Below, one piece after another: positions 1 through 64,000 of a DNA stretch of 64,000 nucleotides (the first letter of the stretch is position 1; each line of letters begins with the position of its first letter). The translations under genes and the position numbers were made by a program. This DNA is from Stackebrandtia albiflava. GTDB taxonomy: Bacteria > Actinomycetota > Actinomycetes > Mycobacteriales > Micromonosporaceae. The stretch covers positions 1,473,142-1,537,141 of the forward strand of contig NZ_VLLL01000005.1 of the NCBI RefSeq assembly GCF_007994225.1, written 5' to 3'. The notes under the pieces were generated by a model. It was not told the DNA's origin and searched no databases. It saw only the letters and a program-made list of their open reading frames with translations.

Positions 1-1
1 G

Positions 2-1000
2 ACGTTGACGGCGGGCACCGTCGTCACGCTCGCCCTGTTGTTGACGAGGCTCTACGGGCCGTTGACGGCGTTGTCGAACGTGCGCGTGGACGTGATGAGC
101 GCCCTGGTCAGTTTCCAGCGGGTGTTCGAGGTGCTCGACCTGGAACCGCTCATCACCGACGCGCCGGACGCGCGTCCCGTCCCACCGGGGCCCGTCGAGG
201 TCGAGTTCGACGACGTGGTGTTCCGTTACCCGACGGCCTCCCAGGTCTCGCTCGCCTCCCTGGAGGACGTGGCACGACTGGAGTCCGCGGAGGCGGGGAC
301 CGTCCTGGACGGCGTGTCGTTCACCGTGAGGCCGGGCACCGTGGTGGCCCTGGTCGGTCACTCCGGCGCCGGCAAGACCACCACGTCGATGCTGGTGCCG
401 CGCGTCTACGACGTGGCCTCCGGTGCCGTCCGGATCAACGGACAGGACGTGCGCGACACCACCGCCCAGTCCCTCAAGGACACCGTGGGCGTGGTGACCC
501 AGGACTCCCACATGTTCCACGACACGATCCGCGCGAACCTCGCGTACGGGCGGCTCGACGCCGACGACGAGGCGATGTGGGACGCCCTGGAACGCGCCCA
601 GATCGCGCCGGTCATCAGGCGGCTCCCCGACGGCCTGGACACCGTCGTGGGGGAGCGCGGCTACCGGTTCTCCGGCGGCGAGAAGCAACGCCTCGCCATC
701 GCGCGCCTGTTGCTGAAGTCGCCGGGAATGGTCATCCTGGACGAGGCGACCGCCCACCTGGACTCCGAATCGGAGGCGGCCCTGCAGGTGGCCCTGTCCG
801 AGGCGCTCGCCGGGCGGACCGCACTGGTCATCGCCCACCGGTTGTCGACCGTGCGGGACGCCGACGAGATCGTGGTCCTACACGAGGGGCGCGTCGCCGA
901 ACGGGGAAGCCACGAGGAACTGGTGGCACGCGGCGGCATCTACTCGGAGCTGTACCGCACCCAGTTCACCCGCGACACCGCCACTCCCGGCGATCGGTGA
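2..1000 (+). CDS. ABC exporter, C-terminal part (end of last TM helices plus ATPase domain), 5' end outside window
   Basis: This is the 3' part of a fused membrane/ATPase half-transporter. The frame is open to the window edge, so the apparent TTG start at position 5 is not real. The first 45 residues look like the end of an ABC exporter membrane domain. The ATPase domain follows: Walker A GHSGAGKTT near visible residue 118, signature FSGGEKQR near 222, Walker B VILDEAT near 243 and the switch His in IAHR near 277. All catalytic elements are present, so the domain should hydrolyse ATP. The substrate cannot be told. A near copy of the last 105 bp lies at 4542-4646. A perfect palindrome follows the stop. 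Confidence 0.92.
   Translation, partial: TLTAGTVVTLALLLTRLYGPLTALSNVRVDVMSALVSFQRVFEVLDLEPLITDAPDARPVPPGPVEVEFDDVVFRYPTASQVSLASLEDVARLESAEAGTVLDGVSFTVRPGTVVALVGHSGAGKTTTSMLVPRVYDVASGAVRINGQDVRDTTAQSLKDTVGVVTQDSHMFHDTIRANLAYGRLDADDEAMWDALERAQIAPVIRRLPDGLDTVVGERGYRFSGGEKQRLAIARLLLKSPGMVILDEATAHLDSESEAALQVALSEALAGRTALVIAHRLSTVRDADEIVVLHEGRVAERGSHEELVARGGIYSELYRTQFTRDTATPGDR
886..990 (+). repeat. 105-bp direct repeat, copy 1 (inside exporter 3' end)
   Basis: This segment encodes the last part of the ABC ATPase, from HEGRVAERGSHEEL to the TPG near the C-terminus. It recurs in the same orientation at 4542-4646 with four mismatches over 105 positions by eye. The two copies bracket three minus-strand genes. 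Confidence 0.9.
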
Positions 1001-1052
1001 CGACGATGCGGCCGCCTCGTCACGTGGTCCCACGGTGACCGGTTCCGCGAGG

Positions 1053-1090
1053 TCGGCGGCCACCGGTTCGCGCGAACCGGTGGCCGCCGA
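1053..1090. terminator. Perfect 38-nt palindrome between convergent genes
   Basis: The two 19-nt halves (1053-1071 and 1072-1090) are exact reverse complements, with core ACCGGTTCGC at the centre. It lies between the exporter stop (1000) and the oxidoreductase stop (1167), which face each other, so a two-way intrinsic terminator is the simplest reading. There is no T-tract, which is common in high-GC actinobacteria. A protein-binding site is the alternative. Confidence 0.6.
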
Positions 1091-1166
1091 ACGAGAGCGA
1101 GCCGATGTGGCGCGAACCTCGACACCCGGCGCCTTCGACGACGTGCGGCGCAGGGGCCGGTGTGGA

Positions 1167-2168
1167 TCAGAGCCGCACCAGCATCTTCCCGACGTTCTCA
1201 CCGCGCATCATGCCGAGGAAGGCGGCCGGGGCGTTGTCCAGGCCCTCGACCACCGTGCGAGACGTGCGCAGTGTGCCCTCGGCGAGCATGGACGCGGCCT
1301 TCTCGATCCATTCGTCGAACAGGTGGAAGTACGAGGGCACCAGCATGCCCCGCAACGTGGCGTTCTTGGCCGCCAGGGAGAACAGGTTCGTCGGCCCCGG
1401 CACCGGCTCGGTGGCGTTGTATCCGCTGATCGCGCCCACCATCCCGATGCGTCCCCACGGGCGCAGTGCGTCGATGGCGGCCGTCAGGTGATCGCCGCCG
1501 ACGTTGTCCACATAGACGTCTATTCCGTCGGGAGCCGCGGTCCTCAACTGTTCGGCGAGCGAACCGGCGCGGTAGTCGAGTGCCGCGTCGAAGCCGAAGT
1601 CCGCGGTGAGCGCCGCGGTCTTGACCGGGCCGCCGGCGGAGCCGATCACCTTCGAGGCACCCAGAACGCGGGCGAGCTGCCCCGCCACGCTGCCGACCGC
1701 TCCCGCCGCGGCGGAGACGAACACGACGTCGTCCTCCTTGACCGGGGCCACTTCGGTCAGCGTGGCGTACGCGGTGAGGCCGGTGGTGCCCAGGGCACCC
1801 AGATAGTCCTCCTGTGCCGCCAGGTCGGTGTCGATGACCGTGGCGGCCGACACGTCGAGCACCGCGTGTTCACGCCAGCCCAGACCGTGCGTCACCACCG
1901 TCCCCTCCGGCACGGATCCGGCTCGGGAGGCGACCACCTCGCCGACGGCGGCGCCGTCCAGGGCCGCGCCGAGTACGAACGCGGGCATGTAGTCGTCGCC
2001 CTCGTCCATGCGCCTGCGCATGTAGGGGTCTACGGACATCCAGGTGTTGCGGACGAGTATCTGGCCGTCAGCCGGTTCGGGCATCGCGGATTCGACGAGT
2101 GAGAAGTCGGCGAGTGTGGGTTCGCCGTCGGGTCGGGATTTCAGGTGGATCTCACGGTTGGCCGTCAT
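1167..2168 (-). CDS. NADP-dependent medium-chain oxidoreductase (YncB/CurA/leukotriene B4 dehydrogenase-like)
   Basis: The 333-residue protein belongs to the zinc-free medium-chain dehydrogenase/reductase family, which reduces C=C bonds of enones or quinones with NADPH. The Rossmann part carries a glycine-rich stretch AAAGAVGSVAGQLA near the middle, and the GYNATEPVPGPTNLF segment is typical of the YncB/CurA subgroup. I chose the ATG at 2168 because GAGGAAA precedes it; the frame stays open further upstream but that part is not protein-like. The deacetylase ends 144 bp upstream on the same strand. The gene is part of the cassette between the two 105-bp repeats. The physiological substrate is unknown. 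Confidence 0.85.
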   Translation of the reverse strand: MTANREIHLKSRPDGEPTLADFSLVESAMPEPADGQILVRNTWMSVDPYMRRRMDEGDDYMPAFVLGAALDGAAVGEVVASRAGSVPEGTVVTHGLGWREHAVLDVSAATVIDTDLAAQEDYLGALGTTGLTAYATLTEVAPVKEDDVVFVSAAAGAVGSVAGQLARVLGASKVIGSAGGPVKTAALTADFGFDAALDYRAGSLAEQLRTAAPDGIDVYVDNVGGDHLTAAIDALRPWGRIGMVGAISGYNATEPVPGPTNLFSLAAKNATLRGMLVPSYFHLFDEWIEKAASMLAEGTLRTSRTVVEGLDNAPAAFLGMMRGENVGKMLVRL

Positions 2169-2312
2169 GGGGGTTTCCTCTCGGTCGGACCGGTAGTGGG
2201 TCTCGCCTGTTCGGGTGGGTGTGATGTCGAAGTCGGACAAGCGTCGCCGCCGGCGGCAGGCGCGACACCGTCTCGGTGGCGCGCGACAGGGCGGAAGGTG
2301 TGGCGTCGCCGT

Positions 2313-3173
2313 TCACGCCGCCGTCCTGTCGTAGTGCGCGGCGATCTCGTCGCTGGTGGTGACCCACACCCCTTCGTGTCCGGTGATGTAGGCCAACGCC
2401 TCGTCCAGATGGCGGTTTCGGAACGCCTGTCCGATGACGAACGGGTGGAGGGCAAGGGCCATGACACGACCACCGTCGGCGGCGTCGGTGTACAACTGGT
2501 CGAACTGGTCCTTGAGCATCCGAGTGAACTGCGGACCGGTGTGGCTCTTCATGGTGAACACGCCGATGTCGTTCAACTCCACCGAGTACGGAACGCTCAG
2601 CAGACCGGGGACGTTCAACCGGAACGGCTGGTCGTCGGCGGTCCAGTCGAGCAGGTAGGACACACCCAGATCGGCCAGCAGTGACGGTGTCTGGAAGGTG
2701 TGGTTCAGTGCCGGACCCATCCATCCCCTGGGCCGGTGGCCGGTGGCCGTCTCGATGGTCTCGACGATTTCTGTCAGGTATTCCCGCTCGGCTTCGGCCG
2801 GTACCTCCGCCGGGAGCTGGGAGTTGGTCTTCCCGTGTGCCAGCCAGGCCCAGTCGCGGGCCTTGCCGGCTTCGATGATCTGCGGATACTCCTCGCACAC
2901 CTCGGAGTTGAGCAGCACGCTGGCACGGACACCGTGCCGGTCGAGGGTCTCCATGACCCGCCAGAATCCGACTCTGGCGCCGTAGTCGCGCCAGCCGTGG
3001 TTGAGCGGGTCGGGTACCAGGGAGGAGGTGCCCTCGTTGATGCTCGTGGACGGTTTGCCGATGTGGAAGTGCTCGACGTTCAGTCCGACGTAGAACGCGA
3101 CCCTCGCGCCGCCGGGCCATTCGATGGGCTCACGGCCGACGATGGGGCTGTAGTCGTACAACTCGTTCCTCAT
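2313..3173 (-). CDS. Polysaccharide deacetylase / PuuE-allantoinase-like NodB-fold protein
   Basis: The 286-residue protein has the NodB-type (beta/alpha) barrel layout of the PuuE/HpPgdA branch: DYGARVGFWR near residue 60, LAHGKTN near 115, GWMGPALNHT near 150 and LALHPF near 230. The usual Asp-Asp pair of strand 1 is replaced by LNVEH, a form also found in this branch. Members act on C-N bonds of amides such as allantoin or N-acetyl sugars; which one applies here is not clear. There is no signal peptide, so a cytoplasmic substrate is more likely than cell wall. The ATG at 3173 follows a GGAG-containing leader. The AraC regulator lies 307 bp upstream on the same strand. Confidence 0.75.
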   Translation of the reverse strand: MRNELYDYSPIVGREPIEWPGGARVAFYVGLNVEHFHIGKPSTSINEGTSSLVPDPLNHGWRDYGARVGFWRVMETLDRHGVRASVLLNSEVCEEYPQIIEAGKARDWAWLAHGKTNSQLPAEVPAEAEREYLTEIVETIETATGHRPRGWMGPALNHTFQTPSLLADLGVSYLLDWTADDQPFRLNVPGLLSVPYSVELNDIGVFTMKSHTGPQFTRMLKDQFDQLYTDAADGGRVMALALHPFVIGQAFRNRHLDEALAYITGHEGVWVTTSDEIAAHYDRTAA

Positions 3174-3480
3174 TATCAGGGCTCCGTTCTCTGCGGGGTG
3201 ATGCCGAGGGCCGCCACGACATGAGCGACCATGCCGGTGATGCCGACGGCTCTGGTGGTGACGATGCCTGGGCACGAGTTCCGTGTGACGGTGATGACGG
3301 ATCGCCGGATCCGGAGCCGGGCCTGGCGGCGGTCCGGACGGGGACGTGTGCCACCACCGGTGGTGATCTCGCCCGGCGCCGCATGCGTTCACGTTCTGAA
3401 AGGTATTGGCCTGTCAGCGCCGTGAGGAGGGCCGCAGACGACACTCACCGGACCGGACGCGCCGATTCCGTTCGGGCGAG
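3174..3480. other. 307-bp intergenic region between AraC regulator and deacetylase
   Basis: No convincing coding sequence is visible on either strand; the short open frames here are Arg/Pro-rich shadows. It should hold the promoter of the deacetylase-oxidoreductase pair and perhaps sites for the AraC regulator upstream. I see no clear -10/-35 or strong dyad. Confidence 0.5.
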
Positions 3481-4488
3481 TCAGTGGCCGGCTCGAACGG
3501 CGACGGGCGACTGCCCGTGCCAGCGATGGACGGCCCGGCGCAGCGCTCGGGTGTCGCTGTATCCCACCTGGGCGGCGATCGCGTCGACCGGCAGCGACGT
3601 CGTGGTGAGCAGCCGTTCGACCCGCTCGGCACGGATGCGTTCGAGTTCGGCGCTCCAACTGGTGTTCTCGTCGCTCAGCCGCCGCTGCAGCGTGCGCGTG
3701 CTGAGGTTGAGGCGCCGTGCCACCCGCGTGAGCATCGGCGCGCCGACGGCGAACTCCCTGTCGATCTCCGCGTGCAGCCGGTCCAGCCAGCCTCGCACGG
3801 GCTTGGCGCCGGCCAACTTCAGTCGCATGTGGTCTCGCATTATCGCCGCCAGCGCCGGATCCGCGTGCGGCAGTGGGCGGTCGGCGTCGGCGGTCGACAA
3901 CGTCATGGAAGGCCGCGGCGCGTCGAACTCGATGTCACGGGTACCGAACGCGGCCGCCAGATATCGGTGCCGGGAACCCGCCGCCCCGGGCAGTGCCACC
4001 CCGGCAGGACGCAGTGCACGGTGCGCGACAGAGCGGGCCTGGGTCAGCAGCAGACTGATCGCGAACTCACCCACGACGGGCAGCGCCTCGTGCGGGCCGT
4101 GGAAACTGACGGTCAGTCCGTCCGGGGAGCGCCGCGACTCGATCGAGTCGCGCGGGTCCGACACGGAGATGAAGTATCGGTCCGTTTCGATGAACGCCTG
4201 GGCCAACGTGTCCGCGGAGTCCATCAGGTAGTCCCAGGCACCGAGCCGTCCCGGCTGCCACAGTTCCATGGGACGGGTGCCGTTGCCGACATCCCGCAGC
4301 GCCACCGACAGTTCCTCCCACACCCGCACCATCGACCGGGTGGGGATCCGGACCGCATCGTCGCCCAACAGCGAGATGCCGTCGATGCCCACGAGCCTTC
4401 GTCTCGCGAGCCCGCACAGTTCCCCTGCCTCGACGAGCAGCCGCGTCAGATGCGGGGGCACGGTGTCTCTGAGATGGTCGGAATGCAT
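3481..4488 (-). CDS. AraC family transcriptional regulator with N-terminal Arabinose_bd-type domain
   Basis: The 335-residue protein has an N-terminal ligand or dimerisation domain of the PF12625 kind (residues about 20-200) and a C-terminal double helix-turn-helix (about 235-330), with LTRVARRLNLSTRTLQRRL as the first helix pair and YSDTRALRRAVHRW as the second. It is the first gene of a minus-strand group with the deacetylase and oxidoreductase and probably regulates them. The start is uncertain: the ATG at 4488 has no clear ribosome binding site, and an in-frame ATG lies at 4524. The open frame runs further back into the second 105-bp repeat, but that part is antisense to exporter sequence and not real coding. 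Confidence 0.85.
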   Translation of the reverse strand: MHSDHLRDTVPPHLTRLLVEAGELCGLARRRLVGIDGISLLGDDAVRIPTRSMVRVWEELSVALRDVGNGTRPMELWQPGRLGAWDYLMDSADTLAQAFIETDRYFISVSDPRDSIESRRSPDGLTVSFHGPHEALPVVGEFAISLLLTQARSVAHRALRPAGVALPGAAGSRHRYLAAAFGTRDIEFDAPRPSMTLSTADADRPLPHADPALAAIMRDHMRLKLAGAKPVRGWLDRLHAEIDREFAVGAPMLTRVARRLNLSTRTLQRRLSDENTSWSAELERIRAERVERLLTTTSLPVDAIAAQVGYSDTRALRRAVHRWHGQSPVAVRAGH

Positions 4489-4541
4489 GTGTCCATGGTG
4501 TCGTGTCGTCCGTGTACCCGCCATCGACCACCCGATCGAGT

Positions 4542-4646
4542 GGGGCGCGTCGCCGAACGGGGAAGCCACGAGGAACTGGTGGTACGCGGCGGCATCTACT
4601 CGGAGCTGTACCGCACCCAGTTCACCCGCGACACCAGCACCCCCGG
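4542..4646 (+). repeat. 105-bp direct repeat, copy 2: duplicated 3' end of the ABC exporter gene
   Basis: This reproduces positions 886-990, including the reading frame of the ATPase tail up to a stop at 4648-4650, but without any upstream ATPase sequence. It is therefore a non-functional gene fragment. Copy 2 is just upstream of the AraC gene start, so copies 1 and 2 mark the ends of a 3.6-kb unit holding three genes. Confidence 0.9.
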
Positions 4647-4706
4647 CTGACTCCACGGGGAACCGGACGCCCCGAAACGCGGCGCGTCCCGGGGCGGGTC
4701 GCGCGT

Positions 4707-5162
4707 TCAGCCCACGGCCCTTCTCACGAGTTCGCCGATCGCGGTCCGGGTGGCCTCGCTCATGTCCGTGACCGCGAAGGAGGTCGGCCACAGGCCGCCG
4801 TCGTCGAGCCGGGCCTCGGTGGTGAAGCCCAACGTCGCGTACCGCTCCTTGTCGACGTCACCGCCGCGGAAGAAACACAGGACCTTGCCGTCGCGCGCGT
4901 ACGCGGGCTGGCCGTACCAGGTCTTGGGCGCCAGCTCAGGGGCCTCGGTCGTGACGATCTCGTGGACCCGGGACGCCAACGCGGCGTCGGCCGGTGTCAT
5001 CGCGGCGATCTCCGACAGCACGGCCGCCTCGTCCGCTGCGGCCTTCTTGGCGCCCCGGCCGCCGCCGGCCTCGGCCTTCAACTCCTTCGCGCGCGCCTTC
5101 ATCGCGGCGCGTTCCTGTTCGGAGAAACCGGCCGCCGCCGCGTTCGGGTTCCGCTGTGCCAT
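4707..5162 (-). CDS. DUF1801-like (YdhG/SufE-associated fold) small protein
   Basis: The 151-residue soluble protein has the DUF1801 pattern: the central PELAPKTWYGQPAYARDGKV segment and FRGGDVDKERYATLGFT resemble the conserved core of this family. The biochemical role of the family is not established; some members were named iron chaperones by structure. The N-terminal 50 residues are a charged Lys/Ala-rich helix (MKARAKELKAE) that some actinobacterial homologues share. The ATG at 5162 has GAAGGGCGG upstream, which decides the start. It is a single gene with a terminator-like hairpin 130 bp upstream that belongs to the next gene. Confidence 0.65.
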   Translation of the reverse strand: MAQRNPNAAAAGFSEQERAAMKARAKELKAEAGGGRGAKKAAADEAAVLSEIAAMTPADAALASRVHEIVTTEAPELAPKTWYGQPAYARDGKVLCFFRGGDVDKERYATLGFTTEARLDDGGLWPTSFAVTDMSEATRTAIGELVRRAVG

Positions 5163-5291
5163 GTCATACCGCCCTTCGCACTCGGCCGTCCCGTCCACCC
5201 GGGACGACCCCTGCCGTCACGGCCGCGGGGCTTCTCGATTCCTGATCGGATGCCGCCGTGACGGGACGAACGCGACGCCCCACCGCGACGG

Positions 5292-5325
5292 CCCGGGGGC
5301 TCACGCGCCGGCGTGAGCCCCCGGG
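5292..5325. terminator. 15-bp GC hairpin after the phytase-like gene
   Basis: The arms 5292-5306 and 5311-5325 are perfectly complementary with a 4-nt loop (GCCG). It begins 28 bp beyond the stop of the minus-strand gene ending at 5353 and is a likely intrinsic terminator for it. There is no T-run. Confidence 0.7.
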
Positions 5326-5352
5326 AGAGGGGTTGTGGGACGCGGCCCGGAT

Positions 5353-7674
5353 TCACCACCGTGACAACGCGCGCCGGCGCAGGATCAACAACGCGACCGA
5401 ACCCACCGCCACCAGCAGCACGGCCGAGACGACGAGCGTGGTCAGGGAGTTCCCGGTCACGGGAAGGTCGCCGTCGCCGCCGGTACCGAACAGTGCGGTC
5501 GCGTCGCCGAGGTCGGCGAACACCGTCTCGCCGGTGGCGTCGTCCACGAAGTCGTTGTCGGTGACCACGTAGACCCGGCCGTTCCCGGCGACCGCGAGCC
5601 CTTCGAGCTTGTCGGGCGTCCAACCGGCGCCGCGCCGCAGCACCGGCAGGACGTCCACGGCCTCCTGCGCGTCAACCCGTGGTGCCTGGTCGGCGGTGCC
5701 GGTACGGACCTCCGACAGGTCGATCACGTGGATGCGCTTGACCGTCGCGTCGGGGCCGCCGGCGCCGTCGCGTTCGATCACGGCGACGGTGTCGGGTCCG
5801 GTCGCGGTGATCTCGCTGAGTCCGGTCGCGGCGTCACCGGTGGCGGACTCCAGCGCGTAGCCCGCCCACGACCAGGCGCCGGTCGACACCTCGTAGCGGC
5901 CCAGCAGGGCGTCCTCTCCACCGGACAACGGTGACTGGAGGGCCACCCACACGACCTCGTCGTCACCGGAGCCGAAGGCGGTGACGCCCTCCAGGCCACG
6001 CCCGGTGACGTCGGCGGCCACGTCCTCGGGCAGTGGGATCTCCTCGACCACCTCCGCCTCGGCGTTCAACCTGACCAGCAGGTTCGGGACCCCGTCCTCC
6101 GGCGACCCCTCGGAGGCCAACCAGAAACCGCCATCGGGGCGGGCGAACACGCCCTCGGCGTCGTATCCGACCGGTGAACCGTCCCTGGTCACCTCGGTGG
6201 CGCCGGTGATCCGGGCGGGGGAGGTGCTGACGTCCACGTCGAGCAGCCGGGTGTGCGCGAAGGCGGAGTCGGTGACCGCGTACAGCGCATCGGGGTCGGT
6301 GGGGGAGGCGCTGAGCCCCGACAGGGCGCCCCAGCCGAGCGGTACCCCGTCCACGGTGTCGGACACGATCGACGGGAACACCGGGGTGCCGGTGTCCATC
6401 CGGTAGATCTGGACCGTCGATCGGATACCGGACTCCGCCTCGTCGAGTTCGTTGGCGACGACCAGTAGGTCCCGTTCGGGAACCGTCACCAGGCCCTCGG
6501 GTTCGTTCCCGGTGGGCAGCAGTTGCCGGAACCGGGGCGAGGCCGGGTCGGTCACGTCGTAGACGGCGATGAAGTTGCCGCGCTCGGAGGCGACGAACAG
6601 GTGCGGGACGCCGTGGAAGGTGCCGACGGTCAGTCCCTCCGGTTCGGTCCCGGCGGAGTCGGATCGCTTGTCGGGGTACAGGCCGTGGCTGATCCCCAGG
6701 TACTCGAATCCGTTCCCGGAGTCGTGGACGACCTCGCCCCGGGTGTCGAACACCGTCCAGCCGCGGGTTCCGCCGCGCCAGTCGCCCTCGTTGGCGGTGG
6801 CGATGAACTCGGTGCCGATCCACGCCACCGAATCGGGTTCCCGGACTGCGTCGACGGTTCCGGTGAGCTCGATCCGCCCGTCGTCGGCGACGTCCACTCC
6901 GGACACCCGCGTGGAGCCGGCGGAGAAGTCGCCGACGACGGTGGCGGTCGCCAGGTCGACCAGCGCGATGTGGTTGTTCTCCTGGAGTGTGACCACGGCC
7001 ACGCCGTCCGCGTTGACGGACACGTACTCCGGTTCGGGGTCGTCGGGGGCGACCTCCGCCAGGCCGGTCAGGTCCACGTCGGTGACGGTCAGGTCGTGGA
7101 GGTCCACCACCGCCAGTCGGCCGGCGGGCGCCTGGGGGAGGGCCCCGTCGGCGACGTCCTCGTCGCGTTCGTTCTCGATCGCGATCGCCGCCCAACGGTG
7201 TGACGGGTCCACGGCTATGGAGTCGGGCTGGCCGCCCAGGGCGACCGTGGCTACCGGTTCGCGGGTCGCGGCGTCGAACACCGCGAGTTCACCGTCGGGG
7301 TGCGCGTGGGCGGTCCCGGTGTTGACGGCGGCGAGGATCCGCCCGCCCGCCACCGCCACCGAGGTCGGTTCACCGTCCAGGGTGAATCGACCGGCGGGCT
7401 GTGGGGCGGCCGGGTCGGTGATGTCCACGAAACCGAGCGCGCCGGCGGGACTGTCGGTGTAGACCACGGTCTCGCCGTCCTCGGTCACCGCCGCGATCTC
7501 GGCGGCGGTGACCTCGTCGGGTGAACCGTTGAGGTACACCGGGAAGGTGGCGAGCCGGTGGAAGCCGGCGTCGTCCGGGGTCTCGGCGTGGGCGGGTGCG
7601 GCGAGGGGTGTCATGAGGCTGAGCGCGGCCAGCCCGGTCAGACCGGCGGACACGCTGCGGGGGAATCGGTGCAC
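5353..7674 (-). CDS. Secreted, wall-anchored esterase-like phytase-domain protein with LPVTG motif
   Basis: The predicted 773-residue precursor starts with a short basic n-region, a hydrophobic stretch (VSAGLTGLAALSLMTP) and an APAHAE cleavage site. Residues about 40-330 form a beta-propeller of the choice-of-anchor/YVTN kind with repeats such as GQPDSIAVDP. Residues about 360-680 match the esterase-like-activity-of-phytase domain, with EPEGLTV and YDAEGVF signatures. The C-terminus has LPVTG, a hydrophobic helix and an RRRA tail, so sortase should link it to peptidoglycan. I prefer the GTG at 7674 because it gives a normal signal peptide; the frame is open to 7767, which would put 31 odd residues ahead of it. 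No ribosome binding site is obvious. The region upstream overlaps the extended QueA-like frame. Confidence 0.8.
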   Translation of the reverse strand: MHRFPRSVSAGLTGLAALSLMTPLAAPAHAETPDDAGFHRLATFPVYLNGSPDEVTAAEIAAVTEDGETVVYTDSPAGALGFVDITDPAAPQPAGRFTLDGEPTSVAVAGGRILAAVNTGTAHAHPDGELAVFDAATREPVATVALGGQPDSIAVDPSHRWAAIAIENERDEDVADGALPQAPAGRLAVVDLHDLTVTDVDLTGLAEVAPDDPEPEYVSVNADGVAVVTLQENNHIALVDLATATVVGDFSAGSTRVSGVDVADDGRIELTGTVDAVREPDSVAWIGTEFIATANEGDWRGGTRGWTVFDTRGEVVHDSGNGFEYLGISHGLYPDKRSDSAGTEPEGLTVGTFHGVPHLFVASERGNFIAVYDVTDPASPRFRQLLPTGNEPEGLVTVPERDLLVVANELDEAESGIRSTVQIYRMDTGTPVFPSIVSDTVDGVPLGWGALSGLSASPTDPDALYAVTDSAFAHTRLLDVDVSTSPARITGATEVTRDGSPVGYDAEGVFARPDGGFWLASEGSPEDGVPNLLVRLNAEAEVVEEIPLPEDVAADVTGRGLEGVTAFGSGDDEVVWVALQSPLSGGEDALLGRYEVSTGAWSWAGYALESATGDAATGLSEITATGPDTVAVIERDGAGGPDATVKRIHVIDLSEVRTGTADQAPRVDAQEAVDVLPVLRRGAGWTPDKLEGLAVAGNGRVYVVTDNDFVDDATGETVFADLGDATALFGTGGDGDLPVTGNSLTTLVVSAVLLVAVGSVALLILRRRALSRW

Positions 7675-8908
7675 AGCAGGATGTGTAGTGCCCGCGGGTG
7701 TCGGGTGGGTGAACGGTGGCCGATGGCGGCGGGTACGTCCGGCGACCGGCGGAGCGGGCCGTTTCACCGCGGGTGCGGGCCGCGTGGCCGGAACGTCGGG
7801 GCTGCAACGGTTCCGCCGCCCGCCGGAGGATGCGGCCCCCTCCGCGCCGTGACCGGTGCCACCCGGAGGGCGGCCCCGGCCGGGACGTGACGGATAAGGC
7901 GATCAGGTGCAGGTCTCCGAACTCGTGCCACAGCAGGCCGTGCGCTATCGCCTCGCGGTAGGCGTGGCGCAGGTGCACCGCGTCGGCGACGGCCGACAAC
8001 ATCGCCAGGTGTGTCGAGCGCGGCTCGTGCAGCCCGGTCACGATGCCGTCCACCACGTGGACGCCGCGTTCCGGGGTGACCACCAGTGAGGTGGTCCCCT
8101 CGGCGGCGCCGAACGTGCCGGAGGCGGCGGCCGATTCGAGGGCGCGGACCACGGTGGTGCCCACCGCGATGACCCTGCCGCCGGCGGACTTGGCGGCCCG
8201 GACCGCGGCGGCGGTGTGCGGGGTCACCTGGAACCACTCGGGGTAGGGCGGTTCGTCGGCCTCCGGGGAGGCCACTCCGGTGTGGAGTGTCACCGGTGCG
8301 ATGCCGATCCCCCTGCTGACCAGTGCGGTGACCATGTCGGCGGTGAACGGGCGGGCGGCCGAGGGCATCTCGGCGCTGCCGTCCACTGTGCCGAACACGG
8401 TCTGGTACGCGCTCAACGGCCAGTCGCGTCCGACGTAGTCGTAACGGATCGGCTTACCGTGTTTCATTAGGTATATCGGCACCGAGGTGTCGAGCTCCGC
8501 GAACCACAACCGCCGCGAGTACCGCTCCGCCAGGCGTAGGGTCACCCCGCCCGGCAACGGCAGGTGCTCCCCGGCGCGCACGTCCGCATGCGGGACGTGA
8601 CCGCGCCCCACCCGCCGGCGCGGCTCCACCAGCCAACGGCCGTCCTCCTGCCGGGTGGAGAAGTGCACCACCATCCGGTCGAGCCAGACGGCGGCGGGCA
8701 GTGTCGTGGAGTTGTTGACCACCAACAGGTCGCCGGGCCGAAGTGCCTCCGGCAGGTCCCGGAAGTGGCGGGTGTCGGTGTCGCCGGTCCGCCGGTCGGT
8801 GACCAGGAGCCTCACGTCGTCGCGCCCGGTACCTCGCACCTCGGGTGGTTCGGCCGCGTGGCGCGCGGCGTCCAACGCGAACTCGAACGCCGCCGGAAGG
8901 GTGGTCAC
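7370..8908 (-). CDS. QueA-like S-adenosylmethionine:tRNA ribosyltransferase-isomerase paralogue with read-through C-terminal extension
   Basis: Residues 1 to about 345 match the QueA family, which joins a SAM-derived ribosyl group to 7-deazaguanine-modified tRNA: LRPGDLLVVNNSTTLPA near residue 57, MPSAARPFT near 180, HTGVASPE near 208 and LWHEFGDLHLI at about 335-345, where the family normally ends. Here no stop follows and the frame continues about 167 residues into Arg/Pro/His-rich sequence unlike any protein, ending at 7370 inside the signal-peptide region of the next gene. The GTG start at 8908 overlaps the stop of the SDR gene (GTGA), so the two are translationally coupled. This actinobacterial QueA-like branch occurs without the queuosine pathway, so its substrate is uncertain. 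Confidence 0.75.
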   Translation of the reverse strand: MTTLPAAFEFALDAARHAAEPPEVRGTGRDDVRLLVTDRRTGDTDTRHFRDLPEALRPGDLLVVNNSTTLPAAVWLDRMVVHFSTRQEDGRWLVEPRRRVGRGHVPHADVRAGEHLPLPGGVTLRLAERYSRRLWFAELDTSVPIYLMKHGKPIRYDYVGRDWPLSAYQTVFGTVDGSAEMPSAARPFTADMVTALVSRGIGIAPVTLHTGVASPEADEPPYPEWFQVTPHTAAAVRAAKSAGGRVIAVGTTVVRALESAAASGTFGAAEGTTSLVVTPERGVHVVDGIVTGLHEPRSTHLAMLSAVADAVHLRHAYREAIAHGLLWHEFGDLHLIALSVTSRPGPPSGWHRSRRGGGRILRRAAEPLQPRRSGHAARTRGETARSAGRRTYPPPSATVHPPDTRGHYTSCCAPIPPQRVRRSDRAGRAQPHDTPRRTRPRRDPGRRRLPPARHLPGVPQRFTRRGHRRRDRGGDRGRRDRGLHRQSRRRARFRGHHRPGRPTARRSIHPGR

Positions 8909-9600
8909 GACGCGTCCTCGAAGAGCCGGGACGCCGGGAAGCGGGCACCGGCGGGGCGGGCGTCGACGAGCCGCACGATGGCCTCGGCGGCCCGCTGCGG
9001 CGGCGGGGCGGCCTCGGCCTCGGCCCCGACGGCCTCCGCCAGCATCCGGGTGCGCATCTCACCCGGGTCCACCCACCACACCGCCACGTCGGGTTCCTCG
9101 GCGGAGAGGACGTGCGACAACTGGTCCAGGGCGGCCTTGCTCGCGCCGTAGCCGCCCCATCCCGGGTACCCGCCAGTCGCGGCGTCGGACGAGATGTTGA
9201 CGACCGCGCCGCCTCGGCGCCGCAGCGCGGGCAGTAGGAGCTGCGTCAACGCCAGTGGTGCCGTCACGTTGGTCTCGAACAGGCGTGACAGTCGGTCGAG
9301 TGGATAGTCGGCGAGAGCCGGTAGCGGTGTCGCCCCCAGATCGCTGGCGTTGTTGACCAGCAGGTCGACCCCGCCGAGCCCTTCGAGGTGCGCGGCGAGC
9401 CGGGCGCGGTGGGACGGGTCGGTGACGTCGCCGGCGAGCGCGTCGGCGCCGACCCGCGCGGCGACCTCCTTCAGCGCGTCCTCACCGCGCGCGGTGAGGA
9501 CGGTGTGCCAGCCACGGCCGGCCAGTGCGACCGCCAGGGCCTCACCGAGTCCCCGGGAGGCACCGGTGACGAGGGCGATTCGGGATTCGTTGTGAGTCAT
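8905..9600 (-). CDS. Short-chain dehydrogenase/reductase (SDR)
   Basis: The 231-residue protein is a classical SDR: TGASRGLG cofactor motif near residue 11, DVTDP near 58, NNASDLG near 79, catalytic Ser in NISSDA near 137 and YGASK catalytic Tyr/Lys near 149. It should be NAD(P)-dependent and act on an alcohol/ketone pair; the substrate cannot be read from sequence. The start is the ATG at 9600 (MTHNES); an upstream in-frame GTG would add 12 residues before the usual beta strand. Its stop overlaps the GTG of the QueA-like gene, so the pair forms a two-gene operon. Confidence 0.85.
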   Translation of the reverse strand: MTHNESRIALVTGASRGLGEALAVALAGRGWHTVLTARGEDALKEVAARVGADALAGDVTDPSHRARLAAHLEGLGGVDLLVNNASDLGATPLPALADYPLDRLSRLFETNVTAPLALTQLLLPALRRRGGAVVNISSDAATGGYPGWGGYGASKAALDQLSHVLSAEEPDVAVWWVDPGEMRTRMLAEAVGAEAEAAPPPQRAAEAIVRLVDARPAGARFPASRLFEDAS

Positions 9601-9717
9601 GGCATCGACGGTAGGTTCCGCGTGGGCCGCCGCCATCGGGCCGACGTCCGGGACCAGCCGGGGATCCTCGTCCTAGGACCTCGGTCGCATGTCGGTGGTG
9701 GACGCTAAGGTCCCGGC

Positions 9718-10086
9718 ATGACCGACACCTCCCAAAACAAGGGTTTCACGCACGTCAAGATGGTGACGGGCGGGCACGGCAGCTCGATCATCCTCAGCGC
9801 CGGTGGCCCCGCGGACGCCCACCTGGCCGGCGTGTTCGCCGAGTTCGGCCTGGAGGGCAGCGGCTACGACTGGCAGAGCGCCGTGGCCGGCAGGCTCGCC
9901 CTGGACGGCACCGGTGTGCCCGACGGCGTCGCCTTCGACTCCGAGGCCGGCATGTTCTGCGCCTACGGCTCCGACACCTCGGGCCTGTTGCGGATCGGTG
10001 CCGTGGTGGAGGGGAGGCTCGCCGACGCGGAGAGCCTCCGGGCGGCACTGACCGAGGTGCGGGAGAAGGACCTGTGGGCTGACTGA
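9718..10086 (+). CDS. Imm51-like putative immunity protein, orphan
   Basis: The 122-residue acidic protein resembles the Imm51 family of polymorphic-toxin immunity proteins: the compact domain carries GSGYDWQSAV near residue 50, preceded by an ADAHLAGVFAEFG helix, a pattern I recall from Imm51. Such proteins sit in the cytoplasm and neutralise a cognate nuclease or similar toxin. No toxin gene is adjacent, so it may protect against toxins from neighbouring cells or have another role. The ATG at 9718 is clear. Its 3' end overlaps the convergent PAP2 gene by 124 bp. The family call is from memory of motifs. Confidence 0.5.
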   Translation: MTDTSQNKGFTHVKMVTGGHGSSIILSAGGPADAHLAGVFAEFGLEGSGYDWQSAVAGRLALDGTGVPDGVAFDSEAGMFCAYGSDTSGLLRIGAVVEGRLADAESLRAALTEVREKDLWAD

Positions 10087-10826
10087 CCCCTCCGTCCGGG
10101 GCCGCCGGGGATGTGCCGTTCCAGCAAGTCGAGCGGCCCCAACGGCACGGTGTCCCACGGGAACCGCCTGACCGTCCGGGACAGCAACACGCCGAGCAGG
10201 ATGCCGCCGACGCTGTCGGTGGCCCAGTGGTAGCCCAGATACGTCTGTCCCGCCGTCAGCAGGACGCTCGGCGTGACCGCGAGCGCCCATCGCCACGCCA
10301 CGCCGAGCCGCGGCAACAGCCACACCGCGAGACCGAACCAGGTGGCGGTGGCGATGGAGTGCCCGGACGGGAAGGCGTCGAATCCCTGCCCGGCGAAGAA
10401 CGCCGCGCCCTCCGGCCCGGTGTCGGTGTCGGGACAGCGCGGCGGGCAGTCCGGCCAGTGCGGGAACACCCGGTCGGAGAGTCGTTGCAGCTCCTTGGTC
10501 CCGGCCATCAGCAACCAGGTCGCTCCCACCGGCAGCAGTGGCCGGATGCTGCGATGGTGACGGGCACAGCACAGCGCGAGATAGGTGCAGACGATCGCCT
10601 GCAACGTGGGCAGGCCCAGGAACTTGAAGACCGCGGCGATCTCCAACGCCCACCCGGGCTGGTCGGCCTCCACGTGGTCGCGGATCACGACGTCGAGCAC
10701 GACCAGCGGTGAGGGCCACCACAGTAGGGCGGTGATCGCGAGCAGGGCCGTGACCATGACGACGTCCGGCCACCAGCGGCGTGGCCCGTCGGCGAACAGG
10801 GGATTCCGGGGACGGTGTGGTGACAT
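9963..10826 (-). CDS. PAP2-family membrane phosphatase
   Basis: The 287-residue protein has six predicted membrane helices and the three PAP2 motifs: KELQRLSDR near residue 110 (phosphate-binding Lys/Arg), PSGHS near 153 and YLGYHWATDSVGG near 197 with the catalytic His and Asp. Members hydrolyse phosphate esters of lipids such as undecaprenyl diphosphate or phosphatidic acid at the membrane. The last 45 or so residues, after RHIPGG, are Ser/Arg-rich, do not fit the family and are antisense to the Imm51-like gene, so they are probably a tail gained by loss of an earlier stop. The ATG at 10826 precedes a basic N-terminus and the first helix. Confidence 0.85.
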   Translation of the reverse strand: MSPHRPRNPLFADGPRRWWPDVVMVTALLAITALLWWPSPLVVLDVVIRDHVEADQPGWALEIAAVFKFLGLPTLQAIVCTYLALCCARHHRSIRPLLPVGATWLLMAGTKELQRLSDRVFPHWPDCPPRCPDTDTGPEGAAFFAGQGFDAFPSGHSIATATWFGLAVWLLPRLGVAWRWALAVTPSVLLTAGQTYLGYHWATDSVGGILLGVLLSRTVRRFPWDTVPLGPLDLLERHIPGGPGRRGQSAHRSFSRTSVSAARRLSASASLPSTTAPIRNRPEVSEP

Positions 10827-11033
10827 ACGTCCTTCCGCGGTTCGAAGGGCTCGTCTCTCAAACGCCGCGTCGGGGCGCGGGGGTTGCCCGCGCCGGGGAG
10901 GGTCGGTGTGCGACGGCCGGTAGATTCGGGGTCGCGCGGCTTACACGTGCTCCGGCCGGGAATGCGCGGGTGGCCGCGGATGTTGCTTCAGGACGCTGTT
11001 GTTGTTTTCGTGTGATGTCGGAAGGCGATTGAC

Positions 11034-11933
11034 GTGTCGGAACCCCGAGAGTTGTATGAGATCGTGTCGGACGTCCCCTCGGGTGCGGTGCTGCTGACGG
11101 ACTTCCGCGGCTTCATGGACGCCGGTTCGGCGGCCGAGGGGGTCAGCGCCTACCTGTTGGAGACCTTCGAGCACGAACTGGTCGCCAGGTTCGACGTGGA
11201 CGGGTTGGTCGACTACCGGTCACGCCGGCCGTCGATGACGTTCGCGGCCGACCACTGGGAGGACTACGACGCGCCCCGGCTGGAGATCCACCTGTTGCAC
11301 GACGAGCTGGGCACACCGTTCCTGTTGCTGTCCGGCAGCGAACCCGACGTGCAGTGGGAGCGGTTCGTCGCGGCCGTGCGCGGGCTGATCGAGCGGTGGG
11401 GCGTGCGCCTGACCGTCGGCATGCACGGCATCCCGATGGGGGCACCGCACACCCGGCCGCTGGGTGTCACGCCTCACGCGACCCGTGCGGAACTGTTGGG
11501 GAACCGGCAGTCGGTGTTCAACCGGTTGCGTGTGCCGGGCAACGTCGCGGCGCTGCTGGAGCTGCGCCTGGGGGAGGCCGGTCACGACGCGATGGGGTTC
11601 GCCGTCCACGTGCCGCACTACCTGGCGCAGTCGAACTACCCGGCCGCGTCGGTGACCCTGTTGGAGGCCGTCGCCGACGCCACCGGCCTGTCGGTGCCGT
11701 TGGACGAGCTGCGGGACTCCGCGCGCGAGGTCGACGCCGAGGTCGACGCGCAGGTTCGGGCCTCCTCCGAGGTCAAGGACGTCGTGGAGGCGCTTGAGCG
11801 GCAGTACGACATGTTCGTGGACTCGGTGGAGCGTGACAGCCTGCTCGCCGACGAGTCGCAGTTGCCGACCGCCGACGAGTTGGGCGCGGAGCTGGAGAGG
11901 TTCCTCGCCGACCAGCGGCGCGGCGACGCCTGA
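11034..11933 (+). CDS. PAC2 family protein (proteasome-assembly-chaperone-like)
   Basis: The 299-residue protein matches the PAC2 family common in proteasome-bearing actinobacteria: LLTDFRGFMDAGSAAEG near residue 20, LLLSGSEPDVQWERFV near 96, MHGIPMGAPHTRPLGVT near 130 and HVPHYLAQSNYPAASVTLLEAV near 190. The C-terminal 80 residues form acidic helices. The fold is shared with eukaryotic proteasome-assembly chaperones, but the bacterial role is not settled. The start is GTG at 11034 with GAAGGCG upstream. It stands alone; the LysR gene converges on it 161 bp away. Confidence 0.8.
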   Translation: MSEPRELYEIVSDVPSGAVLLTDFRGFMDAGSAAEGVSAYLLETFEHELVARFDVDGLVDYRSRRPSMTFAADHWEDYDAPRLEIHLLHDELGTPFLLLSGSEPDVQWERFVAAVRGLIERWGVRLTVGMHGIPMGAPHTRPLGVTPHATRAELLGNRQSVFNRLRVPGNVAALLELRLGEAGHDAMGFAVHVPHYLAQSNYPAASVTLLEAVADATGLSVPLDELRDSAREVDAEVDAQVRASSEVKDVVEALERQYDMFVDSVERDSLLADESQLPTADELGAELERFLADQRRGDA

Positions 11934-12094
11934 GGGACCGGCTCCGGCCCTGCTGCGCGCCGCCCGGTCGGCGCCGCTGAGGAGCGGTGCGTTCCACACC
12001 GGTACGCAGGGAGCTTCCAGAGCATCGCCTTCGCCGCCCTGCGAACGCAGTTGATCGGAACACCGGTCGCCACGAACGAGGACGGCCTCCCGGT

Positions 12095-13018
12095 TCAACC
12101 GGAGACCGTCACGGCGGGTCCGGCGCCGGTGGACCGCAGGTGCGCCACCAGGATGCGCCGCAGTTCGGTCGCCGCCCGGGTGGGTGCGACGTCCTTGCGG
12201 TGGGCCACGGCGATGGTGCGATGTAGTCCCGGCCGGTCGAACCGTGTGACGCGCAGACCGGAGCGGGCCGCGACCATCTGGGGGACGACCGCCAACCCGA
12301 GCCCGGCGCGGACGAACCCCAGCACGGCGTCCATCTCGCCGCCCTCGACGGTGAAGGAGGGCTCGAACCCGGCGACCCGGCAGGCCGCGGTGGTGAACTC
12401 GCGCAGGTCGTAGCCGCGCCGGAACATGACCATTGGCCGGTCGCGCAGGTCGTCCACCCGGATGCGGCGGCGGGCCACCGGCGCGGCCTGTTCCGGTGGC
12501 GACACCACCACCAGTTCCTCACGGAGCAGTTCGGTGGCCGACAGGGCGGGCACGACCCCGCGTTGCGGGGTGATGATCAGCGCCAGGTCGAGTTCGCCGC
12601 CGGCGAGGGTGCGGACCAGGTTCTGCGACCCGCTCTCCTCTATGTGGAGTTCGACGTTGGGGTAGGCGTCGTGGAATCTGCGAAGCACGTCCGGGACCAG
12701 GCTCGCGCACAGGCTCGGGGTGGCGCCCAGCCGGACCCGGCCCCGGTTGAGCCGTACCGCGTCGGCGACCTCCCGCCTGGCGGTCTCGGTGTCGGCGAGG
12801 ATCCGGCGGGCGAGGGGTAGCAGCGCCTCACCGCCGTCGGTGAGGGTGATGTTGCCGCGCGCCCGGTGCAGCAGTTCGGTGCCCAACTCGCGTTCCAGGC
12901 CCCGGATGTGCTGGGACAGTGAGGGCTGAGTGATGCCCAACACCTCCGCGGCCCTGGTGAAGTGCCTTGTGTCACAGACGGTGACGAAGGAGCGGAGCTG
13001 AGTCAGTTGCACGCTCAC
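12095..13018 (-). CDS. LysR family transcriptional regulator divergent from sdhCAB
   Basis: The protein of about 307 residues has an N-terminal winged helix-turn-helix (residues 4-62; FTRAAEVLGITQPSLSQHIRGLERELG) and a LysR substrate-binding domain after residue 90. I chose the GTG at 13018 because the helix-turn-helix then begins in the usual place; an ATG at 13057 would add 13 residues. It is divergent from succinate dehydrogenase and there is a T-N11-A dyad just upstream of its start, so it probably controls sdhCAB and itself. The inducer is unknown. Confidence 0.88.
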   Translation of the reverse strand: MSVQLTQLRSFVTVCDTRHFTRAAEVLGITQPSLSQHIRGLERELGTELLHRARGNITLTDGGEALLPLARRILADTETARREVADAVRLNRGRVRLGATPSLCASLVPDVLRRFHDAYPNVELHIEESGSQNLVRTLAGGELDLALIITPQRGVVPALSATELLREELVVVSPPEQAAPVARRRIRVDDLRDRPMVMFRRGYDLREFTTAACRVAGFEPSFTVEGGEMDAVLGFVRAGLGLAVVPQMVAARSGLRVTRFDRPGLHRTIAVAHRKDVAPTRAATELRRILVAHLRSTGAGPAVTVSG

Positions 13019-13020
13019 AT

Positions 13021-13037
13021 GATAGGCACGGGCTATC
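13021..13037. promoter_or_regulatory. LysR-type dyad (T-N11-A) between lysR and sdhC
   Basis: GATAG (13021-13025) and CTATC (13033-13037) form a perfect inverted repeat with a 7-nt spacer, and contain T-N11-A between 13023 and 13035, the usual LysR recognition form. It sits 3 bp upstream of the LysR start and 59 bp upstream of sdhC. Confidence 0.5.
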
Positions 13038-13057
13038 GAATCGACAATGATCATCAC

Positions 13058-13087
13058 TTGGACGAACCGAGCCCGATTTCCTAGTCT
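13058..13087 (+). promoter_or_regulatory. Predicted sigma-A-type promoter of sdhCAB, leaderless
   Basis: TTGGAC (13058-13063) and TAGTCT (13082-13087) are good -35 and -10 hexamers with an 18-bp spacer. The sdhC ATG at 13096 is only 8 bp past the -10 and has no Shine-Dalgarno sequence, so the transcript probably starts at the ATG. Confidence 0.55.
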
Positions 13088-13095
13088 TTGGATTC

Positions 13096-13812
13096 ATGGC
13101 CCTAGACACCCGGACTAAACGCCCGGCCAAGACCTCACGAGCGGTGCCCGCCGCCCTGTGGCGATCCACGATCGGCAAGAAGGTGATCATGTCGATCACC
13201 GGCCTGATCATGATCGGCTACCTGGTCGCACACATGGCGGGCAACATCAAGGTCTTCTCCGGCGAGGAGAAGTTCAACTCCTACGCGCACTGGCTCCGTA
13301 CCTTCGGCGAGCCGGTGTTGCCGTACGAGGGCTTCCTGTGGTTGATGCGGGTGCTCCTGCTGGTCGCGGTCGTGGCGCACATCGTGTCGGCCGTCCAGCT
13401 CACCCGCCGCGCCGTGAAGGACCGGCCCAGGTCGCGCACCGGGAAGCCGCGAGGCGGCGGCTACGTCACCTTCACCATGCGGTCCGGCGGCGTGATCCTG
13501 TTCCTGTTCATCATCTGGCACATCCTCGACCTGACGACCCTGACGGTCAACGAGCGCGCCGAGGTGGGCAACCCGTACGGGAACCTGGTGGCCACCTTCG
13601 ACACCTGGTACGGCAACGTCATCTACATCGCGGCGCTGCTGGCACTGGGCTACCACCTCAAGCACGGGATCTGGGCGGCGGCACAGACCCTGGGAGTGGG
13701 AACGACGACGCGTAACCGGGTGTTCCGCCCGGCGGCGGTACTGGTGGCCCTGGTCATCACCGTCGGCTTCGTCGCGGTCCCGATCGGCGTCATGACTGGA
13801 GTAGTGAGCTGA
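13096..13812 (+). CDS. sdhC: Succinate dehydrogenase cytochrome b558-type membrane subunit
   Basis: The 238-residue membrane anchor has five predicted helices and belongs to the Bacillus-type single-anchor SdhC family (b558). Candidate haem-ligand histidines are in AHMAGN near residue 46, VVAHIVS near 95, IWHILD near 142 and GYHLKHG near 190. It anchors the flavoprotein and iron-sulfur subunits to the membrane and passes electrons to menaquinone. It is the first of three coupled genes; sdhA starts 3 bp after the stop. The ATG at 13096 appears leaderless. Confidence 0.92.
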
Positions 13813-13814
13813 AG

Positions 13815-16498
<2,684 letters not shown>

Positions 16499-16500
16499 TC

Positions 16501-16541
16501 CCCGGTGCGGCCGGTCGTGCCGCACGACCGGCCGCACCGGG
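16501..16541. terminator. Strong intrinsic terminator after sdhB
   Basis: Arms 16501-16520 and 16522-16541 are exact reverse complements of 20 nt around one central base, giving a very stable GC hairpin immediately after the sdhB stop. There is no T-tract. Confidence 0.8.
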
Positions 16542-16599
16542 CGGGGCGCCCCGGTGGTGGTCCACGCCCGGTCCCACCGCCCGGCATAGGCTTGCCCGC

Positions 16600-17724
16600 G
16601 TGACGGAACCCGACGACACCGACGACCTCCTCGACGCCGTCAGTGCCGCGGTGCTGGCCGTGACCAGGCACCTGTCGGTGGCCGAGGTCCTGGAGGTGAT
16701 CGTCCGGTCGGCGCGCCGACTGTTGGGCGCGCGTTACGGGGCGCTCGGCATCCCCGACGACGAGGGCGGCTTCGCGGAGTTCATCGCCGACGGGGTACCC
16801 GAACGGCAACGTGCCGCCATCGGGCCGTTGCCGCGGCAGCACGGCATGCTCGCGGCGCTGCTGCGGGGCGGCGAGACGATCCGGGTCTCCGACATCCGCG
16901 AGGATCCCCGGTTCGGGTGGTGGCCGAAGGCGCATCCGGTGTTGACGGCGTTCCTGGGGGTCCCCATCCGTGACGGTGGTGACGTCATCGGCATCGTCTT
17001 CCTCGCCGACCGGGTCGACGGTGCCGACTTCAGCGACCGTGACGAACGGGTGCTGACGCTGTTCGCCGCGCACGCGGCGATCGCCCTGACCAACGCGCGC
17101 CTGTACGAGCGCAACCTCGAGTTGTCGGTGGTGGAGGAACGCAACCGTCTGGCCCGCGACCTGCACGACGTCGTCGCGCAACAGTTGTTCTCGCTGCGAT
17201 TGACGGCGCGCAGCGCGGCGGCGACGTTGCCGGTCGACCCGGAGGCGGCCGCCGGGCACCTGGCGGAGGTGGAGAGGATGGCCGCCGAGGCCGGGGCGGC
17301 GCTGCGGTCGGTGATCGTGGAGTTGCGGCCCGCCGATCTGGAGGCGCACGGCCTGGCCGAGACGTTGCGCCGGTTCACGGTGACGGTGGGGCGGGTCCAC
17401 CGACTCGCCACGGAGTTCCACTGGGAGGGGGAGATTCCGCTCGACAAGGCGGGGGAACTGGAGATGCTCCGGATGACTCAGGAGGCGGTGTACAACGCGG
17501 TGAGGCACGCCCGGCCCCGCACGGTGGCCGTGGTGGTGCGCGGTGGCGAGACCGTCGTGGTGGAGGTGTCCGACGACGGTGACGGTTTCGACCCGTCGGC
17601 GGGGAGTCCGCGGGGGCTGGGCATGGCGTCGATGCGGGAGCGGGCGCACCGGCTGGGTGGGACGGTGGAGTTCCTCGCCAACGACGACGGCGGCACGACG
17701 GTGCGTATGGAGGTCCCGGCGTGA
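16600..17724 (+). CDS. GAF-domain sensor histidine kinase (NarL-partner type)
   Basis: The 374-residue soluble kinase has a GAF domain (residues about 25-165; RYGALGIPD and TAFLGVPI), a HisKA_3 dimerisation domain with the phospho-accepting His189 in RDLHDVV, and an HATPase domain with N-box EAVYNAVRHA near residue 295 and G-boxes DDGDGF and GLGMASM. The GAF domain resembles those of DevS/DosS-like kinases, which bind haem or other small molecules, but I cannot assign a ligand. GTG at 16600 is the likely start. The response regulator gene overlaps its stop (GTGA), so the pair is a two-component system. It follows sdhB after a terminator and is probably independent of sdh. Confidence 0.88.
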   Translation: MTEPDDTDDLLDAVSAAVLAVTRHLSVAEVLEVIVRSARRLLGARYGALGIPDDEGGFAEFIADGVPERQRAAIGPLPRQHGMLAALLRGGETIRVSDIREDPRFGWWPKAHPVLTAFLGVPIRDGGDVIGIVFLADRVDGADFSDRDERVLTLFAAHAAIALTNARLYERNLELSVVEERNRLARDLHDVVAQQLFSLRLTARSAAATLPVDPEAAAGHLAEVERMAAEAGAALRSVIVELRPADLEAHGLAETLRRFTVTVGRVHRLATEFHWEGEIPLDKAGELEMLRMTQEAVYNAVRHARPRTVAVVVRGGETVVVEVSDDGDGFDPSAGSPRGLGMASMRERAHRLGGTVEFLANDDGGTTVRMEVPA

Positions 17725-18347
17725 CGGCCCCGATCCGGATCATGCTGGTCGACGACCATCCGGTGGTCAGGCGTGGCCTGCGTACCTTCCTGGAGCTGCA
17801 ACCGGACATGACGGTGGTGGCCGAGGCGGCGGACGGGGCGGCGGCGTTGCGTTCGGCGGCGGAGGCGGCGCCCGACGTGATGCTGCTGGACCTGCGGATG
17901 CCGGGGTTGTCCGGCCGCGAGGTGCTGGCGGAGCTGGGGCGCCGGGGCGACCCGGTGCGGGTGATCGTGTTGACCTCGGTGACCGAGGCGGGGGAGGTGG
18001 CGCCGGCCATGGAGGCGGGCGCGGCGGGTTTCCTCTACAAGGACGTGGATCCCGATGTGCTGGCCCGGGCGGTCCGGTCCGTCCACGACGGCCAGACGTT
18101 GTTGGCGCCCGCGGCGATGGCCGCGATCTCGGCGGTGCCGCCGCAGGACGCGACCGGCCTCACCGGGCGTGAGCGAGAGGTGCTTCGGCTGGTGGCGGCC
18201 GGACTGTCGAACCGGCAGATCGCGCGCCGGTTGACGGTGGCGGAGAAGACCGTCAAGACGCACCTGACGAGTGTGTTCCGCAAGATCGGTGTGGTCGACC
18301 GTACCCAGGCGGCGTTGTGGGCGGTGCGGCACGGCCTGGCGGAGTGA
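17721..18347 (+). CDS. NarL/LuxR-family response regulator
   Basis: The 208-residue regulator has a receiver domain (residues 5-120) with acidic pocket DD at 11-12, phospho-acceptor Asp57 in LLDLRMPG, Thr in LTSV and Lys in YKDVD, then a LuxR-type helix-turn-helix (about 145-205; LTGREREVLRLVAAGLSNRQ). It is coupled to the upstream kinase by a GTGA overlap. Targets are unknown. Confidence 0.92.
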   Translation: MTAPIRIMLVDDHPVVRRGLRTFLELQPDMTVVAEAADGAAALRSAAEAAPDVMLLDLRMPGLSGREVLAELGRRGDPVRVIVLTSVTEAGEVAPAMEAGAAGFLYKDVDPDVLARAVRSVHDGQTLLAPAAMAAISAVPPQDATGLTGREREVLRLVAAGLSNRQIARRLTVAEKTVKTHLTSVFRKIGVVDRTQAALWAVRHGLAE

Positions 18348-18449
18348 CGGCCGGCAGCCCGTCGGCACGCCGGGTGTTCCCCCGGACGGGGGAGGCCGTT
18401 CCCCTGATCGGGGCGGGTGTGGTGTGCCGGTCGGGCCGAGAATCGAGTC

Positions 18450-18923
18450 GTGAACAGACTCGTCGTCTTCGTGTCGATCGCCGCGGCCGGTGCGCTCGTC
18501 TATGCCGGTTCCAAGGTGGAGCTGGCGTTGCGGGGGGAGCTGGGTATGCCGGGTTTTCCGGCGCCCGCTCAGTCCTACGCGTCCTATGACCCGGTCGGCG
18601 GCCAGCTCGGCAATGCCGTGGTGGGGGTGCTGCTGGCCGGGTTGATCCTGTTGCTGCCGTGGCTTCCACGGTCGGGATGGTGGCGGCGTTCGGTGCTGCT
18701 GGGCAACGGTCTCGCGTTGGCCGTGGTCGCGGTGGGCGTGGCCACCTTCGCGGCGCGGGCGTCGGGTGTGGCTCCGGTGCTGGGTGATCCGCCGGTGTCG
18801 GCGGCGGGTTGGTGGGCGGTGTCCGTGGGAGTGGTGTGGGTGGCCGGTTGGGCCGTGGCGCTTCGTCTGGCGCGCCGCCATCCCGGCCGTAGTGTACGTG
18901 ATATATCGCCTGCGAGGCATTGA
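18450..18923 (+). CDS. Small multi-pass membrane protein of unknown function
   Basis: The 157-residue protein has four hydrophobic segments (about 3-22, 50-72, 84-105 and 118-142) and no family I recognise. It is preceded by the response regulator with a 100-bp gap and may be a target of the two-component system, but this is only proximity. The start GTG at 18450 is chosen because it places the first helix at the N-terminus. Its last codons coincide with a 26-bp motif that recurs at 34587. Confidence 0.6.
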   Translation: MNRLVVFVSIAAAGALVYAGSKVELALRGELGMPGFPAPAQSYASYDPVGGQLGNAVVGVLLAGLILLLPWLPRSGWWRRSVLLGNGLALAVVAVGVATFAARASGVAPVLGDPPVSAAGWWAVSVGVVWVAGWAVALRLARRHPGRSVRDISPARH

Positions 18924-18925
18924 CG
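18900..18925 (+). repeat. 26-bp motif, copy 1 (GATATATCGC...CGAGGCATT)
   Basis: This matches 34587-34612 at 23 of 26 positions. It overlaps the last codons of the membrane protein gene and lies about 75 bp upstream of the hydroxyproline operon start. The GATATATCG core resembles half sites of PadR-like repressors, but no regulator can be assigned. Confidence 0.45.
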
Positions 18926-18999
18926 AGACGGAAGCGATCCCGCCACAATCCGCAACGACACCCCTGGTGTGGCGCGGTGAGGTGTGACATACTACTGCT

Positions 19000-20142
19000 G
19001 TGGCTGAGGAGCGGTACGGCATCGACCTGCTGGTCGTCGGCGCGGGCGTCGTCGGAGCCGCCGTGGCGCACTACGCCGCGCGGGCCGGCCTACGGGTCAC
19101 CGTCGTCGAGCAGGCCGGCGTCGCCTCCGGGAGCACCGGCGCCGGCGAGGGGAACCTCCTCGTCTCCGACAAGACACCCGGGCCGGAACTGGACCTGGCA
19201 CTGTTGTCGATGAGACTGTGGACCGAACTGGCCCAGACCGTTCCCGGTTTCGAATACGAGGCCAAGGGCGGCCTCGTCGTCACCGGCGACGACACAGGGC
19301 TGGCGGCGCTGCGGCGACTGGCGGGCGCCCAACGCGCCGCGGGCGTCACCGTCACCGAGGTCGCCGACCCCACCGACTGCGAACCCCACATCCGTACCGG
19401 CCTGGCGGGCGGCGTCCTCTACCCCCAGGACGCGCAACTGATGCCCGCCCTCGCGGCCGCCCGGCTGCTGGACCACCCGTTCATCCGGCTGCACACCGGT
19501 GTCACCGTCACCGGCCCCATCACCTCCCGGCGCGGCCGGGTCGTGGGGGTCACCACCACCGAGGGGCACTACTCCTGCGGCAACGTCGCCATCTGCGCGG
19601 GAGCGGCGTCGGGGCGACTCGCCGCCGCGTTCGGCACCCGGCTGCCGATAACACCGCGTCGCGGCGTCGTGCTCGTGACCGCCCCGGTCCCCCCGATGAT
19701 CCGGCACAAGGTCTACACCGCCGACTACGTCGGCGACGTCGCCGGGGACACCGCCGCCCTGGCCTCCTCCCCCGTCGTGGAGGGCACGCCCTCGGGGCCG
19801 GTCCTCATCGGCGCCACCCGGGAGTCGGTGGGCTGGGACCGCGCGATACCGGTGACGGCGTTGCGCACCCTGGCGTCGGGCGCCGTCGCGCTGTTCCCGG
19901 CGCTGGCCGCGGTGCCGGTGATCCGGGCGTACGCCGGGTTCCGTCCGTTCAGTCCCGATCACCTGCCCGTCATCGGCCCCGACCCGGAACTGGTGGGGCT
20001 GTGGCACGCCACCGGCCACGAGGGCGCGGGTGTGGGACTGGCGGCGGCGACCGGGAGTCTGCTCGCGCAGGCCGTCACCGGCCGTACGCCGTCGCTGGAC
20101 CTGACACCGTTTCGGCCACACCGATTCCAGGAGGCGACGTGA
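19000..20142 (+). CDS. FAD-dependent amino-acid oxidase/dehydrogenase (DadA/glycine-oxidase-like) of hydroxyproline pathway
   Basis: The 380-residue protein has the FAD motif VGAGVVGAAVAHYAA near residue 13 and the DAO-family C-terminal GLWHATGHEGAGVGLAAA. In a 4-hydroxyproline cluster such proteins, with a [2Fe-2S] and a second FAD subunit, oxidise cis-4-hydroxy-D-proline to pyrroline-4-hydroxy-2-carboxylate. The next gene encodes the [2Fe-2S] partner, coupled by a GTGA overlap. The start is GTG at 19000; there is no Shine-Dalgarno sequence, and CATACT at 18988-18993 would be a -10 for a leaderless transcript. It is the first gene of a seven-gene operon that ends with its own GntR regulator. 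Confidence 0.85.
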   Translation: MAEERYGIDLLVVGAGVVGAAVAHYAARAGLRVTVVEQAGVASGSTGAGEGNLLVSDKTPGPELDLALLSMRLWTELAQTVPGFEYEAKGGLVVTGDDTGLAALRRLAGAQRAAGVTVTEVADPTDCEPHIRTGLAGGVLYPQDAQLMPALAAARLLDHPFIRLHTGVTVTGPITSRRGRVVGVTTTEGHYSCGNVAICAGAASGRLAAAFGTRLPITPRRGVVLVTAPVPPMIRHKVYTADYVGDVAGDTAALASSPVVEGTPSGPVLIGATRESVGWDRAIPVTALRTLASGAVALFPALAAVPVIRAYAGFRPFSPDHLPVIGPDPELVGLWHATGHEGAGVGLAAATGSLLAQAVTGRTPSLDLTPFRPHRFQEAT

Positions 20143-20402
20143 ACGAGCCGATCAGATTCCTGTGTGACGGGGAGCCGGTCGACGCCGAACCGGGGCAGAC
20201 CATCGCGGCGGCGTTGACGGCCGCCGACGTGTGGACGCTGCGCCGCACCCGGGGCACCGGCCGCCCGCGTGGTGTGTTCTGCGGTATGGGCGTGTGCTTC
20301 GACTGCCTGGTGACGCTCAACGGCCGCCCGGACGTGCGGTCCTGTGTGGAGCGGGTGGTGGCCGGCGACGAGGTCGTCACGACGGGGGTCCGGGATGTAT
20401 GA
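20139..20402 (+). CDS. Small [2Fe-2S] subunit of a D-hydroxyproline dehydrogenase (HcnA-like)
   Basis: The 87-residue protein is a Fer2_4-type ferredoxin domain with ligands in the spacing C-x4-C-x2-C-x12-C (FCGMGVCFDC...RSC). Similar small subunits occur in hydrogen cyanide synthase and in opine or hydroxyproline dehydrogenases, where they carry electrons between FAD subunits. It overlaps both neighbours (GTGA upstream; the next ATG starts 8 bp before its stop), so all three subunits should be made together. Confidence 0.87.
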   Translation: MNEPIRFLCDGEPVDAEPGQTIAAALTAADVWTLRRTRGTGRPRGVFCGMGVCFDCLVTLNGRPDVRSCVERVVAGDEVVTTGVRDV

Positions 20403-21711
20403 CCTCGTGGTGATCGGGGCCGGGCCGGCGGGTATGGCCGCCGCCGAGGTGGTGGCCGATCACGGCGGCACGGTGGCGGTGGTCGACGCGGGGGACCAAC
20501 CGGGCGGCCAGTTCCACCGGCATCGTCCCGGTGAGGTCCACGGTAGGCGGCTCGAGGCGTTGTACGCGGTGGCGGCGCGGGTGGACATGCGTTACGGGCA
20601 CCGGGTGTGGACGGTGGAGCGGGCGGGGGACCGGTTCGCGGTGCGCTGCGTGGTGGGGCAGCGGGAGCCCGCGTCGGCGGTGGTGTCGGGCCGGGCGGTG
20701 CTGTTGGCGACCGGCGCTCACGACCGTGTCGTGCCGTTTCCGGGCGCGGACCTTCCGGGGGTGATGACCGCCGGTGGGGCGCAGGCGTTGCTCAAGGGCG
20801 GGGGAGTGGTCCCGTCGGGGCGGATCGTGGTGGCGGGGACGGGCGTGTTCCTGCTGCCGGTGGCGGCGGGACTGGCCGCCGCGGGTGGCCGGGTGCGTGG
20901 GGTGTACGAGGCGAACCGGCCGGGGCGGCGGTTGTCGTCGATGGCCGGTGAGTGGGGCAGGATCGCCGAGGCGGGTGGTTACGCGTCCCGTCTGGTGCGG
21001 CACCGGGTCGGTTTCCACCGCGGGCAGGCGGTGGTGGCGGCGCACGGCCGTGACCGGTTGACGGCGGTGACGGTGGCGAGGCTGACGGCGAACTGGCGGG
21101 TGGTGCCGGGCAGTCGTCGCCGGATCGAGTGCGACGTGTTGGCCGTGGGGTACGGGTTCACTCCGCAGCTGGAGCTGGCGGAGGCGTTGGGGTGCCGGTT
21201 GGAGCCGGGGGCGTCGGGGGATCCGGTGGTGGCGGTGTCGGCGACGCAGCGGACGTCGGTGCCGGGGGTGTACGCCGCCGGTGAGGTGACCGGTGTCGGG
21301 GGCGCGTCGTCGGCGGAGCTGGAGGGCCGCCTGGCGGGCCACGCGGTGATGGGGGTGCGTCCCCCGGGGCGGTTGTTGACGGGGAGGGCGCAGGCGCGGC
21401 GGTTCGCGTACCGGTTGGAGACTGCGTTCCCGGTGCGGGACGGGTGGCGGAGTTGGTTGACCGACGACACGGTGGTGTGCCGGTGCGAGTCGGTGACGTG
21501 GTCGGGGGTCCGGGGCGCGGCGTCGGCGGGGGCGGTGGACGCGCGCACGGTCAAGTTGTTGTCCCGGGCGGGAATGGGTTACTGCCAGGGGCGGGTGTGC
21601 GGATACGCGGTGAACCGGCTCGTGGGCGGGGATCCGATGTCGGTGCCGGTGCGGCGTCCGATCGCTCAACCACTACCGCTCGGTCTGTTGGCCGAGGAAG
21701 GAGAACCGTGA
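20395..21711 (+). CDS. NAD(P)/FAD oxidoreductase subunit with BFD-like [2Fe-2S] C-terminus (HcnB-like)
   Basis: The 438-residue protein has FAD motif VVIGAGPAGMAAAEV near residue 5, GDQPGGQFHRH near 42, a second Rossmann motif VVAGTGVFLLPVA near 145 and ATG-type LLATGAHDR near 105. Near the C-terminus CRCESV and GYCQGRVCG give four Cys of a bacterioferritin-associated-ferredoxin-like cluster. This is the architecture of HcnB/OoxA/LhpF-type subunits. With the two preceding proteins it should form a membrane-associated or soluble dehydrogenase complex for D-hydroxyproline. The stop overlaps the start of the DapA-like gene. Confidence 0.87.
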   Translation: MYDLVVIGAGPAGMAAAEVVADHGGTVAVVDAGDQPGGQFHRHRPGEVHGRRLEALYAVAARVDMRYGHRVWTVERAGDRFAVRCVVGQREPASAVVSGRAVLLATGAHDRVVPFPGADLPGVMTAGGAQALLKGGGVVPSGRIVVAGTGVFLLPVAAGLAAAGGRVRGVYEANRPGRRLSSMAGEWGRIAEAGGYASRLVRHRVGFHRGQAVVAAHGRDRLTAVTVARLTANWRVVPGSRRRIECDVLAVGYGFTPQLELAEALGCRLEPGASGDPVVAVSATQRTSVPGVYAAGEVTGVGGASSAELEGRLAGHAVMGVRPPGRLLTGRAQARRFAYRLETAFPVRDGWRSWLTDDTVVCRCESVTWSGVRGAASAGAVDARTVKLLSRAGMGYCQGRVCGYAVNRLVGGDPMSVPVRRPIAQPLPLGLLAEEGEP

Positions 21712-22598
21712 TGGAGACCGCCCCCTGGCGAGGTGTCATGGTCGCGACGGCGTTGCCGTTCACCGAGGCCGGTGACGTCGACGTGGACGGTTACGCGGCC
21801 CATGTGCGGTGGCTGCTGGACAACGGGTGCGACGGTGTGGTGCCCAACGGTTCGTTGGGGGAGTACCAGGTGCTCACCGAGGCGGAGCGGCGTGTGGTGG
21901 TGGAGACGGCGGTGGCGGTCGCCGGCGGGGACCGGGTGATGCCGGGGGTCGCCGCGTACGGGTCGCGGGAGGCGTGCCGGTGGGCCGAGCAGGCGGCGGA
22001 GTCGGGTTGTGGTTCGGTGATGTTGTTGCCGCCCAACGCGTTCCGTGCGGACGAGGCGTCGGTGGTGGCGCATTACCGCGAGGTGGCGGGGGTGGGGCTT
22101 CCGGTGGTGGCGTACAACAACCCGATCGACACCAAGGTGGATCTGACCCCGGAGTCGTTGTCGCGGCTGCACGGTGAGGGGCTCATCGTGGCGGTCAAGG
22201 AGTTCAGTGGCGATGTGCGCCGCGGGTACCGGATCGCGGAGTCGGCTCCGGGGCTGGACCTGCTGGTGGGTTCCGACGACGTGTTGGTGGAGCTGGTCCT
22301 GGCGGGGGCGGTCGGTTGGGTGGCGGGTTATCCGAACGCGTTGCCGGTGGAGTGTGTGAGGTTGTACCGGGCGGCGATGGAGGGTGACACGGCGACGGCG
22401 TTGCCGTTGTACCGGTTGCTGCATCCGTTGTTGCGGTGGGATTCGCGTACCGAGTTCGTGCAGGCGATCAAGTTGTCGATGGACGTGGTGGGGCGTCGTG
22501 GTGGCGGCTGCCGGCCGCCGCGTGAGCCGTTGCCGCCGCAGGTGGCGGCCTCGATCGAGGCCGCGACGCGCCGGGTGTCGTCGCCGGAGGTGGCGTGA
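21711..22598 (+). CDS. Dihydrodipicolinate-synthase-family pyrroline-4-hydroxy-2-carboxylate deaminase
   Basis: The 295-residue TIM-barrel protein has the DapA-family GSLGEYQVLT loop near residue 47 (replacing the GTTGE of true DapA), YNNP with Tyr135 and the Schiff-base Lys163 in VAVKEFSGD. In hydroxyproline clusters this enzyme deaminates pyrroline-4-hydroxy-2-carboxylate to 2-oxoglutarate semialdehyde, which enters central metabolism after oxidation. The ATG at 21711 shares a base with the preceding stop and is preceded by GAAGGAGAA. Its stop overlaps the epimerase ATG. The semialdehyde dehydrogenase needed next is not in this window. Confidence 0.85.
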   Translation: METAPWRGVMVATALPFTEAGDVDVDGYAAHVRWLLDNGCDGVVPNGSLGEYQVLTEAERRVVVETAVAVAGGDRVMPGVAAYGSREACRWAEQAAESGCGSVMLLPPNAFRADEASVVAHYREVAGVGLPVVAYNNPIDTKVDLTPESLSRLHGEGLIVAVKEFSGDVRRGYRIAESAPGLDLLVGSDDVLVELVLAGAVGWVAGYPNALPVECVRLYRAAMEGDTATALPLYRLLHPLLRWDSRTEFVQAIKLSMDVVGRRGGGCRPPREPLPPQVAASIEAATRRVSSPEVA

Positions 22599-23599
22599 TG
22601 CGGTTCAGCCGGATGTTCCAGGCGGTGGACTCGCACACCGAGGGTATGCCGACGCGGGTGGTGACCGGTGGTGTGGGGGTGATTCCGGGGGAGACGATGG
22701 CGCGGCGCCGGGAGTACTTCATGGCGCACATGGACGACATCCGGTCGTTGTTGATGAACGAGCCGCGCGGGCACGCGGCGATGAGTGGCGCGATCCTGCA
22801 GCCGCCGTGCCGGGCGGACGCCGACTGGGGTGTGGTGTACATCGAGGTGTCGGGGTGTCTGCCGATGTGTGGGCACGGCACGATCGGTGTGGCGACGGTC
22901 CTGGTGGAGACCGGGATGGTGCCGGTGGTGGAGCCGGTGACGCGGGTCCGGTTGGACACGCCGGCGGGTCTGGTGGTGGCGGAGGTGTCGGTGGTGGACG
23001 GTGCGGCGCGGTCGGTGACGATTCGCAACGTCCCGTCGTACTGCGACGTGCTGGACGCCACTGTGGATGTTCCGGGTGTGGGTGAGGTCCGCTATGATCT
23101 CGCCTACGGTGGGAACTTCTACGCGATCACCGAGCTGGCCGGTGTGGGTCTGGCGTTCGCCCGGGACGCCGCGGACGACATCACGGCGGCCGGCTTGGCG
23201 ATCATGGCGGCCATCAACGAGGCTGCGCCGCCGGTACACCGTGAGACCGCCCGGATTCGAGGTGTCCGTCATGTGTTGTTCCTGTCGCCGTCGGCCGACG
23301 CGCGTGTGTCGCCGCACGCGATGGTGATCCATCCCGGTTGGTTCGACCGGTCGCCGTGTGGCACCGGGACGTCGGCGCGGATGGCGCAGTTGCACCGGCG
23401 TGGGTTGTTGGGCTTGCACACCGACATGGTCAGTGAGTCGTTCATCGGTAGCCGGTTCACCGGGCGTCTGGTCGAGGAGACGACGGTGGCGGGTGAGCCG
23501 ACGGTCGTCCCGGAGGTGACGGGGCGGGCGTGGATCACCGGTACCGCGCAGTACACCCTCGACCCGTCCGATCCGTTCCCGACCGGGTTCCAGTTGTGA
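22598..23599 (+). CDS. 4-hydroxyproline 2-epimerase (proline racemase family)
   Basis: The 333-residue protein has both catalytic cysteines of the proline racemase/epimerase family, Cys91 in MCGHGTIG and Cys254 in SPCGTGTSA, which separates it from the dehydratases that carry Thr. It should convert trans-4-hydroxy-L-proline to cis-4-hydroxy-D-proline, the first step of the pathway. It overlaps the DapA-like stop (TGATG), and the GntR gene starts 30 bp downstream. Length and the LPMCGHGTIGVATVL segment fit epimerases well; proline racemase itself is less likely in this context. Confidence 0.88.
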   Translation: MRFSRMFQAVDSHTEGMPTRVVTGGVGVIPGETMARRREYFMAHMDDIRSLLMNEPRGHAAMSGAILQPPCRADADWGVVYIEVSGCLPMCGHGTIGVATVLVETGMVPVVEPVTRVRLDTPAGLVVAEVSVVDGAARSVTIRNVPSYCDVLDATVDVPGVGEVRYDLAYGGNFYAITELAGVGLAFARDAADDITAAGLAIMAAINEAAPPVHRETARIRGVRHVLFLSPSADARVSPHAMVIHPGWFDRSPCGTGTSARMAQLHRRGLLGLHTDMVSESFIGSRFTGRLVEETTVAGEPTVVPEVTGRAWITGTAQYTLDPSDPFPTGFQL

Positions 23600-23629
23600 C
23601 CGGTCCCGTCCCAGCCTGAGAGGCCAGCC

Positions 23630-24325
23630 GTGTCCAGATCAGCTCAGCTTCCCGAACTGCCGGTGTTCGCGCCTCGGGAGAGTCTGCGGGAGAAGGTGAC
23701 CCGGGAACTACGGGCGGCCTTGATGACGGGGCGGCTGCAACCGGGGACGGTGTATTCGGCTCCGGCGTTGGCCGAGCAGTTCGGTGTGTCGGCGACGCCG
23801 GTGCGGGAGGCGATGCTGGACCTGGTGAAGGAGGGCCTGGTGCAGCCGGTCCGGAACAAGGGGTTCCGGGTCACCCGGTTGGACGAGAAGGCGTTGGACG
23901 ACTGTGTGCGGCTTCGGCAGTTGATCGAGCCGGCGACGGTGGAGCGGATCACGCGCGAGTGCCCGGTGGAGGCGATCGAGCGGTGGCGGCCGGTGGCCGA
24001 GGAGATCGTGGCGGCGGCGGAGGCCGGTGACATCACCGGCTACATCGACGCCGACATGCGGTTCCATCTGGGTCTGTTGGGGGAGGGCGGTAACCGTCTC
24101 CTGGTGGACATGGTGCGGGATCTGCGTTACCGGTCGCGGCTGCTGGGGATTCCGCGGCTGGCGGAGGAGGGGATGTTGGTGCCTTCGGCGCGGGAGCATC
24201 TGACGTTGTTGGACGTCATGGTCGCCGGGGACGCCGAGGGTGCCGCCCGGTTGACGTCGCACCATCTCGATCACGTGCGTGGGCTGTGGGCCGGTGCCTC
24301 CGGCGTGGAGGAGTCGGGGCGGTGA
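23630..24325 (+). CDS. GntR/FCD family transcriptional regulator of the hydroxyproline operon
   Basis: The 231-residue regulator has an N-terminal winged helix (residues 15-80; YSAPALAEQFGVSATPVREAMLDLVKEGLV) and an all-helical FCD ligand-binding domain (about 95-220) with metal-type residues such as DADMRFHLGLL and the HHLDH near 215. It is last in the operon and probably senses hydroxyproline or an intermediate and represses transcription. The start is the GTG at 23630, after a GAGAGG-like leader. Confidence 0.88.
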   Translation: MSRSAQLPELPVFAPRESLREKVTRELRAALMTGRLQPGTVYSAPALAEQFGVSATPVREAMLDLVKEGLVQPVRNKGFRVTRLDEKALDDCVRLRQLIEPATVERITRECPVEAIERWRPVAEEIVAAAEAGDITGYIDADMRFHLGLLGEGGNRLLVDMVRDLRYRSRLLGIPRLAEEGMLVPSAREHLTLLDVMVAGDAEGAARLTSHHLDHVRGLWAGASGVEESGR

Positions 24326-24416
24326 CCGGTCGTCGCCGTGGTCGGGCACGGTTAGAATTCGTCGGCCGCGCGGCCCGTCGCGGTCGGGGACGGTTCGGTG
24401 ACGTTGGGAGGTCGGT

Positions 24417-25022
24417 GTGTCCGAGGTGCGGGATTCGGTGGTGCCGTGGCGGGTGTGGACGTGGCCGAACCTGATCACGTTGGTGCGGTTGTGCGGCATC
24501 CCGGTGTTCTGTCATCTGCTGCTGGTGGCGGAGGACTACGTGGCGGCGGTCGTGGTGTTGGCCGTCGGTGGCGGCACCGACTGGGTGGACGGGTTCCTGG
24601 CGCGCCGGTTGGGTCAGGAGAGCCGGTTCGGGCAGTTGTTGGATCCGGCGGTGGACCGGTTGTACATCCTGGTGACGGTGGCGGTGATGACCTTGACGGG
24701 TCTGCTGCCGTGGCAGTTCACGGCCGTGTTGGTGGCGCGGGAGCTGGTGATGGCGGCGACGCTGTTGTTCCTGCGGTATCAGGGTTTCGACTCCTTCCAG
24801 GTGCATTACACCGGGAAGACGGCCACGTTCATCGTGTTCATGTCGTTTCCGGTGTTGGTGTTGGCGGGTCTGTACGAGCCCGCCGTGGACTGGGCGCGTC
24901 CGCTCGGTTGGGCGTTGGCGTGGTGGGGGATCGTCTTGTACTGGTTGTCGGCGGCGATATACGTGGGCCAGGCGGTGTGGTTGGCGCGCCGGTCACGTGA
25001 CGACGTGCCGGTCGCGTCATGA
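24417..25022 (+). CDS. CDP-alcohol phosphatidyltransferase (PgsA2-like)
   Basis: The 201-residue membrane enzyme has the family motif D-x2-DG-x2-AR-x8-G-x3-D-x3-D, here DWVDGFLARR through LDPAVD (residues about 55-80), and about five membrane helices. It transfers a phosphatidyl group from CDP-diacylglycerol to an alcohol; the position upstream of DUF881-sbp-DUF881 matches mycobacterial pgsA2 (Rv1822), whose exact product is debated between phosphatidylglycerol phosphate and cardiolipin. GTG at 24417 is the likely start. The stop overlaps the next ATG (ATGA). Confidence 0.88.
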   Translation: MSEVRDSVVPWRVWTWPNLITLVRLCGIPVFCHLLLVAEDYVAAVVVLAVGGGTDWVDGFLARRLGQESRFGQLLDPAVDRLYILVTVAVMTLTGLLPWQFTAVLVARELVMAATLLFLRYQGFDSFQVHYTGKTATFIVFMSFPVLVLAGLYEPAVDWARPLGWALAWWGIVLYWLSAAIYVGQAVWLARRSRDDVPVAS

Positions 25023-25825
25023 CGGGCCGGGGTCGTTTCGGGCTTCCGAGCGTCGACCTGCTGGCGCAGTTCTGGAACGAGCCGTTGGATTACGAGGTCG
25101 CCCCGGAGGGGCGGCGGCCGGGCAGGACCGTGACCGGTCGTACACTGTCAGTGGCCGTTCTGGTCGTCATCGGCCTGTTGTTGGCGGTGGCGTACCGGGA
25201 GACCGTGTCGTCGCAACCGGCCGACGCCGAGGCCCGGCAGGAGCTGCGCGACGACATCGCGGCGCAACGCGACGACAACGACCGGCTGTTGGGGCAGGTC
25301 GAGGCCCTGCAGGAGGAGGTGAACGGGTTGCGGGACGATCTGATCGGTGGTCGCGGCGAGGTGGAGCAGTTGCACCGACGCGAGGCGATGGCGGGTCTGC
25401 GCGCGGTCACCGGTGACGGGGCACGGCTGGTCGTGGCGGACGGTCCCGCCCCGGAGGACCCCGACGCGGCTGATCTGGGCGAGGTGTTCGACCGGGACCT
25501 CCACCTGATCGTCAACACCCTGTGGGCGTTCGGCGCCGAGGCCGTCGCCGTGGACGGGAGGCGGTTGACGGCGACGTCGGCGATCCGGGCCGCCGGTGAC
25601 GCGATCCTGGTGGACTTCGCGCCGGTGTCGAGCCCGTACGAGATCACCGCGATCGGCCCCGACGACCTCGCCGACGACTTCAACGCCTCGGCGACCGCCG
25701 AGGCGTTCGCGCAGTACGCCGCCGACTACGGCATATCGTTGTCGGTGGAGCCGGCCGAGGGGCTGTCACTGCCCGCCGCGCCGGTGCCGCCGTTGGACAA
25801 CGCCACACCGAAGGAACCGAATTGA
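25019..25825 (+). CDS. DUF881 membrane protein, first copy
   Basis: The 268-residue protein has a cytoplasmic N-terminus, one membrane helix (about residues 42-60), a coiled coil (70-125) and a DUF881 domain (130-240; DRDLHLIVNTLWAFGAEAVAVDG). In actinobacteria it lies with sbp and another DUF881 gene, here as in Rv1823-Rv1825. The role is not firmly known; a link to envelope or division processes is suspected. It is coupled to both neighbours (ATGA before, TTGA after). Confidence 0.83.
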   Translation: MTGRGRFGLPSVDLLAQFWNEPLDYEVAPEGRRPGRTVTGRTLSVAVLVVIGLLLAVAYRETVSSQPADAEARQELRDDIAAQRDDNDRLLGQVEALQEEVNGLRDDLIGGRGEVEQLHRREAMAGLRAVTGDGARLVVADGPAPEDPDAADLGEVFDRDLHLIVNTLWAFGAEAVAVDGRRLTATSAIRAAGDAILVDFAPVSSPYEITAIGPDDLADDFNASATAEAFAQYAADYGISLSVEPAEGLSLPAAPVPPLDNATPKEPN

Positions 25826-26157
25826 TCGTCGCCGTCGTCGCGTTGGCCGCCGGGATCGTGCTGGGTGTCCTGGTGGACGTGCAGGTGCCGTTGCTGTTGC
25901 AGCCGTATCTGCCGATCGCGGTCGTCGCGGCCTTGGACGCGTTGTTCGGCGGGGTGCGCGCGCACCTGGACGACGCCTTCGACGACAAGCAGTTCACGAT
26001 CTCGTTCGTGTCGAACGTGCTGGTCGCGGCGTTGATCGTGTACCTGGGTGACCAGTTGGGGGTGGGTGCGCAGTTGTCGACGGGAGTGGTCGTGGTCCTG
26101 GGTATCCGGATCTTCTCCAACGCCGCCGCCATCCGGCGGCGGTTGTTCAGGGCGTGA
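25822..26157 (+). CDS. Small basic protein Sbp (DUF1290)
   Basis: The 111-residue membrane protein has three hydrophobic segments and the DUF1290 signature: VDVQVPLLLQPYLPIAVVAALDALFGGVRA near residue 12 and FDDKQFTISFVSNVLVAALIVYLGDQLGVG near 52. It corresponds to Rv1824. It starts at an uncommon TTG at 25822 overlapping the DUF881 stop (TTGA), so initiation probably depends on the preceding gene. The molecular role is unknown. Confidence 0.85.
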   Translation: MIVAVVALAAGIVLGVLVDVQVPLLLQPYLPIAVVAALDALFGGVRAHLDDAFDDKQFTISFVSNVLVAALIVYLGDQLGVGAQLSTGVVVVLGIRIFSNAAAIRRRLFRA

Positions 26158-26166
26158 GGGGCGGCA

Positions 26167-26997
26167 GTGGCCGAAGACGAGGAGGTCCCCCGCGACGCCG
26201 AGGCCGACGGCGACGCGACGACCTCGGGCGAGGACACCGCCCCGGACGACGCCCCGAAGACCGCCCCGGACGACGTCCCGGAGCCCCCGCCGGAGCCGGT
26301 TGCGCGCCGGGGCCGCGGCTTCAACGGCGTGCTGGCGGCACTGCTGGTGGGACTGCTGGGTTTCACGATCGCGGTGCAGATCCGCAGCCACGGTGAGGAG
26401 GCGCTGGACGGTGCCCGCACCGAGGACCTGGTGCGGATCCTGGCCGATCTGGACGCGCAACGCAGCCGGCTCAGCGACGACATCGCCGAGCTGCGGCAGA
26501 CCCGCGACGAGCTGGCGTCGGGCAGCGAGGGCAACAAGGCGGCGTTGGAGCGGGCCGAGGAGTTGGCCGACAGCGTCGGCATCCTGGCGGGCACGCTCGC
26601 GGCGACGGGCCCGGGCATCGTGTTGACGTTCGTCCCCGGAGACGACCCGATCCGGGCGGCGGTCATGCTGGACGCGGTGCAGGAGCTCCGCGGCGCGGGC
26701 GCGGAGGCCATGCAACTGGTGGGCGCCAACGGTTCGAAGGTGCGCATCATCGCATCCAGCTACTTCGCCGAGTCCGGTGAGAACCTGGTAGTGGACGCGG
26801 TCACGCTCGCTCCGGCGTACACCCTGACCGCCATCGGGGACCCCGAGACCATGGCCACGGCGCTGCGGATTCCGGGAGGGGTGGAGGACACGGTGAAAAA
26901 GGACGGCGGTACGGTCATTGTGCGACAGCCGGGCACCGTCGAGGTCACCGCGTTGGCCCAGGTCGCCGATCCAGAGTATGCCGAACCGGTCGATTGA
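26167..26997 (+). CDS. DUF881 membrane protein, second copy
   Basis: The 276-residue paralogue has an acidic Asp/Glu/Pro-rich cytoplasmic N-terminus (1-45), a membrane helix (about 55-72), a coiled coil (80-135) and the DUF881 domain (140-265; DDPIRAAVMLDAVQELRGAGAEAMQLVG). It matches Rv1825 by position. The two DUF881 proteins may form a heteromeric complex with Sbp; this is inference. The GTG at 26167 is taken as the start. Confidence 0.85.
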   Translation: MAEDEEVPRDAEADGDATTSGEDTAPDDAPKTAPDDVPEPPPEPVARRGRGFNGVLAALLVGLLGFTIAVQIRSHGEEALDGARTEDLVRILADLDAQRSRLSDDIAELRQTRDELASGSEGNKAALERAEELADSVGILAGTLAATGPGIVLTFVPGDDPIRAAVMLDAVQELRGAGAEAMQLVGANGSKVRIIASSYFAESGENLVVDAVTLAPAYTLTAIGDPETMATALRIPGGVEDTVKKDGGTVIVRQPGTVEVTALAQVADPEYAEPVD

Positions 26998-27016
26998 GCA
27001 GAAGGGGACCTGGCAC

Positions 27017-27394
27017 GTGATTCCTGAGAACCTGCGGTACACCGCCGAGCACGAGTGGATCTCCGAGCCCCGCGACGGGGTCGTCCGGGTCGGCATCACC
27101 GACTACGCGCAGGCGGCGCTGGGGGACATCGTCTTCGTGCAGCTGCCCGAGCCCGGGAAGGTCGTCACCGCGGGCGAGGTGATCGGCGAGGTCGAGTCGA
27201 CCAAGAGTGTGTCCGACATCTTCGCGCCCCTGTCGGGTACGGTCGCGGCCCGCAACGAGACGCTCGACGACACGCCCGACACCATCAACACCAGTCCCTA
27301 CGAGGAAGGCTGGATGCTCGACATCGAGTGCGAGGACCTGGCGGACGTGAGCGGATTGCTCGACGCCGAAGCCTACGCCAAACTGACCGAGTAA
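27017..27394 (+). CDS. gcvH: Glycine cleavage system H protein
   Basis: The 125-residue lipoyl carrier has the family pattern YTAEHEWI near residue 7, GITDYAQAALGDIVFVQLP near 25 and the lipoylated Lys in VESTKSVSDIFAPLSG near 58-62. It shuttles the aminomethyl group between P, T and L proteins. The start is GTG at 27017, preceded by GAAGGGGACC. It follows the DUF881 gene by 19 bp as in mycobacteria (Rv1826). gcvP is 2 kb downstream behind a glycine riboswitch, and gcvT is not in this window. Confidence 0.95.
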   Translation: MIPENLRYTAEHEWISEPRDGVVRVGITDYAQAALGDIVFVQLPEPGKVVTAGEVIGEVESTKSVSDIFAPLSGTVAARNETLDDTPDTINTSPYEEGWMLDIECEDLADVSGLLDAEAYAKLTE

Positions 27395-27449
27395 TCTTGC
27401 CAGTTCGGCAACTGAAGATTCGTTTGCATCTACTGATAGAGGTGGTCCA

Positions 27450-27887
27450 ATGACGCGCCCCGGCGACGAGTTTCCTCCGCTCGACGTGACGTCGACGATG
27501 AACCTGGGTGCTTTGGATGAGGTCCTGGAGAACTCCGGACCGTCCGAGGACAACACCGCCAGGCTCGCCGACTCACTTCCTCCCGGCACCGCGCTGCTGC
27601 TGGTGCGTCGCGGCCCCAACGCGGGGGCCCGGTTCCTGCTGGACCTGGACGTGACCACCTCCGGCCGGCACCCCGACAGCGACATCTTCCTCGACGACGT
27701 CACGGTGTCCCGGCGGCACGCCGAGTTCCACCGTGAGGGCACCACGTTCACCGTCCGTGACGTCGGCAGCCTCAACGGCACCTACGTCAACCGTGAACGC
27801 GTGGAGACCGCGACCCTGGGCAACGGCGACGAGGTGCAGGTCGGGAAGTTCCGCCTGGTGTTCATCTCGGGGCCGCAGACCCGCTGA
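27450..27887 (+). CDS. garA: FHA-domain metabolic regulator (GarA/OdhI family)
   Basis: The 145-residue protein has an N-terminal tail with VTSTMNLGALDEVL, equivalent to the ETTSVF phospho-switch of GarA/OdhI, then an FHA domain (about 48-138) with phosphothreonine-binding residues in SGRHPDSDIFLDD, VSRRHAEF and SLNGTYVN. In relatives, Ser/Thr kinases such as PknB/PknG phosphorylate the tail; the unphosphorylated form inhibits 2-oxoglutarate dehydrogenase and regulates glutamate metabolism. The acceptor Thr pair is conserved in place although the flanking residues differ. Position after gcvH is as in Mycobacterium. An imperfect hairpin follows. Confidence 0.88.
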   Translation: MTRPGDEFPPLDVTSTMNLGALDEVLENSGPSEDNTARLADSLPPGTALLLVRRGPNAGARFLLDLDVTTSGRHPDSDIFLDDVTVSRRHAEFHREGTTFTVRDVGSLNGTYVNRERVETATLGNGDEVQVGKFRLVFISGPQTR

Positions 27888-27897
27888 CGTAGTGACA

Positions 27898-27926
27898 ACC
27901 CGCGCCGGTCGTCGGCCGGTGCGGGT
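27898..27926. terminator. Hairpin after garA
   Basis: Arms 27898-27908 and 27916-27926 pair over 11 bp with one G-T wobble and a 7-nt loop. It lies 11 bp after the garA stop and separates garA from the DUF151 gene, in the place where other actinobacteria carry a MerR-type gene. Confidence 0.55.
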
Positions 27927-27984
27927 ACGGTCGAGGTGACACGTTCGACCGAACGACCACGACGGTGGGGAAAAGGGCGAGACG

Positions 27985-28449
27985 GTGCACGAGCTGAGGG
28001 TGGTAGGAGTCCGGGTCGAGTTGCCCACCAATCAGCCGATCGTGCTGCTCAAAGAGGTCGACGGCGATCGTTTCCTGCCGATCTGGATCGGCGCGGTCGA
28101 GGCCACCGCCATCGCCTACGAGCAGCAGGGCATCACCCCTCCCCGGCCGTTGACCCACGACCTCATCCGGGACATCCTGGCCGCGGTGGGCGCCGAACTG
28201 GTCGCCGTGGAGATAAACGACATCCAGGACACCGTCTACTTCGCCGAACTGGTGTTCAAGGGTGACGTGCGGGTCTCGTCGCGCCCCTCGGACGCCATCG
28301 CGGTGGCGCTGCGCACCGGCACCCCCGTCAGGTGCACCCCCGAGGTCCTGGACGAGTCCGGCATCACGATGTCGGAGGCCGCCGACGACGAGGTGGAGAA
28401 GTTCAGGGAGTTCCTGGACAACGTCACGCCGGAGGACTTCGCGGAGTGA
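27985..28449 (+). CDS. Bifunctional nuclease family protein (DUF151)
   Basis: The 154-residue protein matches the bifunctional nuclease/DUF151 family: VGVRVELPTNQPIVLLKE near residue 6, LPIWIGAVEATAIAYEQQG near 32, RPLTHDLI near 55 and SSRPSDAIAVALRTG near 95. Plant homologues have RNase and DNase activity; bacterial substrates are unknown. It corresponds to Rv1829. The start is GTG at 27985 with a GGGGAAAAGGGCGAG leader, which contains a fair ribosome binding site. Confidence 0.87.
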   Translation: MHELRVVGVRVELPTNQPIVLLKEVDGDRFLPIWIGAVEATAIAYEQQGITPPRPLTHDLIRDILAAVGAELVAVEINDIQDTVYFAELVFKGDVRVSSRPSDAIAVALRTGTPVRCTPEVLDESGITMSEAADDEVEKFREFLDNVTPEDFAE

Positions 28450-28522
28450 CGCCCGCCGGCGGCGAGGCGCCGCCCGCGACGACAGGTGTGCTCACTGTGG
28501 CCAGAGGTGAGGAGGGCGGCCG

Positions 28523-29032
28523 ATGGTGCGGGACACGCCCGACGCCGACGTGGTCGGCTACCGAGGGCCCACGGCGTGCGCCGCTGCCGGAATCAGTTAC
28601 CGGCAGCTCGACTACTGGGCGCGCACCGGCCTGGTCACGCCCGGGATACGCGCCGCCGAGGGCTCCGGTACGCAACGCCTGTACTCGTTCCGCGACATCG
28701 TGGTGCTGAAGGTGGTCAAGCGTCTCCTGGACGCGGGTGTGTCGCTGCAGAACATCCGCAAGGCGATCGGTGTGCTGCGGGAGCGCGGCACCGAGGACCT
28801 CGCCGAGATCACCCTGATATCGGACGGCACGACGGTGTACGAGTGCCGGTCGCCCGAGGAGGTCGTCGACCTGTTGCGGGGCGGCCAGGGCGTCTTCGGC
28901 ATCGCCCTGGCCGGCGCGGTGCGTGAGATCGAGGGCTCGGTGACGGTGTTGCCGGGTGTGCCGGTGGAGCCGCCGGAGCCGGCCGCGGTGGACGAGCTGG
29001 CGCGGCGGCGGGCCCGCCGCGCGGCGGGCTGA
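28523..29032 (+). CDS. MerR family transcriptional regulator (Rv1830-like)
   Basis: The 169-residue regulator has a MerR helix-turn-helix (residues about 11-80; YRGPTACAAAGISYRQLDYWARTGLV, then RLYSFRDIVVLKVVKRLLDAG) and a conserved C-terminal domain with SDGTTVYECRSPEEVVDLLRGGQGVFGIA. This is the Rv1830 type rather than FtsR. In mycobacteria and corynebacteria FtsR is encoded between garA/odhI and DUF151; here that gene is absent. The ATG at 28523 follows GGAGGGCGGCC. The function of the family is not established, although essentiality has been reported for relatives. Confidence 0.85.
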   Translation: MVRDTPDADVVGYRGPTACAAAGISYRQLDYWARTGLVTPGIRAAEGSGTQRLYSFRDIVVLKVVKRLLDAGVSLQNIRKAIGVLRERGTEDLAEITLISDGTTVYECRSPEEVVDLLRGGQGVFGIALAGAVREIEGSVTVLPGVPVEPPEPAAVDELARRRARRAAG

Positions 29033-29098
29033 CCCGCCCCTGGCCGCCGACGGCGTGATCTTGTCCGGGTAGGCTTTGACCCGACACGCCGTAATCCC

Positions 29099-29275
29099 GC
29101 GCGGGAGAGTTCACACCAGGTGTGACGCCGAAGGAGCAACTCCTCCCCGGAACCTCTCAGGCAGCAAGGACCGCGCGGGTTGGCGACTCTGGAAAGCAGA
29201 CGGCATGTCCGTCTCACCGACGGGGCAAACCCGGATCGTTCGGGTGAAACTCTCAGGGCAGTAGACAGAGGGGGA
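29099..29275 (+). ncRNA. Tandem glycine riboswitch upstream of gcvP
   Basis: Two glycine aptamers lie head to tail. The first (about 29099-29178) has the core GCCGAAGGAGCAA and CTCTCAGGCAGCAAGGACC. The second (about 29184-29272) has GGCGACTCTGGAAAGCAGAC, an ACCGACGGGGCAA internal core and AACTCTCAGGGCAGTAGACAGAGG. The arrangement, core sequences and position in front of a glycine-cleavage gene fit the glycine riboswitch class, which turns on glycine breakdown when glycine is high. About 60 nt separate it from the gcvP start and would hold the expression platform. Confidence 0.92.
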
Positions 29276-29334
29276 GGGAGAAGCGTCGGCGGCGCGGAGC
29301 CTCCGGCGACCCCTGAAGGACCCTTGGAGTGCCA

Positions 29335-32166
29335 ATGAGTTCGCGGTCAGACGCCGTCGTCCCGTTCACGCGTCGCCACATCGGCCCCTCGCCCGAGCAG
29401 CAGCGGACGATGCTCGCCCAGGTCGGGTACGACAGCGCCCAGGCGTTGCTGGAGGCGGCGATCCCGGATTCGATCCGGTTGCACACGCCGCTGGACCTGC
29501 CGTCGGCGGTCACCGAGGAGGCCGCGCAGGCGGAGCTTCGCGCGATGGCGGCCGGCAACCGGGTCATGCGTCAGATGATCGGGTTGGGCTACTACGGCAC
29601 CCACACGCCCGCGGTCATCCGCCGCAACGTCCTGGAGAACCCGGCCTGGTACACCGCGTACACGCCGTACCAGCCCGAGATCAGCCAGGGACGCCTGGAG
29701 GCGTTGCTGAACTTCCAGACGATGGTGTCGGACCTGACGGGGCTGCCGGTGGCGGGCGCGTCCCTGCTGGACGAGGCGACCGCGGCGGCGGAGGCGATGA
29801 CGTTGGCGCGCCGGGCCGGCAAGTCGAAGTCCCCGGTGTTCGTGGTCGACTCCGACACGCTGCCCCAGACGTTGGCGGTGCTGCGGACCCGTGCCGAACC
29901 GTTGGGCATCTCGCTGGTCACCGTCGACGTGACCGCACCGGACCTGCCGGAGGAGTTCTTCGGGGCGTTGTTGTCCAACCCGTCGGCCGGTGGCGCGGTC
30001 CGCGACCACACGGCCCTGATCGAGGAGGCCCACCGCAGGGGCGCGCTGGTGGCCGTGGCGGTGGACCTGTTGTCGCTGCTGCTGGTGCGTTCGCCCGGCG
30101 ACATGGGCGCCGACATCGCCGTGGGTTCGGCGCAGCGGTTCGGGGTGCCGATGGGCTTCGGCGGTCCGCACGCCGGTTTCATGTCGGTGCGGTCGGGTCT
30201 GGAGCGGTCGCTGCCGGGCCGGCTGGTGGGGGTGTCGAAGGACGCGCAGGGCCGCCGGGCGTACCGGCTGGCACTTCAGACGCGCGAACAGCACATCCGG
30301 CGGGAACGCGCCACCAGCAACATCTGCACCGCCCAGGTGCTGTTGGCGGTGATGGCGTCGTGTTACGCGGTGTACCACGGCCCCGACGGGCTGCGGGGCA
30401 TCGCCTCGCGGGTACACGCCCAGGCGGCGCGGCTGGCGCGTGGTCTGCGCGCCGGTGGTGTGGAGCCCCTGCACGGCGACTTCTTCGACACCGTCACGGT
30501 GCGGGTGCCGGGCCGGGCGGAGTCGGTGGTGTCGGCGGCGGTGGCGTTGGGCGTGAACCTGCGGCTGGTCGACGCCGACCACGTCGCGGTGGCCTGTGAC
30601 GAGACCACGACGGAGTCGGACCTGTCGGCGGTGTGGCGGGCCTTCGGCGTGGAGTCGGTCCCGGTGCGGTCGGAGACCGGCTTCTCCGCCGGCCTGGCCC
30701 GCGCCGACGAGTACCTGACGCACCCGGTGTTCCACGAGCACCGCTCCGAGACCTCGATGCTGCGTTACCTGCGTCGTCTCGCCGACGTCGACTTCGCACT
30801 CGACCGCGGCATGATCCCGTTGGGTTCGTGCACGATGAAGCTGAACGCCGCCGCGGAGATGGAACCGGTGAGCTGGCCGCAGTTCGCGCACATCCACCCG
30901 TTCGCGCCCGCCGACCAGGTCCGGGGTTACGCCCGCCTGATCGCCGACCTGGAGGCGTGGCTGGCGGAGGTCACCGGTTACGACGCGGTGAGCCTGCAAC
31001 CGAACGCCGGTTCGCAGGGCGAGTTGGCGGGCCTGTTGGCGATCCGGGCGTACCTGGCGGCGACCGGCGCGGGAGACCGCGACGTGTGCCTGATCCCCTC
31101 CAGCGCCCACGGCACGAACGCGGCCTCGGCGGTCATGGCGGGGATGCGGGTCGTCGTGGTGGCGTGCGACGAGGAGGGCAACGTCGACCTGGACGACCTG
31201 GACGCCAAGATCGCGCAGCACGCCGACCGGTTGGCGGCGATCATGGTGACCTACCCGTCGACGCACGGCGTGTACGAATCCGAGATCACCCGGCTGTGCG
31301 CGAAGGTGCACGACGCCGGAGGTCAGGTCTATGTGGACGGCGCGAACCTCAACGCGCTGCTCGGGTTCGCCAAGCCGGGCCGTTTCGGGGCCGACGTGTC
31401 GCACCTGAACCTGCACAAGACGTTCTGCATCCCGCACGGCGGTGGTGGTCCGGGGATCGGCCCGGTCGCCGTCCGCTCGCACCTGGCCGAGTACCTGCCC
31501 TCCGACCCGCGGGTGGCCGACGCCCCGGTGGGTCCGGTGGCGGCCGCGCCGTACGGTTCGGCGGGGATCCTGCCGATCCCGTGGATGTACCTGCGCATGA
31601 TGGGTGGCAGGGGCCTGGCCGAGGCGACGGCGCAGGCGGTACTGGCCGCCAACTACGTGGCGTCCCGGTTGGCCGAGCACTACCCGGTGCTGTACAGCGG
31701 CAACAAGGGCCTGGTCGCGCACGAGTGCATCCTGGACCTGCGGGCGTTGACGAAGCGGTCGGGCGTGACGGTCGACGACGTCGCGAAACGGTTGATGGAC
31801 TACGGGTTCCACGCGCCGACGATGTCGTTCCCGGTGGCCGGGACCCTGATGGTCGAGCCGACCGAGAGCGAGGACCTGACCGAACTCGACCGGTTCTGCG
31901 ACGCCATGATCGCGATCCGCGGCGAGATCGACAAGGTCGCGGCGGGGGAGTGGCCGGTGGAGGACAGCCCGTTGCGCAACGCGCCGCACACCGCCGACGT
32001 GCTCGCCGCCGAGGACTGGTCCCACCCGTACTCGCGGCGGGAGGCGGTGTTCCCCGCCGGTGCGGCCGCGGCGAAGTACTGGCCGCCGGTGGGACGTATC
32101 GACGGTGCTTACGGAGACCGGAATCTGGCCTGCTCATGCCCCCCTCCGGAGGCTTTCGGCTCCTGA
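29335..32166 (+). CDS. gcvP: Glycine dehydrogenase (decarboxylating), P protein
   Basis: The 943-residue single-chain P protein decarboxylates glycine and passes the aminomethyl group to lipoyl-GcvH. N-terminal [11 protein letters not shown], the [21 protein letters not shown] segment near residue 123, [16 protein letters not shown] near 497 and the PLP-binding Lys695 in [16 protein letters not shown] are all present. The ATG at 29335 is preferred (TTGGAG 5 nt upstream); a GTG at 29329 would add two residues. It is controlled by the glycine riboswitch upstream. Confidence 0.95.
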
Positions 32167-32241
32167 AGGACAGGTGCGCCGAGGGCGCGGTGACGTGAGG
32201 CTAGACTAGGCCGGTCCCATACCATCCCAGGAGATATCCAC

Positions 32242-34071
32242 ATGGCACGCGGTCGCAGTCAACCGGGCGTAAAGACGCATCGGCGCGGCCGTCGTCGGCG
32301 AACCCGCCGCCGTTTCCCGGTGGCGCCGTGGATCGTGGTGACCACGATCGTGACCCTGGTGGCGTCGGGTCTGGTACTGGGTTACACCTGGCTGTTGGGT
32401 ACCGGGTGCAGCGGTGAACCGATCCGGGCGACCGTGGTGGCGGCTCCGGACGTGCGGGAGTCGTTGTCGGTGTTGGCGCGGCAGTGGGAGGGCGAGGAGC
32501 CGTCGCTGCGTGGCCAGTGCATCGCGGTGGACGTGCAGGAGAAGTCGTCGGCCGAGGTGGCGACGAAGCTGGCGACGACGTGGAACACCGTCACCGACGG
32601 CGCCAGGCCGCACGTGTGGATCCCCGACTCCAGTGTCTGGGTGCAGATGTTGGAGGCGGGGGAGACCGGCGCGTTGATGGTCCCCGACCAGACGCCGTAT
32701 CTGGCGACGAGTCCCACGGTGATCGCGATGCCGGTCCCGATGGCCGAGGCGATGGGCTGGTCCGCCGACGGTGGTGGGGATCTGGAGCTGACCTGGACGA
32801 GGTTGCTGGAGTTGGCCGAAGACGGCGACTGGTCGGACTTCGGTAACGAGGAGTGGGGCGGCATCACGCTGGGGTTGAGCAGTCCGCGTGACTCGACCGC
32901 CGGGATGCACGCCCTGTTGAGCCTCACCGACGTCGACGGCAACGGTGACGTGGTCGACGAGGAGTTGGCCAACGTGATCCGTCTGAAGCAGGCGCTGAGC
33001 CAGAATCCCGTCGACACCGACACCCTGCTCCGTGAGATGGCCGAGGTGCAGGAGGACGACCTCAACGGTTACGTGTCGGCGTTTCCCGCGTTGGAGCGGG
33101 ACGTGTGGCGTTTCAACAACTACATGAAGACGGGCACGAAGCTGGCGGCGGTGTATCCCTCCGACGGCAGCCTGGACGCCGATCACCCGATCGTGGTGTT
33201 GGAGAACGTGGAGTGGACCGATCAGGTCTACCAGGAGATCGGCAGGCAGTTCACCGAGTACATCACCGGTGAGGCCGGTGAGGCGGAGTTGCTCGGTGAG
33301 GGCTTCCGGGACGGTACCCGCCGCACCGGTGGCGAGACCCTCAACGACACCGAGGGTTTGACGCCGCAGATCGAGGAGTCGCAGCGGGGCCCGGTGCAGC
33401 CGTCGGCGGTGTCGAACGCGTTGGCGGCGTGGCAGGCGTTGAACCGGCCGGCGAACGTGCTGTTGGCCCTCGACACCTCGGAGTCGATGGGTGCGACGGT
33501 GTCGTACAAGGGTGAGGAGTTGGCGCGGTTGGAGGTCGTGCGTCGGGAGCTCATCGACGCGTTGGACCTCTTCGGGTCGCAGGCCAACATCGGTTTGTGG
33601 GATTATTCGACGGCGGTGCCGTATTCGGGGGAGAACGATTACACGCCGTTGGTGAATGTCGGTGAATTCGACGATGCGCAGAAGGCGCTCATCACCGATT
33701 CACTGCAACAGATGTCTCCCGGTGGTGGCAGCGCGTTGTTCGATACGGCCGCGGCCGCTTACGAGGCGTTGCAGAACGATTTCAACGAGGAGCCGGGCGC
33801 GGCCAATCTCGTGGTGATCATCTCCGACGGTGGTAACGAGGACGACAACGGTGGCCTGACCCTGGCGGATTTCGAGGCCCGGATCGACGAGTTGAGTCAG
33901 CGGGAGAGCCGTACCAAGCAGGTGTCGATCGTCACGATCGGTTTCGGTGGTGAGGTGGACGAGGAGGCGTTGCGGGGTGTCGCCGAGGCCAGCCGTGGCC
34001 TGTTCTTCCCCGCCGAATGGAACGACCAGCTCAAACCGCAGTTGTTGAACGCGCTGTTCAACGCGGTGTGA
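32242..34071 (+). CDS. Membrane-anchored extracellular substrate-binding-like plus VWA domain protein
   Basis: The 609-residue protein has an Arg-rich cytoplasmic start (MARGRSQPGVKTHRRGRRRR), a membrane helix at about 29-52, an extracellular domain like periplasmic solute-binding proteins (about 60-385; IRATVVAAPDVRESL and SSAEVATKL) and a von Willebrand factor A domain (about 405-600) with an intact metal-ion site DTSESMG near 413 and ISDGGNEDD near 530. A role as a wall-side adhesin, sensor or binding scaffold is possible. There is no ABC permease nearby, so uptake is unlikely. TAGACT at about 32202 may be its -10; GGAGATAT precedes the ATG. Confidence 0.78.
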   Translation: MARGRSQPGVKTHRRGRRRRTRRRFPVAPWIVVTTIVTLVASGLVLGYTWLLGTGCSGEPIRATVVAAPDVRESLSVLARQWEGEEPSLRGQCIAVDVQEKSSAEVATKLATTWNTVTDGARPHVWIPDSSVWVQMLEAGETGALMVPDQTPYLATSPTVIAMPVPMAEAMGWSADGGGDLELTWTRLLELAEDGDWSDFGNEEWGGITLGLSSPRDSTAGMHALLSLTDVDGNGDVVDEELANVIRLKQALSQNPVDTDTLLREMAEVQEDDLNGYVSAFPALERDVWRFNNYMKTGTKLAAVYPSDGSLDADHPIVVLENVEWTDQVYQEIGRQFTEYITGEAGEAELLGEGFRDGTRRTGGETLNDTEGLTPQIEESQRGPVQPSAVSNALAAWQALNRPANVLLALDTSESMGATVSYKGEELARLEVVRRELIDALDLFGSQANIGLWDYSTAVPYSGENDYTPLVNVGEFDDAQKALITDSLQQMSPGGGSALFDTAAAAYEALQNDFNEEPGAANLVVIISDGGNEDDNGGLTLADFEARIDELSQRESRTKQVSIVTIGFGGEVDEEALRGVAEASRGLFFPAEWNDQLKPQLLNALFNAV

Positions 34072-34098
34072 GCTGGTCGCGTCGGTGTTCGGCCGGTG

Positions 34099-34302
34099 TC
34101 AGGCGCTGGCGCCGACGTGCCGGGCGGGGCCGCGGTGCGGTGCGATGACCCGCCCGTCGGGCAGGAGTTCCCCGGTGTCGTCGAATACGACGACACCGTT
34201 GCACAGCAGGCTCCAGCCCTGTTCCGGGTGGGCGGCGACGACTCTGGCGGCCTCATGATCGCCGGCTTCCACGTCGGGACAGGGCGGTTGGTGTTGGCAC
34301 AT
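34099..34302 (-). CDS. DUF5999 small Cys-containing protein
   Basis: The 67-residue protein matches the actinobacterial DUF5999 family: MCQHQPPCPDVEAGDHEAARV at the start and HPEQGWSLLCNGVVVFDDTGELLPDG in the middle. The two N-terminal Cys and a His could bind metal, but no function is known. The ATG at 34302 is preceded by CGGGAGC, and this decides the start over longer open frames. It ends 28 bp from the convergent VWA gene. A perfect TGTGA-type inverted repeat lies 67-84 bp upstream and may be its operator. Confidence 0.8.
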   Translation of the reverse strand: MCQHQPPCPDVEAGDHEAARVVAAHPEQGWSLLCNGVVVFDDTGELLPDGRVIAPHRGPARHVGASA

Positions 34303-34368
34303 TATGTGCTCCCGTTTGTTGTTCTCGCGCTGTGTGTTTGTGGCGCGGGTGTTCTTCGCGCTGTGGCC

Positions 34369-34386
34369 GGTGTGATGTCTCACACC
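34369..34386. promoter_or_regulatory. Inverted repeat GGTGTGA-N4-TCACACC upstream of DUF5999 gene
   Basis: Two perfect 7-bp arms around TGTC, placed 67-84 bp before the DUF5999 start. The TGTGA/TCACA arms recall CRP-family sites, but the spacer is 4 rather than 6, so the binding protein is open. Confidence 0.45.
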
Positions 34387-34586
34387 TCCCATTGAGCCAC
34401 ATTACCGATGTCCGTCCACCATTGTCGTCTCGGTTTAGGCACGAAACCACTAGTCGCGGTGTGGTCACGCCTGGGTGACGGGGGATATCGGCCGAACGGT
34501 GGAACGGCCTTCACCGTTCGCCCGGGGCCGGGGATGGGCGTAACGGGTGATCGCTTTCACGCCCGACACCTTGCCTTTTCATTCAA

Positions 34587-34612
34587 GATATATCGCATCC
34601 GAGGCATTCACG
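34587..34612 (+). repeat. 26-bp motif, copy 2 (GATATATCGC...CGAGGCATT)
   Basis: Matches 18900-18925 at 23 of 26 positions. Here it lies in noncoding DNA, and the right half also forms GAGGC-N6-GCCTC with the following bases. Confidence 0.45.
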
Positions 34613-34682
34613 CCTCGACACCCGCGTGAACCCGACCCCCATACCCTCCCTCACCCTCCTGGAATATCGCCTGAAGGCCCCC

Positions 34683-35087
34683 TCAAGGGGTCGGGAACAG
34701 GTGTCCCGGTGGCCGGTGTTCGCCGGCCTTGATGTGGGAGTAGTCCCTGGCCTCGGCGACCAGTCCCAATGCGTCGAAGCGGATCACCGTGCAGCCACTG
34801 ATCGTCGACGGCCCTTCGGCGGTGGTCATGACCGCCCAGTACTCGACGGAGGCGGTGTCGCCGTCGACGACCGGCGTCGCGAAGCGGCAACGGGTGGGGG
34901 CGGTCTCCTCCGTGAAGCACTCGCGCAGGTAGTCCCGCAGTCCGTCCCGTCCCCGGTAGCGGCGGAACATCGACGCGTAATGGTCACCGTCGGCGCTCTG
35001 GAGTGCCGCTATCGCCTCGACGTCCTGGCGGGGCCACGCGGTCTGCCAGGTGTCGGCCCATCGCCGGGCGGCGGTCATCGTGTCCAT
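34683..35087 (-). CDS. SnoaL-like / NTF2-fold small protein
   Basis: The 134-residue protein has the SnoaL-like pattern: TAARRWADTWQTAWPRQDVEAIAAL at the start, ADGDHYASMFRRYRGRDGLRDYL near 32 and CRFATPVVDGDTASVEYWAVM near 67. Such proteins fold as a cone-shaped alpha+beta barrel and may be enzymes or binding proteins; no catalytic role can be fixed here. The ATG at 35087 has GGAGAC upstream. A TetR-like remnant and a strong palindrome lie just upstream, so TetR-type control may once have applied. Confidence 0.72.
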   Translation of the reverse strand: MDTMTAARRWADTWQTAWPRQDVEAIAALQSADGDHYASMFRRYRGRDGLRDYLRECFTEETAPTRCRFATPVVDGDTASVEYWAVMTTAEGPSTISGCTVIRFDALGLVAEARDYSHIKAGEHRPPGHLFPTP

Positions 35088-35250
35088 TGTGTCTCCATTC
35101 GGGTCGGCTTCCGGTTCCCGCCCGGTATACCCGGCGGGTGTGACATCACCCGCCCGACCGGGACGGACCGGAGCCGTTCTCGGACGGTGGGACGGCCCGC
35201 GGAGCGGAGCACGGCCGGCAGGGGACACTCCACTTCGGACTTGCTCGGCT

Positions 35251-35277
35251 CGTGTACACCACCTCGTGGAGTACACG
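35251..35277. promoter_or_regulatory. 27-nt nested palindrome upstream of SnoaL-like gene
   Basis: CGTGTAC (35251-35257) and GTACACG (35271-35277) are perfect arms, and inside them CCAC-CTC-GTGG is a second inverted repeat. It resembles operators of TetR-family repressors and lies 164-190 bp upstream of the SnoaL-like start, next to the TetR remnant. Confidence 0.5.
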
Positions 35278-35289
35278 TGGGGAGGGCCC

Positions 35290-35450
35290 GCCGGTCGGAG
35301 CGGACGGTCGTGCCGGCGGGTGGCCCGATCTCGACGGCCTTCTTGAACAGCGCGTCCTTCCCGTCGAAGTACCGGTACACCGGGGCGGGATCGGCTCCGG
35401 CTCCGGCGGCGATGTCGCGTACGGAGGCGCCGTCGTGTCCGGTGGCGGGA
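35290..35450 (-). pseudogene. Remnant of a TetR-family repressor (helix-turn-helix part only)
   Basis: On the minus strand one frame reads GASVRDIAAGAGADPAPVYR followed by YFDGKDALFKKAVEIG, the recognition helix region of TetR regulators. Before it there is no start codon or first helix, only unrelated Pro/Thr-rich codons, and after it the frame runs into sequence unlike a TetR ligand domain. It is therefore a decayed or truncated gene. The edges are approximate. Confidence 0.65.
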
Positions 35451-35524
35451 GTGCGACTCGGAGCGTGTGGCGTGGGTTGACCGAGGACGTGTTGGGACGT
35501 GCCGGTTTCGTCGTGTGACCCGGG

Positions 35525-36691
35525 TCAGCGTGGTGGCAGGACGACGACCTGCGGGTGGGGGTGGTGGAGGAAGTCGTGGTGGGAGATGTCCCAGCCGTAT
35601 GCGCCGGTGCCGGGGAACACGAGCAGGTCGCCCACGCGTAGGCGGGTGACGGGGACGGAGCGGGCGAGGACGTCGCGTGGTGTGCACAGTTCACCGCCGA
35701 CGTCGACGCGGGTGTCGGTGACTTCGGGGCGTGGCCACGGGTAGGGCCAGGCGTCGACGGGGTGTACCCGGACGGGGTGGCTGTAGCCCCATGCGGCGGG
35801 GAGCCGGAAGTGGTGGGTGCCGCCGCGTATGACGGCGAAGTGGCGGCCGTGGTTGCGTTTGAGGTCGATGACTTCGGTGACGTACCAGCCGGTGTCGGCG
35901 GTGAGGTGGCGGCCGAGTTCGAAGACGACGGTGGTGTCGGTGCGGATTCGGCGCATGCGTCGGCCGAAGGCGGTGAGGTCGAAGGTGCGGTGGCCGGTGG
36001 GGTCGACTCCGATGCCGCCGCCGAGGTTGACGGTGTCGAGGTGGATGTCGTGTCGGCGTGCGGTGTGGTGTGCCCATCGGAGGGATCGGGTGACGAAGTC
36101 GGCGTGGGCGGTGGCGTCGAGGTTGTTGCTGACGGCGTGGAGGTGGAGTCCGGTGAGGTGGATGTGGGGGAGTCGGCGGGTGATTGCGATGGCGTCGGGG
36201 AGTCCGGTGACGTCGATTCCGAATGGTGTGGGTGTGCCGGTCATGCGGTGGCTGCCGCCGGGTGTGGTGGCGCGTCGGTTGACGCGGAGGGCGACGTGGG
36301 CGGTGTGTCCGGTGTGGGCGGCGATGTGGTCGATGCGTCGTAGTTCGTGGGTGCTTTCGGCGTTGATGGTGACGGGGGTGGGGTGGGTTATGGCGGTGGT
36401 GAGGGCGTGGTCGGTCTTGGCGGGTCCGCTGAAGGCGATGTGTCGTGGTGCGGCGGCGATGGCGATGTCGAGTTCGCCGCCGGAGGAGACTTCGATGCCG
36501 TCGGCGGTGTGGGCGGCTTCGGTGACGATGGCGGGGTGGCTGTTGGCCTTCATGGCGTAGAGGAGGCGGGCGTGGGGTGGTAGTGCGGCGCGGGTGTGCC
36601 GGATGCGTTGTCGCAGGGTGTGGAGGTCGTAGATGTAGGCGCAGACGGGTGTGGTGAGTGTGGTGATGGCGTGTGTGATGTGGGGGTTCAT
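35525..36691 (-). CDS. PLP-dependent decarboxylase (LysA/SbnH-like) of siderophore operon
   Basis: The 388-residue protein is a fold-type III PLP decarboxylase like diaminopimelate decarboxylase: Schiff-base Lys48 in LYAMKANSHP, GGELDIA near 83, the glycine loop NLGGGIG near 225 and the Cys of GGELCTPRDVLA near 335. Next to two IucA/IucC synthetases its role is most like SbnH of staphyloferrin B, which decarboxylates an amino-acid-citrate intermediate, or it supplies a diamine. The ATG at 36691 overlaps the preceding stop (ATGA), so it is the third gene of a coupled operon. Codon use is extremely C-rich, with many His and Thr. Confidence 0.82.
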   Translation of the reverse strand: MNPHITHAITTLTTPVCAYIYDLHTLRQRIRHTRAALPPHARLLYAMKANSHPAIVTEAAHTADGIEVSSGGELDIAIAAAPRHIAFSGPAKTDHALTTAITHPTPVTINAESTHELRRIDHIAAHTGHTAHVALRVNRRATTPGGSHRMTGTPTPFGIDVTGLPDAIAITRRLPHIHLTGLHLHAVSNNLDATAHADFVTRSLRWAHHTARRHDIHLDTVNLGGGIGVDPTGHRTFDLTAFGRRMRRIRTDTTVVFELGRHLTADTGWYVTEVIDLKRNHGRHFAVIRGGTHHFRLPAAWGYSHPVRVHPVDAWPYPWPRPEVTDTRVDVGGELCTPRDVLARSVPVTRLRVGDLLVFPGTGAYGWDISHHDFLHHPHPQVVVLPPR

Positions 36692-38334
36692 GTGGCCAGG
36701 GGGTTGGGGACGGGGACGTGGTGGTCGGGTCCGTTGTGGAGTCTCATGTGGAGTAGCGCTTTGAGGGGGAGGGTGGGTGTGGTGTAGAAGTCGCGGTCGG
36801 TGGTGGGGATGTCGGTGTCGGCGATGATCTCGCCGATGGTCTTCCACGCGTCGGTGGCGTGGAGTGTGCCGTCGTGGTGTAGGGCGTTGACGAGTGCGGC
36901 GAGGTGGTTCTGGATGACGGTGTAGGCGACCTTGGTGTGGGTGACGGTGATGTCGTCGGTGGTGGTGACGGAGTGGGGGTGTAGTCGGGGTGTGTGGCCG
37001 GCGGCGGTGAGGCGGGGTGTGTGGATGCGTGCGCCGCCGAGGTCGCGGAGTATGACGCGCACGGGGGTGGCGTGGCGGAAGACGGGGATGCAGTTCTGTA
37101 GGTGGGCTTCGAGGCCGATTCCGTAGTGGGCGGCGAGGTGGAGTGTGGTGCCCAGCAGGATGGTGGCGTATCGGGTGAGGAAGTCCTGTGGGGTGCCGGG
37201 GTGGTGGGCGGCGAGTTCGGTGGCGATGGTGGTGCCGGTGTGGGGGGAGGTGGCGGGTAGGGCGGTGGCGGGGACGGCGAGTTCACCGGGTCGGGTGTGG
37301 TGGTGGAGGGGGCCGCGGAGGATGCAGGTGAGGTCGCGGGCGGCGGGGTGTGTGTGGTGGGCGCTGACGGCGGCGGGTTCGGGGAGGACGGTGAGTCGTT
37401 CCCTCAGGTGTGGGTCGGTCGTGGTGATGGTGTGGAGGGTGTGTGAGAGGGCGGGGCCGTTGGCGGCGGTGGCCGGTGAGATGCCGCGGCGGGTGGAGGT
37501 GATGTGTATGTCCAGTGAGGTCTTGAGGTAGTGGCCGTCGGGGAGGACGAGGGTGCGGATGGAGGCGGTGGGTTCGGCGGGGATGTGGATGTCGGGGAGG
37601 TCGTGGATGAGGCCGCGGCGGTAGAGGTCGTGGTGCCGGGTGGTGACGACGTGTCGATGTTGCCAGGGGTGGAGGGGGATGAGGACGCGGTCGGGGTGCA
37701 GGTGTGCGCGTAGTGGGGGGTGGAGTGTGGTGAGGAGGTGGTCGAGGGGTTGGCCGGTGGTGGTGACGAGTTCGCGGCTTGCGGATATGACGGGTAGACG
37801 GGTGGTGTGGTGGGATTCGAGGTCGTGGTTGAGGCGGTCGGTGTGGGTCCAGCCGAGTCGGGTGCGGGCGCCGGGGTGTAGGTGGTGGCCGGTGACGGCG
37901 AGGGGTTCGAAGTGGCGGCAGGGTTGGTACCGGGGGCCGGTGGCGAGTCTGTGGGCGAGGGTGACGGAGTCGTGGGCGTGGTGGGTGCGGGCGAGGGCGC
38001 GGTGGTGGTCGGTGATGTGGCGGTGCCGGGTGAGGGCGAGGGCGAGTCCTTCGACGGCGTCTGTCAGTTCGGTGATGTCGGCGCCGGGTTCGAGGAGTCG
38101 CAGGAGGGTGGCGGGGTCGGTGACGGGGTGGTCGTCGTGGTGGACGGTCCCGTGTGGGGTGATCTGGGCGAAGGCGTGGGTGTGGGCGTGGAAGCGCAGG
38201 GTGCCGGTGCCGGTGGGTGTGGTGTGGGTGTCGCCGTGGCGGTGGGCGCGGGTTCTGATGTGGGCGAGGTCTTCTCGCCATGCGGCGGCCAGGACGGCGT
38301 GGACGAGGTGGTGGGCTGCGGCGTGGTGGTTCAT
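36688..38334 (-). CDS. IucA/IucC family NRPS-independent siderophore synthetase, second
   Basis: The 548-residue synthetase ATP-dependently joins a carboxylate to an amine or alcohol. Family features: the HPWQ motif in LIPLHPWQHRH near residue 215, LKTSLDIHITSTRRGISPA near 270 (the K-S/T-x-R ATP-binding segment), GIGLEAHLQN near 410 and VILRDLGG near 440. The FhuF-like C-terminus seen in some synthetases is not obvious. The ATG at 38334 overlaps the stop of the first synthetase, and its own stop overlaps the decarboxylase start. His and Thr content is unusually high because of the local base skew. Confidence 0.85.
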   Translation of the reverse strand: MNHHAAAHHLVHAVLAAAWREDLAHIRTRAHRHGDTHTTPTGTGTLRFHAHTHAFAQITPHGTVHHDDHPVTDPATLLRLLEPGADITELTDAVEGLALALTRHRHITDHHRALARTHHAHDSVTLAHRLATGPRYQPCRHFEPLAVTGHHLHPGARTRLGWTHTDRLNHDLESHHTTRLPVISASRELVTTTGQPLDHLLTTLHPPLRAHLHPDRVLIPLHPWQHRHVVTTRHHDLYRRGLIHDLPDIHIPAEPTASIRTLVLPDGHYLKTSLDIHITSTRRGISPATAANGPALSHTLHTITTTDPHLRERLTVLPEPAAVSAHHTHPAARDLTCILRGPLHHHTRPGELAVPATALPATSPHTGTTIATELAAHHPGTPQDFLTRYATILLGTTLHLAAHYGIGLEAHLQNCIPVFRHATPVRVILRDLGGARIHTPRLTAAGHTPRLHPHSVTTTDDITVTHTKVAYTVIQNHLAALVNALHHDGTLHATDAWKTIGEIIADTDIPTTDRDFYTTPTLPLKALLHMRLHNGPDHHVPVPNPLAT

Positions 38335-39872
38335 CGGTGTCCGGCGATGGGGTTGGGGATGGGGGTCCACCGGTTGCGTAGCGGGTCGGGTGCCAGTCGC
38401 ATGGCGGTGGTGGCCTTGAGTGGCCAGGTGTCGCCGAAGAGTTGGTCGTGAGTGTGGGAGTGGTGCCGGGTGTGGTGGTGGGTGTGGGTGGTGACGGGTC
38501 GCCACCAGTGGTGTGGTGGTCGGGTGTAGTGGTGGCTGAGGGAGTGTACGAGGTGTCGCAGCACGGTGGCGTAGAGGGCCGCGGTGAGGACGGTGAGGCG
38601 GGCGTCGGGGTCGGGTTCGGGTATGTCGCCGGTGAGGGCGGGGGCGTGTCGTAGGGCGGGGGTGTGGGGGTCGACGCGGACGCCGCCGAAGTCGCGGTAG
38701 ACGAGTCGGTGGGGGCGCCAGTTTCGGAGGGTGAGGAGGGTGTTCTGGCCGTGGGCTTCGAGGGCGATTCCGTGGCGGGTGGCGAGGTGGAGTGGTGCGG
38801 TGGTCAGGAGTGCGGCGCAGTGGTGCCACCAGCGGTCGGGTGGTAGGCGGCTGGCGGTGATGACGGTGGCGATGAGGGGTGTGCCGGTGTCGGGGCAGGT
38901 GGCGGTGAGTGCGGCGACGGGGAGGGTGATGTCGCCGGGGGCGCGCGGGGGTGTGCGGCGGATGATCGCGGCCAGTGCGGGGTCGGGGTTTCCGTGGTGG
39001 TCGGCGGCGAGTGTGGCGGTTTCGAGGTGGACGGCCATGCCGGTGTGGGGGGTGAGGGTGTGGAGGGCGCGGCTGAGGATGGGTCCGTTGTGGAGGGCGG
39101 CGGGGGAGACGTGCCGGACGGCGCTGGTCATCTGGAGGTCGACGGAGGTTTTGACGTGTAGGTGTGGGTGGTGGTGTGGGGCGAGGGTGCGCAGCGACAT
39201 GAGGGGGGCGGCGGTGAGGGTGGCGTGGGCGGTGAGGTGGGGCCGGTGGGTGGCCTGGTGTGGGTGGACGGGTAGTAGTGGGGTGCGGTCGGGGGTGTGC
39301 CAGGGCCAGTCGCGGCCGGTGTGGTGGTGGCCGGTGAGGGGGATGAGGGGGAGGGTGACGGTGGGGTGGTGTTCGGGTGCCCAGTCGGTGAGGCGTTCGG
39401 GTGGGAGGCCGCCTCGGGTGCGGTTGAGTGGGTGGAGGGGGTGTCCGTCGGGGTTGATCTGTTCGAAGTAGACGCCGGGGTCGGGGTGGTGTGCGGTGGC
39501 GGTGTCGTGGAGTCGGTGTGGGGGTGGGTGTGGTGTGGCGGCGGCGCGGGCGTGGGCGAGGTTGCGGGCGGATTCGGTGGCCTGGTCGGCCAGTCGGGCG
39601 GCGGTGGTGGGGTCGGGGGTGAGGTGGGGTGCCAGTTGCGCGGGGTGGGTTATGGGGATGCCGTCGATGTGGATGTGGGCGTGGGTGGTGTCGAAGTCGT
39701 GGGTGTGTGGGCCGGTGATGGTGGCACCGGTGTGGCTTCGCAGGTGGTGGCCTCGGTGGGTGCGGTGGTGGTGGGTGATGCCGGGGAGGGGTTCGCGGGT
39801 GGCGGCGGTCCACAGTCGGGTGAGGATGTGGCGTTGCGCGTCGTGGTGTCGTGGTGCGTCGGGGATGGACAG
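38331..39872 (-). CDS. IucA/IucC family siderophore synthetase, first, with predicted CTG start
   Basis: The 513-residue reading frame carries YFEQINPDGHPLHPLNR near residue 130, the HP-x-Q-like LPVHPHQ near 200, VKTSVDLQMTSAVRHVSPA near 240, GIALEAHGQN near 370 and LVYRDFGGVRV near 395, a complete IucA/IucC domain. The frame is open back to a TAA at 39906-39908, but there is no ATG, GTG or TTG until residue 225. A CTG at 39872 lies 6 nt after GGAGG (39879-39883), so CTG is the predicted start. An internal start would remove half the enzyme. An iron box overlaps the promoter region just upstream. The stop overlaps the next gene's ATG. Confidence 0.8.
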   Translation of the reverse strand: MSIPDAPRHHDAQRHILTRLWTAATREPLPGITHHHRTHRGHHLRSHTGATITGPHTHDFDTTHAHIHIDGIPITHPAQLAPHLTPDPTTAARLADQATESARNLAHARAAATPHPPPHRLHDTATAHHPDPGVYFEQINPDGHPLHPLNRTRGGLPPERLTDWAPEHHPTVTLPLIPLTGHHHTGRDWPWHTPDRTPLLPVHPHQATHRPHLTAHATLTAAPLMSLRTLAPHHHPHLHVKTSVDLQMTSAVRHVSPAALHNGPILSRALHTLTPHTGMAVHLETATLAADHHGNPDPALAAIIRRTPPRAPGDITLPVAALTATCPDTGTPLIATVITASRLPPDRWWHHCAALLTTAPLHLATRHGIALEAHGQNTLLTLRNWRPHRLVYRDFGGVRVDPHTPALRHAPALTGDIPEPDPDARLTVLTAALYATVLRHLVHSLSHHYTRPPHHWWRPVTTHTHHHTRHHSHTHDQLFGDTWPLKATTAMRLAPDPLRNRWTPIPNPIAGHR

Positions 39873-39894
39873 CGCACACCTCCAAGCCGAGAGG

Positions 39895-39913
39895 GAAGGG
39901 AAGGCTTACCTTA
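39895..39913 (-). promoter_or_regulatory. IdeR/DmdR-type iron box in front of the siderophore operon
   Basis: Read on the minus strand, TAAGGTAAGCCTTCCCTTC matches the IdeR/DmdR/DtxR consensus TWAGGTWAGSCTWACCTWA at 17 of 19 positions. TAAGGT at 39908-39913 could itself be the -10. It is 23 bp upstream of the CTG start, so iron-loaded repressor should block transcription. Confidence 0.8.
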
Positions 39914-39943
39914 CATGCGGTGGTGTGTGGGGTGACCGGGGTG

Positions 39944-41179
39944 TCACACCCCTACGGTGCGCCGGTTCTGTTGCGGCACCAGGCCACCCACGTCACCACC
40001 GGCGAGGCGGTCCCGCAACCGCCGCAGTGTCGGCAGGTGCAGCGTGTAGGCGTCGTCGGCGAGCCAGCGTCCGATCTCGGCGGCGGCGTCGGAGGCCGAC
40101 AGGTGCCGGATGACGGCGTGGGCACCGGAGATGCGTTCCACCGGCAGGTGCGGCCACACGACGTAGCCGCGGACCTCCGCGCCGGGCAGCAACCGGTCGA
40201 CGTCGGCGACGGCGTCGGGGAGGTGTTCGGCGCCGGTGTCGTCGAGGGTGCGCGCGACGGGCGGGGTGATGACGGCGACGCGGCGGCCACACACGACGGT
40301 GTACTCGGCGCGGTGGTCACCGACGGGGACGCGCACGAACAGTCGCGCGGCCGGCAGTCGCTCCAACAGGGACCGCAGGACGGTCGCGGTGCGGCGGTCG
40401 GCGCTGGGGCGGGCCCCGGCGGGCCCGAACGCGTTGTAGTCGCGAAGCGCCGAACGGACCGCCGCCTGCAGTCGCGCCGCCATCCGCAGTCGCCGCACGC
40501 ACCAGGGGACGGTGGCGACGGTGACCAGGTGCGCCGACATCTGCACCGCGATCGCGGTGGGACCGAACAGCCAGGTGACTCCCGCGGCGGCGGCCAGGAT
40601 CGCGATACGGGCGACGGGTTTTCGGGGTTTGAGGGTGCGGGCGGCCGAGGCGGCCACGGCCACGGTCGTCACGATCAGGTACGGGAAGACCAGTGCCTTG
40701 ACGGCGGGGTAGAGGTCGCCGCCCAAGACGGTGAACGCCAGCAGGGTCGAGATCGCCAGCCACGCGGTCGTGGCGGCGGCGGCGAGTGCGCCGCGCAGCC
40801 ACGCCGAGGGGGAGTGCCGCAGCCGCCGGTGCGGGTTGATGTCGACGAACCAGGGCCTGGCCACGACTTCGGCGGTGTTGTCGCCGTCGGTGGCGGGTGT
40901 CTGGACGCGCCATGCCTTGACCCGGCGGCCCTTGGCGTGCCGGCCGGGGGGTTTGCCGACGCGCCAGCCGCGGTGGGTGCCGCGCGCGGTGTCGTATTCG
41001 GCGCGGCGGTGCGGGTGGGACAGGACCTCGTAAGCGGTCTGGATGGCGTGGAAGCGGTCGGGGTCGCCGCCGGCGTCGGGGTGGGCGTCGCGCACACCCC
41101 TTCGGTACGCCTGCCGGATCTCGGTGGTGTCGGCGGACGGCGTGACTCCCAAGATTTTGTAATGATCAGGTTCGGTCAC
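39944..41179 (-). CDS. Membrane J-domain protein with NERD-like C-terminal domain
   Basis: The 411-residue protein has a J-domain at the N-terminus (residues 4-65; YKILGVTPSADTTEIRQAYRR and the HPD motif in AHPDAGG near 33), hydrophobic segments between about 130 and 225, and a C-terminal domain (about 265-395; EYTVVCGRRVAVITPP, GAEVRGYVVWPHLP) that looks like a diverged nuclease-related domain. J-domains stimulate Hsp70 ATPase, so it should recruit an Hsp70 to the membrane. GTG at 41179 is preceded by GGAGG. It lies in the neighbourhood of a GrpE-like protein and two dynamins, but an NYN gene and a gap separate them. The NERD call is tentative. Confidence 0.75.
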   Translation of the reverse strand: MTEPDHYKILGVTPSADTTEIRQAYRRGVRDAHPDAGGDPDRFHAIQTAYEVLSHPHRRAEYDTARGTHRGWRVGKPPGRHAKGRRVKAWRVQTPATDGDNTAEVVARPWFVDINPHRRLRHSPSAWLRGALAAAATTAWLAISTLLAFTVLGGDLYPAVKALVFPYLIVTTVAVAASAARTLKPRKPVARIAILAAAAGVTWLFGPTAIAVQMSAHLVTVATVPWCVRRLRMAARLQAAVRSALRDYNAFGPAGARPSADRRTATVLRSLLERLPAARLFVRVPVGDHRAEYTVVCGRRVAVITPPVARTLDDTGAEHLPDAVADVDRLLPGAEVRGYVVWPHLPVERISGAHAVIRHLSASDAAAEIGRWLADDAYTLHLPTLRRLRDRLAGGDVGGLVPQQNRRTVGV

Positions 41180-41269
41180 CCGAACCTCCGGTTTGGATCG
41201 ACGCGTCAGCGCGTTTACGGTTTGGGATATTCGAACCTACTACACCCGGTGGCCACGGCGGGTGGTGCG

Positions 41270-41692
41270 TCACCTCGTGTCGTGGCGGCTGCACTCGGTT
41301 CCGTCGGCGGGAGGTGGGTGGCGTAGTGCCGCGGCGCCGGTGGTGTGGCCGCCGGCGGCGTGGACGCGGCGGCGCAGTTCCCGGTCGGAGGTGACGACCA
41401 GGGCCGGTACGGTGCCGGCGGCGACCAGGTCGACGATGTGGTCGTCACCGGAGCCGGTGGCCTCTTCGACGGTGACGGTGTCGCTGGAGGCGACGCCGCG
41501 GGCCCGGCCCTCGGTGACCAGGACGACCCGCACCGGCGGCGGGTGTGGCCAGTCGGGTAGCCCGGTGTGGGTCAGGTGCGCCAGGCGGTCGCGTAGCCGC
41601 GTGGTGGCGGCGCGCCGGTCGCGCCACCAGCCGTCGGGTGTGGCGCCGACGACGTTGGCGGCGTCGACGATGATGACCGATTCGTGGACCAT
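41270..41692 (-). CDS. NYN-domain (PIN-like) putative ribonuclease
   Basis: The 140-residue protein has a PIN/NYN-like metal centre: IIVDAANVVGA near residue 6 (first acidic residue), EEATGSGDDHIVDL near 80 and VVTSDRELRRRV near 103. Such domains are single-strand RNA or DNA endonucleases, often for RNA processing. The substrate is unknown. The ATG at 41692 gives the typical start MVHESVIIVDAANV and has a purine-rich GGGGGAACC upstream. It lies between the J-domain gene and the Asp-rich protein gene on the same strand. Confidence 0.75.
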   Translation of the reverse strand: MVHESVIIVDAANVVGATPDGWWRDRRAATTRLRDRLAHLTHTGLPDWPHPPPVRVVLVTEGRARGVASSDTVTVEEATGSGDDHIVDLVAAGTVPALVVTSDRELRRRVHAAGGHTTGAAALRHPPPADGTECSRHDTR

Positions 41693-41736
41693 GCGGTTCC
41701 CCCGGTGGTGGTGTGTGCCAGGGGTGCCCGGTCGGT

Positions 41737-42249
41737 CTAGGGCTGCCACCACCTGGCGAGGCCGGCCACCGCCGGGTCGTCGGACTGCAGCAGGCTGTTC
41801 CAGTCTCCGGTGGAGGCGTCCATGCTGAGCAGGTCGTCGGTGACGGCGGTGGTGTCCAGGGTATTCCAGGTGAACGTGTCGACGGTGTCGCCGAGCAGGT
41901 CGGCGTCGCTCCAGGGTGGCCCGTCGACGGGTTCGGGCATCGGGTCCAGTTCCAGTTGCGGCGGGAAGTCGGGGGTGAACGCGTCGCCGTCGGCGAAGTC
42001 GACCGCGTCGGGGTCGGTGCCGGTGACGGGGTCGGGTGTGGTGTCGAAGTCGTCGCCGGGTGGGCCGGTGTCGTCGGGGGTGTCCTGCGGGGTGTCGTCG
42101 CCGGGTTCGTCGTCTGCGGCCGGGTCGTCGTCGAAGTCGTCGGCCGGGTCGGACAGGTCGAGGGTGTCGTCGTCGAAACCGGGTTCGTCGAAGGCGTCGA
42201 AGCCGGTGCCGTCGTCGCCGGCCTCGTCGGGTTCAGGCCAGGAGTCCAT
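41737..42249 (-). CDS. Asp-rich acidic protein of unknown function, next to dynamin genes
   Basis: The 170-residue protein is extremely acidic: Asp, Pro, Thr and Gly dominate residues 1-110 (for example FDDDTLDLSDPADDFDDDPA) and there are almost no basic residues. Only the last 50 residues look folded (WSDADLLGDTVDTFTWNTL, LARWWQP). It is likely disordered and soluble. The stop of the upstream dynamin gene is 12 bp away, so it is in the same operon. A functional parallel to IniB, which stands next to IniA/IniC in mycobacteria, is possible by position only. Confidence 0.65.
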   Translation of the reverse strand: MDSWPEPDEAGDDGTGFDAFDEPGFDDDTLDLSDPADDFDDDPAADDEPGDDTPQDTPDDTGPPGDDFDTTPDPVTGTDPDAVDFADGDAFTPDFPPQLELDPMPEPVDGPPWSDADLLGDTVDTFTWNTLDTTAVTDDLLSMDASTGDWNSLLQSDDPAVAGLARWWQP

Positions 42250-42261
42250 ACTCACCACGGG

Positions 42262-44151
42262 TCACCCCTTCGGTTCGGCGGGTGCCTTGGGAAGTACCAG
42301 CCGGGTCTTGGCAAGCACCTCGTCGAGTTGCTTGACCTTGGTCTTGTACGCCTCGCGGCGTTTGGTGAGGCCCTCCTTCTTCTTGGCGCGGGTGGCCTGG
42401 TCCTGTTTGAGGTTCTTCTCGGCGGCGGCGATCTGCTTGTCCAGTTGCTGCCCGCGGCGTTCCAGGGCGTCGTCGAGCGCCATGTTGAACACGTACTCGA
42501 TCTCGGTGAACCGGTACTGGATCTCGTCCTGCAGGGAGGCGCGGGTCTCCTGGAGGACCTCGCGCACCCACCGGCCGGCCTGCTGCCGGTCCTGCGACAC
42601 CTTGCGGCGGTACATGACGAACGCGGCGGCGGCCAGGCCCAGGCCCACGCCCGAGGCCGTCAACGCCACCGAGGCCACACCGGTGGCGGCGATACCGGCG
42701 GCGCCCACGCCCATGGTGGCGACGCGGCCGATCATCATGGCCGAACCGGCCGACGACATGATGAGCATGGCGTTGTCGCCGGAGGCCTCACGGCGCGGTT
42801 TGGAACCGGACTGCATGCGCAGTTGCGCGTTGATGCGGCCGATGACCTGCGCCAGTTCGTGAGGTGGGAACATCTGCGCCAGGACCCGGTCGGCCAGGAC
42901 CTTGAACCGGTAGTCCAGTTCCTGACTCAACCGCACCGACAGGGCGTGCAGTGCCCGGTCGACCTCCTCGGGCATGCGTTTGATCTCGCCCCGGTTGGAC
43001 TTCTCGACCTTGTTGAGCAGTTCCTCCTGGAGTTTCTGCACGTAGGTGCGAAGCCGTGACGTCGCCTCGACGCGGGCGCGTTGGATCTCGGTGCGCAGCG
43101 CCATGTTCGACTGCTTGTTCTGGCTGCGTTTGAGGGACGTGACGCGTTTCTTGTCCTCTTTGAGTTTCTCGGTGACGGCCGGGTCGGGGTCGAGGGTCTT
43201 GAGTTGCTCGGCCACGCCCAGGTCCAGGCGGATGAACTCGCTGCGCAGCGACCGCAGCACGTTGGCGTGCTGCAGGACGGTGCCCTTGGTGCCCAGGTTG
43301 ATCAGGGCGTGCTGGAGCGCGGCGATGCGGGACTCGGTGATGAGGGTCTTGGCGGCGTCGACGGGCATCGTCAACGCCATCTCCGCCAACCGCGACGACA
43401 CCGGGAAGAACGGCGCGGTCGCGAACCGGGGCGCGTGGGTCTGCAGCAGCGCGATGTTGTCGTCGCGGATGCGTTCCCAACCGGGGTAGGCGTCGATCTT
43501 GGTCTGGGCGAACATGACGAAGTTGACGCGTTTACTGGCCTCGATGAGGAAGTCCAGTTCGGGACGCGAGAACGGGGAGGAGGAGTCCACCACGAACAGC
43601 AGTGCCGTGGCGCGGGCGACCGCGTCGAGCGCGACCTCGGCGTGCATGGCGTCCAGGCCGCCGACGCCGGGGGTGTCGATGAGCGACATGTACTGCAGCA
43701 GCGGCGCCGAATGCTGGATCCGCAGCCGCCGGGGCGGCCGCATCCCACCGGGCAGCTGCCCCAGGGTGGTGCCCCAGTCGCGGATGTCGGAGGGGTTGAG
43801 CCGCACCGGTACCTCGTTGCCGGGCACGTACGCCTGCACGGTGTGTTCGGCGCCGTGCTCGAACTCCAGGTAGGAGCTGGTGGCCACGGCCGCGTCCACC
43901 GGCGACAGGTTCGGCACCCCGATGAGGGCGTTGGTCAGTGACGACTTGCCGCGTTTGGTCTCACCGACGATGACCATGGCGGGCCGGGACGTGGCGTCGC
44001 GGCGGATGGCGTCCATCTCCTGCGCGGCGTCGGCGTCCACTTTACGCAACGCGGCGATGCCGTTGGTGACGGCGGTGCCGCACAGTTTGTTCAACGCCGC
44101 GATCTGTTCCTTGGCGGTGGGTTTCTTCTGCGCGGGCGCGGTGGTGGTCAC
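42262..44151 (-). CDS. Dynamin-like GTPase (IniA-like), with membrane-insertion helices
   Basis: The 629-residue protein has a GTPase domain with G1 GETKRGKSS at 63-71, a G2 Thr region SYLEFE near 93, G3 DTPGVGG near 158 and G4 TKID near 217, then a long helical stalk with Lys/Glu-rich coiled coils (300-410 and 520-620). A hydrophobic Gly/Ala-rich pair of helices lies between (about 465-505), as in bacterial dynamins that insert in membranes. IniA/IniC-like dynamins are thought to keep membranes intact under envelope stress. GTG at 44151 starts 3 bp after the stop of the GrpE-like gene. Confidence 0.85.
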   Translation of the reverse strand: MTTTAPAQKKPTAKEQIAALNKLCGTAVTNGIAALRKVDADAAQEMDAIRRDATSRPAMVIVGETKRGKSSLTNALIGVPNLSPVDAAVATSSYLEFEHGAEHTVQAYVPGNEVPVRLNPSDIRDWGTTLGQLPGGMRPPRRLRIQHSAPLLQYMSLIDTPGVGGLDAMHAEVALDAVARATALLFVVDSSSPFSRPELDFLIEASKRVNFVMFAQTKIDAYPGWERIRDDNIALLQTHAPRFATAPFFPVSSRLAEMALTMPVDAAKTLITESRIAALQHALINLGTKGTVLQHANVLRSLRSEFIRLDLGVAEQLKTLDPDPAVTEKLKEDKKRVTSLKRSQNKQSNMALRTEIQRARVEATSRLRTYVQKLQEELLNKVEKSNRGEIKRMPEEVDRALHALSVRLSQELDYRFKVLADRVLAQMFPPHELAQVIGRINAQLRMQSGSKPRREASGDNAMLIMSSAGSAMMIGRVATMGVGAAGIAATGVASVALTASGVGLGLAAAAFVMYRRKVSQDRQQAGRWVREVLQETRASLQDEIQYRFTEIEYVFNMALDDALERRGQQLDKQIAAAEKNLKQDQATRAKKKEGLTKRREAYKTKVKQLDEVLAKTRLVLPKAPAEPKG

Positions 44152-44154
44152 GGG

Positions 44155-44700
44155 TCAGGCTCCTGCGCTGCGGTAGACGGTGACGATGGGGTTGCGGAGC
44201 ATGGCGGCGCGGTCGGCGTACCCGAGGGTCTCGACCACGGCGATGACGCCGTCCTGGCTGGGGTCGGGCGCCGGCGTGGTGCCGCCGGCCTCGTGCCGGG
44301 TGGGGTCGAACCGTTCACCCACCGGCGCCACGGTGGCGACACCGGCTTCGGCCAGGCCGGCGCCGATCCGGTCGGCGATGGCCTGACTGGTGGCGCGGTC
44401 ACGCACGTAGATGCAGGTGTTGATGAGGGTGCGGCGTTCGGCGCCCAACTGGTCGATGGTGGCCAGCGCGGCCGGGTCGGGTTGCTCGGTGCCTGCGGCG
44501 GCGGCCGGTTGCAGCCGCCCGGCCAGGATCAGCAGCACGCACACACCGGCGAGGGCCGCGCCGGCCGCGCCGGCGACCGCGGCCGGTACGGCGAACGACG
44601 CCTCTTCGGTGGCGGCGAGTAGTCCGGTGACGGCGCCGGTCGTTGCCGTGGCGGCAATGACCGCCACTGTGGCTATCAGCCGCAGGTGGCTTGTCGACAT
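44155..44700 (-). CDS. Membrane-anchored GrpE-like protein
   Basis: The 181-residue protein has two hydrophobic segments (about 7-28 and 38-60), then a cytoplasmic domain similar to the beta-domain of the nucleotide-exchange factor GrpE: ACIYVRDR-like TCIYVRDRATSQAIADR near 95, GVATVAPVGERFDPTRHEAGG near 118 and GVIAVVETLGYADRAAMLRNPIVTVYR near 148. It lacks the long N-terminal GrpE helix and has a membrane anchor instead. It would exchange nucleotide on an Hsp70 at the membrane. It is encoded just before the IniA-like dynamin and after the IniC-like dynamin, in one operon. The assignment rests on motif resemblance. Confidence 0.68.
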   Translation of the reverse strand: MSTSHLRLIATVAVIAATATTGAVTGLLAATEEASFAVPAAVAGAAGAALAGVCVLLILAGRLQPAAAAGTEQPDPAALATIDQLGAERRTLINTCIYVRDRATSQAIADRIGAGLAEAGVATVAPVGERFDPTRHEAGGTTPAPDPSQDGVIAVVETLGYADRAAMLRNPIVTVYRSAGA

Positions 44701-44754
44701 CGGGTTCTCCTATCGAGGTGCGTGGGGGTCGAAGCGGGTGGGGGTGTGTCGAGC

Positions 44755-46266
44755 CTAATGCGCCGGCCGGGGGTTTCGCAGCCGCTGAGCGACCAGGTGG
44801 AAGCCGCGGGCGACGACGTGGGCGACGCGGGCCTGCGCGGGGGAGGCGCCGCCGACGGCGAACGCCCGCCACCGGTTGTTGGCCTCCAGGGCGGCACGGA
44901 TCAGGGCCTCGGGTGGCTGGTGCGGCATTCCCAGGACCCGCTGCGGGTCCGACGTCAACGCCAGGCGCGCGACCTCGGCCTCCATGTCGGCGGGCAGTTC
45001 GACGGCGCCGGTGGTGACCTGGGCGGCGACCTCGATGAGCCGCAACCGGTGGTATTCGGGGTCTTGGATGACGCGTTCGATGGCGTCGCGCAGCATCTCG
45101 CGTTCGGCGGGGTGTTCGCTGGCGGAGGCGACCGCCTCCAGCCGGGTCAGGCCCCAACCGGCCTTGATGGCGTCGGTCCGCAACTGGAACGCCTGGTCCA
45201 GTGTGGTGCGCAGGCGCGGGAACCCGGAAGCGGCGAACAGCATCCGCACCAGTTCACCGGTGGCCATCTGCGGGTTGGCGACCAGGTGCGCGATGGCGAA
45301 GTTGATGCCGTACAGGTCCAGCAGCCGCAGCAGGCGTTCACGCTGCTCCGGCGGCACGGGGCATTCCCGGGTCGCGAACAGGGACGCGGCGGCCAGCAGG
45401 ATGGCGCGTTCCTCGGCGGGCAGTTCGGCGAGTTTCCGCAGCGCCTCGCAGTCGCCGGCGGTGAGGCGCCCGGCCTCGGTGGTCTCGGCGAGCAGCCCCA
45501 CCACCGGCACCACGTCCGACACCACGCGCCGCATCACCTGCGACTGGTTGCGCGACAGGGGTTCGGCGACCGGCCAGGGGTCTCCGGCGGGCGTGGGCGC
45601 GAGCTTGTCGATCTTGTTGAACAGGCCGAGCGAGTTGATGGGGTTGCTCGACAGTTTCGACGACATGGTGCGAAACGCCTGCAACGCGGCCAGGTCGTCC
45701 TCACGGACCGACTGGGTGAACACGTAGATGATGGCCTCGGCGCCCGACAGCGCAGACTGGCTGTCGGGATCGATGTCGTCGGCGATGGGCGCGTCGAACA
45801 GGAACTTGCGGGCCTCGTCGGAGATGGAGGTGTTCACCGACGACATGCCGGGGGTGTCGACGACCGTGAGGTTCTCGAGGCGGTCGGAGGTCAACGTGAC
45901 GTCGATGTAGGCGATCTGTTCACGCGGCACCGACAGACGCTGCGGGATCATCCCCGACTCGTCCAGGGGCAGGCTGGTGCGGGAACCGTCCCGTTTGACG
46001 ACGTCGACACGGTCGGAGGTGCCGTAACGGAACTGCGTCACCAACCGGGTGCACTCACCGACCTCGGTGGGTGCGACCCGCCGCCCGATCAACGCGTTCA
46101 CCAGAGTGGACTTACCGGCTTTGAGGCGGCCGGCGATCGCCACCCGAAGCGGCTGCCCGATGCGTTGCCGCACGCCGTCGACCTCGGCGCGGGCGCGGGG
46201 CGACAACCGCGGCGCCAGTTCGGTGCACAACCCGGCTACCCGGGTACTCAATGGGCCAGATGCCAT
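44755..46266 (-). CDS. Dynamin-like GTPase (IniC-like)
   Basis: The 503-residue protein has G1 GRLKAGKST at 46-54, a G2 region GECTRLVTQF near 70, G3 DTPGMSS near 130 and G4 NKID near 210, followed by an alpha-helical stalk. No hydrophobic insertion helices are evident, unlike the IniA-like partner, so the two may act as an unequal pair. The start is ATG at 46266 without an obvious Shine-Dalgarno sequence; the frame is open further upstream but that part is not protein-like. It is first in the minus-strand operon and divergent from a LuxR-type regulator. Confidence 0.85.
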   Translation of the reverse strand: MASGPLSTRVAGLCTELAPRLSPRARAEVDGVRQRIGQPLRVAIAGRLKAGKSTLVNALIGRRVAPTEVGECTRLVTQFRYGTSDRVDVVKRDGSRTSLPLDESGMIPQRLSVPREQIAYIDVTLTSDRLENLTVVDTPGMSSVNTSISDEARKFLFDAPIADDIDPDSQSALSGAEAIIYVFTQSVREDDLAALQAFRTMSSKLSSNPINSLGLFNKIDKLAPTPAGDPWPVAEPLSRNQSQVMRRVVSDVVPVVGLLAETTEAGRLTAGDCEALRKLAELPAEERAILLAAASLFATRECPVPPEQRERLLRLLDLYGINFAIAHLVANPQMATGELVRMLFAASGFPRLRTTLDQAFQLRTDAIKAGWGLTRLEAVASASEHPAEREMLRDAIERVIQDPEYHRLRLIEVAAQVTTGAVELPADMEAEVARLALTSDPQRVLGMPHQPPEALIRAALEANNRWRAFAVGGASPAQARVAHVVARGFHLVAQRLRNPRPAH

Positions 46267-46621
46267 GGTGATAGGGCGCTTTCGCCGACGGACGACACCG
46301 CTTTGGCTGTGGGCGCCGACCTCCCTTCCGTACACGACCAGTAGTGAACCGGCAGGCGCGCACACCACCCGCCGCGGTGACCAGAATGCCGACGCTACCT
46401 CACCCCGGCCAGTCGCCGCCGTCTCGCCCGGGCGGCGCGCACACCCCCGGCCGAGGAGGGCACCGACCGCCTCGTCGAGTCGAAATATGATGGCGGGTAC
46501 GGCGTCACCTCGCCTGGCTGGCAAGGTGATACCACGACCCTACGAGCCGCCGCGCACACCGACATCCCGGTTTCGTGCCACCCGCGCGCGACGCTCGTCT
46601 TTCGAAGCGGGAAGGAGCCAC
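46267..46621. other. 355-bp divergent intergenic region between IniC-like gene and LuxR-type regulator
   Basis: No gene is evident. It must hold both promoters. GTCGAAATATGATGG near 46479-46493 is locally AT-richer and could include a -10. I see no strong inverted repeat. Confidence 0.5.
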
Positions 46622-49093
46622 GTGCCCCAGGCCACCACCGGCCCGGCCGACCAGCACCCGGGCCACCCCACGCCGGTCGCCGACCCCCTGGCCACCGGTA
46701 TCGCCCACACGCTGCAACAACCGGGCCTGGCCGTCGTCACCGGCGTGGCCGGTATCGGCCGCACCACCGTCCTCCAACGCCTGGCGTCGGCGTTTCGCGG
46801 CCCGGTCCACCACGGCGGTGGCCTGTCGATGCTGCGCGCCCGACCGGGCCTGGCCCTGTCACGGGCCGTACGCGCCGGGCTTCCCGTCCACGACGTCGCA
46901 CTGTGCGCCGAGGCCGTCCGGTCCCGGGTCCGTGGCGGCCTGTTGATCATCGACGACCTGCAGTGGTGCGACCCGGTGACCCTGGCGGTACTGCCGCACC
47001 TGGCGGCGCACTGCCGCATCGCGGCGGCACTTCGCACCCCACACCGGCTCCCGGACGCGGCCGTGGCCGCGCTGCGCGAGGCGGGCACGTTCCTGCCGGT
47101 GCCGCCCCTGTCGACGACCGCGGCGACCGAGCTGGTGACCCGGTTGGCGCCGGGACTGGCCGAGCCGGCCGCGGCGCAACTGGCGCGCCGCGGCGGCGGC
47201 AACCCGTTGGTGTTGTCGTCGCTGGCGCGCACCGCGCAACACCACCCGCGGCGGCTGCACGCACCCGCCCGCGACGACGACACCGCCGTGCACGCGGTCG
47301 CCGAGTCCATCGCCGACCTGCCCCGCGCCGAACGCACCGCCTTGGCCGCGCTGGGGCTGCTGGGGCGTCCGGCGTCGACGGCGACACTGGGCGCCGGTGT
47401 GCAGGGCCTCGCCGAAGCCGGGATGGTCCGCCTCGACGGTGACGTCGCCGCGGCGGCGTCACCGTTCGTGGCCGAGGTCGCCGCGGGACTGTTGGACGCC
47501 GACGCCCGCGTCGCCCTCCACCGGCGGCTCGCCGCGCTCGTCGACGACCTGGAGGCCGCCAGGCACCTGGCCGCCGCCGGAGACCACGACGCCGCACGTG
47601 ACCGCGCCAAGGCCGCCGCCACGGTGGACAACAAGGCGTTGCGGGCCGAGGCGCTGCTGTTCGCGGTGTCGCTGCCGGGCAGCCACGGCGAGGACGACCG
47701 GGTGGCCGCCGCGGCGGCGGCACTGTCGGTGGGCAGGCCCCGCTCGGCGTTGACGGTACTGGCCGAGGCGTCGTCGGTGCGGGCGGCGGTGTTGCGTGTG
47801 GACGCGCAGCTGCACGCCGGGCAGCCCGAACGTGCCCGCCTGGCCGCGGCCGACCTGCCCGATGCGGCGGCGGCACCGGAGGCGGCGTACGACATCGACC
47901 GGGTCCGGTTGTTGTGCGCGCCGCCCGGTGGCGCGGTGCGGGAACTGGCCGCGCAGATCCGCGCCCGGCACGGGGAACGCCCGCCGCACCCGGGGTTGGC
48001 GGCGGCCCTGGCGGCGGCCGACGCGGCGGCGCGGGCACCGGGCTGGAAGGCCGCCCTGGCGGCGGCGGCGGCCGCGGCCGGTCGTGACGGTGACGCGGTG
48101 TCGGCCAGGTGGAGCGCGTGGCTGCTGGTGGAGTGCCTGATCGCCGACGGTGAGCTGGCCGCGGCGCAGCAGGCGTGCGCGGCGGCGGCGCAGGCGTGCA
48201 CCGTGGATCACGCGTTCAGTTGGCAGACCCGGTTCGTGGCGGCGCAACTGTGGTGCCAGGTGCTGCAGGGCCGTGAACTGGACGCCGCGACGGGCCGCGC
48301 GGTGTCGCTTCTGGACCACGCGTTGCCGTCGGTGGCGCGTGGTTACGCCTCGGCGGCGGCGAGCCTGGCCGAGGCCGACGCCGGTGCGTTGCGTAACGCC
48401 CGGTACCGGCTGCGGCGCGCCGGGACTATCCCGGAGTCGGTGGCGCAGCTGCTTCGCTGGGTGACCGGTGAGGCGGCGTGGTTGGACAATCAGCCGCAGC
48501 AGGCGGCGGTCACGGCCGAGGGGTCGGCGCCGGGGCTGGTCGCGGGTCTGCGTTACATCACCGGTCACTGGGCGGCGCACGACGGGGCCGCGGCTCCTCC
48601 GGACCCGGCCGCCGACGGCCTTCCGGAGCCGGCGCGGCGCACGTTGGCGGCGTGGCACGCCGCGACCGGTTTCGACGCCGCCGCCGACGCCTGGCGGGAC
48701 CTGGTGGTGCGTGAGCAGGTGCGGTGCCTGTTGGCGGCGGGCGTGCACGCGGTGGAGGCGGCCTCGGCGGTGCCGCCGTTGGAGGAGGCCGAACGGTTGG
48801 CCGACGAGGCGGGCCTGACGGTGTTGGCGGGGCGGGCACGTCAGGCGCTTCGGCGTCACCGGGTCCGGCGTGACCAGCGTGGCGCCCGCGCCGGCGACGA
48901 GTTGACCGCGCGTGAGCGGCAGGTGTTGGCGATGGTCGCCGACGGGGACCCGACCCGGCGGATCGCGGGGGCGTTGGGCATCACCCGGGAGACCGTGGAG
49001 ACCCACATCAGGGCCGGTATGCGCAAACTGGGCGCCAAGACCCGCACCGAGGCGGCGGTGAGGGCGGCGACGATGCAGGAGAGGGGGCCGTGA
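46622..49093 (+). CDS. LuxR-family regulator with STAND/LAL-type ATPase module; Walker A Lys replaced by Arg
   Basis: The 823-residue protein has an AAA/STAND-like nucleotide-binding region (about 25-230; Walker A GVAGIGRTT at 41-49 and Walker B LLIIDDLQWCD near 103-113), a long alanine-rich helical repeat region and a C-terminal LuxR helix-turn-helix (about 755-820; LTARERQVLAMVADGDPTRRIAGALGITRETVETHIRAG). The conserved Walker A Lys is Arg47, so ATP hydrolysis may be impaired. GTG at 46622 follows AAGGAG. It is divergent from the dynamin operon and is its likely regulator. The next gene overlaps its stop. Confidence 0.82.
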   Translation: MPQATTGPADQHPGHPTPVADPLATGIAHTLQQPGLAVVTGVAGIGRTTVLQRLASAFRGPVHHGGGLSMLRARPGLALSRAVRAGLPVHDVALCAEAVRSRVRGGLLIIDDLQWCDPVTLAVLPHLAAHCRIAAALRTPHRLPDAAVAALREAGTFLPVPPLSTTAATELVTRLAPGLAEPAAAQLARRGGGNPLVLSSLARTAQHHPRRLHAPARDDDTAVHAVAESIADLPRAERTALAALGLLGRPASTATLGAGVQGLAEAGMVRLDGDVAAAASPFVAEVAAGLLDADARVALHRRLAALVDDLEAARHLAAAGDHDAARDRAKAAATVDNKALRAEALLFAVSLPGSHGEDDRVAAAAAALSVGRPRSALTVLAEASSVRAAVLRVDAQLHAGQPERARLAAADLPDAAAAPEAAYDIDRVRLLCAPPGGAVRELAAQIRARHGERPPHPGLAAALAAADAAARAPGWKAALAAAAAAAGRDGDAVSARWSAWLLVECLIADGELAAAQQACAAAAQACTVDHAFSWQTRFVAAQLWCQVLQGRELDAATGRAVSLLDHALPSVARGYASAAASLAEADAGALRNARYRLRRAGTIPESVAQLLRWVTGEAAWLDNQPQQAAVTAEGSAPGLVAGLRYITGHWAAHDGAAAPPDPAADGLPEPARRTLAAWHAATGFDAAADAWRDLVVREQVRCLLAAGVHAVEAASAVPPLEEAERLADEAGLTVLAGRARQALRRHRVRRDQRGARAGDELTARERQVLAMVADGDPTRRIAGALGITRETVETHIRAGMRKLGAKTRTEAAVRAATMQERGP

Positions 49094-49614
49094 CAGTGGC
49101 GGCACCGTTGTATGTGGTGGGGACCGCGCAGGAGGCGACGACGGTGTTGCGGCGCCTGGCGCGGGCGGGCTGGCAGACCCGGCAGGGTTTCGCCATCACC
49201 GACACCGGTTGGGATGTCAGTGCCGGGCGGGTGGTGCGTTACGGGCGGGTTCCCGATTCCGACACCGCGGCGTTGGCGGTGTTGGCGGCGGCGCGTGGCG
49301 CCGGCGTGGTGTGCGTGTGTGACCCGGTGTCGCAGGCGGGTCTGGTGTTGACGGCCGACCTGGGGCGGATCGGTCCGGTGGGGGTGGATCCGGTGGCGCA
49401 GATCCCGTCGCAGCCGGGGCCGGAGTTGCCGGTGACCGAGGAGCAGGCGGCGTTGTTGGCGCGGCTGGCCGACGGGGAGACGATCGCGGCCGCCGCCGAG
49501 GCGGAGTTCCTGTCGCTTCGTACCGCCAACCGGCGGATCGCGGCGGCGCGTAAGGCGTTGGGGGTGGCGACCACACGTGAGGCGGTGTTGGCGTTCATGA
49601 GGCGTCGCCGGTGA
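49090..49614 (+). CDS. Small helix-turn-helix protein coupled to the LuxR-type regulator
   Basis: The 174-residue protein has an N-terminal alpha/beta domain (1-100; AAPLYVVGTAQEATTVLRRL) and a C-terminal LuxR/sigma-like helix-turn-helix (about 112-172; VTEEQAALLARLADGETIAAAAEAEFLSLRTANRRIAAARKALG). It overlaps the preceding stop (GTGA), so the two are co-translated and may act together. I do not recognise the N-terminal domain. Its last 20 bp overlap the convergent acyltransferase gene. Confidence 0.68.
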   Translation: MTVAAPLYVVGTAQEATTVLRRLARAGWQTRQGFAITDTGWDVSAGRVVRYGRVPDSDTAALAVLAAARGAGVVCVCDPVSQAGLVLTADLGRIGPVGVDPVAQIPSQPGPELPVTEEQAALLARLADGETIAAAAEAEFLSLRTANRRIAAARKALGVATTREAVLAFMRRRR

Positions 49615-50422
49615 CCTCGTCGCGGCGGTAGGTGCGCGCGGTCGACAGTGGCCGGGTGTGGTCGACGTGGCGGGGCATGACGGGTTCGTCGGCGCGCAGG
49701 GGCAATAGTGCGTCGAGGCCGTGGCGGGTGATGCGGTCGGCGGCGGCGCGGGCGGCGGAGGGGTCGCCGGGGGACAGGTCGGACAGGTCGACGACGCCGG
49801 CGAAGTGGACGCGGGCGACGGGCCGCCGGTACACCGCGCTCAGCAGGGTGGCGGCCATGGTGGCGGGCCGGTCCCAGGCCATGATCTCGTGGGCTCCCCA
49901 CTGCGCGACGACCAGGACGGGTGCGCCGGTGTGCAGGGCGAGGCGGGCGGCGCCGGTCTTGGCGCGTTCGGGCCACAGGCCGGGATCGAGGCTGATGCGG
50001 CCTTCGGGGTACAGCAGGATCGTCGAGTTCTCGGCGAGGGCGTCGCCGGCGCGGTGGAGGGCGTCGGTGACGGTGCGGTGGCCGCGGTCGACGCGGATGT
50101 GCCCGGACGCGCGCATGATGGCGCCGAACACGGGTGCGCGGAACATGCCGCCGGTGGCCAGGAAGCGGGGGGCGACGCCGTGGGCGGCGCAGGCGGCGAT
50201 GAGGACGAACGGGTCGAAGGTGCCGACGTGGTTGGACACGATGATCAGAGGGCCGTCGCGTAGTGCGGCGGGGATGTCACCGGTGACGCGGAGTCGGCAG
50301 AACAGTGGTACGGCGCGGCGTAGCAGGCGCAGCAGGAGGCGCCACAGCGGCGGAACCCGGTAACTTTTACGTGATGTAGAATCTTCTACGTTATGTAGAG
50401 ACTCTGGGGGAGAGGTACCCAT
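49595..50422 (-). CDS. PlsC-type 1-acyl-glycerol-3-phosphate acyltransferase
   Basis: The 275-residue protein has the acyltransferase motifs NHVGTFD (H-x4-D) near residue 66, GHIRVDRG near 107 and LYPEGRIS near 140, and a basic hydrophobic N-terminus near residues 28-45. It should transfer an acyl chain to a lysophospholipid at the membrane. The only standard start in frame that includes the N-terminus is the ATG at 50422, preceded by AAGGA, but this start lies across the cydA ATG (50421) on the other strand. A non-standard start further in cannot be ruled out. Confidence 0.8.
   Translation of the reverse strand: MGTSPPESLHNVEDSTSRKSYRVPPLWRLLLRLLRRAVPLFCRLRVTGDIPAALRDGPLIIVSNHVGTFDPFVLIAACAAHGVAPRFLATGGMFRAPVFGAIMRASGHIRVDRGHRTVTDALHRAGDALAENSTILLYPEGRISLDPGLWPERAKTGAARLALHTGAPVLVVAQWGAHEIMAWDRPATMAATLLSAVYRRPVARVHFAGVVDLSDLSPGDPSAARAAADRITRHGLDALLPLRADEPVMPRHVDHTRPLSTARTYRRDEVTGDAS
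50376..50389. promoter_or_regulatory. Perfect 14-nt palindrome GTAGAA-TC-TTCTAC upstream of cydA
   Basis: The arms are exact, and another ATGTAGA half-site lies at 50393-50399. The local sequence is much richer in AT than the surroundings. It is 32-45 bp upstream of the cydA start and inside the acyltransferase reading frame near its start, so it could control cydAB. It does not look like the Rex operator known for cyd genes in Streptomyces. Confidence 0.55.
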
Positions 50423-51800
50423 GGAAGTCCTTGACGTCTCACGCTGGCAATTCGCCATCACCACCGTCTACCACTTTCTCTTCGTGCCACTCACCATCGG
50501 CCTGGCCTTCCTCGTCGCCGGCTTCCACACCGCCTGGCACCGCACCGGCAAGACCCACTGGCTCACCCTCACCCGATTCTTCGGCAAACTCCTCATCATC
50601 AACTTCGCCATGGGCATCGTCACCGGCATCGTCCAGGAATTCCAATTCGGAATGAACTGGTCGGCCTACTCCACCTACATCGGCGACATCTTCGGCGCAC
50701 CACTGGCCATAGAAGGACTCGCCGCCTTCTTCTTCGAATCCACCTTCCTCGGCCTGTGGATATTCGGATGGGACAAACTACCCGCCCGCATCCACCTCGC
50801 CTGCATCTGGACCGTCGCCGTGGCCACCACCGCCAGCGCCTACTTCATCCTGGTGGCCAACTCCTTCATGCAATGGCCCACCGGCCACACCCTCAACCCC
50901 GACACCGGACGCGTCGAACTCACCGACATCTGGGCACTACTGGGCAACAAGGTCGCCGCCATCACCTTCCCACACACCATCGCCGCCTGCTTCCTCACCG
51001 CGGGCACCTTCGTCATGGCCGTCGCCCTATGGCGCCTCATGCGCCACCGCGACGACGACACCACCAAGACCACCTTCACACCCGTGGTCAAGATCGGCGC
51101 CATCACCACCATCACCGCCGCCATCGCCCTGGCCGCCACCGGCGACATCCAAAGCAAGATCATGACCGACACCCAACCCATGAAGATGGCCGCCGCCGAA
51201 GGACTCTACGACACCCAACAAGGCGCCGGATTCTCCATCATCACCATCGGCACCCCCGACGGCAGCGAAGAAGTCTGGTCCCTGAAAATCCCCGGCCTAC
51301 TGTCCTGGCTGGGCACCGGCGACATCAACGGCGAAGTCCACGGCATCAACGACATCCAACACGAATACACCCAGCGATACGGCCCCGGCGACTACACCCC
51401 CAACATCCCCCTCACCTACTGGTCGTACCGCGGCATGATCGGCTTCGGCATGGCCGCCGCCGCCATCGCACTGGCCGCACTGTGGCTCACCCGCCGCGGC
51501 CGCATCCCCCGCCACTGGACCATCCGCACCGCCGTCACCCTCACCCCGCTACTACCCCTCGCCGGCTCCAGCCTCGGATGGATCTTCACCGAAACCGGCC
51601 GCCAACCCTGGATCGTGTTCACCCTCCTCAAAACCGCCGACGGCGTCTCACCCACCGTCACCCTCACACAGGTCCTCACCTCACTCATCGCCTTCACCAC
51701 CGTCTACGCCGCCCTGGCCGTCATCGAGATCGCCCTACTCCTGCGCTACATCAAAGCCGGCCCACCACCCCCCGAAACCGCCACCACCACCGACTACTGA
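50421..51800 (+). CDS. cydA: Cytochrome bd quinol oxidase subunit I
   Basis: The 459-residue membrane subunit carries the haems and quinol site of the high-affinity bd oxidase. The N-terminus LDVSRWQFAITTVYHFLFVPLTIG contains the haem b595 His region, GLAAFFFESTFLGLWIFGW follows near residue 96, and the quinol-binding Q-loop lies around 240-320 (MKMAAAEGLYDTQQGAGF). The loop is the short form. ATG at 50421 is preceded by GGGGGAGAGG. cydB follows after 17 bp. cydDC is not next to it. Confidence 0.95.
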   Translation: MEVLDVSRWQFAITTVYHFLFVPLTIGLAFLVAGFHTAWHRTGKTHWLTLTRFFGKLLIINFAMGIVTGIVQEFQFGMNWSAYSTYIGDIFGAPLAIEGLAAFFFESTFLGLWIFGWDKLPARIHLACIWTVAVATTASAYFILVANSFMQWPTGHTLNPDTGRVELTDIWALLGNKVAAITFPHTIAACFLTAGTFVMAVALWRLMRHRDDDTTKTTFTPVVKIGAITTITAAIALAATGDIQSKIMTDTQPMKMAAAEGLYDTQQGAGFSIITIGTPDGSEEVWSLKIPGLLSWLGTGDINGEVHGINDIQHEYTQRYGPGDYTPNIPLTYWSYRGMIGFGMAAAAIALAALWLTRRGRIPRHWTIRTAVTLTPLLPLAGSSLGWIFTETGRQPWIVFTLLKTADGVSPTVTLTQVLTSLIAFTTVYAALAVIEIALLLRYIKAGPPPPETATTTDY

Positions 51801-51817
51801 CCGAGGAGGACACCACC

Positions 51818-52813
51818 ATGGACCTACCCACCATCTGGTTCATCGTCATCGCGTTCTTCTGGACCGGCTACTTCGTCCTCGAAGGCTTCGACTTCGGCGT
51901 CGGCGCCCTCCTACCCGCCCTCGGCCGCCGCACACCCACCACCAAAGACACCATGCTCGCCACCATCGGCCCCGTCTGGGACGGCAACGAGGTCTGGCTC
52001 ATCGTCGCCGCCGGCGCCACCTTCGCCGCATTCCCCGCCTGGTACGCCACCCTCTTCAGCGGCTTCTACCTACCACTACTGGCCATCCTGCTGGCACTCA
52101 TCATCCGCGCCGTCGCCCTGGAATACCGCGGCAAACGCCCCGACCCCACCTGGCGCAGACGCTGCGACCTGGCCATCACCACCGGCTCACTCGTCCCCGC
52201 CTTCGGATGGGGCCTCATCTTCGCCAACCTCACCGACGGCGTCGCCCTCGACGCCCAAGGCCACCACACCGGCGCCCTCACCGACCTGCTCACCCCCTAC
52301 AACATCCTCGGCGGCGCCACCACCCTCACCCTCTTCCTCACCCACGGCGCCATATTCACCGCCCTCAAAACCACCGGCGACCTACGCCACACCGCCACCC
52401 GCGCCGCCACCCGACTCGGCCTGGCCACCACCGCCATCGCCGGCACATTCCTCACATGGACCGCCGCCACCCACGACCGGCCCATCGTCACCGCACTGGC
52501 CGCCACCGCCACCGCGACCCTGTGCGGCGCCGTCATCGCCAACCACCGCCGACGCGAAGGCATCGCCTTCACCGCCACCACCGTCACCATCGCCGCTGCC
52601 ACCGCGACCCTGTTCACCGCGATCTTCCCCGACGTCATACCCGCCGACGACCCCGCCAACAGCCTCACCGTGGCCGCCGCCGCCTCAAGCCCCTACACCC
52701 TCAAGATCATGACCATCGCCGCCGCCGTGTTCACCCCACTGGTCCTTGCCTACCAGACCTGGACCTACTGGGTGTTCCGCAAACGACTCACCGCCCCACC
52801 CGCCGGACACTGA
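51818..52813 (+). CDS. cydB: Cytochrome bd quinol oxidase subunit II
   Basis: The 331-residue protein has about eight helices and the CydB pattern: IWFIVIAFFWTGYFVLEGFDFGVG near residue 6, IGPVWDGNEVWLIVAAGATFAAFP near 50 and FGWGLIFANLTDG near 127. It completes the bd oxidase with CydA for respiration at low oxygen. ATG at 51818 follows GAGGAGGA. A hairpin follows its stop. Confidence 0.94.
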   Translation: MDLPTIWFIVIAFFWTGYFVLEGFDFGVGALLPALGRRTPTTKDTMLATIGPVWDGNEVWLIVAAGATFAAFPAWYATLFSGFYLPLLAILLALIIRAVALEYRGKRPDPTWRRRCDLAITTGSLVPAFGWGLIFANLTDGVALDAQGHHTGALTDLLTPYNILGGATTLTLFLTHGAIFTALKTTGDLRHTATRAATRLGLATTAIAGTFLTWTAATHDRPIVTALAATATATLCGAVIANHRRREGIAFTATTVTIAAATATLFTAIFPDVIPADDPANSLTVAAAASSPYTLKIMTIAAAVFTPLVLAYQTWTYWVFRKRLTAPPAGH

Positions 52814-52834
52814 CCCACCCACCACGCGGGTGGG
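52814..52834. terminator. Short hairpin after cydB
   Basis: CCCACCC and GGGTGGG pair over 7 bp around a 7-nt loop, directly after the cydB stop. It may serve cydAB and the convergent gene. Confidence 0.5.
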
Positions 52835-52863
52835 CGCGGCGCACCGACACCCACCCGCACCGG

Positions 52864-53574
52864 TCAACTCAACTCCGCCAACCGGGCCTCCACGGCCGCC
52901 AACTGCTGACGCAACCGCTCGGCCTCGTCAGCGGTCTCCTGCCGCTGCTGCTCCACGATCTCCTCCACCACCGCGGCCACCGCCGGCGAATCCAACGACT
53001 GCACCATCTCCACCGCAGTGGCCGCCTTCACCGGAACCGGCTTGGCGATCACCTTGGTGCCCTTGGACGCACCCACCGACCACTCGCCGTCCTTCCAACT
53101 CAACGTCACCGACAGCTCCGGCGCCTGCTTGGCCTTGGCGGTCTTCTTACGCGGCGCGGGCGCCACGGCACCCTCACCCGCCGACTGCTGCGGAACCGCA
53201 GGCTGCGCGTCCTCCATCGAACCCGACTCCTTCACACGATGCGAACCAGACGTTCTGCCGCCATTGTCCACTTCGTCCAACAGCGGCGGCCCCGCCGGAG
53301 GCCGGTTCTCCGGCTCGACGGGAACACTCTTGACCGCCGACTTGCGGCTCAACTCACCACGCGCGGGAACCCGCACCTCCGCAGGGGAGAACGGCAACTC
53401 GTCATGACCGAACCTCACCACCACGAAATCATCGACCCGGGGGTCCTCCAGCCGCACCACCTTGCCGGTCCGGCCGGCGATCTGACCGGCCGCCTCGGTG
53501 AACACCACCTTCGGATGCTTACCGGCAGCCAGCGTCTCCGCCAGCCCGGCGACATCCGACGTGGACAAACCCAT
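52864..53574 (-). CDS. DUF6319-like cytoplasmic protein with C-terminal coiled coil
   Basis: The 236-residue protein has an N-terminal small domain (residues 1-70; AGKHPKVVFTEAAGQIAGRTGKVVRLEDP, DFVVVRFGHDELPFSPAEVRVP) similar to actinobacterial DUF6319, a disordered charged linker with a Lys/Ala-rich APRKKTAKAKQAP stretch, and a C-terminal coiled coil (about 190-236). A nucleic-acid-binding role is conceivable because of the basic linker. ATG at 53574 follows GAGGAAGGAGG, a strong ribosome binding site. The gene converges with cydAB. Confidence 0.6.
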   Translation of the reverse strand: MGLSTSDVAGLAETLAAGKHPKVVFTEAAGQIAGRTGKVVRLEDPRVDDFVVVRFGHDELPFSPAEVRVPARGELSRKSAVKSVPVEPENRPPAGPPLLDEVDNGGRTSGSHRVKESGSMEDAQPAVPQQSAGEGAVAPAPRKKTAKAKQAPELSVTLSWKDGEWSVGASKGTKVIAKPVPVKAATAVEMVQSLDSPAVAAVVEEIVEQQRQETADEAERLRQQLAAVEARLAELS

Positions 53575-53649
53575 CAGGGGCCTCCTTCCTCGTCGCTACA
53601 CGTGCACCTGGCAAACCCAAGTCATACCAGCCGCCTGCGACAGGCCCGC

Positions 53650-55014
53650 TCACACCACCGGCCAACCCCGCGCCACACCACCGGGCACCACCTCACCACC
53701 CGGATACGGCACCCGCGTCAACACGAACGTCCCCACGTCCAGGTGCGACACCACACCACCGGCCCGCACCACCCGCAACTCCTCACCCGCGAAATACCCG
53801 TCCAAACCCCGCCACACACCACCCTCATCACGCCGGAACCGCGACGACGGCATCATCCCCGACACCGCCTCCAACACCAGACCACCATCGCCCGCCACCC
53901 GCAACACACCCACCGACGTCCCCCAGAACCACTGACCCGTCAACTCCAACAACCCCGCCGGCACCGACTCCACCGGCACCCACGGCACCACCTCCGCCGG
54001 CTCACACTCCAGAAAAGTCCGCCACAGATCCAACACACCCGGATCCGGCGGCGACGCCGTCGTACAGTTCCACAACCTCACCACCCCCACACCCGCGCCC
54101 TCATCCACCCACAGACCCGCCTGGAACCCCGGCATCGACCCACCGTGCCCCGCCAAGCGCGCCCCCTCCACACGCTGCAACTGCACACCCAGACCCGACC
54201 CCGACACCCACGCGTCACCGTCGACCACCACCCGCGGCCGCCGCATCCGCGCCACCGTCTCCGGCGACAACACCCCACCGGTGTCACCCAACAGGAACCG
54301 CGCCCACCGCGACAGATCCCGCACCGTCGACCACAACTGACCCGCCGGCGCCATCCACCCCGTCTCCTGCACCACCTCCGGCATCACCACCTCCGCGAAC
54401 GGATGCACCGCCCACCCCGACACCGCCGACCCACCCGGCGACACCGACGTGTCCGGCATCCCCAACGGCGCCAACACCTCATCCGACAACACCTCGAACC
54501 AGTCCACGCCACCCCGGCACCGCGACACCAACTCACCCAACACCGCGAACCCCAGATTCGAATAGTGATGCCGGTCCCCGGCCGCACCCACCACCTGCGC
54601 ACCCGACCACCGCGACCGCATCACCTCACCCGACACACCCTCCGACCGCTCCCACCACGGCCCCGGAGGCTCCGCCGACAACCCACCCGAATGCGACAAC
54701 AACTGCGCCACCGTCCGGTCCGGAAACGGCGTATCCGGCACGAACGACCCCACCGCGTCATCCAGACCGACCACACCCTCCTCCACCAGCCGCATCACCA
54801 GCACCGCCACGAACGTCTTGGTGATCGAACCGATCCGATACCTCACATCCACACCCGGCGCCGGATCACCCGCCAACCCACCCGCCGCACCACTCCACAC
54901 CAGGCCACCACCACGCACCACACCCGCCACCACCGACGGCAACCGCCCCGCCACCTGCGCACGCGCCAACGCCGCATCCAACCGAGCCGCCGTACCCTCA
55001 CGCAGATCCACCAT
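53650..55014 (-). CDS. Beta-lactamase-family (class C-like) serine hydrolase, cytoplasmic
   Basis: The 454-residue protein has the three active-site motifs of class C beta-lactamase/DD-peptidase-like esterases: SxxK in GSITKTF near residue 63, YSN near 149 and HGG near 313. A C-terminal lipocalin-like domain (about 365-454) is likely. There is no signal peptide, so an intracellular esterase or D-amino peptidase activity is more likely than antibiotic defence. The ATG at 55014 is clear. It is divergent from the inositol-phosphatase-like gene. Its coding strand is G-rich (GTG, GGG), unlike the C-rich coding strand of neighbours on the plus strand. Confidence 0.82.
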   Translation of the reverse strand: MVDLREGTAARLDAALARAQVAGRLPSVVAGVVRGGGLVWSGAAGGLAGDPAPGVDVRYRIGSITKTFVAVLVMRLVEEGVVGLDDAVGSFVPDTPFPDRTVAQLLSHSGGLSAEPPGPWWERSEGVSGEVMRSRWSGAQVVGAAGDRHHYSNLGFAVLGELVSRCRGGVDWFEVLSDEVLAPLGMPDTSVSPGGSAVSGWAVHPFAEVVMPEVVQETGWMAPAGQLWSTVRDLSRWARFLLGDTGGVLSPETVARMRRPRVVVDGDAWVSGSGLGVQLQRVEGARLAGHGGSMPGFQAGLWVDEGAGVGVVRLWNCTTASPPDPGVLDLWRTFLECEPAEVVPWVPVESVPAGLLELTGQWFWGTSVGVLRVAGDGGLVLEAVSGMMPSSRFRRDEGGVWRGLDGYFAGEELRVVRAGGVVSHLDVGTFVLTRVPYPGGEVVPGGVARGWPVV

Positions 55015-55066
55015 CCCGACACCCTAGAACCACCACCCCCACACACCCCCGACACCCCACCACCGC

Positions 55067-55894
55067 GTGACACACTTGGACACCGTGATCACCGCCGCGG
55101 AATACCACCACATCGCCGACACCGTCAAACACATCGCCGACGCCGAGATACTGCCCCGCTTCCGGCACCTCACCGACGCCGACATCACCGAGAAGAACCC
55201 CGGCGACCTGGTCACCACCGCCGACCGCATCACCGAGGAACGCCTCACCGAAACCCTCGAGAAAACCCTCCCCGGCTCCATCACCGTCGGCGAAGAAGCC
55301 GTCTCCGCCGACCCCACCGTCCTCGACCGCCTCCACACCGACCAACCCGTGTGGATCATCGACCCCGTCGACGGCACCTCCAACTTCGTCAACGGCGACC
55401 CCTACTACGCCTGCCTGGTATCCCTCACCCGAAACGGCGACACCATCGCCTCCTGGCTCTACGCACCCTCACTCCACACCACCGCCGGCGCACACACCGG
55501 CCGAGGCGCCTGGATCAACGACCAACCCGCCCACGCCGCCGACCCCACACCACCACCGGCCACCCTCGACATCGTCACCACCCACCGCAAACACGCCACA
55601 CCACACCACCGCGCCCTCATAGACACCGTCGCCGCCGACCCACACACCCACACCAGCGACTGCCGCGCCGCCGGACTCTCCTACATAGACCTCACCCGCG
55701 GCCGCCACGAGGCCCTCCTCTACACCTGGGAGAACCCCTGGGACCACGCCACCGGCCTACACATCTACACCACCGCCGGCGGACACCACCAGACCCACGA
55801 CGGCCACACCTTCCGCCTCGCAGGCGACAACGCCCTACCCTTCATCGTCGGACAACCCCACACCATCGACCGCGTCCGCGCCCTCATCACCTGA
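55067..55894 (+). CDS. Inositol monophosphatase-family phosphatase (possibly histidinol phosphatase HisN)
   Basis: The 275-residue protein has the Mg-dependent phosphatase motifs GEEAVS near residue 76, DPVDGTSNF near 99 and WDHATG near 225. Family members hydrolyse inositol phosphate, histidinol phosphate, fructose bisphosphate or 3'-phosphoadenosine phosphate; the N-terminal DLVTTADRITEERL fits the IMPase/HisN group. GTG at 55067 is listed; GTG at 55085 is an alternative. Its last 60 bp overlap the convergent recombinase gene. The C-rich codon bias is strong. Confidence 0.82.
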   Translation: MTHLDTVITAAEYHHIADTVKHIADAEILPRFRHLTDADITEKNPGDLVTTADRITEERLTETLEKTLPGSITVGEEAVSADPTVLDRLHTDQPVWIIDPVDGTSNFVNGDPYYACLVSLTRNGDTIASWLYAPSLHTTAGAHTGRGAWINDQPAHAADPTPPPATLDIVTTHRKHATPHHRALIDTVAADPHTHTSDCRAAGLSYIDLTRGRHEALLYTWENPWDHATGLHIYTTAGGHHQTHDGHTFRLAGDNALPFIVGQPHTIDRVRALIT

Positions 55895-56854
55895 ACCCAC
55901 CAACCGCCGCAACGACCCGTACACCGGATTCGACCCCGCCGCCTGCCGCAACTCCCGCCCCGTCGCCCGCAGATACCCCTGCGTCGCCTGCAACGACCGA
56001 TGCCCCAACAACTCCATCACCTCCACCGCCGACGCACCCGACTGCCCCAACCGCGTCGCGAACGTATGCCGCAACGCATGCACCAGCGCCCCCCGCTCCA
56101 CCCGATCCGACACACCAGCACCCCGATAACACTGCCGCACCAGATACTGCAACTGACTACGCGTCAACGCCCGCCCCCGATGATCCACGAACAACGCCGA
56201 CCGCGACCCCACCTCCCCACACCGCACCCGACGCGACTCCAGATACTCCACAAGCAACACCTCCAGCGGCCACTCCACCGGCACCACCCGATCCACCCCA
56301 CCCTTACCCGCCCGCACCCACAACCGACGCTCACCCACCGGCCCCGCCACATCACCCACCTCCAGCCCCAACAACTCCGCACTGCGCACACCCGTCAACA
56401 ACAACACCGCCAACACCGCCAGATCCCGCTGCGGCCAAGGAAACCGGCCACCCCGCGCACCCGCAGCCACCTCCCGCAACAACCGCTCCGCCGCATCCTC
56501 ACCCCGCAACGGCTTAGCCCCCTGCCTGGGCAGACGCGGCCGCACCACCCCCTGCATCGGATTCCCCTCCACCACACCCTCCGCCACCAGAAAACCGAAG
56601 AACGCGTTCCACACCGACCACGCCCGCGCGATCGACGACTTCGCCCGCGAACGCGAAAACCCCGCGAAACCCGCCCGCATCACCGACACCGACAACATCC
56701 CACACTCCACACCAGACACCTCCACACCCAACACCCGCGCCACCTCCACCACCACACCCGACAGATCCCGCCGATACGCCGCCACCGTGTGCTCCGAATC
56801 CTTCCGCGGCGCCCGCGACACGAAGAACGCCTCCACCGCCGCCCCGAAATCCAC
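55835..56854 (-). CDS. XerC/XerD-like tyrosine recombinase
   Basis: The 339-residue protein has an N-terminal SAM-like DNA-binding domain (about 1-95; SEHTVAAYRRDL) and the catalytic domain with Arg157 (GVRSAEL), Lys184 (AGKGG), His259 and Arg262 (HALRHTFAT), His285 (LLGHRS) and Tyr294 (GYLRA); all six residues are present. Length and motifs fit chromosomal XerC/XerD more than phage integrase. I used the GTG at 56854, with GGAGG 8 nt upstream; GTG at 56863 and TTG at 56860 are alternatives. No attachment repeats or excision partner are nearby. It overlaps the convergent phosphatase by 60 bp. Confidence 0.8.
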   Translation of the reverse strand: MDFGAAVEAFFVSRAPRKDSEHTVAAYRRDLSGVVVEVARVLGVEVSGVECGMLSVSVMRAGFAGFSRSRAKSSIARAWSVWNAFFGFLVAEGVVEGNPMQGVVRPRLPRQGAKPLRGEDAAERLLREVAAGARGGRFPWPQRDLAVLAVLLLTGVRSAELLGLEVGDVAGPVGERRLWVRAGKGGVDRVVPVEWPLEVLLVEYLESRRVRCGEVGSRSALFVDHRGRALTRSQLQYLVRQCYRGAGVSDRVERGALVHALRHTFATRLGQSGASAVEVMELLGHRSLQATQGYLRATGRELRQAAGSNPVYGSLRRLVGSGDEGADAVDGVGLSDDEG

Positions 56855-56929
56855 CCTCAACACCTCCGAAACACACCCGACAACGACACCCGGCAGTATC
56901 CACCCCAGGTGAGACGGAAGGACAGACCG

Positions 56930-57421
56930 ATGCACATCCGCGCCATGACCCACCACGACGCACCCCACGTCCACGCCATCCACCGCCACGGCATCGACAC
57001 CCACAACGCCACCTTCGACACCACCCCACCCACCTGGGACGAATTCGACGCCACCCACCACCCACGCCACCGACTCGTCGCCCACGACGACCACACCGTC
57101 CTGGGCTGGGCCGCCGCCGCACCCGTCTCCCACCGCCACTGCTACCGCGGCGTCGTCACCGACAGCGTCTACATCCACCCCCGCGCCCACGGCAGGGGAG
57201 TGGGAACCCACCTGTTGGCCGCACTCATCCGATCCTGCGAAGACGACGGCATCTGGACCATCCGCGCCGCCGTCTTCCCCGAGAACACCGCCAGCATCGC
57301 CCTACACACCCGCGCCGGCTTCCGCACCCTCGGCACCAGCCACCACCTCGGCCGCCTCAACGGCACCTGGCGCGACGTCGTCACCCTCGAACGACGCAGC
57401 ACCCGAAACGGCACCGACTGA
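56930..57421 (+). CDS. GNAT acetyltransferase (phosphinothricin/MddA-type)
   Basis: The 163-residue protein has the GNAT motif A, VTDSVYIHPRAHGRGVGTHLLAALI near residue 79, and the Pat-family features IHRHGIDTHNATFDT near 17 and ENTASIALHTRAGFRTLG near 121. These enzymes acetylate amino groups of phosphinothricin, methionine sulfoximine or related compounds. The ATG at 56930 follows GGAAGGAC. The 3' end overlaps the convergent ogt gene by 120 bp. It is divergent from the recombinase. Confidence 0.83.
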   Translation: MHIRAMTHHDAPHVHAIHRHGIDTHNATFDTTPPTWDEFDATHHPRHRLVAHDDHTVLGWAAAAPVSHRHCYRGVVTDSVYIHPRAHGRGVGTHLLAALIRSCEDDGIWTIRAAVFPENTASIALHTRAGFRTLGTSHHLGRLNGTWRDVVTLERRSTRNGTD

Positions 57422-57907
57422 ACCCCACCACAACACCCCACCCGCCTCCAGGTCCAACAACGCGCGCTTACGCGCCACCCCACCGGCATAACCGGTCAAC
57501 GCACCCGAGGCACCCACCACCCGGTGACACGGCACCACGATCGACACCGGATTACGCCCGTTGGCCGCACCCACCGCCCGCGCCGCCGACGGCACACCCA
57601 ACCGCCGCGCCAACGCACCGTACGTCACCGTCTCACCGGCCGGAATCTCACACAACGCCCGCCACACCCGGTTCTGGAACACCGTCCCCGCGAACCGCAC
57701 CGGCACCTCGAACCGCCGCCGCCGCCCCGCGAAATACTCCGCCAACTGCCGCTCCACCTCCTCGAAACCCGAATCCACCGACACACCCAACGACACCGCA
57801 TCCGGGAAATACCGCTGCCCCGCCAGATACAGGCCCGCCAACTCACCCCCCTGCGACACCAACGTCAACTCACCCAACGGCGACGACACCCGCTTATGCA
57901 CCCGCAT
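57302..57907 (-). CDS. ogt: Methylated-DNA-protein cysteine methyltransferase
   Basis: The protein removes alkyl groups from O6-alkylguanine by transfer to its own Cys127 in VVPCHRVVG. FQNRVWRALCEIPAGETVTYGALA near residue 77 is the DNA-binding helix region, and TGYAGGVARKRALLDLE near 138-155 is the usual end of the family. The frame then continues about 45 residues (Gly/Ala/Val-rich) antisense to the GNAT gene, so the stop seems displaced. ATG at 57907 begins MRVHKRVSSPLGEL. It starts 16 bp after the stop of the Ada-AlkA fusion gene, so both form an alkylation-damage operon. Confidence 0.88.
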   Translation of the reverse strand: MRVHKRVSSPLGELTLVSQGGELAGLYLAGQRYFPDAVSLGVSVDSGFEEVERQLAEYFAGRRRRFEVPVRFAGTVFQNRVWRALCEIPAGETVTYGALARRLGVPSAARAVGAANGRNPVSIVVPCHRVVGASGALTGYAGGVARKRALLDLEAGGVLWWGSVGAVSGAASFEGDDVAPGAVEAAEVVAGAEGAEAGAGV

Positions 57908-57923
57908 CACACACTCCCTCGCA

Positions 57924-59402
57924 TCAATCCACCGGCAACCGGTTGATCGCATGATCCCCGGTCGCCCACAAGTACTGCACCGCATACGCCCGCCACGGCC
58001 GCCACGCTCGCGCCCGCGCCGTCAACGCACCCGCCGACACCGGCAACCCCAGACCCTCCGCGGCCTGCCGCACACCCAGATCCGTCGCCAGGAACGCATC
58101 CGGGTCACCCAACGCCCGCATCGCCACCGACTCCACCGTCCACGGACCCACACCCGGCAACACCGACAACCCCGCACGCGCCGCCTCCCAGTCGGCACCC
58201 ACGTCCAACACCACCTCACCCGAGGCCAACACCGACGCCAACCTCGACACCGAATCCCGCCGCGCCGCCGGCATCGCCAACACACCCGACAGATCCGCCC
58301 CCGCCAACACCTCCATCGACGGGAACAACCGCGAAAGCCCACCACCCTGCGGATCCACCACCTCCTCACCGAACGCCTCCACCAACCGGCCCGCGTGAGT
58401 CCGCGCCGCCGCCGTCGACACCTGCTGACCCAACACCGCGCGCACCGCGAACTCCGCCGGATCCACCGTCCGAGGCACCCGCCGCCCCGGAGCCTTCGCC
58501 ACCAGCGGCGCCAACACCTCGTCCCCGCTCAACAACTCGTCCACCGCCACCGGATCGGCGTCCAGATCCAGCAACCACCGGCACCGTGAGATGGCCCGCG
58601 ACAGATCCCGCAGATCCGAAAGCCACAACAGGCAGTCCACATACACCGGACCCGGACGAAGACTCACCACGCCACTGCCGTGCGGCAACCGCAGCGTCCG
58701 CCGATACGCGCCCTCCCGCCACTCCTCCACACCCGGCACCGCCGTCGCCGCCAGATGCCCGAACAGGTTGTCCGGGCACAACGGCTGCCGGAACGGCAGA
58801 CGCAACCGCAGCATGCCCGCCTGCGCCTGTACCGCACCACCCCGGGCACGTTCCCGCAACGCGCTCGGGGTCATACCGAACACCTGCGCGACCGTCTCGT
58901 TGAACGTGCGGATACTGGCGAAGCCCGCCGCGAACGCCACCTGCCCCAACGGCAACGCACTCGTCTCGATCAGCAACCGCGCCGTCTGCGCCCGCTGCGA
59001 CCGCGCCAACGCCAACGGCCCGGCACCCAACTCCGCGCGCAACTGCCGCTCCACCTGGCGCACGCTGTACCCCAGCCGCGACGCCAAGCCCGGCACGCCC
59101 TCCCGGTCGACCACCCCGTCACCGATCAACCGCATCGCGCGCGCCACCACGTCGGCACGCACGTTCCACTCCGGCGACCCGGGGGAGGTGTCGGGCCGGC
59201 ACCGTTTGCACGCCCGGAATCCCGCCTGCTGCGCCGAGGCCGCACTCGGGTGAAACCTCATGTTCCGCGGCTTGGGCGGCACCGCCGGACACGACGGCCG
59301 GCAGTAGATGCCGGTGGTCACCACCCCGGTGAAGAACCACCCGTCGAACCGGGCGTCCTTGGCCTGTACCGCCCGCACACACCGCTCGAAATCCTCATGC
59401 AT
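57924..59402 (-). CDS. Ada N-terminal/AraC domain fused to AlkA 3-methyladenine DNA glycosylase
   Basis: The 492-residue fusion has an Ada zinc domain with Cys34, Cys38, Cys65 and Cys68 (YCRPSC, CKRC), an AraC helix-turn-helix (about 95-185; LASRLGYSVRQVERQL), an AlkA N-terminal domain and a helix-hairpin-helix glycosylase domain (about 350-460) with LPGVGPWTVE and the catalytic Asp in FLATDLGV. It should sense methylphosphotriesters by methyl transfer to Cys, activate its own operon and excise alkylated bases. ATG at 59402. The ogt gene follows directly. This domain order is known in actinobacteria. Confidence 0.9.
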   Translation of the reverse strand: MHEDFERCVRAVQAKDARFDGWFFTGVVTTGIYCRPSCPAVPPKPRNMRFHPSAASAQQAGFRACKRCRPDTSPGSPEWNVRADVVARAMRLIGDGVVDREGVPGLASRLGYSVRQVERQLRAELGAGPLALARSQRAQTARLLIETSALPLGQVAFAAGFASIRTFNETVAQVFGMTPSALRERARGGAVQAQAGMLRLRLPFRQPLCPDNLFGHLAATAVPGVEEWREGAYRRTLRLPHGSGVVSLRPGPVYVDCLLWLSDLRDLSRAISRCRWLLDLDADPVAVDELLSGDEVLAPLVAKAPGRRVPRTVDPAEFAVRAVLGQQVSTAAARTHAGRLVEAFGEEVVDPQGGGLSRLFPSMEVLAGADLSGVLAMPAARRDSVSRLASVLASGEVVLDVGADWEAARAGLSVLPGVGPWTVESVAMRALGDPDAFLATDLGVRQAAEGLGLPVSAGALTARARAWRPWRAYAVQYLWATGDHAINRLPVD

Positions 59403-59590
59403 GCCACAAGAGTGCCCCCGGCAGCCCCCGAAACCCGGCGAGAAAACGACACGACCACACGGATCACAACCGGCCGACCACACCGGCCCCACGGGCAACA
59501 CCGGCCACCCCGCCGACTGCGCCCGAGACCACCCGCCAGCCCCACTCCCGGGCGCATGCTGTCACCCACCGCACACGAACGGACACTCCG

Positions 59591-60319
59591 ATGGACCGAC
59601 CACGTCGCACCGCCCCGCCGCCTCTGTACCGCACCCTTCCCGGATTCGCCGCACCCGCCGCACCCGACTTCACCGCCGAACGCGACCGCCTGGCCACCGA
59701 CTGGACCACCACCAACGGCAAGGACATCCGCCAACCCGGCATCGCCAACCTCTCCACCGCATACGTCACCTACCGGCGGCAACGCGACCGGCACGCCACC
59801 GCGCAATGGCGCACCGACCGCACCGAGGTCCACATCAGCGGGAACCCACACGCCCACGGCAACCCACGCCGCAGGCTCTACACCGGCGGCGTCAAGTTCA
59901 GCTCACGCCCGCCCGACCGCATCGACTGCTCCGAACCGAAGGTGTTCTCCGAGGTCCGGCGGGCCCTGGGGATTCTGCGGATACAGCCGGGCGCCCCGGC
60001 CACACCCGTGGTGTACCTCCACACCGAACACGGCCCGTGCCGTGACTGTCGTAAGGCATTGATCGCCCTGATCAGGGATCACACCTGGGTCGATTTCACG
60101 CTCGTCTGGCGGCGTTGGTTCCAGGACGACTACGACGGCGCCCCCGACAACTGGAAGGGCCCCGACGTCCACACCGGGAGACGCCTCACCTGGCGGCACA
60201 CCACCGAACTCGCCGACAACGGCTGGCCCGCACCGGTCGCGCGCGCCGAACCGGGTCGCGGTCGACCCGACCCCACCGCGAACCCCTTCGACGCCCTGCG
60301 TGACCTGCCGCCGGACTGA
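59591..60319 (+). CDS. Stand-alone deaminase-fold protein (CxE ... PCxxC), putative
   Basis: The 242-residue protein has a zinc-site pattern of the nucleic-acid/nucleotide deaminase superfamily: Cys113-Ser-Glu115 in IDCSEPKVF and Cys150/Cys153 in GPCRDCRKAL, with a strand-helix arrangement between. In the superfamily the C/H-x-E and PCxxC elements bind zinc and activate water for deamination of cytosine or adenine. Similar domains occur as toxin tips of polymorphic toxins, but this protein has no secretion signal or immunity partner. The N-terminal 100 residues are Arg/Pro-rich and unknown. ATG at 59591 lies 8 bp after GAACGGA. The family call is tentative. Confidence 0.5.
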   Translation: MDRPRRTAPPPLYRTLPGFAAPAAPDFTAERDRLATDWTTTNGKDIRQPGIANLSTAYVTYRRQRDRHATAQWRTDRTEVHISGNPHAHGNPRRRLYTGGVKFSSRPPDRIDCSEPKVFSEVRRALGILRIQPGAPATPVVYLHTEHGPCRDCRKALIALIRDHTWVDFTLVWRRWFQDDYDGAPDNWKGPDVHTGRRLTWRHTTELADNGWPAPVARAEPGRGRPDPTANPFDALRDLPPD

Positions 60320-60615
60320 CCGACCGGCGAACCGGGTCCGCCTCGACGCGGACGGGCACCACGCCCCGGCGGCGAGCTCATGGCGCGTAACACTCGGTGA
60401 GTGATCGACCACCGTCGCGCGTGCCGCGCGATCGGGTCGCGGGGCAGGGGAGGCACGTACGCGGTAACGCCACGGGCGCCCGGGCGGCGGGGGAGAGGAG
60501 CCGCGGCCGCCGCTCAGGTGAGACGGCGCCGCCGGGGGCGGACGTACGAAGCACCGACGGGCGGGGGTCGTGTCACTGCCTGTTCGTCGACGAAACAGCC
60601 GAAAAGTGTGATGAG

Positions 60616-60654
60616 GCATAAAACGTCATGTTTTACGCATAACGCTTATTATGC
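60616..60654. promoter_or_regulatory. Two adjoining AT-rich inverted repeats
   Basis: GCATAAAAC-N5-GTTTTACGC (60616-60638; 8 of 9 pairs) is followed, sharing two bases, by GCATAA-N6-TTATGC (60637-60654; perfect). The pair looks like tandem operator sites for a dimeric repressor. No neighbouring regulator gene is present within 1 kb. Confidence 0.5.
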
Positions 60655-60918
60655 TTAATTCACATCGATCCGCGCCGAAGGTGCCGCATCACCACCGGTG
60701 CCCGGAATCCGGCGGGCGCACACCGGTACCGCACAGCGCCCCCTCGGGCGGCGCCGCCTCCAGCGCGTGCGTGCGGTATCCCGCGGTGCCTGTCGCGTCG
60801 GCTCGATGAAGGGACACGGAGATGGCCGGGCCGCAGTGGACCAAGCCCACCGGCAGGACCCGGTGGGCGCGCGGATCCGTAGCTCGACCCCCCTCTCGCC
60901 GCAAGTCCTGTTTGGTTG

Positions 60919-60932
60919 ATAATGGATATTAT
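60919..60932. promoter_or_regulatory. AT-rich inverted repeat ATAAT-N4-ATTAT
   Basis: A small perfect dyad in an AT-rich island (60911-60944), flanked by GGTT and AACC. It could be a promoter or operator for the VOC gene 124 bp downstream. Confidence 0.35.
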
Positions 60933-61010
60933 GTAAAGTAAACCGGTCCGGGACCCATACTCACACCCCTCCCGGGACCACCGCCGGAATCATCACACGC
61001 CGGAATCCGT

Positions 61011-61037
61011 ACTTGTGGCCCGTGGCCGGCCACAAGT
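61011..61037. promoter_or_regulatory. 27-nt inverted repeat upstream of VOC gene
   Basis: ACTTGTGGCC (61011-61020) and GGCCACAAGT (61028-61037) are perfect 10-bp arms around a 7-nt spacer, 19 bp upstream of the ATG at 61056. This is where a repressor would block transcription or translation. Confidence 0.6.
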
Positions 61038-61055
61038 GGCTCTACCTTTCGAGTC

Positions 61056-61568
61056 ATGGACACGACGACCGACATTCCGGCAGCCACGCGACACAACACC
61101 GTCAACGGGTTCATCATCGCCAAGGACGCGGCCGGACTCATCGAGTTCCTGACCGAGGTGTTCGACGGCCGTGAGGACCTCGAAGCGCACACGCCCGACT
61201 GGTACGCCGACGACGGGACGCTCATCCACGCCGAGGTGCGCATCGGCAACTCACTACTCATGGTCGCCGACCGGAAACCGGACTGGCCGTTCACGCCCGC
61301 GATGACCCAGGTCTACGTCAGCGACGCCGCGCAGACGCTGCGTCGGGCCGTCGGCCGTGGAGCCACCGTCGTCACCGAGGTCTCCCCGTTCTACGGCGGC
61401 CTCGACATCGCCCGGTTCCTCGACCCGTGGGGCAACCTGTGGTGGCTGTTCGCGCCGGCCGCCGACGACGCCGGTGAAGAGTCCTCACCTGAGTCGAGCG
61501 ATTCGGAACCCGGCCCGGTCTACACCACCCTGCTCGACGCGATGCGACGACTCCACGATCCCACCTGA
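61056..61568 (+). CDS. VOC/glyoxalase superfamily protein (PhnB-like)
   Basis: The 170-residue protein has a vicinal-oxygen-chelate fold of the PhnB type: VNGFIIAKDAAGLIEFLTEVF near residue 16, IGNSLLMVADRK near 63 and ARFLDPWGNLWWLFAP near 117. Such proteins are often single-domain binding proteins or enzymes of unknown substrate. The C-terminal 40 residues are acidic and probably flexible. ATG at 61056; a perfect palindrome precedes it and a 27-bp-stem terminator follows. Confidence 0.75.
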   Translation: MDTTTDIPAATRHNTVNGFIIAKDAAGLIEFLTEVFDGREDLEAHTPDWYADDGTLIHAEVRIGNSLLMVADRKPDWPFTPAMTQVYVSDAAQTLRRAVGRGATVVTEVSPFYGGLDIARFLDPWGNLWWLFAPAADDAGEESSPESSDSEPGPVYTTLLDAMRRLHDPT

Positions 61569-61577
61569 ACCCTTGAA

Positions 61578-61635
61578 CCACGTACGACAGCCCCGGCCCA
61601 CGGCGTCCGCCGTGGGCCGGGGCTGTCGTACGTGG
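61578..61635. terminator. Very strong intrinsic terminator, 27-bp perfect stem
   Basis: Arms 61578-61604 and 61609-61635 are exact complements of 27 nt with a 4-nt loop (GTCC). It lies just after the VOC gene stop at 61568 and before the next VOC gene at 61702. Confidence 0.85.
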
Positions 61636-61701
61636 ACGGTGTGGGTGGTTCTCCCCCGGCCGGGTCGAGGCGCGCGGTCGTGGACGGCTTAGGGTGGCCG
61701 A

Positions 61702-62091
61702 ATGCCAGCGCGATTGACCGTCATCGAGATCATCACCGCCGACCTCGCCGCCTCCCTGAGCTTCTACCGGCGGCTCGGGTTGGACATCCCCGAGGTCGAG
61801 GACGACGCCGAACACGTCGAGACCGACGCCGGTGGCGTCCGGTTGTCGTGGGACAGTGTGGAGCTGATCGAGAGGATCAACCCCCGCTACGTCCGTCCCG
61901 CCGGTGGGCCGCGGGTCTCGTTGGCGTTCGAGTGCGCCGACGCCGCCGAGGTGGACCGCCTGTACGGGGAGCTGGTGGCGGCGGGTGGCCGTGGCGAGAT
62001 GGCACCGTTCGACGCCGAGTGGGGGCCGCGGTACGCGGTGTTGTTCGACCCGGACGGCAACGGTGTCGACCTGTACTCCCCCGCGCGTTGA
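61702..62091 (+). CDS. VOC/glyoxalase family protein
   Basis: The 129-residue protein has the VOC pattern: TVIEIITADLAASLSFYRRLGLDI near residue 6, RVSLAFECADAAEVDRLYGEL near 71 and AVLFDPDGNGVDLYSP near 112, with Glu/Asp residues that can bind metal. Family members include glyoxalase, dioxygenases and antibiotic-binding proteins; the substrate is unknown. ATG at 61702. It converges with manA 17 bp away. Confidence 0.78.
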   Translation: MPARLTVIEIITADLAASLSFYRRLGLDIPEVEDDAEHVETDAGGVRLSWDSVELIERINPRYVRPAGGPRVSLAFECADAAEVDRLYGELVAAGGRGEMAPFDAEWGPRYAVLFDPDGNGVDLYSPAR

Positions 62092-62108
62092 TCGTCGTCG
62101 GCCGACGA

Positions 62109-63194
62109 TCAACGGCTCGGCGTGTCGCCGTGGAGGCCCTCTCCGAGGGTGGCGATCAGGTGGGGTGGGTATCCGGCCGCCACCAGTGGGGCCGCCACGT
62201 CGCGTGCGAGGTCGGGAAGGTATCCGCATAGGACGTCGGCCGGGCCGGCGATCTCCAGCTCCGCGCAGGAGGCCGGGACGAGCAGTGTCTGCGCGGGTGC
62301 CAGTCGTGTGGACCGGTTCGGTGTGGTGACGTGTACGGTGGCGCCGACGTTGGTGAGGATCTGCGCGGTGTGGAAGGTGTGGCGGAACGGTGCGGTGGTG
62401 CCGGCCCGCCACCGTTCCAGCGCGAAGTGGGGACCGGCGCACAGGAACAGCCGGTCCACGCCGTCACCCAGGGTGATCTTGAGGCCGGGGGTGGGTTCGG
62501 GTCGCAGGTCGAGGTCCACTTCGCGCATGAGCATGTCGAGGTTGGCGGTGAACTCGGCGTCGGGTACGGCCGAGCCGTCGGTCATGTTCCACCGCATCGC
62601 GTGTTGTTGGATGTCGGAGGTCTGTTCGATCTCGTAGACGAGGGTGCCGGGGCCGAAGCTGTGGAGTGTGCCGCCGGGGACGTACAGGGTCTCCCCCGGC
62701 CGCACCGGGAGTCGCCGCAGCACGGCGTCGAAGTCCTGGGCCTCCAGGGCGGCGCGGAGTCGTGCCGCGTCGATGCCGCGCGTCACGCCGCACAGTGCGG
62801 TGGCGCCGGGTCGGGCGTCCAGGATGTGCCAGGCCTCGGTCTTGCCGTTGGGTTGGGCCTCCAGCCGCCGGGCGGTGTGGTCGTCGGCGTGGAGGTGGAC
62901 CGGCAGGGTGCCGGTGGCGTCGATGAACTTGGTGAGGATCGGGAAGCGGTCTCCGGTCCAGTCGGGGCCCATGAGTTCACGGGGATGTGCGGCGAGGAGT
63001 CGGCGGAGGGTGTGACCGGCCAGGGGTCCGTCGGCGACGGTGGTCTGGGAGGTTTCGACGTCGCTGCATTCCCAGGTCTCGGCGATGTTCCAGTCGGGGA
63101 TGCCGGTCTTGCCGAGGTGTTCGGCGATGGCGTGGCCGCCGAAGACGAGGGTTCGGGTCGTCGCGGTCAGTCGCATGGGGTGCAGAATGGTCAT
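62109..63194 (-). CDS. manA: Mannose-6-phosphate isomerase, class I-like cupin
   Basis: The 361-residue protein interconverts mannose 6-phosphate and fructose 6-phosphate. The zinc site is visible: H-x-H of LPVHLHADD near residue 99, Glu in GKTEAWHILDA near 119 and the His of LYVPGGTLHSFGPG near 176. EIEQTSDIQQHAMRW near 191 is typical of the shorter Bacillus-type ManA. It should feed GDP-mannose synthesis for mannosylated lipids or polysaccharides. The ATG at 63194 is listed; ATG at 63176 is also possible and neither has a clear ribosome binding site. Confidence 0.87.
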   Translation of the reverse strand: MTILHPMRLTATTRTLVFGGHAIAEHLGKTGIPDWNIAETWECSDVETSQTTVADGPLAGHTLRRLLAAHPRELMGPDWTGDRFPILTKFIDATGTLPVHLHADDHTARRLEAQPNGKTEAWHILDARPGATALCGVTRGIDAARLRAALEAQDFDAVLRRLPVRPGETLYVPGGTLHSFGPGTLVYEIEQTSDIQQHAMRWNMTDGSAVPDAEFTANLDMLMREVDLDLRPEPTPGLKITLGDGVDRLFLCAGPHFALERWRAGTTAPFRHTFHTAQILTNVGATVHVTTPNRSTRLAPAQTLLVPASCAELEIAGPADVLCGYLPDLARDVAAPLVAAGYPPHLIATLGEGLHGDTPSR

Positions 63195-63385
63195 CGGCGT
63201 GGCCGCGGGCGTCGGGTGCCGGGCTGGAACATTCGTCTCCCGTCTTCGGACCGTTCGGGTGTTTCGGGCGAATCGTATCGGGCCGGTGGTGGTGATGGCG
63301 GGTGTTCTCTCACCGACGGTGGTCGTCCGGGTCGATCGGGTGATGTGGCGTGTGCCGGGGTGTGGGTGGCGGCAGGATGGGTGGC

Positions 63386-63760
63386 ATGGACAGGCCGTGG
63401 ATGCGAGTGCCGACGATAACCCTGGACGCGCCGAGGGCGGTGGAGTTGGCGCGGTTCTACCAGCGGTTGTTGGGGTACGAGATGGTCGTCGACGAGGGCG
63501 ACTGGGTGATGTTGAAGGATCCCGCCGGTGGGGTGGGGTTGTCGTTCCAGAGCGAGGAGCACTTCACGGCACCGGTGTGGCCGGCGACGCCGGGTGCGCA
63601 GTCGATGATGATGCACCTGGAGGTGGAGGTGCGTGACCTGGCGGCGGCGACGGAGTGGGCGTTGGAGTGCGGTGCGCGGCTGGCCGGATATCAGCCGCAG
63701 CAGGACGTGCGGGTGTGCCTGGATCCGGTGGGGCATCCGTTCTGCCTGTTCACCGGTTGA
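63386..63760 (+). CDS. VOC/glyoxalase family protein
   Basis: The 124-residue protein has a VOC fold: VPTITLDAPRAVELARFYQRLLGYEM near residue 8, PGAQSMMMHLEVEVRDLAAATEWA near 70 and RVCLDPVGHPFCLFTG at the C-terminus. It is of the CloR/glyoxalase-like actinobacterial type with a final Cys-Leu-Phe. The ATG at 63386 is chosen; an ATG nine bases earlier is possible. It is the third VOC protein in 2.7 kb and is not closely similar to the other two. Confidence 0.78.
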   Translation: MDRPWMRVPTITLDAPRAVELARFYQRLLGYEMVVDEGDWVMLKDPAGGVGLSFQSEEHFTAPVWPATPGAQSMMMHLEVEVRDLAAATEWALECGARLAGYQPQQDVRVCLDPVGHPFCLFTG

Positions 63761-63772
63761 GTCGTGCGCCGG

Positions 63773-64000
63773 TCACCGTAGTGACCGGATGTCGATCTGG
63801 CGTAGTACCCGGTCGACGACTTCGGGGGCGGTGCCGGGTGCGGTGCGTTGCTCCAGGACGGCGCCGCGCGCCGCCGACAGGATGTCGGCCTGGGTGTCGC
63901 GCAGCAGCGCCAGGTGCCTGATGCGGCGGTTGGTGGCCTGACGGATCTCGGTCTCCATCGGGCGTGGGCTGATCTTGGTCTCGAAGGCGGCGAGTTGCCG
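63773..64000 (-). CDS. C-terminal fragment of a larger protein, possibly a CPA1-type Na+/H+ antiporter tail
   Basis: The frame is open to the window edge and the visible 75 residues form charged helices (RQLAAFETKI, IRQATNRRIRHLALLRDTQA, PEVVDRVLRQIDIRSLR). The pattern of Arg-rich helices ending in a VLRxID-type motif recalls the cytoplasmic tail of actinobacterial Na+/H+ antiporters, but no catalytic part is in the window. The ATG at 63958 inside this frame is probably not the start. Confidence 0.5.
   Translation of the reverse strand, partial: RQLAAFETKISPRPMETEIRQATNRRIRHLALLRDTQADILSAARGAVLEQRTAPGTAPEVVDRVLRQIDIRSLR

Follow-up and report, generated by a model that had tools for sequence, protein, structure and literature searches.

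A dynamin-pair operon of Stackebrandtia albiflava with GrpE-head and J-domain membrane proteins and a possible membrane Hsp70-type switch

In mycobacteria, the iniBAC operon, which carries the dynamins IniA and IniC, is induced by cell-wall drugs. A low scission activity has been reported for IniA, together with the view that help from IniC may be critical, and these passages mention no IniA partner besides IniC (PMC6715688). The regulator IniR combines an ATPase with a LuxR-type domain, a plan also found in the regulator described below, and one sentence of the paper on IniR notes a dnaK-like gene beside iniR of M. smegmatis (PMC5760070). A second point of comparison is provided by the GAP1-N2 GTPase-centred conflict systems, predominantly of actinobacteria and firmicutes, in which GTPases, some of them with membrane helices, are found beside GrpE, a DnaJ domain and an HSP70 that lacks the peptide-binding domain (PMC7159879).

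The locus analysed here lies in a window of 64,000 nt, by which we mean the whole stretch of Stackebrandtia albiflava DNA under analysis. It is a six-gene operon on the minus strand (46266-39944), and all six genes were located where the initial annotation had put them. The first gene (44755..46266) encodes an IniC-like dynamin-family GTPase of 503 aa with a Dynamin_N match of 6.1e-16 and the P-loop GRLKAGKS. It is followed by the gene of a 181-aa protein with a GrpE-type head (44155..44700) and by that of an IniA-like dynamin-family GTPase of 629 aa (42262..44151). The latter combines the features of the IniA family, a Dynamin_N GTPase domain (6.7e-13) and homology to the solved IniA of M. 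smegmatis (6j72; phmmer 5.6e-21), and a hydrophobic membrane segment is visible in its sequence. The remaining genes encode an Asp-rich protein (41737..42258), a PIN/NYN-like protein of weak identity (141 aa, 41270..41695) and a membrane J-domain protein (411 aa, 39944..41179). Divergent from IniC, on the plus strand, stands the gene of an IniR-like regulator (46622..49093, start approximate). This label rests on its domain plan, an ATPase-like region (AAA_22 0.0013, which falls below the curated cut-off) plus a LuxR-type DNA-binding domain (GerE 2.4e-16).

This locus has in common with mycobacterial iniR-iniBAC a homologous IniA, a partner of the IniC type and a divergently encoded regulator of ATPase and LuxR-type plan. 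Unlike the mycobacterial system, the operon here has IniC first, a GrpE-head membrane protein between the dynamin genes, a J-protein in the operon and an Asp-rich protein. No IniB-like gene was recognised, and family searches with the six cluster proteins, in which the Asp-rich protein was compared at the family level, gave no IniB-family match. The GAP1-N2 systems carry GAP1-N2 GTPases and FNIII-repeat proteins, whereas the GTPases of this cluster are of the Dynamin_N/IniA-IniC kind, and a scan of the six cluster proteins gave no FNIII match. The LeoABC bacterial dynamins resemble the pair in PADLOC model matches (LeoBC for the IniA-like protein, 2.4e-19; LeoA for the IniC-like protein, 9.3e-6), but the similarity is distant only and the operon differs. 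An anti-phage system was set aside, PADLOC having returned only Leo dynamin models (LeoA, LeoB, LeoBC) and no effector.

The GrpE-type head that the initial annotation had assigned to the 44155..44700 product, making the assignment depend on HMM searches, is genuine. Pfam GrpE matched the protein with 5.2e-6 (26.7 bits, just above the cut-off of 25.8), the match spanning only positions 97-163 of the 165 in the profile. When a family profile of 44 sequences (the window's own and 43 relatives) was searched against the PDB up to an E-value of 1, 7 of 7 distinct sequences were GrpE, with a best value of 4.5e-10. The fold model (mean pLDDT 87.0) had GrpE structures as all of its top 12 Foldseek matches. 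A chance match was ruled out, since family profile and fold search both top out at GrpE only. According to the model, two N-terminal membrane helices are followed by two further helices (76-102 and 106-118) and then by the GrpE beta domain. The C-terminal head shares with canonical GrpE this beta domain and the signatures G-x-x-FDP-x-x-HEA, GY and V-x-V; instead of the long N-terminal helical stalk of canonical GrpE, the two membrane helices are predicted. Of the 80 named loci, which were kept by a search with an IniC profile and all carry both IniC and IniA, 44 have the gene. A six-frame scan places it between these two genes in 43 of them, and gene calling does so in the remaining one (L133). 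In genomes G016 and G017, tblastn with the window's GrpE-head protein gave no weighty match (best E 0.82).

The J-domain is equally genuine. The DnaJ profile matched the protein with 1.4e-17, the HPD motif is invariant in 20 of 20 sequences, and J-domain structures are the top Foldseek matches of the model (mean pLDDT 73.6). In this model, the J-domain is followed by a low-confidence linker, about four membrane helices and a C-terminal alpha/beta domain with weak likeness to restriction-endonuclease folds (Foldseek 2p14, E 0.031; 1xmx, E 0.035). An active nuclease was rejected for this last domain, since the Foldseek matches are weak and the alignment has no obvious acidic/lysine catalytic motif. 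The gene was found in 10 of 61 genomes, always within the dynamin cluster, and the fetched flanks of the loci carrying it contain no Hsp70.

From the presence of GrpE and J-domains, the initial annotation had concluded that an Hsp70 is implied, while reporting none in the cluster. Neither the cluster nor the rest of the window encodes one; the genome, in addition to a canonical dnaK-grpE-dnaJ group, has a cluster-type Hsp70 gene about 79 kb from the operon (G000:C1:1433171-1434313). Its product consists of an actin-type nucleotide-binding domain (PF00012, in the own genome and in relatives, with conserved phosphate-loop motifs), a linker rich in Pro and, at the C-terminus, a single hydrophobic stretch that is a predicted membrane helix; the substrate-binding domain is missing. 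This hydrophobic tail and the predicted helices of the GrpE-like and J-proteins bear out the membrane localisation that had been proposed. In alignment A5, cluster-type Hsp70 proteins miss eight residues of a DnaK loop, which we take to be the loop that contacts GrpE. Searched against the own genome, a cluster-type profile of 12 rows, DnaK among them, gave 673.5 bits for the displaced Hsp70, 614.2 for canonical DnaK and 431.5 for the best NBD paralogue. With the Actinocatenispora cluster Hsp70, the protein shares 81% identity, compared to at most 51% for its own-genome paralogues among the matches listed. In a tree of 66 Hsp70 copies, 21 copies (cluster-adjacent, displaced and small-contig) form one clade with a local support of 0.997, and the eight displaced copies, a label that also takes in small-contig copies (L206, L207), group together with a support of 0.924. 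Both GDPD and MFS neighbours are kept by six of these eight, own genome included; one has MFS only and the Glycomyces copy (L205) has neither. In Dactylosporangium, Actinocatenispora and others, the Hsp70 orthologue adjoins the dynamin cluster, with GDPD/MFS flanking. The flanking genes are shared between the own-genome Hsp70 and the relatives' cluster, and therefore a formerly adjacent block was split.

A gene-neighbourhood survey confirmed that the cluster genes co-occur in relatives' loci and found Hsp70-type genes beside the dynamin pair in many of them. In a phylum-wide sample, an Hsp70-family gene lies within 10 kb of IniC in 12 of 12 loci outside the own genome, in 11 of them of the type with nucleotide-binding domain and membrane helix. 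The background is about 0.02 per 20 kb (at least 398 PF00012 matches in 374 Mb of 61 genomes). From relatives, 34 IniA/IniC loci were fetched, and the flanks of 16 of these include an Hsp70; of the named loci, 67 of 80 have none in the flank, some flanks ending at contig ends. Within Micromonosporaceae/Glycomycetaceae-type genomes, the Hsp70 orthologue was present, among the matches listed, in 17 of 17 tested genomes with the GrpE-like gene vs 9 of 27 without it. Seven loci from relatives have IniA identical to that of seven named loci and come from the same genomes, and the counts of 17 and 27 should hold no double entries because those seven are not among the 30 named genomes tested. Over all 33 of the 61 genomes that bear the cluster (defined by an IniA match with E no higher than 1e-80), a 63% Hsp70 orthologue was present, among the matches listed, in 14 of 20 genomes with GrpE vs 6 of 13 without, a difference that is not significant (p = 0.28; p-values take no account of shared ancestry) and for which G006 was entered at identity 0, its weak Hsp70 match of 3.2e-53 being outside the matches listed, and G021 was counted as present with a 63% match outside the main tree clade.

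We tentatively propose that an IniR-type envelope-stress operon, built on the IniC/IniA membrane-remodelling dynamin pair, gained a membrane-bound Hsp70-type ATPase switch; that such a switch serves the pair seems to us quite possible. The Hsp70 nucleotide-binding domain would be tethered to the membrane by its C-terminal helix, the nucleotide-exchange factor acting on it would be the GrpE-head protein of the operon, and its likely ATPase stimulator or recruiter, in this lineage, would be the membrane J-protein. We infer these pairings, and the dynamin pair as the target, from sequence. The most likely job would be control of the assembly, turnover or release of IniC/IniA polymers at the membrane, by action on the dynamin coat. 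Limits to this proposal are set by two groups of genomes, the Saccharopolyspora-type genomes discussed below and the Actinoplanes group. In the latter, 11 of 11 genomes tested keep IniR-IniC-IniA-AspR without GrpE-like protein or Hsp70 orthologue, so the dynamins do not need the chaperone part. As for the membrane chaperone cycle suggested earlier, the expectation of an Hsp70 proved correct, the chaperone part is dispensable, and a textbook cycle is doubtful because the cluster-type Hsp70 lacks a substrate-binding domain.

In the uncoating of clathrin by auxilin and Hsc70, a J-protein, an Hsp70 and an exchange factor act on a membrane coat. The coat differs here, the Hsp70 is of the kind without substrate-binding domain, and uncoating by the window's proteins would be an analogy. 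It is unlikely, in our estimate, that a dedicated and fully membrane-anchored machine of NBD-only Hsp70, GrpE-head protein and J-protein evolved in Actinomycetota and drives an assembly-disassembly cycle of the dynamin pair. If true, it would parallel in kind, in a prokaryote, the turnover of coats driven by Hsp70, with a switch that lacks the substrate-binding domain. An Hsp70-type partner that recurs and comes with an exchange factor of its own would offer a testable mechanism of dynamin control, and would show the Hsp70 nucleotide switch working without that domain.

A different role, which we consider somewhat unlikely, is envelope quality control. Here, the GrpE-like, J- and Hsp70-type proteins would make up a chaperone at the membrane that serves envelope proteins under stress, or recruit canonical DnaK into one, and the dynamins would be co-encoded because both answer envelope stress, with no mutual action. 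The invariant HPD motif and the canonical dnaK-grpE-dnaJ group of the genome agree with this, and canonical DnaK could partner the J-protein because the J-protein loci have no Hsp70 in the fetched flank. The mycobacterial IniR-iniBAC is moreover an envelope-stress response (PMC5760070). A chaperone for envelope proteins is, however, poorly matched by a linked Hsp70 without substrate-binding domain and by a GrpE gene placed between the two dynamin genes in named loci. The GrpE head might also have taken on a new role, as a dimeric adaptor for the dynamins at the membrane that serves no Hsp70, the Hsp70 linkage being a leftover of an older association. In Saccharopolyspora/Lentzea-type genomes, the GrpE-like gene is present in 8 of 9 genomes tested and Hsp70 of at least 60% identity in 0 of 9, hence in none of the 8 GrpE-bearing ones; the best Hsp70 reaches 48-53% per genome, one genome has none at 1e-90, and none lies within 10 kb. 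The residues E157, D163 and P171, invariant in heads of the GrpE-like family, are missing from the own canonical GrpE, and forms of the protein without membrane helices occur in loci L093-L098, both in favour of an adaptor. On the other hand, the GrpE head fold is retained, and all 17 GrpE-bearing genomes tested in the family group retain the Hsp70, including those in which it is displaced; we regard an adaptor as quite unlikely. That the chaperone-like and dynamin genes are functionally unlinked neighbours, inherited by descent in a stable chromosomal segment, is very unlikely: much of the sampled synteny lies within one order and the MFS and GDPD flanks are also conserved, yet the side and strand of Hsp70 vary by lineage while it stays within 10 kb throughout the phylum sample outside the own genome, and the GrpE gene is embedded between IniC and IniA.

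The region between the regulator and IniC contains a candidate regulator-binding site, TGGCACGAAACCGGGA (46565..46580, minus strand). Its core, TGGCACGA-N4-GGGA, was found exactly in 79 of 83 regulator-IniC regions drawn from 77 genomes and with at most one mismatch in all 83, compared to 0-2 in ten resampled controls. A looser search of the window alone (three mismatches) expects 1.46 matches by chance, and the weight of the motif therefore lies in its conservation. Co-regulation of Hsp70 was rejected: a search of 16 fetched loci that surround Hsp70 copies (L198-L213) gave no exact copy of the motif, the Hsp70 locus has none, and the only one-mismatch copy among the 16 is in L208, whose locus also contains the dynamin cluster.

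The PIN/NYN-like protein matched PIN_9 best in Pfam (0.013; NYN_YacP 0.33) and Utp24/Fcf1 PIN proteins best in a PDB profile search (0.05-0.3). Elsewhere, gene calling gave this protein in close relatives only (loci of the genus Stackebrandtia, of Phytomonospora and of Actinorhabdospora) and not in loci L070/L104. An NYN nuclease was rejected as part of the system, its identity being weak and its distribution narrow. Of the initial annotation, the operon, GrpE head, J-domain and co-occurrence were confirmed, the lack of Hsp70 applies to the cluster and the window but not to the genome, and the NYN identity is weak. Family searches with the Asp-rich protein gave no family; it contains 31% Asp+Glu and is probably disordered. 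Its gene is present in exactly those 64 of the 80 named loci that also carry an IniR-like relative, and two short C-terminal motifs, near PEPVDGxPWxD and DDPAxxxLARWW, are conserved in 17 aligned sequences.

The minus-strand cluster comprises, in transcription order, an IniC-like gene (46266-44755), the gene of a GrpE-head protein (44700-44155), an IniA-like gene (44151-42262) and genes for an Asp-rich protein (42258-41737), a PIN/NYN-like protein (41695-41270) and a membrane J-protein (41179-39944). The gaps between the first four genes, calculated from the coordinates, are 54, 3 and 3 bases, and therefore IniC-like to Asp-rich look like a single transcription unit. The initial annotation had assigned a GrpE-type head to the second protein and proposed profile searches as a check; the assignment held. 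The single sequence scored 26.7 bits against Pfam GrpE (curated cut-off 25.8), with a match spanning profile positions 97-163 of 165. A profile built from 44 GrpE-head sequences matched seven PDB sequences at E ≤1, all of them GrpE (best 4.5e-10). The AlphaFold2 model (mean pLDDT 87.0; 96-98 in the beta domain) starts with two membrane helices, continues with two more at 76-102 and 106-118 and ends in the beta domain; its top 12 Foldseek matches were all GrpE, the 13th lying at E 0.93. Positions invariant across relatives include G128, F131, D132, H136, E137, G160, R169 and V175, and most of these recur in the canonical GrpE of the same genome. Sequence matches and predicted fold together indicate that the GrpE head is real. 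Distant relatives (L093-L098) carry a GrpE head without a predicted membrane helix, so it is the head that stays constant, whereas the anchor is specific to certain lineages.

The claim that Hsp70 is missing was correct for the cluster and the window, where none of the genome's 15 PF00012 matches lies and no Hsp70-family gene occurs within 10 kb of IniC, but not for the genome. With a profile of named cluster-linked Hsp70 copies (alignment A5; 12 rows including canonical DnaK), the protein of G000:C1:1433171-1434313, about 79 kb from the end of the J-protein gene, scored 673.5 bits; canonical DnaK, itself a row of A5, reached 614.2 bits and the other NBD-type paralogues at most 431.5. A search with the Actinocatenispora nucleotide-binding domain (NBD) found a copy at ≥63% identity in 21 of 61 genomes, the remaining copies being at ≤58% among the matches listed. 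A FastTree phylogeny of 66 Hsp70 copies places 21 of them, which are cluster-adjacent, displaced or unplaced, in a single clade (support 0.997). The eight displaced ones, found in Phytomonospora, Actinorhabdospora, one Glycomyces and five genomes of the Stackebrandtia genus, also form a group (0.924); support for a broader clade of 31 copies is weak (0.356). GDPD and MFS genes adjoin the displaced Hsp70 here, and in Dactylosporangium, Actinocatenispora and others GDPD, MFS and Hsp70 all stand beside the cluster. Both genes are kept at 6/8 displaced loci, L204 retaining MFS only and the Glycomyces locus L205 neither; in the Actinoplanes group the MFS gene is next to the cluster. Most simply, the divergent regulator, IniC-GrpE-IniA-Asp-rich, Hsp70, GDPD and MFS once made up one ancestral block, which was split in the window's lineage. 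Besides canonical DnaK, the genome encodes about 13 scattered NBD-type Hsp70-like proteins, an expansion that is also seen in several relatives.

The proposed neighbourhood survey found Hsp70 in the flank of 16/34 IniA/IniC loci fetched from relatives. Across the phylum, IniC was detected at 1e-20 in 12/296 genomes, our own included, and at all 12 loci of the 11 other genomes IniC has a gene of the Hsp70 family no more than 10 kb away. The PF00012 background in the 61-genome set is 398 matches over 374 Mb, or roughly 0.02 in every 20 kb. Eleven of these 12 neighbouring genes encode an NBD plus a membrane helix; L242, which lies close to the end of a contig, has only canonical DnaK nearby. Pfam HSP70 was matched above cut-off by 9/9 genes run, those of L242, L246 and L247 being left out. 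The expected co-occurrence in other genomes was also borne out: among the named loci (the best 80 of at least 326 confirmed relatives, some cut by contig ends), IniC with IniA occurs in 80/80, GrpE in 44/80, Hsp70 in the fetched flank in 13/80, an IniR-like gene in 64/80 and the Asp-rich protein in the identical 64. This shared distribution suggests a joint function of the acidic protein and the regulator, although one group of genera lacks both and the pattern may reflect a single event. Some cluster-linked Hsp70s (L102, L103, L243, L245) carry extra sequence past the membrane helix, in L243 a BON domain, which could make them cell-envelope sensors. In L239, L241 and L242 the IniA/IniC pair lies less than 6 kb from canonical dnaK; in L241 and L242 there are also grpE-type and dnaJ-type matches beside it. 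In the same family, L101, L102 and L103 hold a second IniA/IniC-like pair of a more distant type, again with a membrane-anchored Hsp70 nearby.

The divergent regulator gene (46622-49093, plus strand) starts near 46622 and has the ATPase-like region and LuxR-type DNA-binding domain described for IniR in PMC5760070. A script search of 26 regulator-IniC regions, each with 150 bases of both genes, found a shared gapped word. Its core, TGGCACGA-N4-GGGA, is exact in 79/83 such regions (80 distinct sequences, 77 genomes) and present with ≤1 mismatch in 83/83, compared with 0-2 in ten first-order resampled controls. The copy in the window lies at 46565-46580 (minus strand). No exact core was found in 16 loci of L167-L183 lacking the IniR-like gene, in L094-L103 (L094 with a regulator), in L238-L250 or in the fetched displaced Hsp70 loci. 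The word is likely a site of the IniR-like regulator. One sentence in PMC5760070 places M. smegmatis iniR next to a dnaK-like gene, and PMC7159879 describes a GAP1-N2 theme linking GTPase and Hsp70-type parts. These were the only literature links found, a weak negative given thin coverage of subscription papers and preprints.

For this dynamin/Hsp70-type set, what is established is the parts list, the linkage and the shared history. By analogy with mycobacteria, envelope stress would lead the regulator to turn on IniC, the GrpE-head protein, IniA and the remaining genes. The dynamins would assemble on the membrane; membrane fission by IniA has been published (PMC6715688). A tethered Hsp70 domain might then alternate between ATP and ADP states, opened by the GrpE head and stimulated by the J-domain, and this cycle could gate dynamin assembly or release. 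In the linked Hsp70, the NBD is followed by a Pro-rich linker and a single hydrophobic helix at the C-terminus; unlike DnaK it lacks a substrate-binding domain, and a loop is shortened relative to DnaK in A5. We therefore argue that its contacts with the GrpE head probably differ from those of DnaK with GrpE.

Association tests bear on such a GrpE-Hsp70 switch from both sides. With cluster presence defined by an IniA match and the Hsp70 orthologue by ≥63% identity to the Actinocatenispora NBD, the orthologue occurs in 17/23 genomes of the window's family (61-genome set) with the cluster and 1/14 without (Fisher 1.1e-4, ignoring shared ancestry; the losses may amount to just a few events). Among genomes searched whole from genera that we take to be of the Micromonosporaceae/Glycomycetaceae type, the orthologue is present in 17/17 that carry GrpE (75-97% identity), against 9/27 GrpE-less genomes with one at ≥60% (61-73%) (Fisher 4.9e-6). 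This test likewise disregards ancestry, and the identities were measured to a genus that has GrpE, a choice in favour of GrpE-bearing relatives. In Actinoplanes and its close genera, 11/11 genomes tested lack GrpE as well as the orthologue. When the 33 cluster-bearing genomes are pooled, the 63% orthologue is present in 14/20 with GrpE vs 6/13 without; this association is not significant (p = 0.28) and counts against the switch, although more remote orthologues that miss the 63% threshold may be part of the cause. So does the Saccharopolyspora/Lentzea type, where 8/9 tested genomes have GrpE without an Hsp70 at ≥60% (best 48-53%, one none).

The sixth gene was correctly described as encoding a J-domain membrane protein: the J-domain matches at 1.4e-17, HPD is invariant in 20/20 J-proteins, and the modelled helices between 126 and 248 are consistent with about four membrane passes, followed by a predicted C-terminal alpha/beta domain (model, Foldseek). 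At E 1e-30 it occurs in 10/61 genomes, every copy within the cluster, and none of the ten has Hsp70 in the fetched flank (short on one side in G003). At least 20 named loci carry it (Stackebrandtia, Phytomonospora, Actinorhabdospora, Glycomyces; among the best 80 of at least 326), with Hsp70 in the fetched flank of 0/20. J-domains normally require more than an Hsp70 NBD, so the J-protein may recruit canonical DnaK rather than the membrane Hsp70. Downstream of its gene (36688-39885), genes resemble by eye IucA/IucC-type siderophore synthetases, and comparable ones come after the J-protein gene in L106 and L136, loci of Phytomonospora and Glycomyces. Some Glycomyces carry, again judged by eye, a molybdopterin-oxidoreductase-like gene of about 500 amino acids between the Asp-rich and J-protein genes (L136, 14785-16290).
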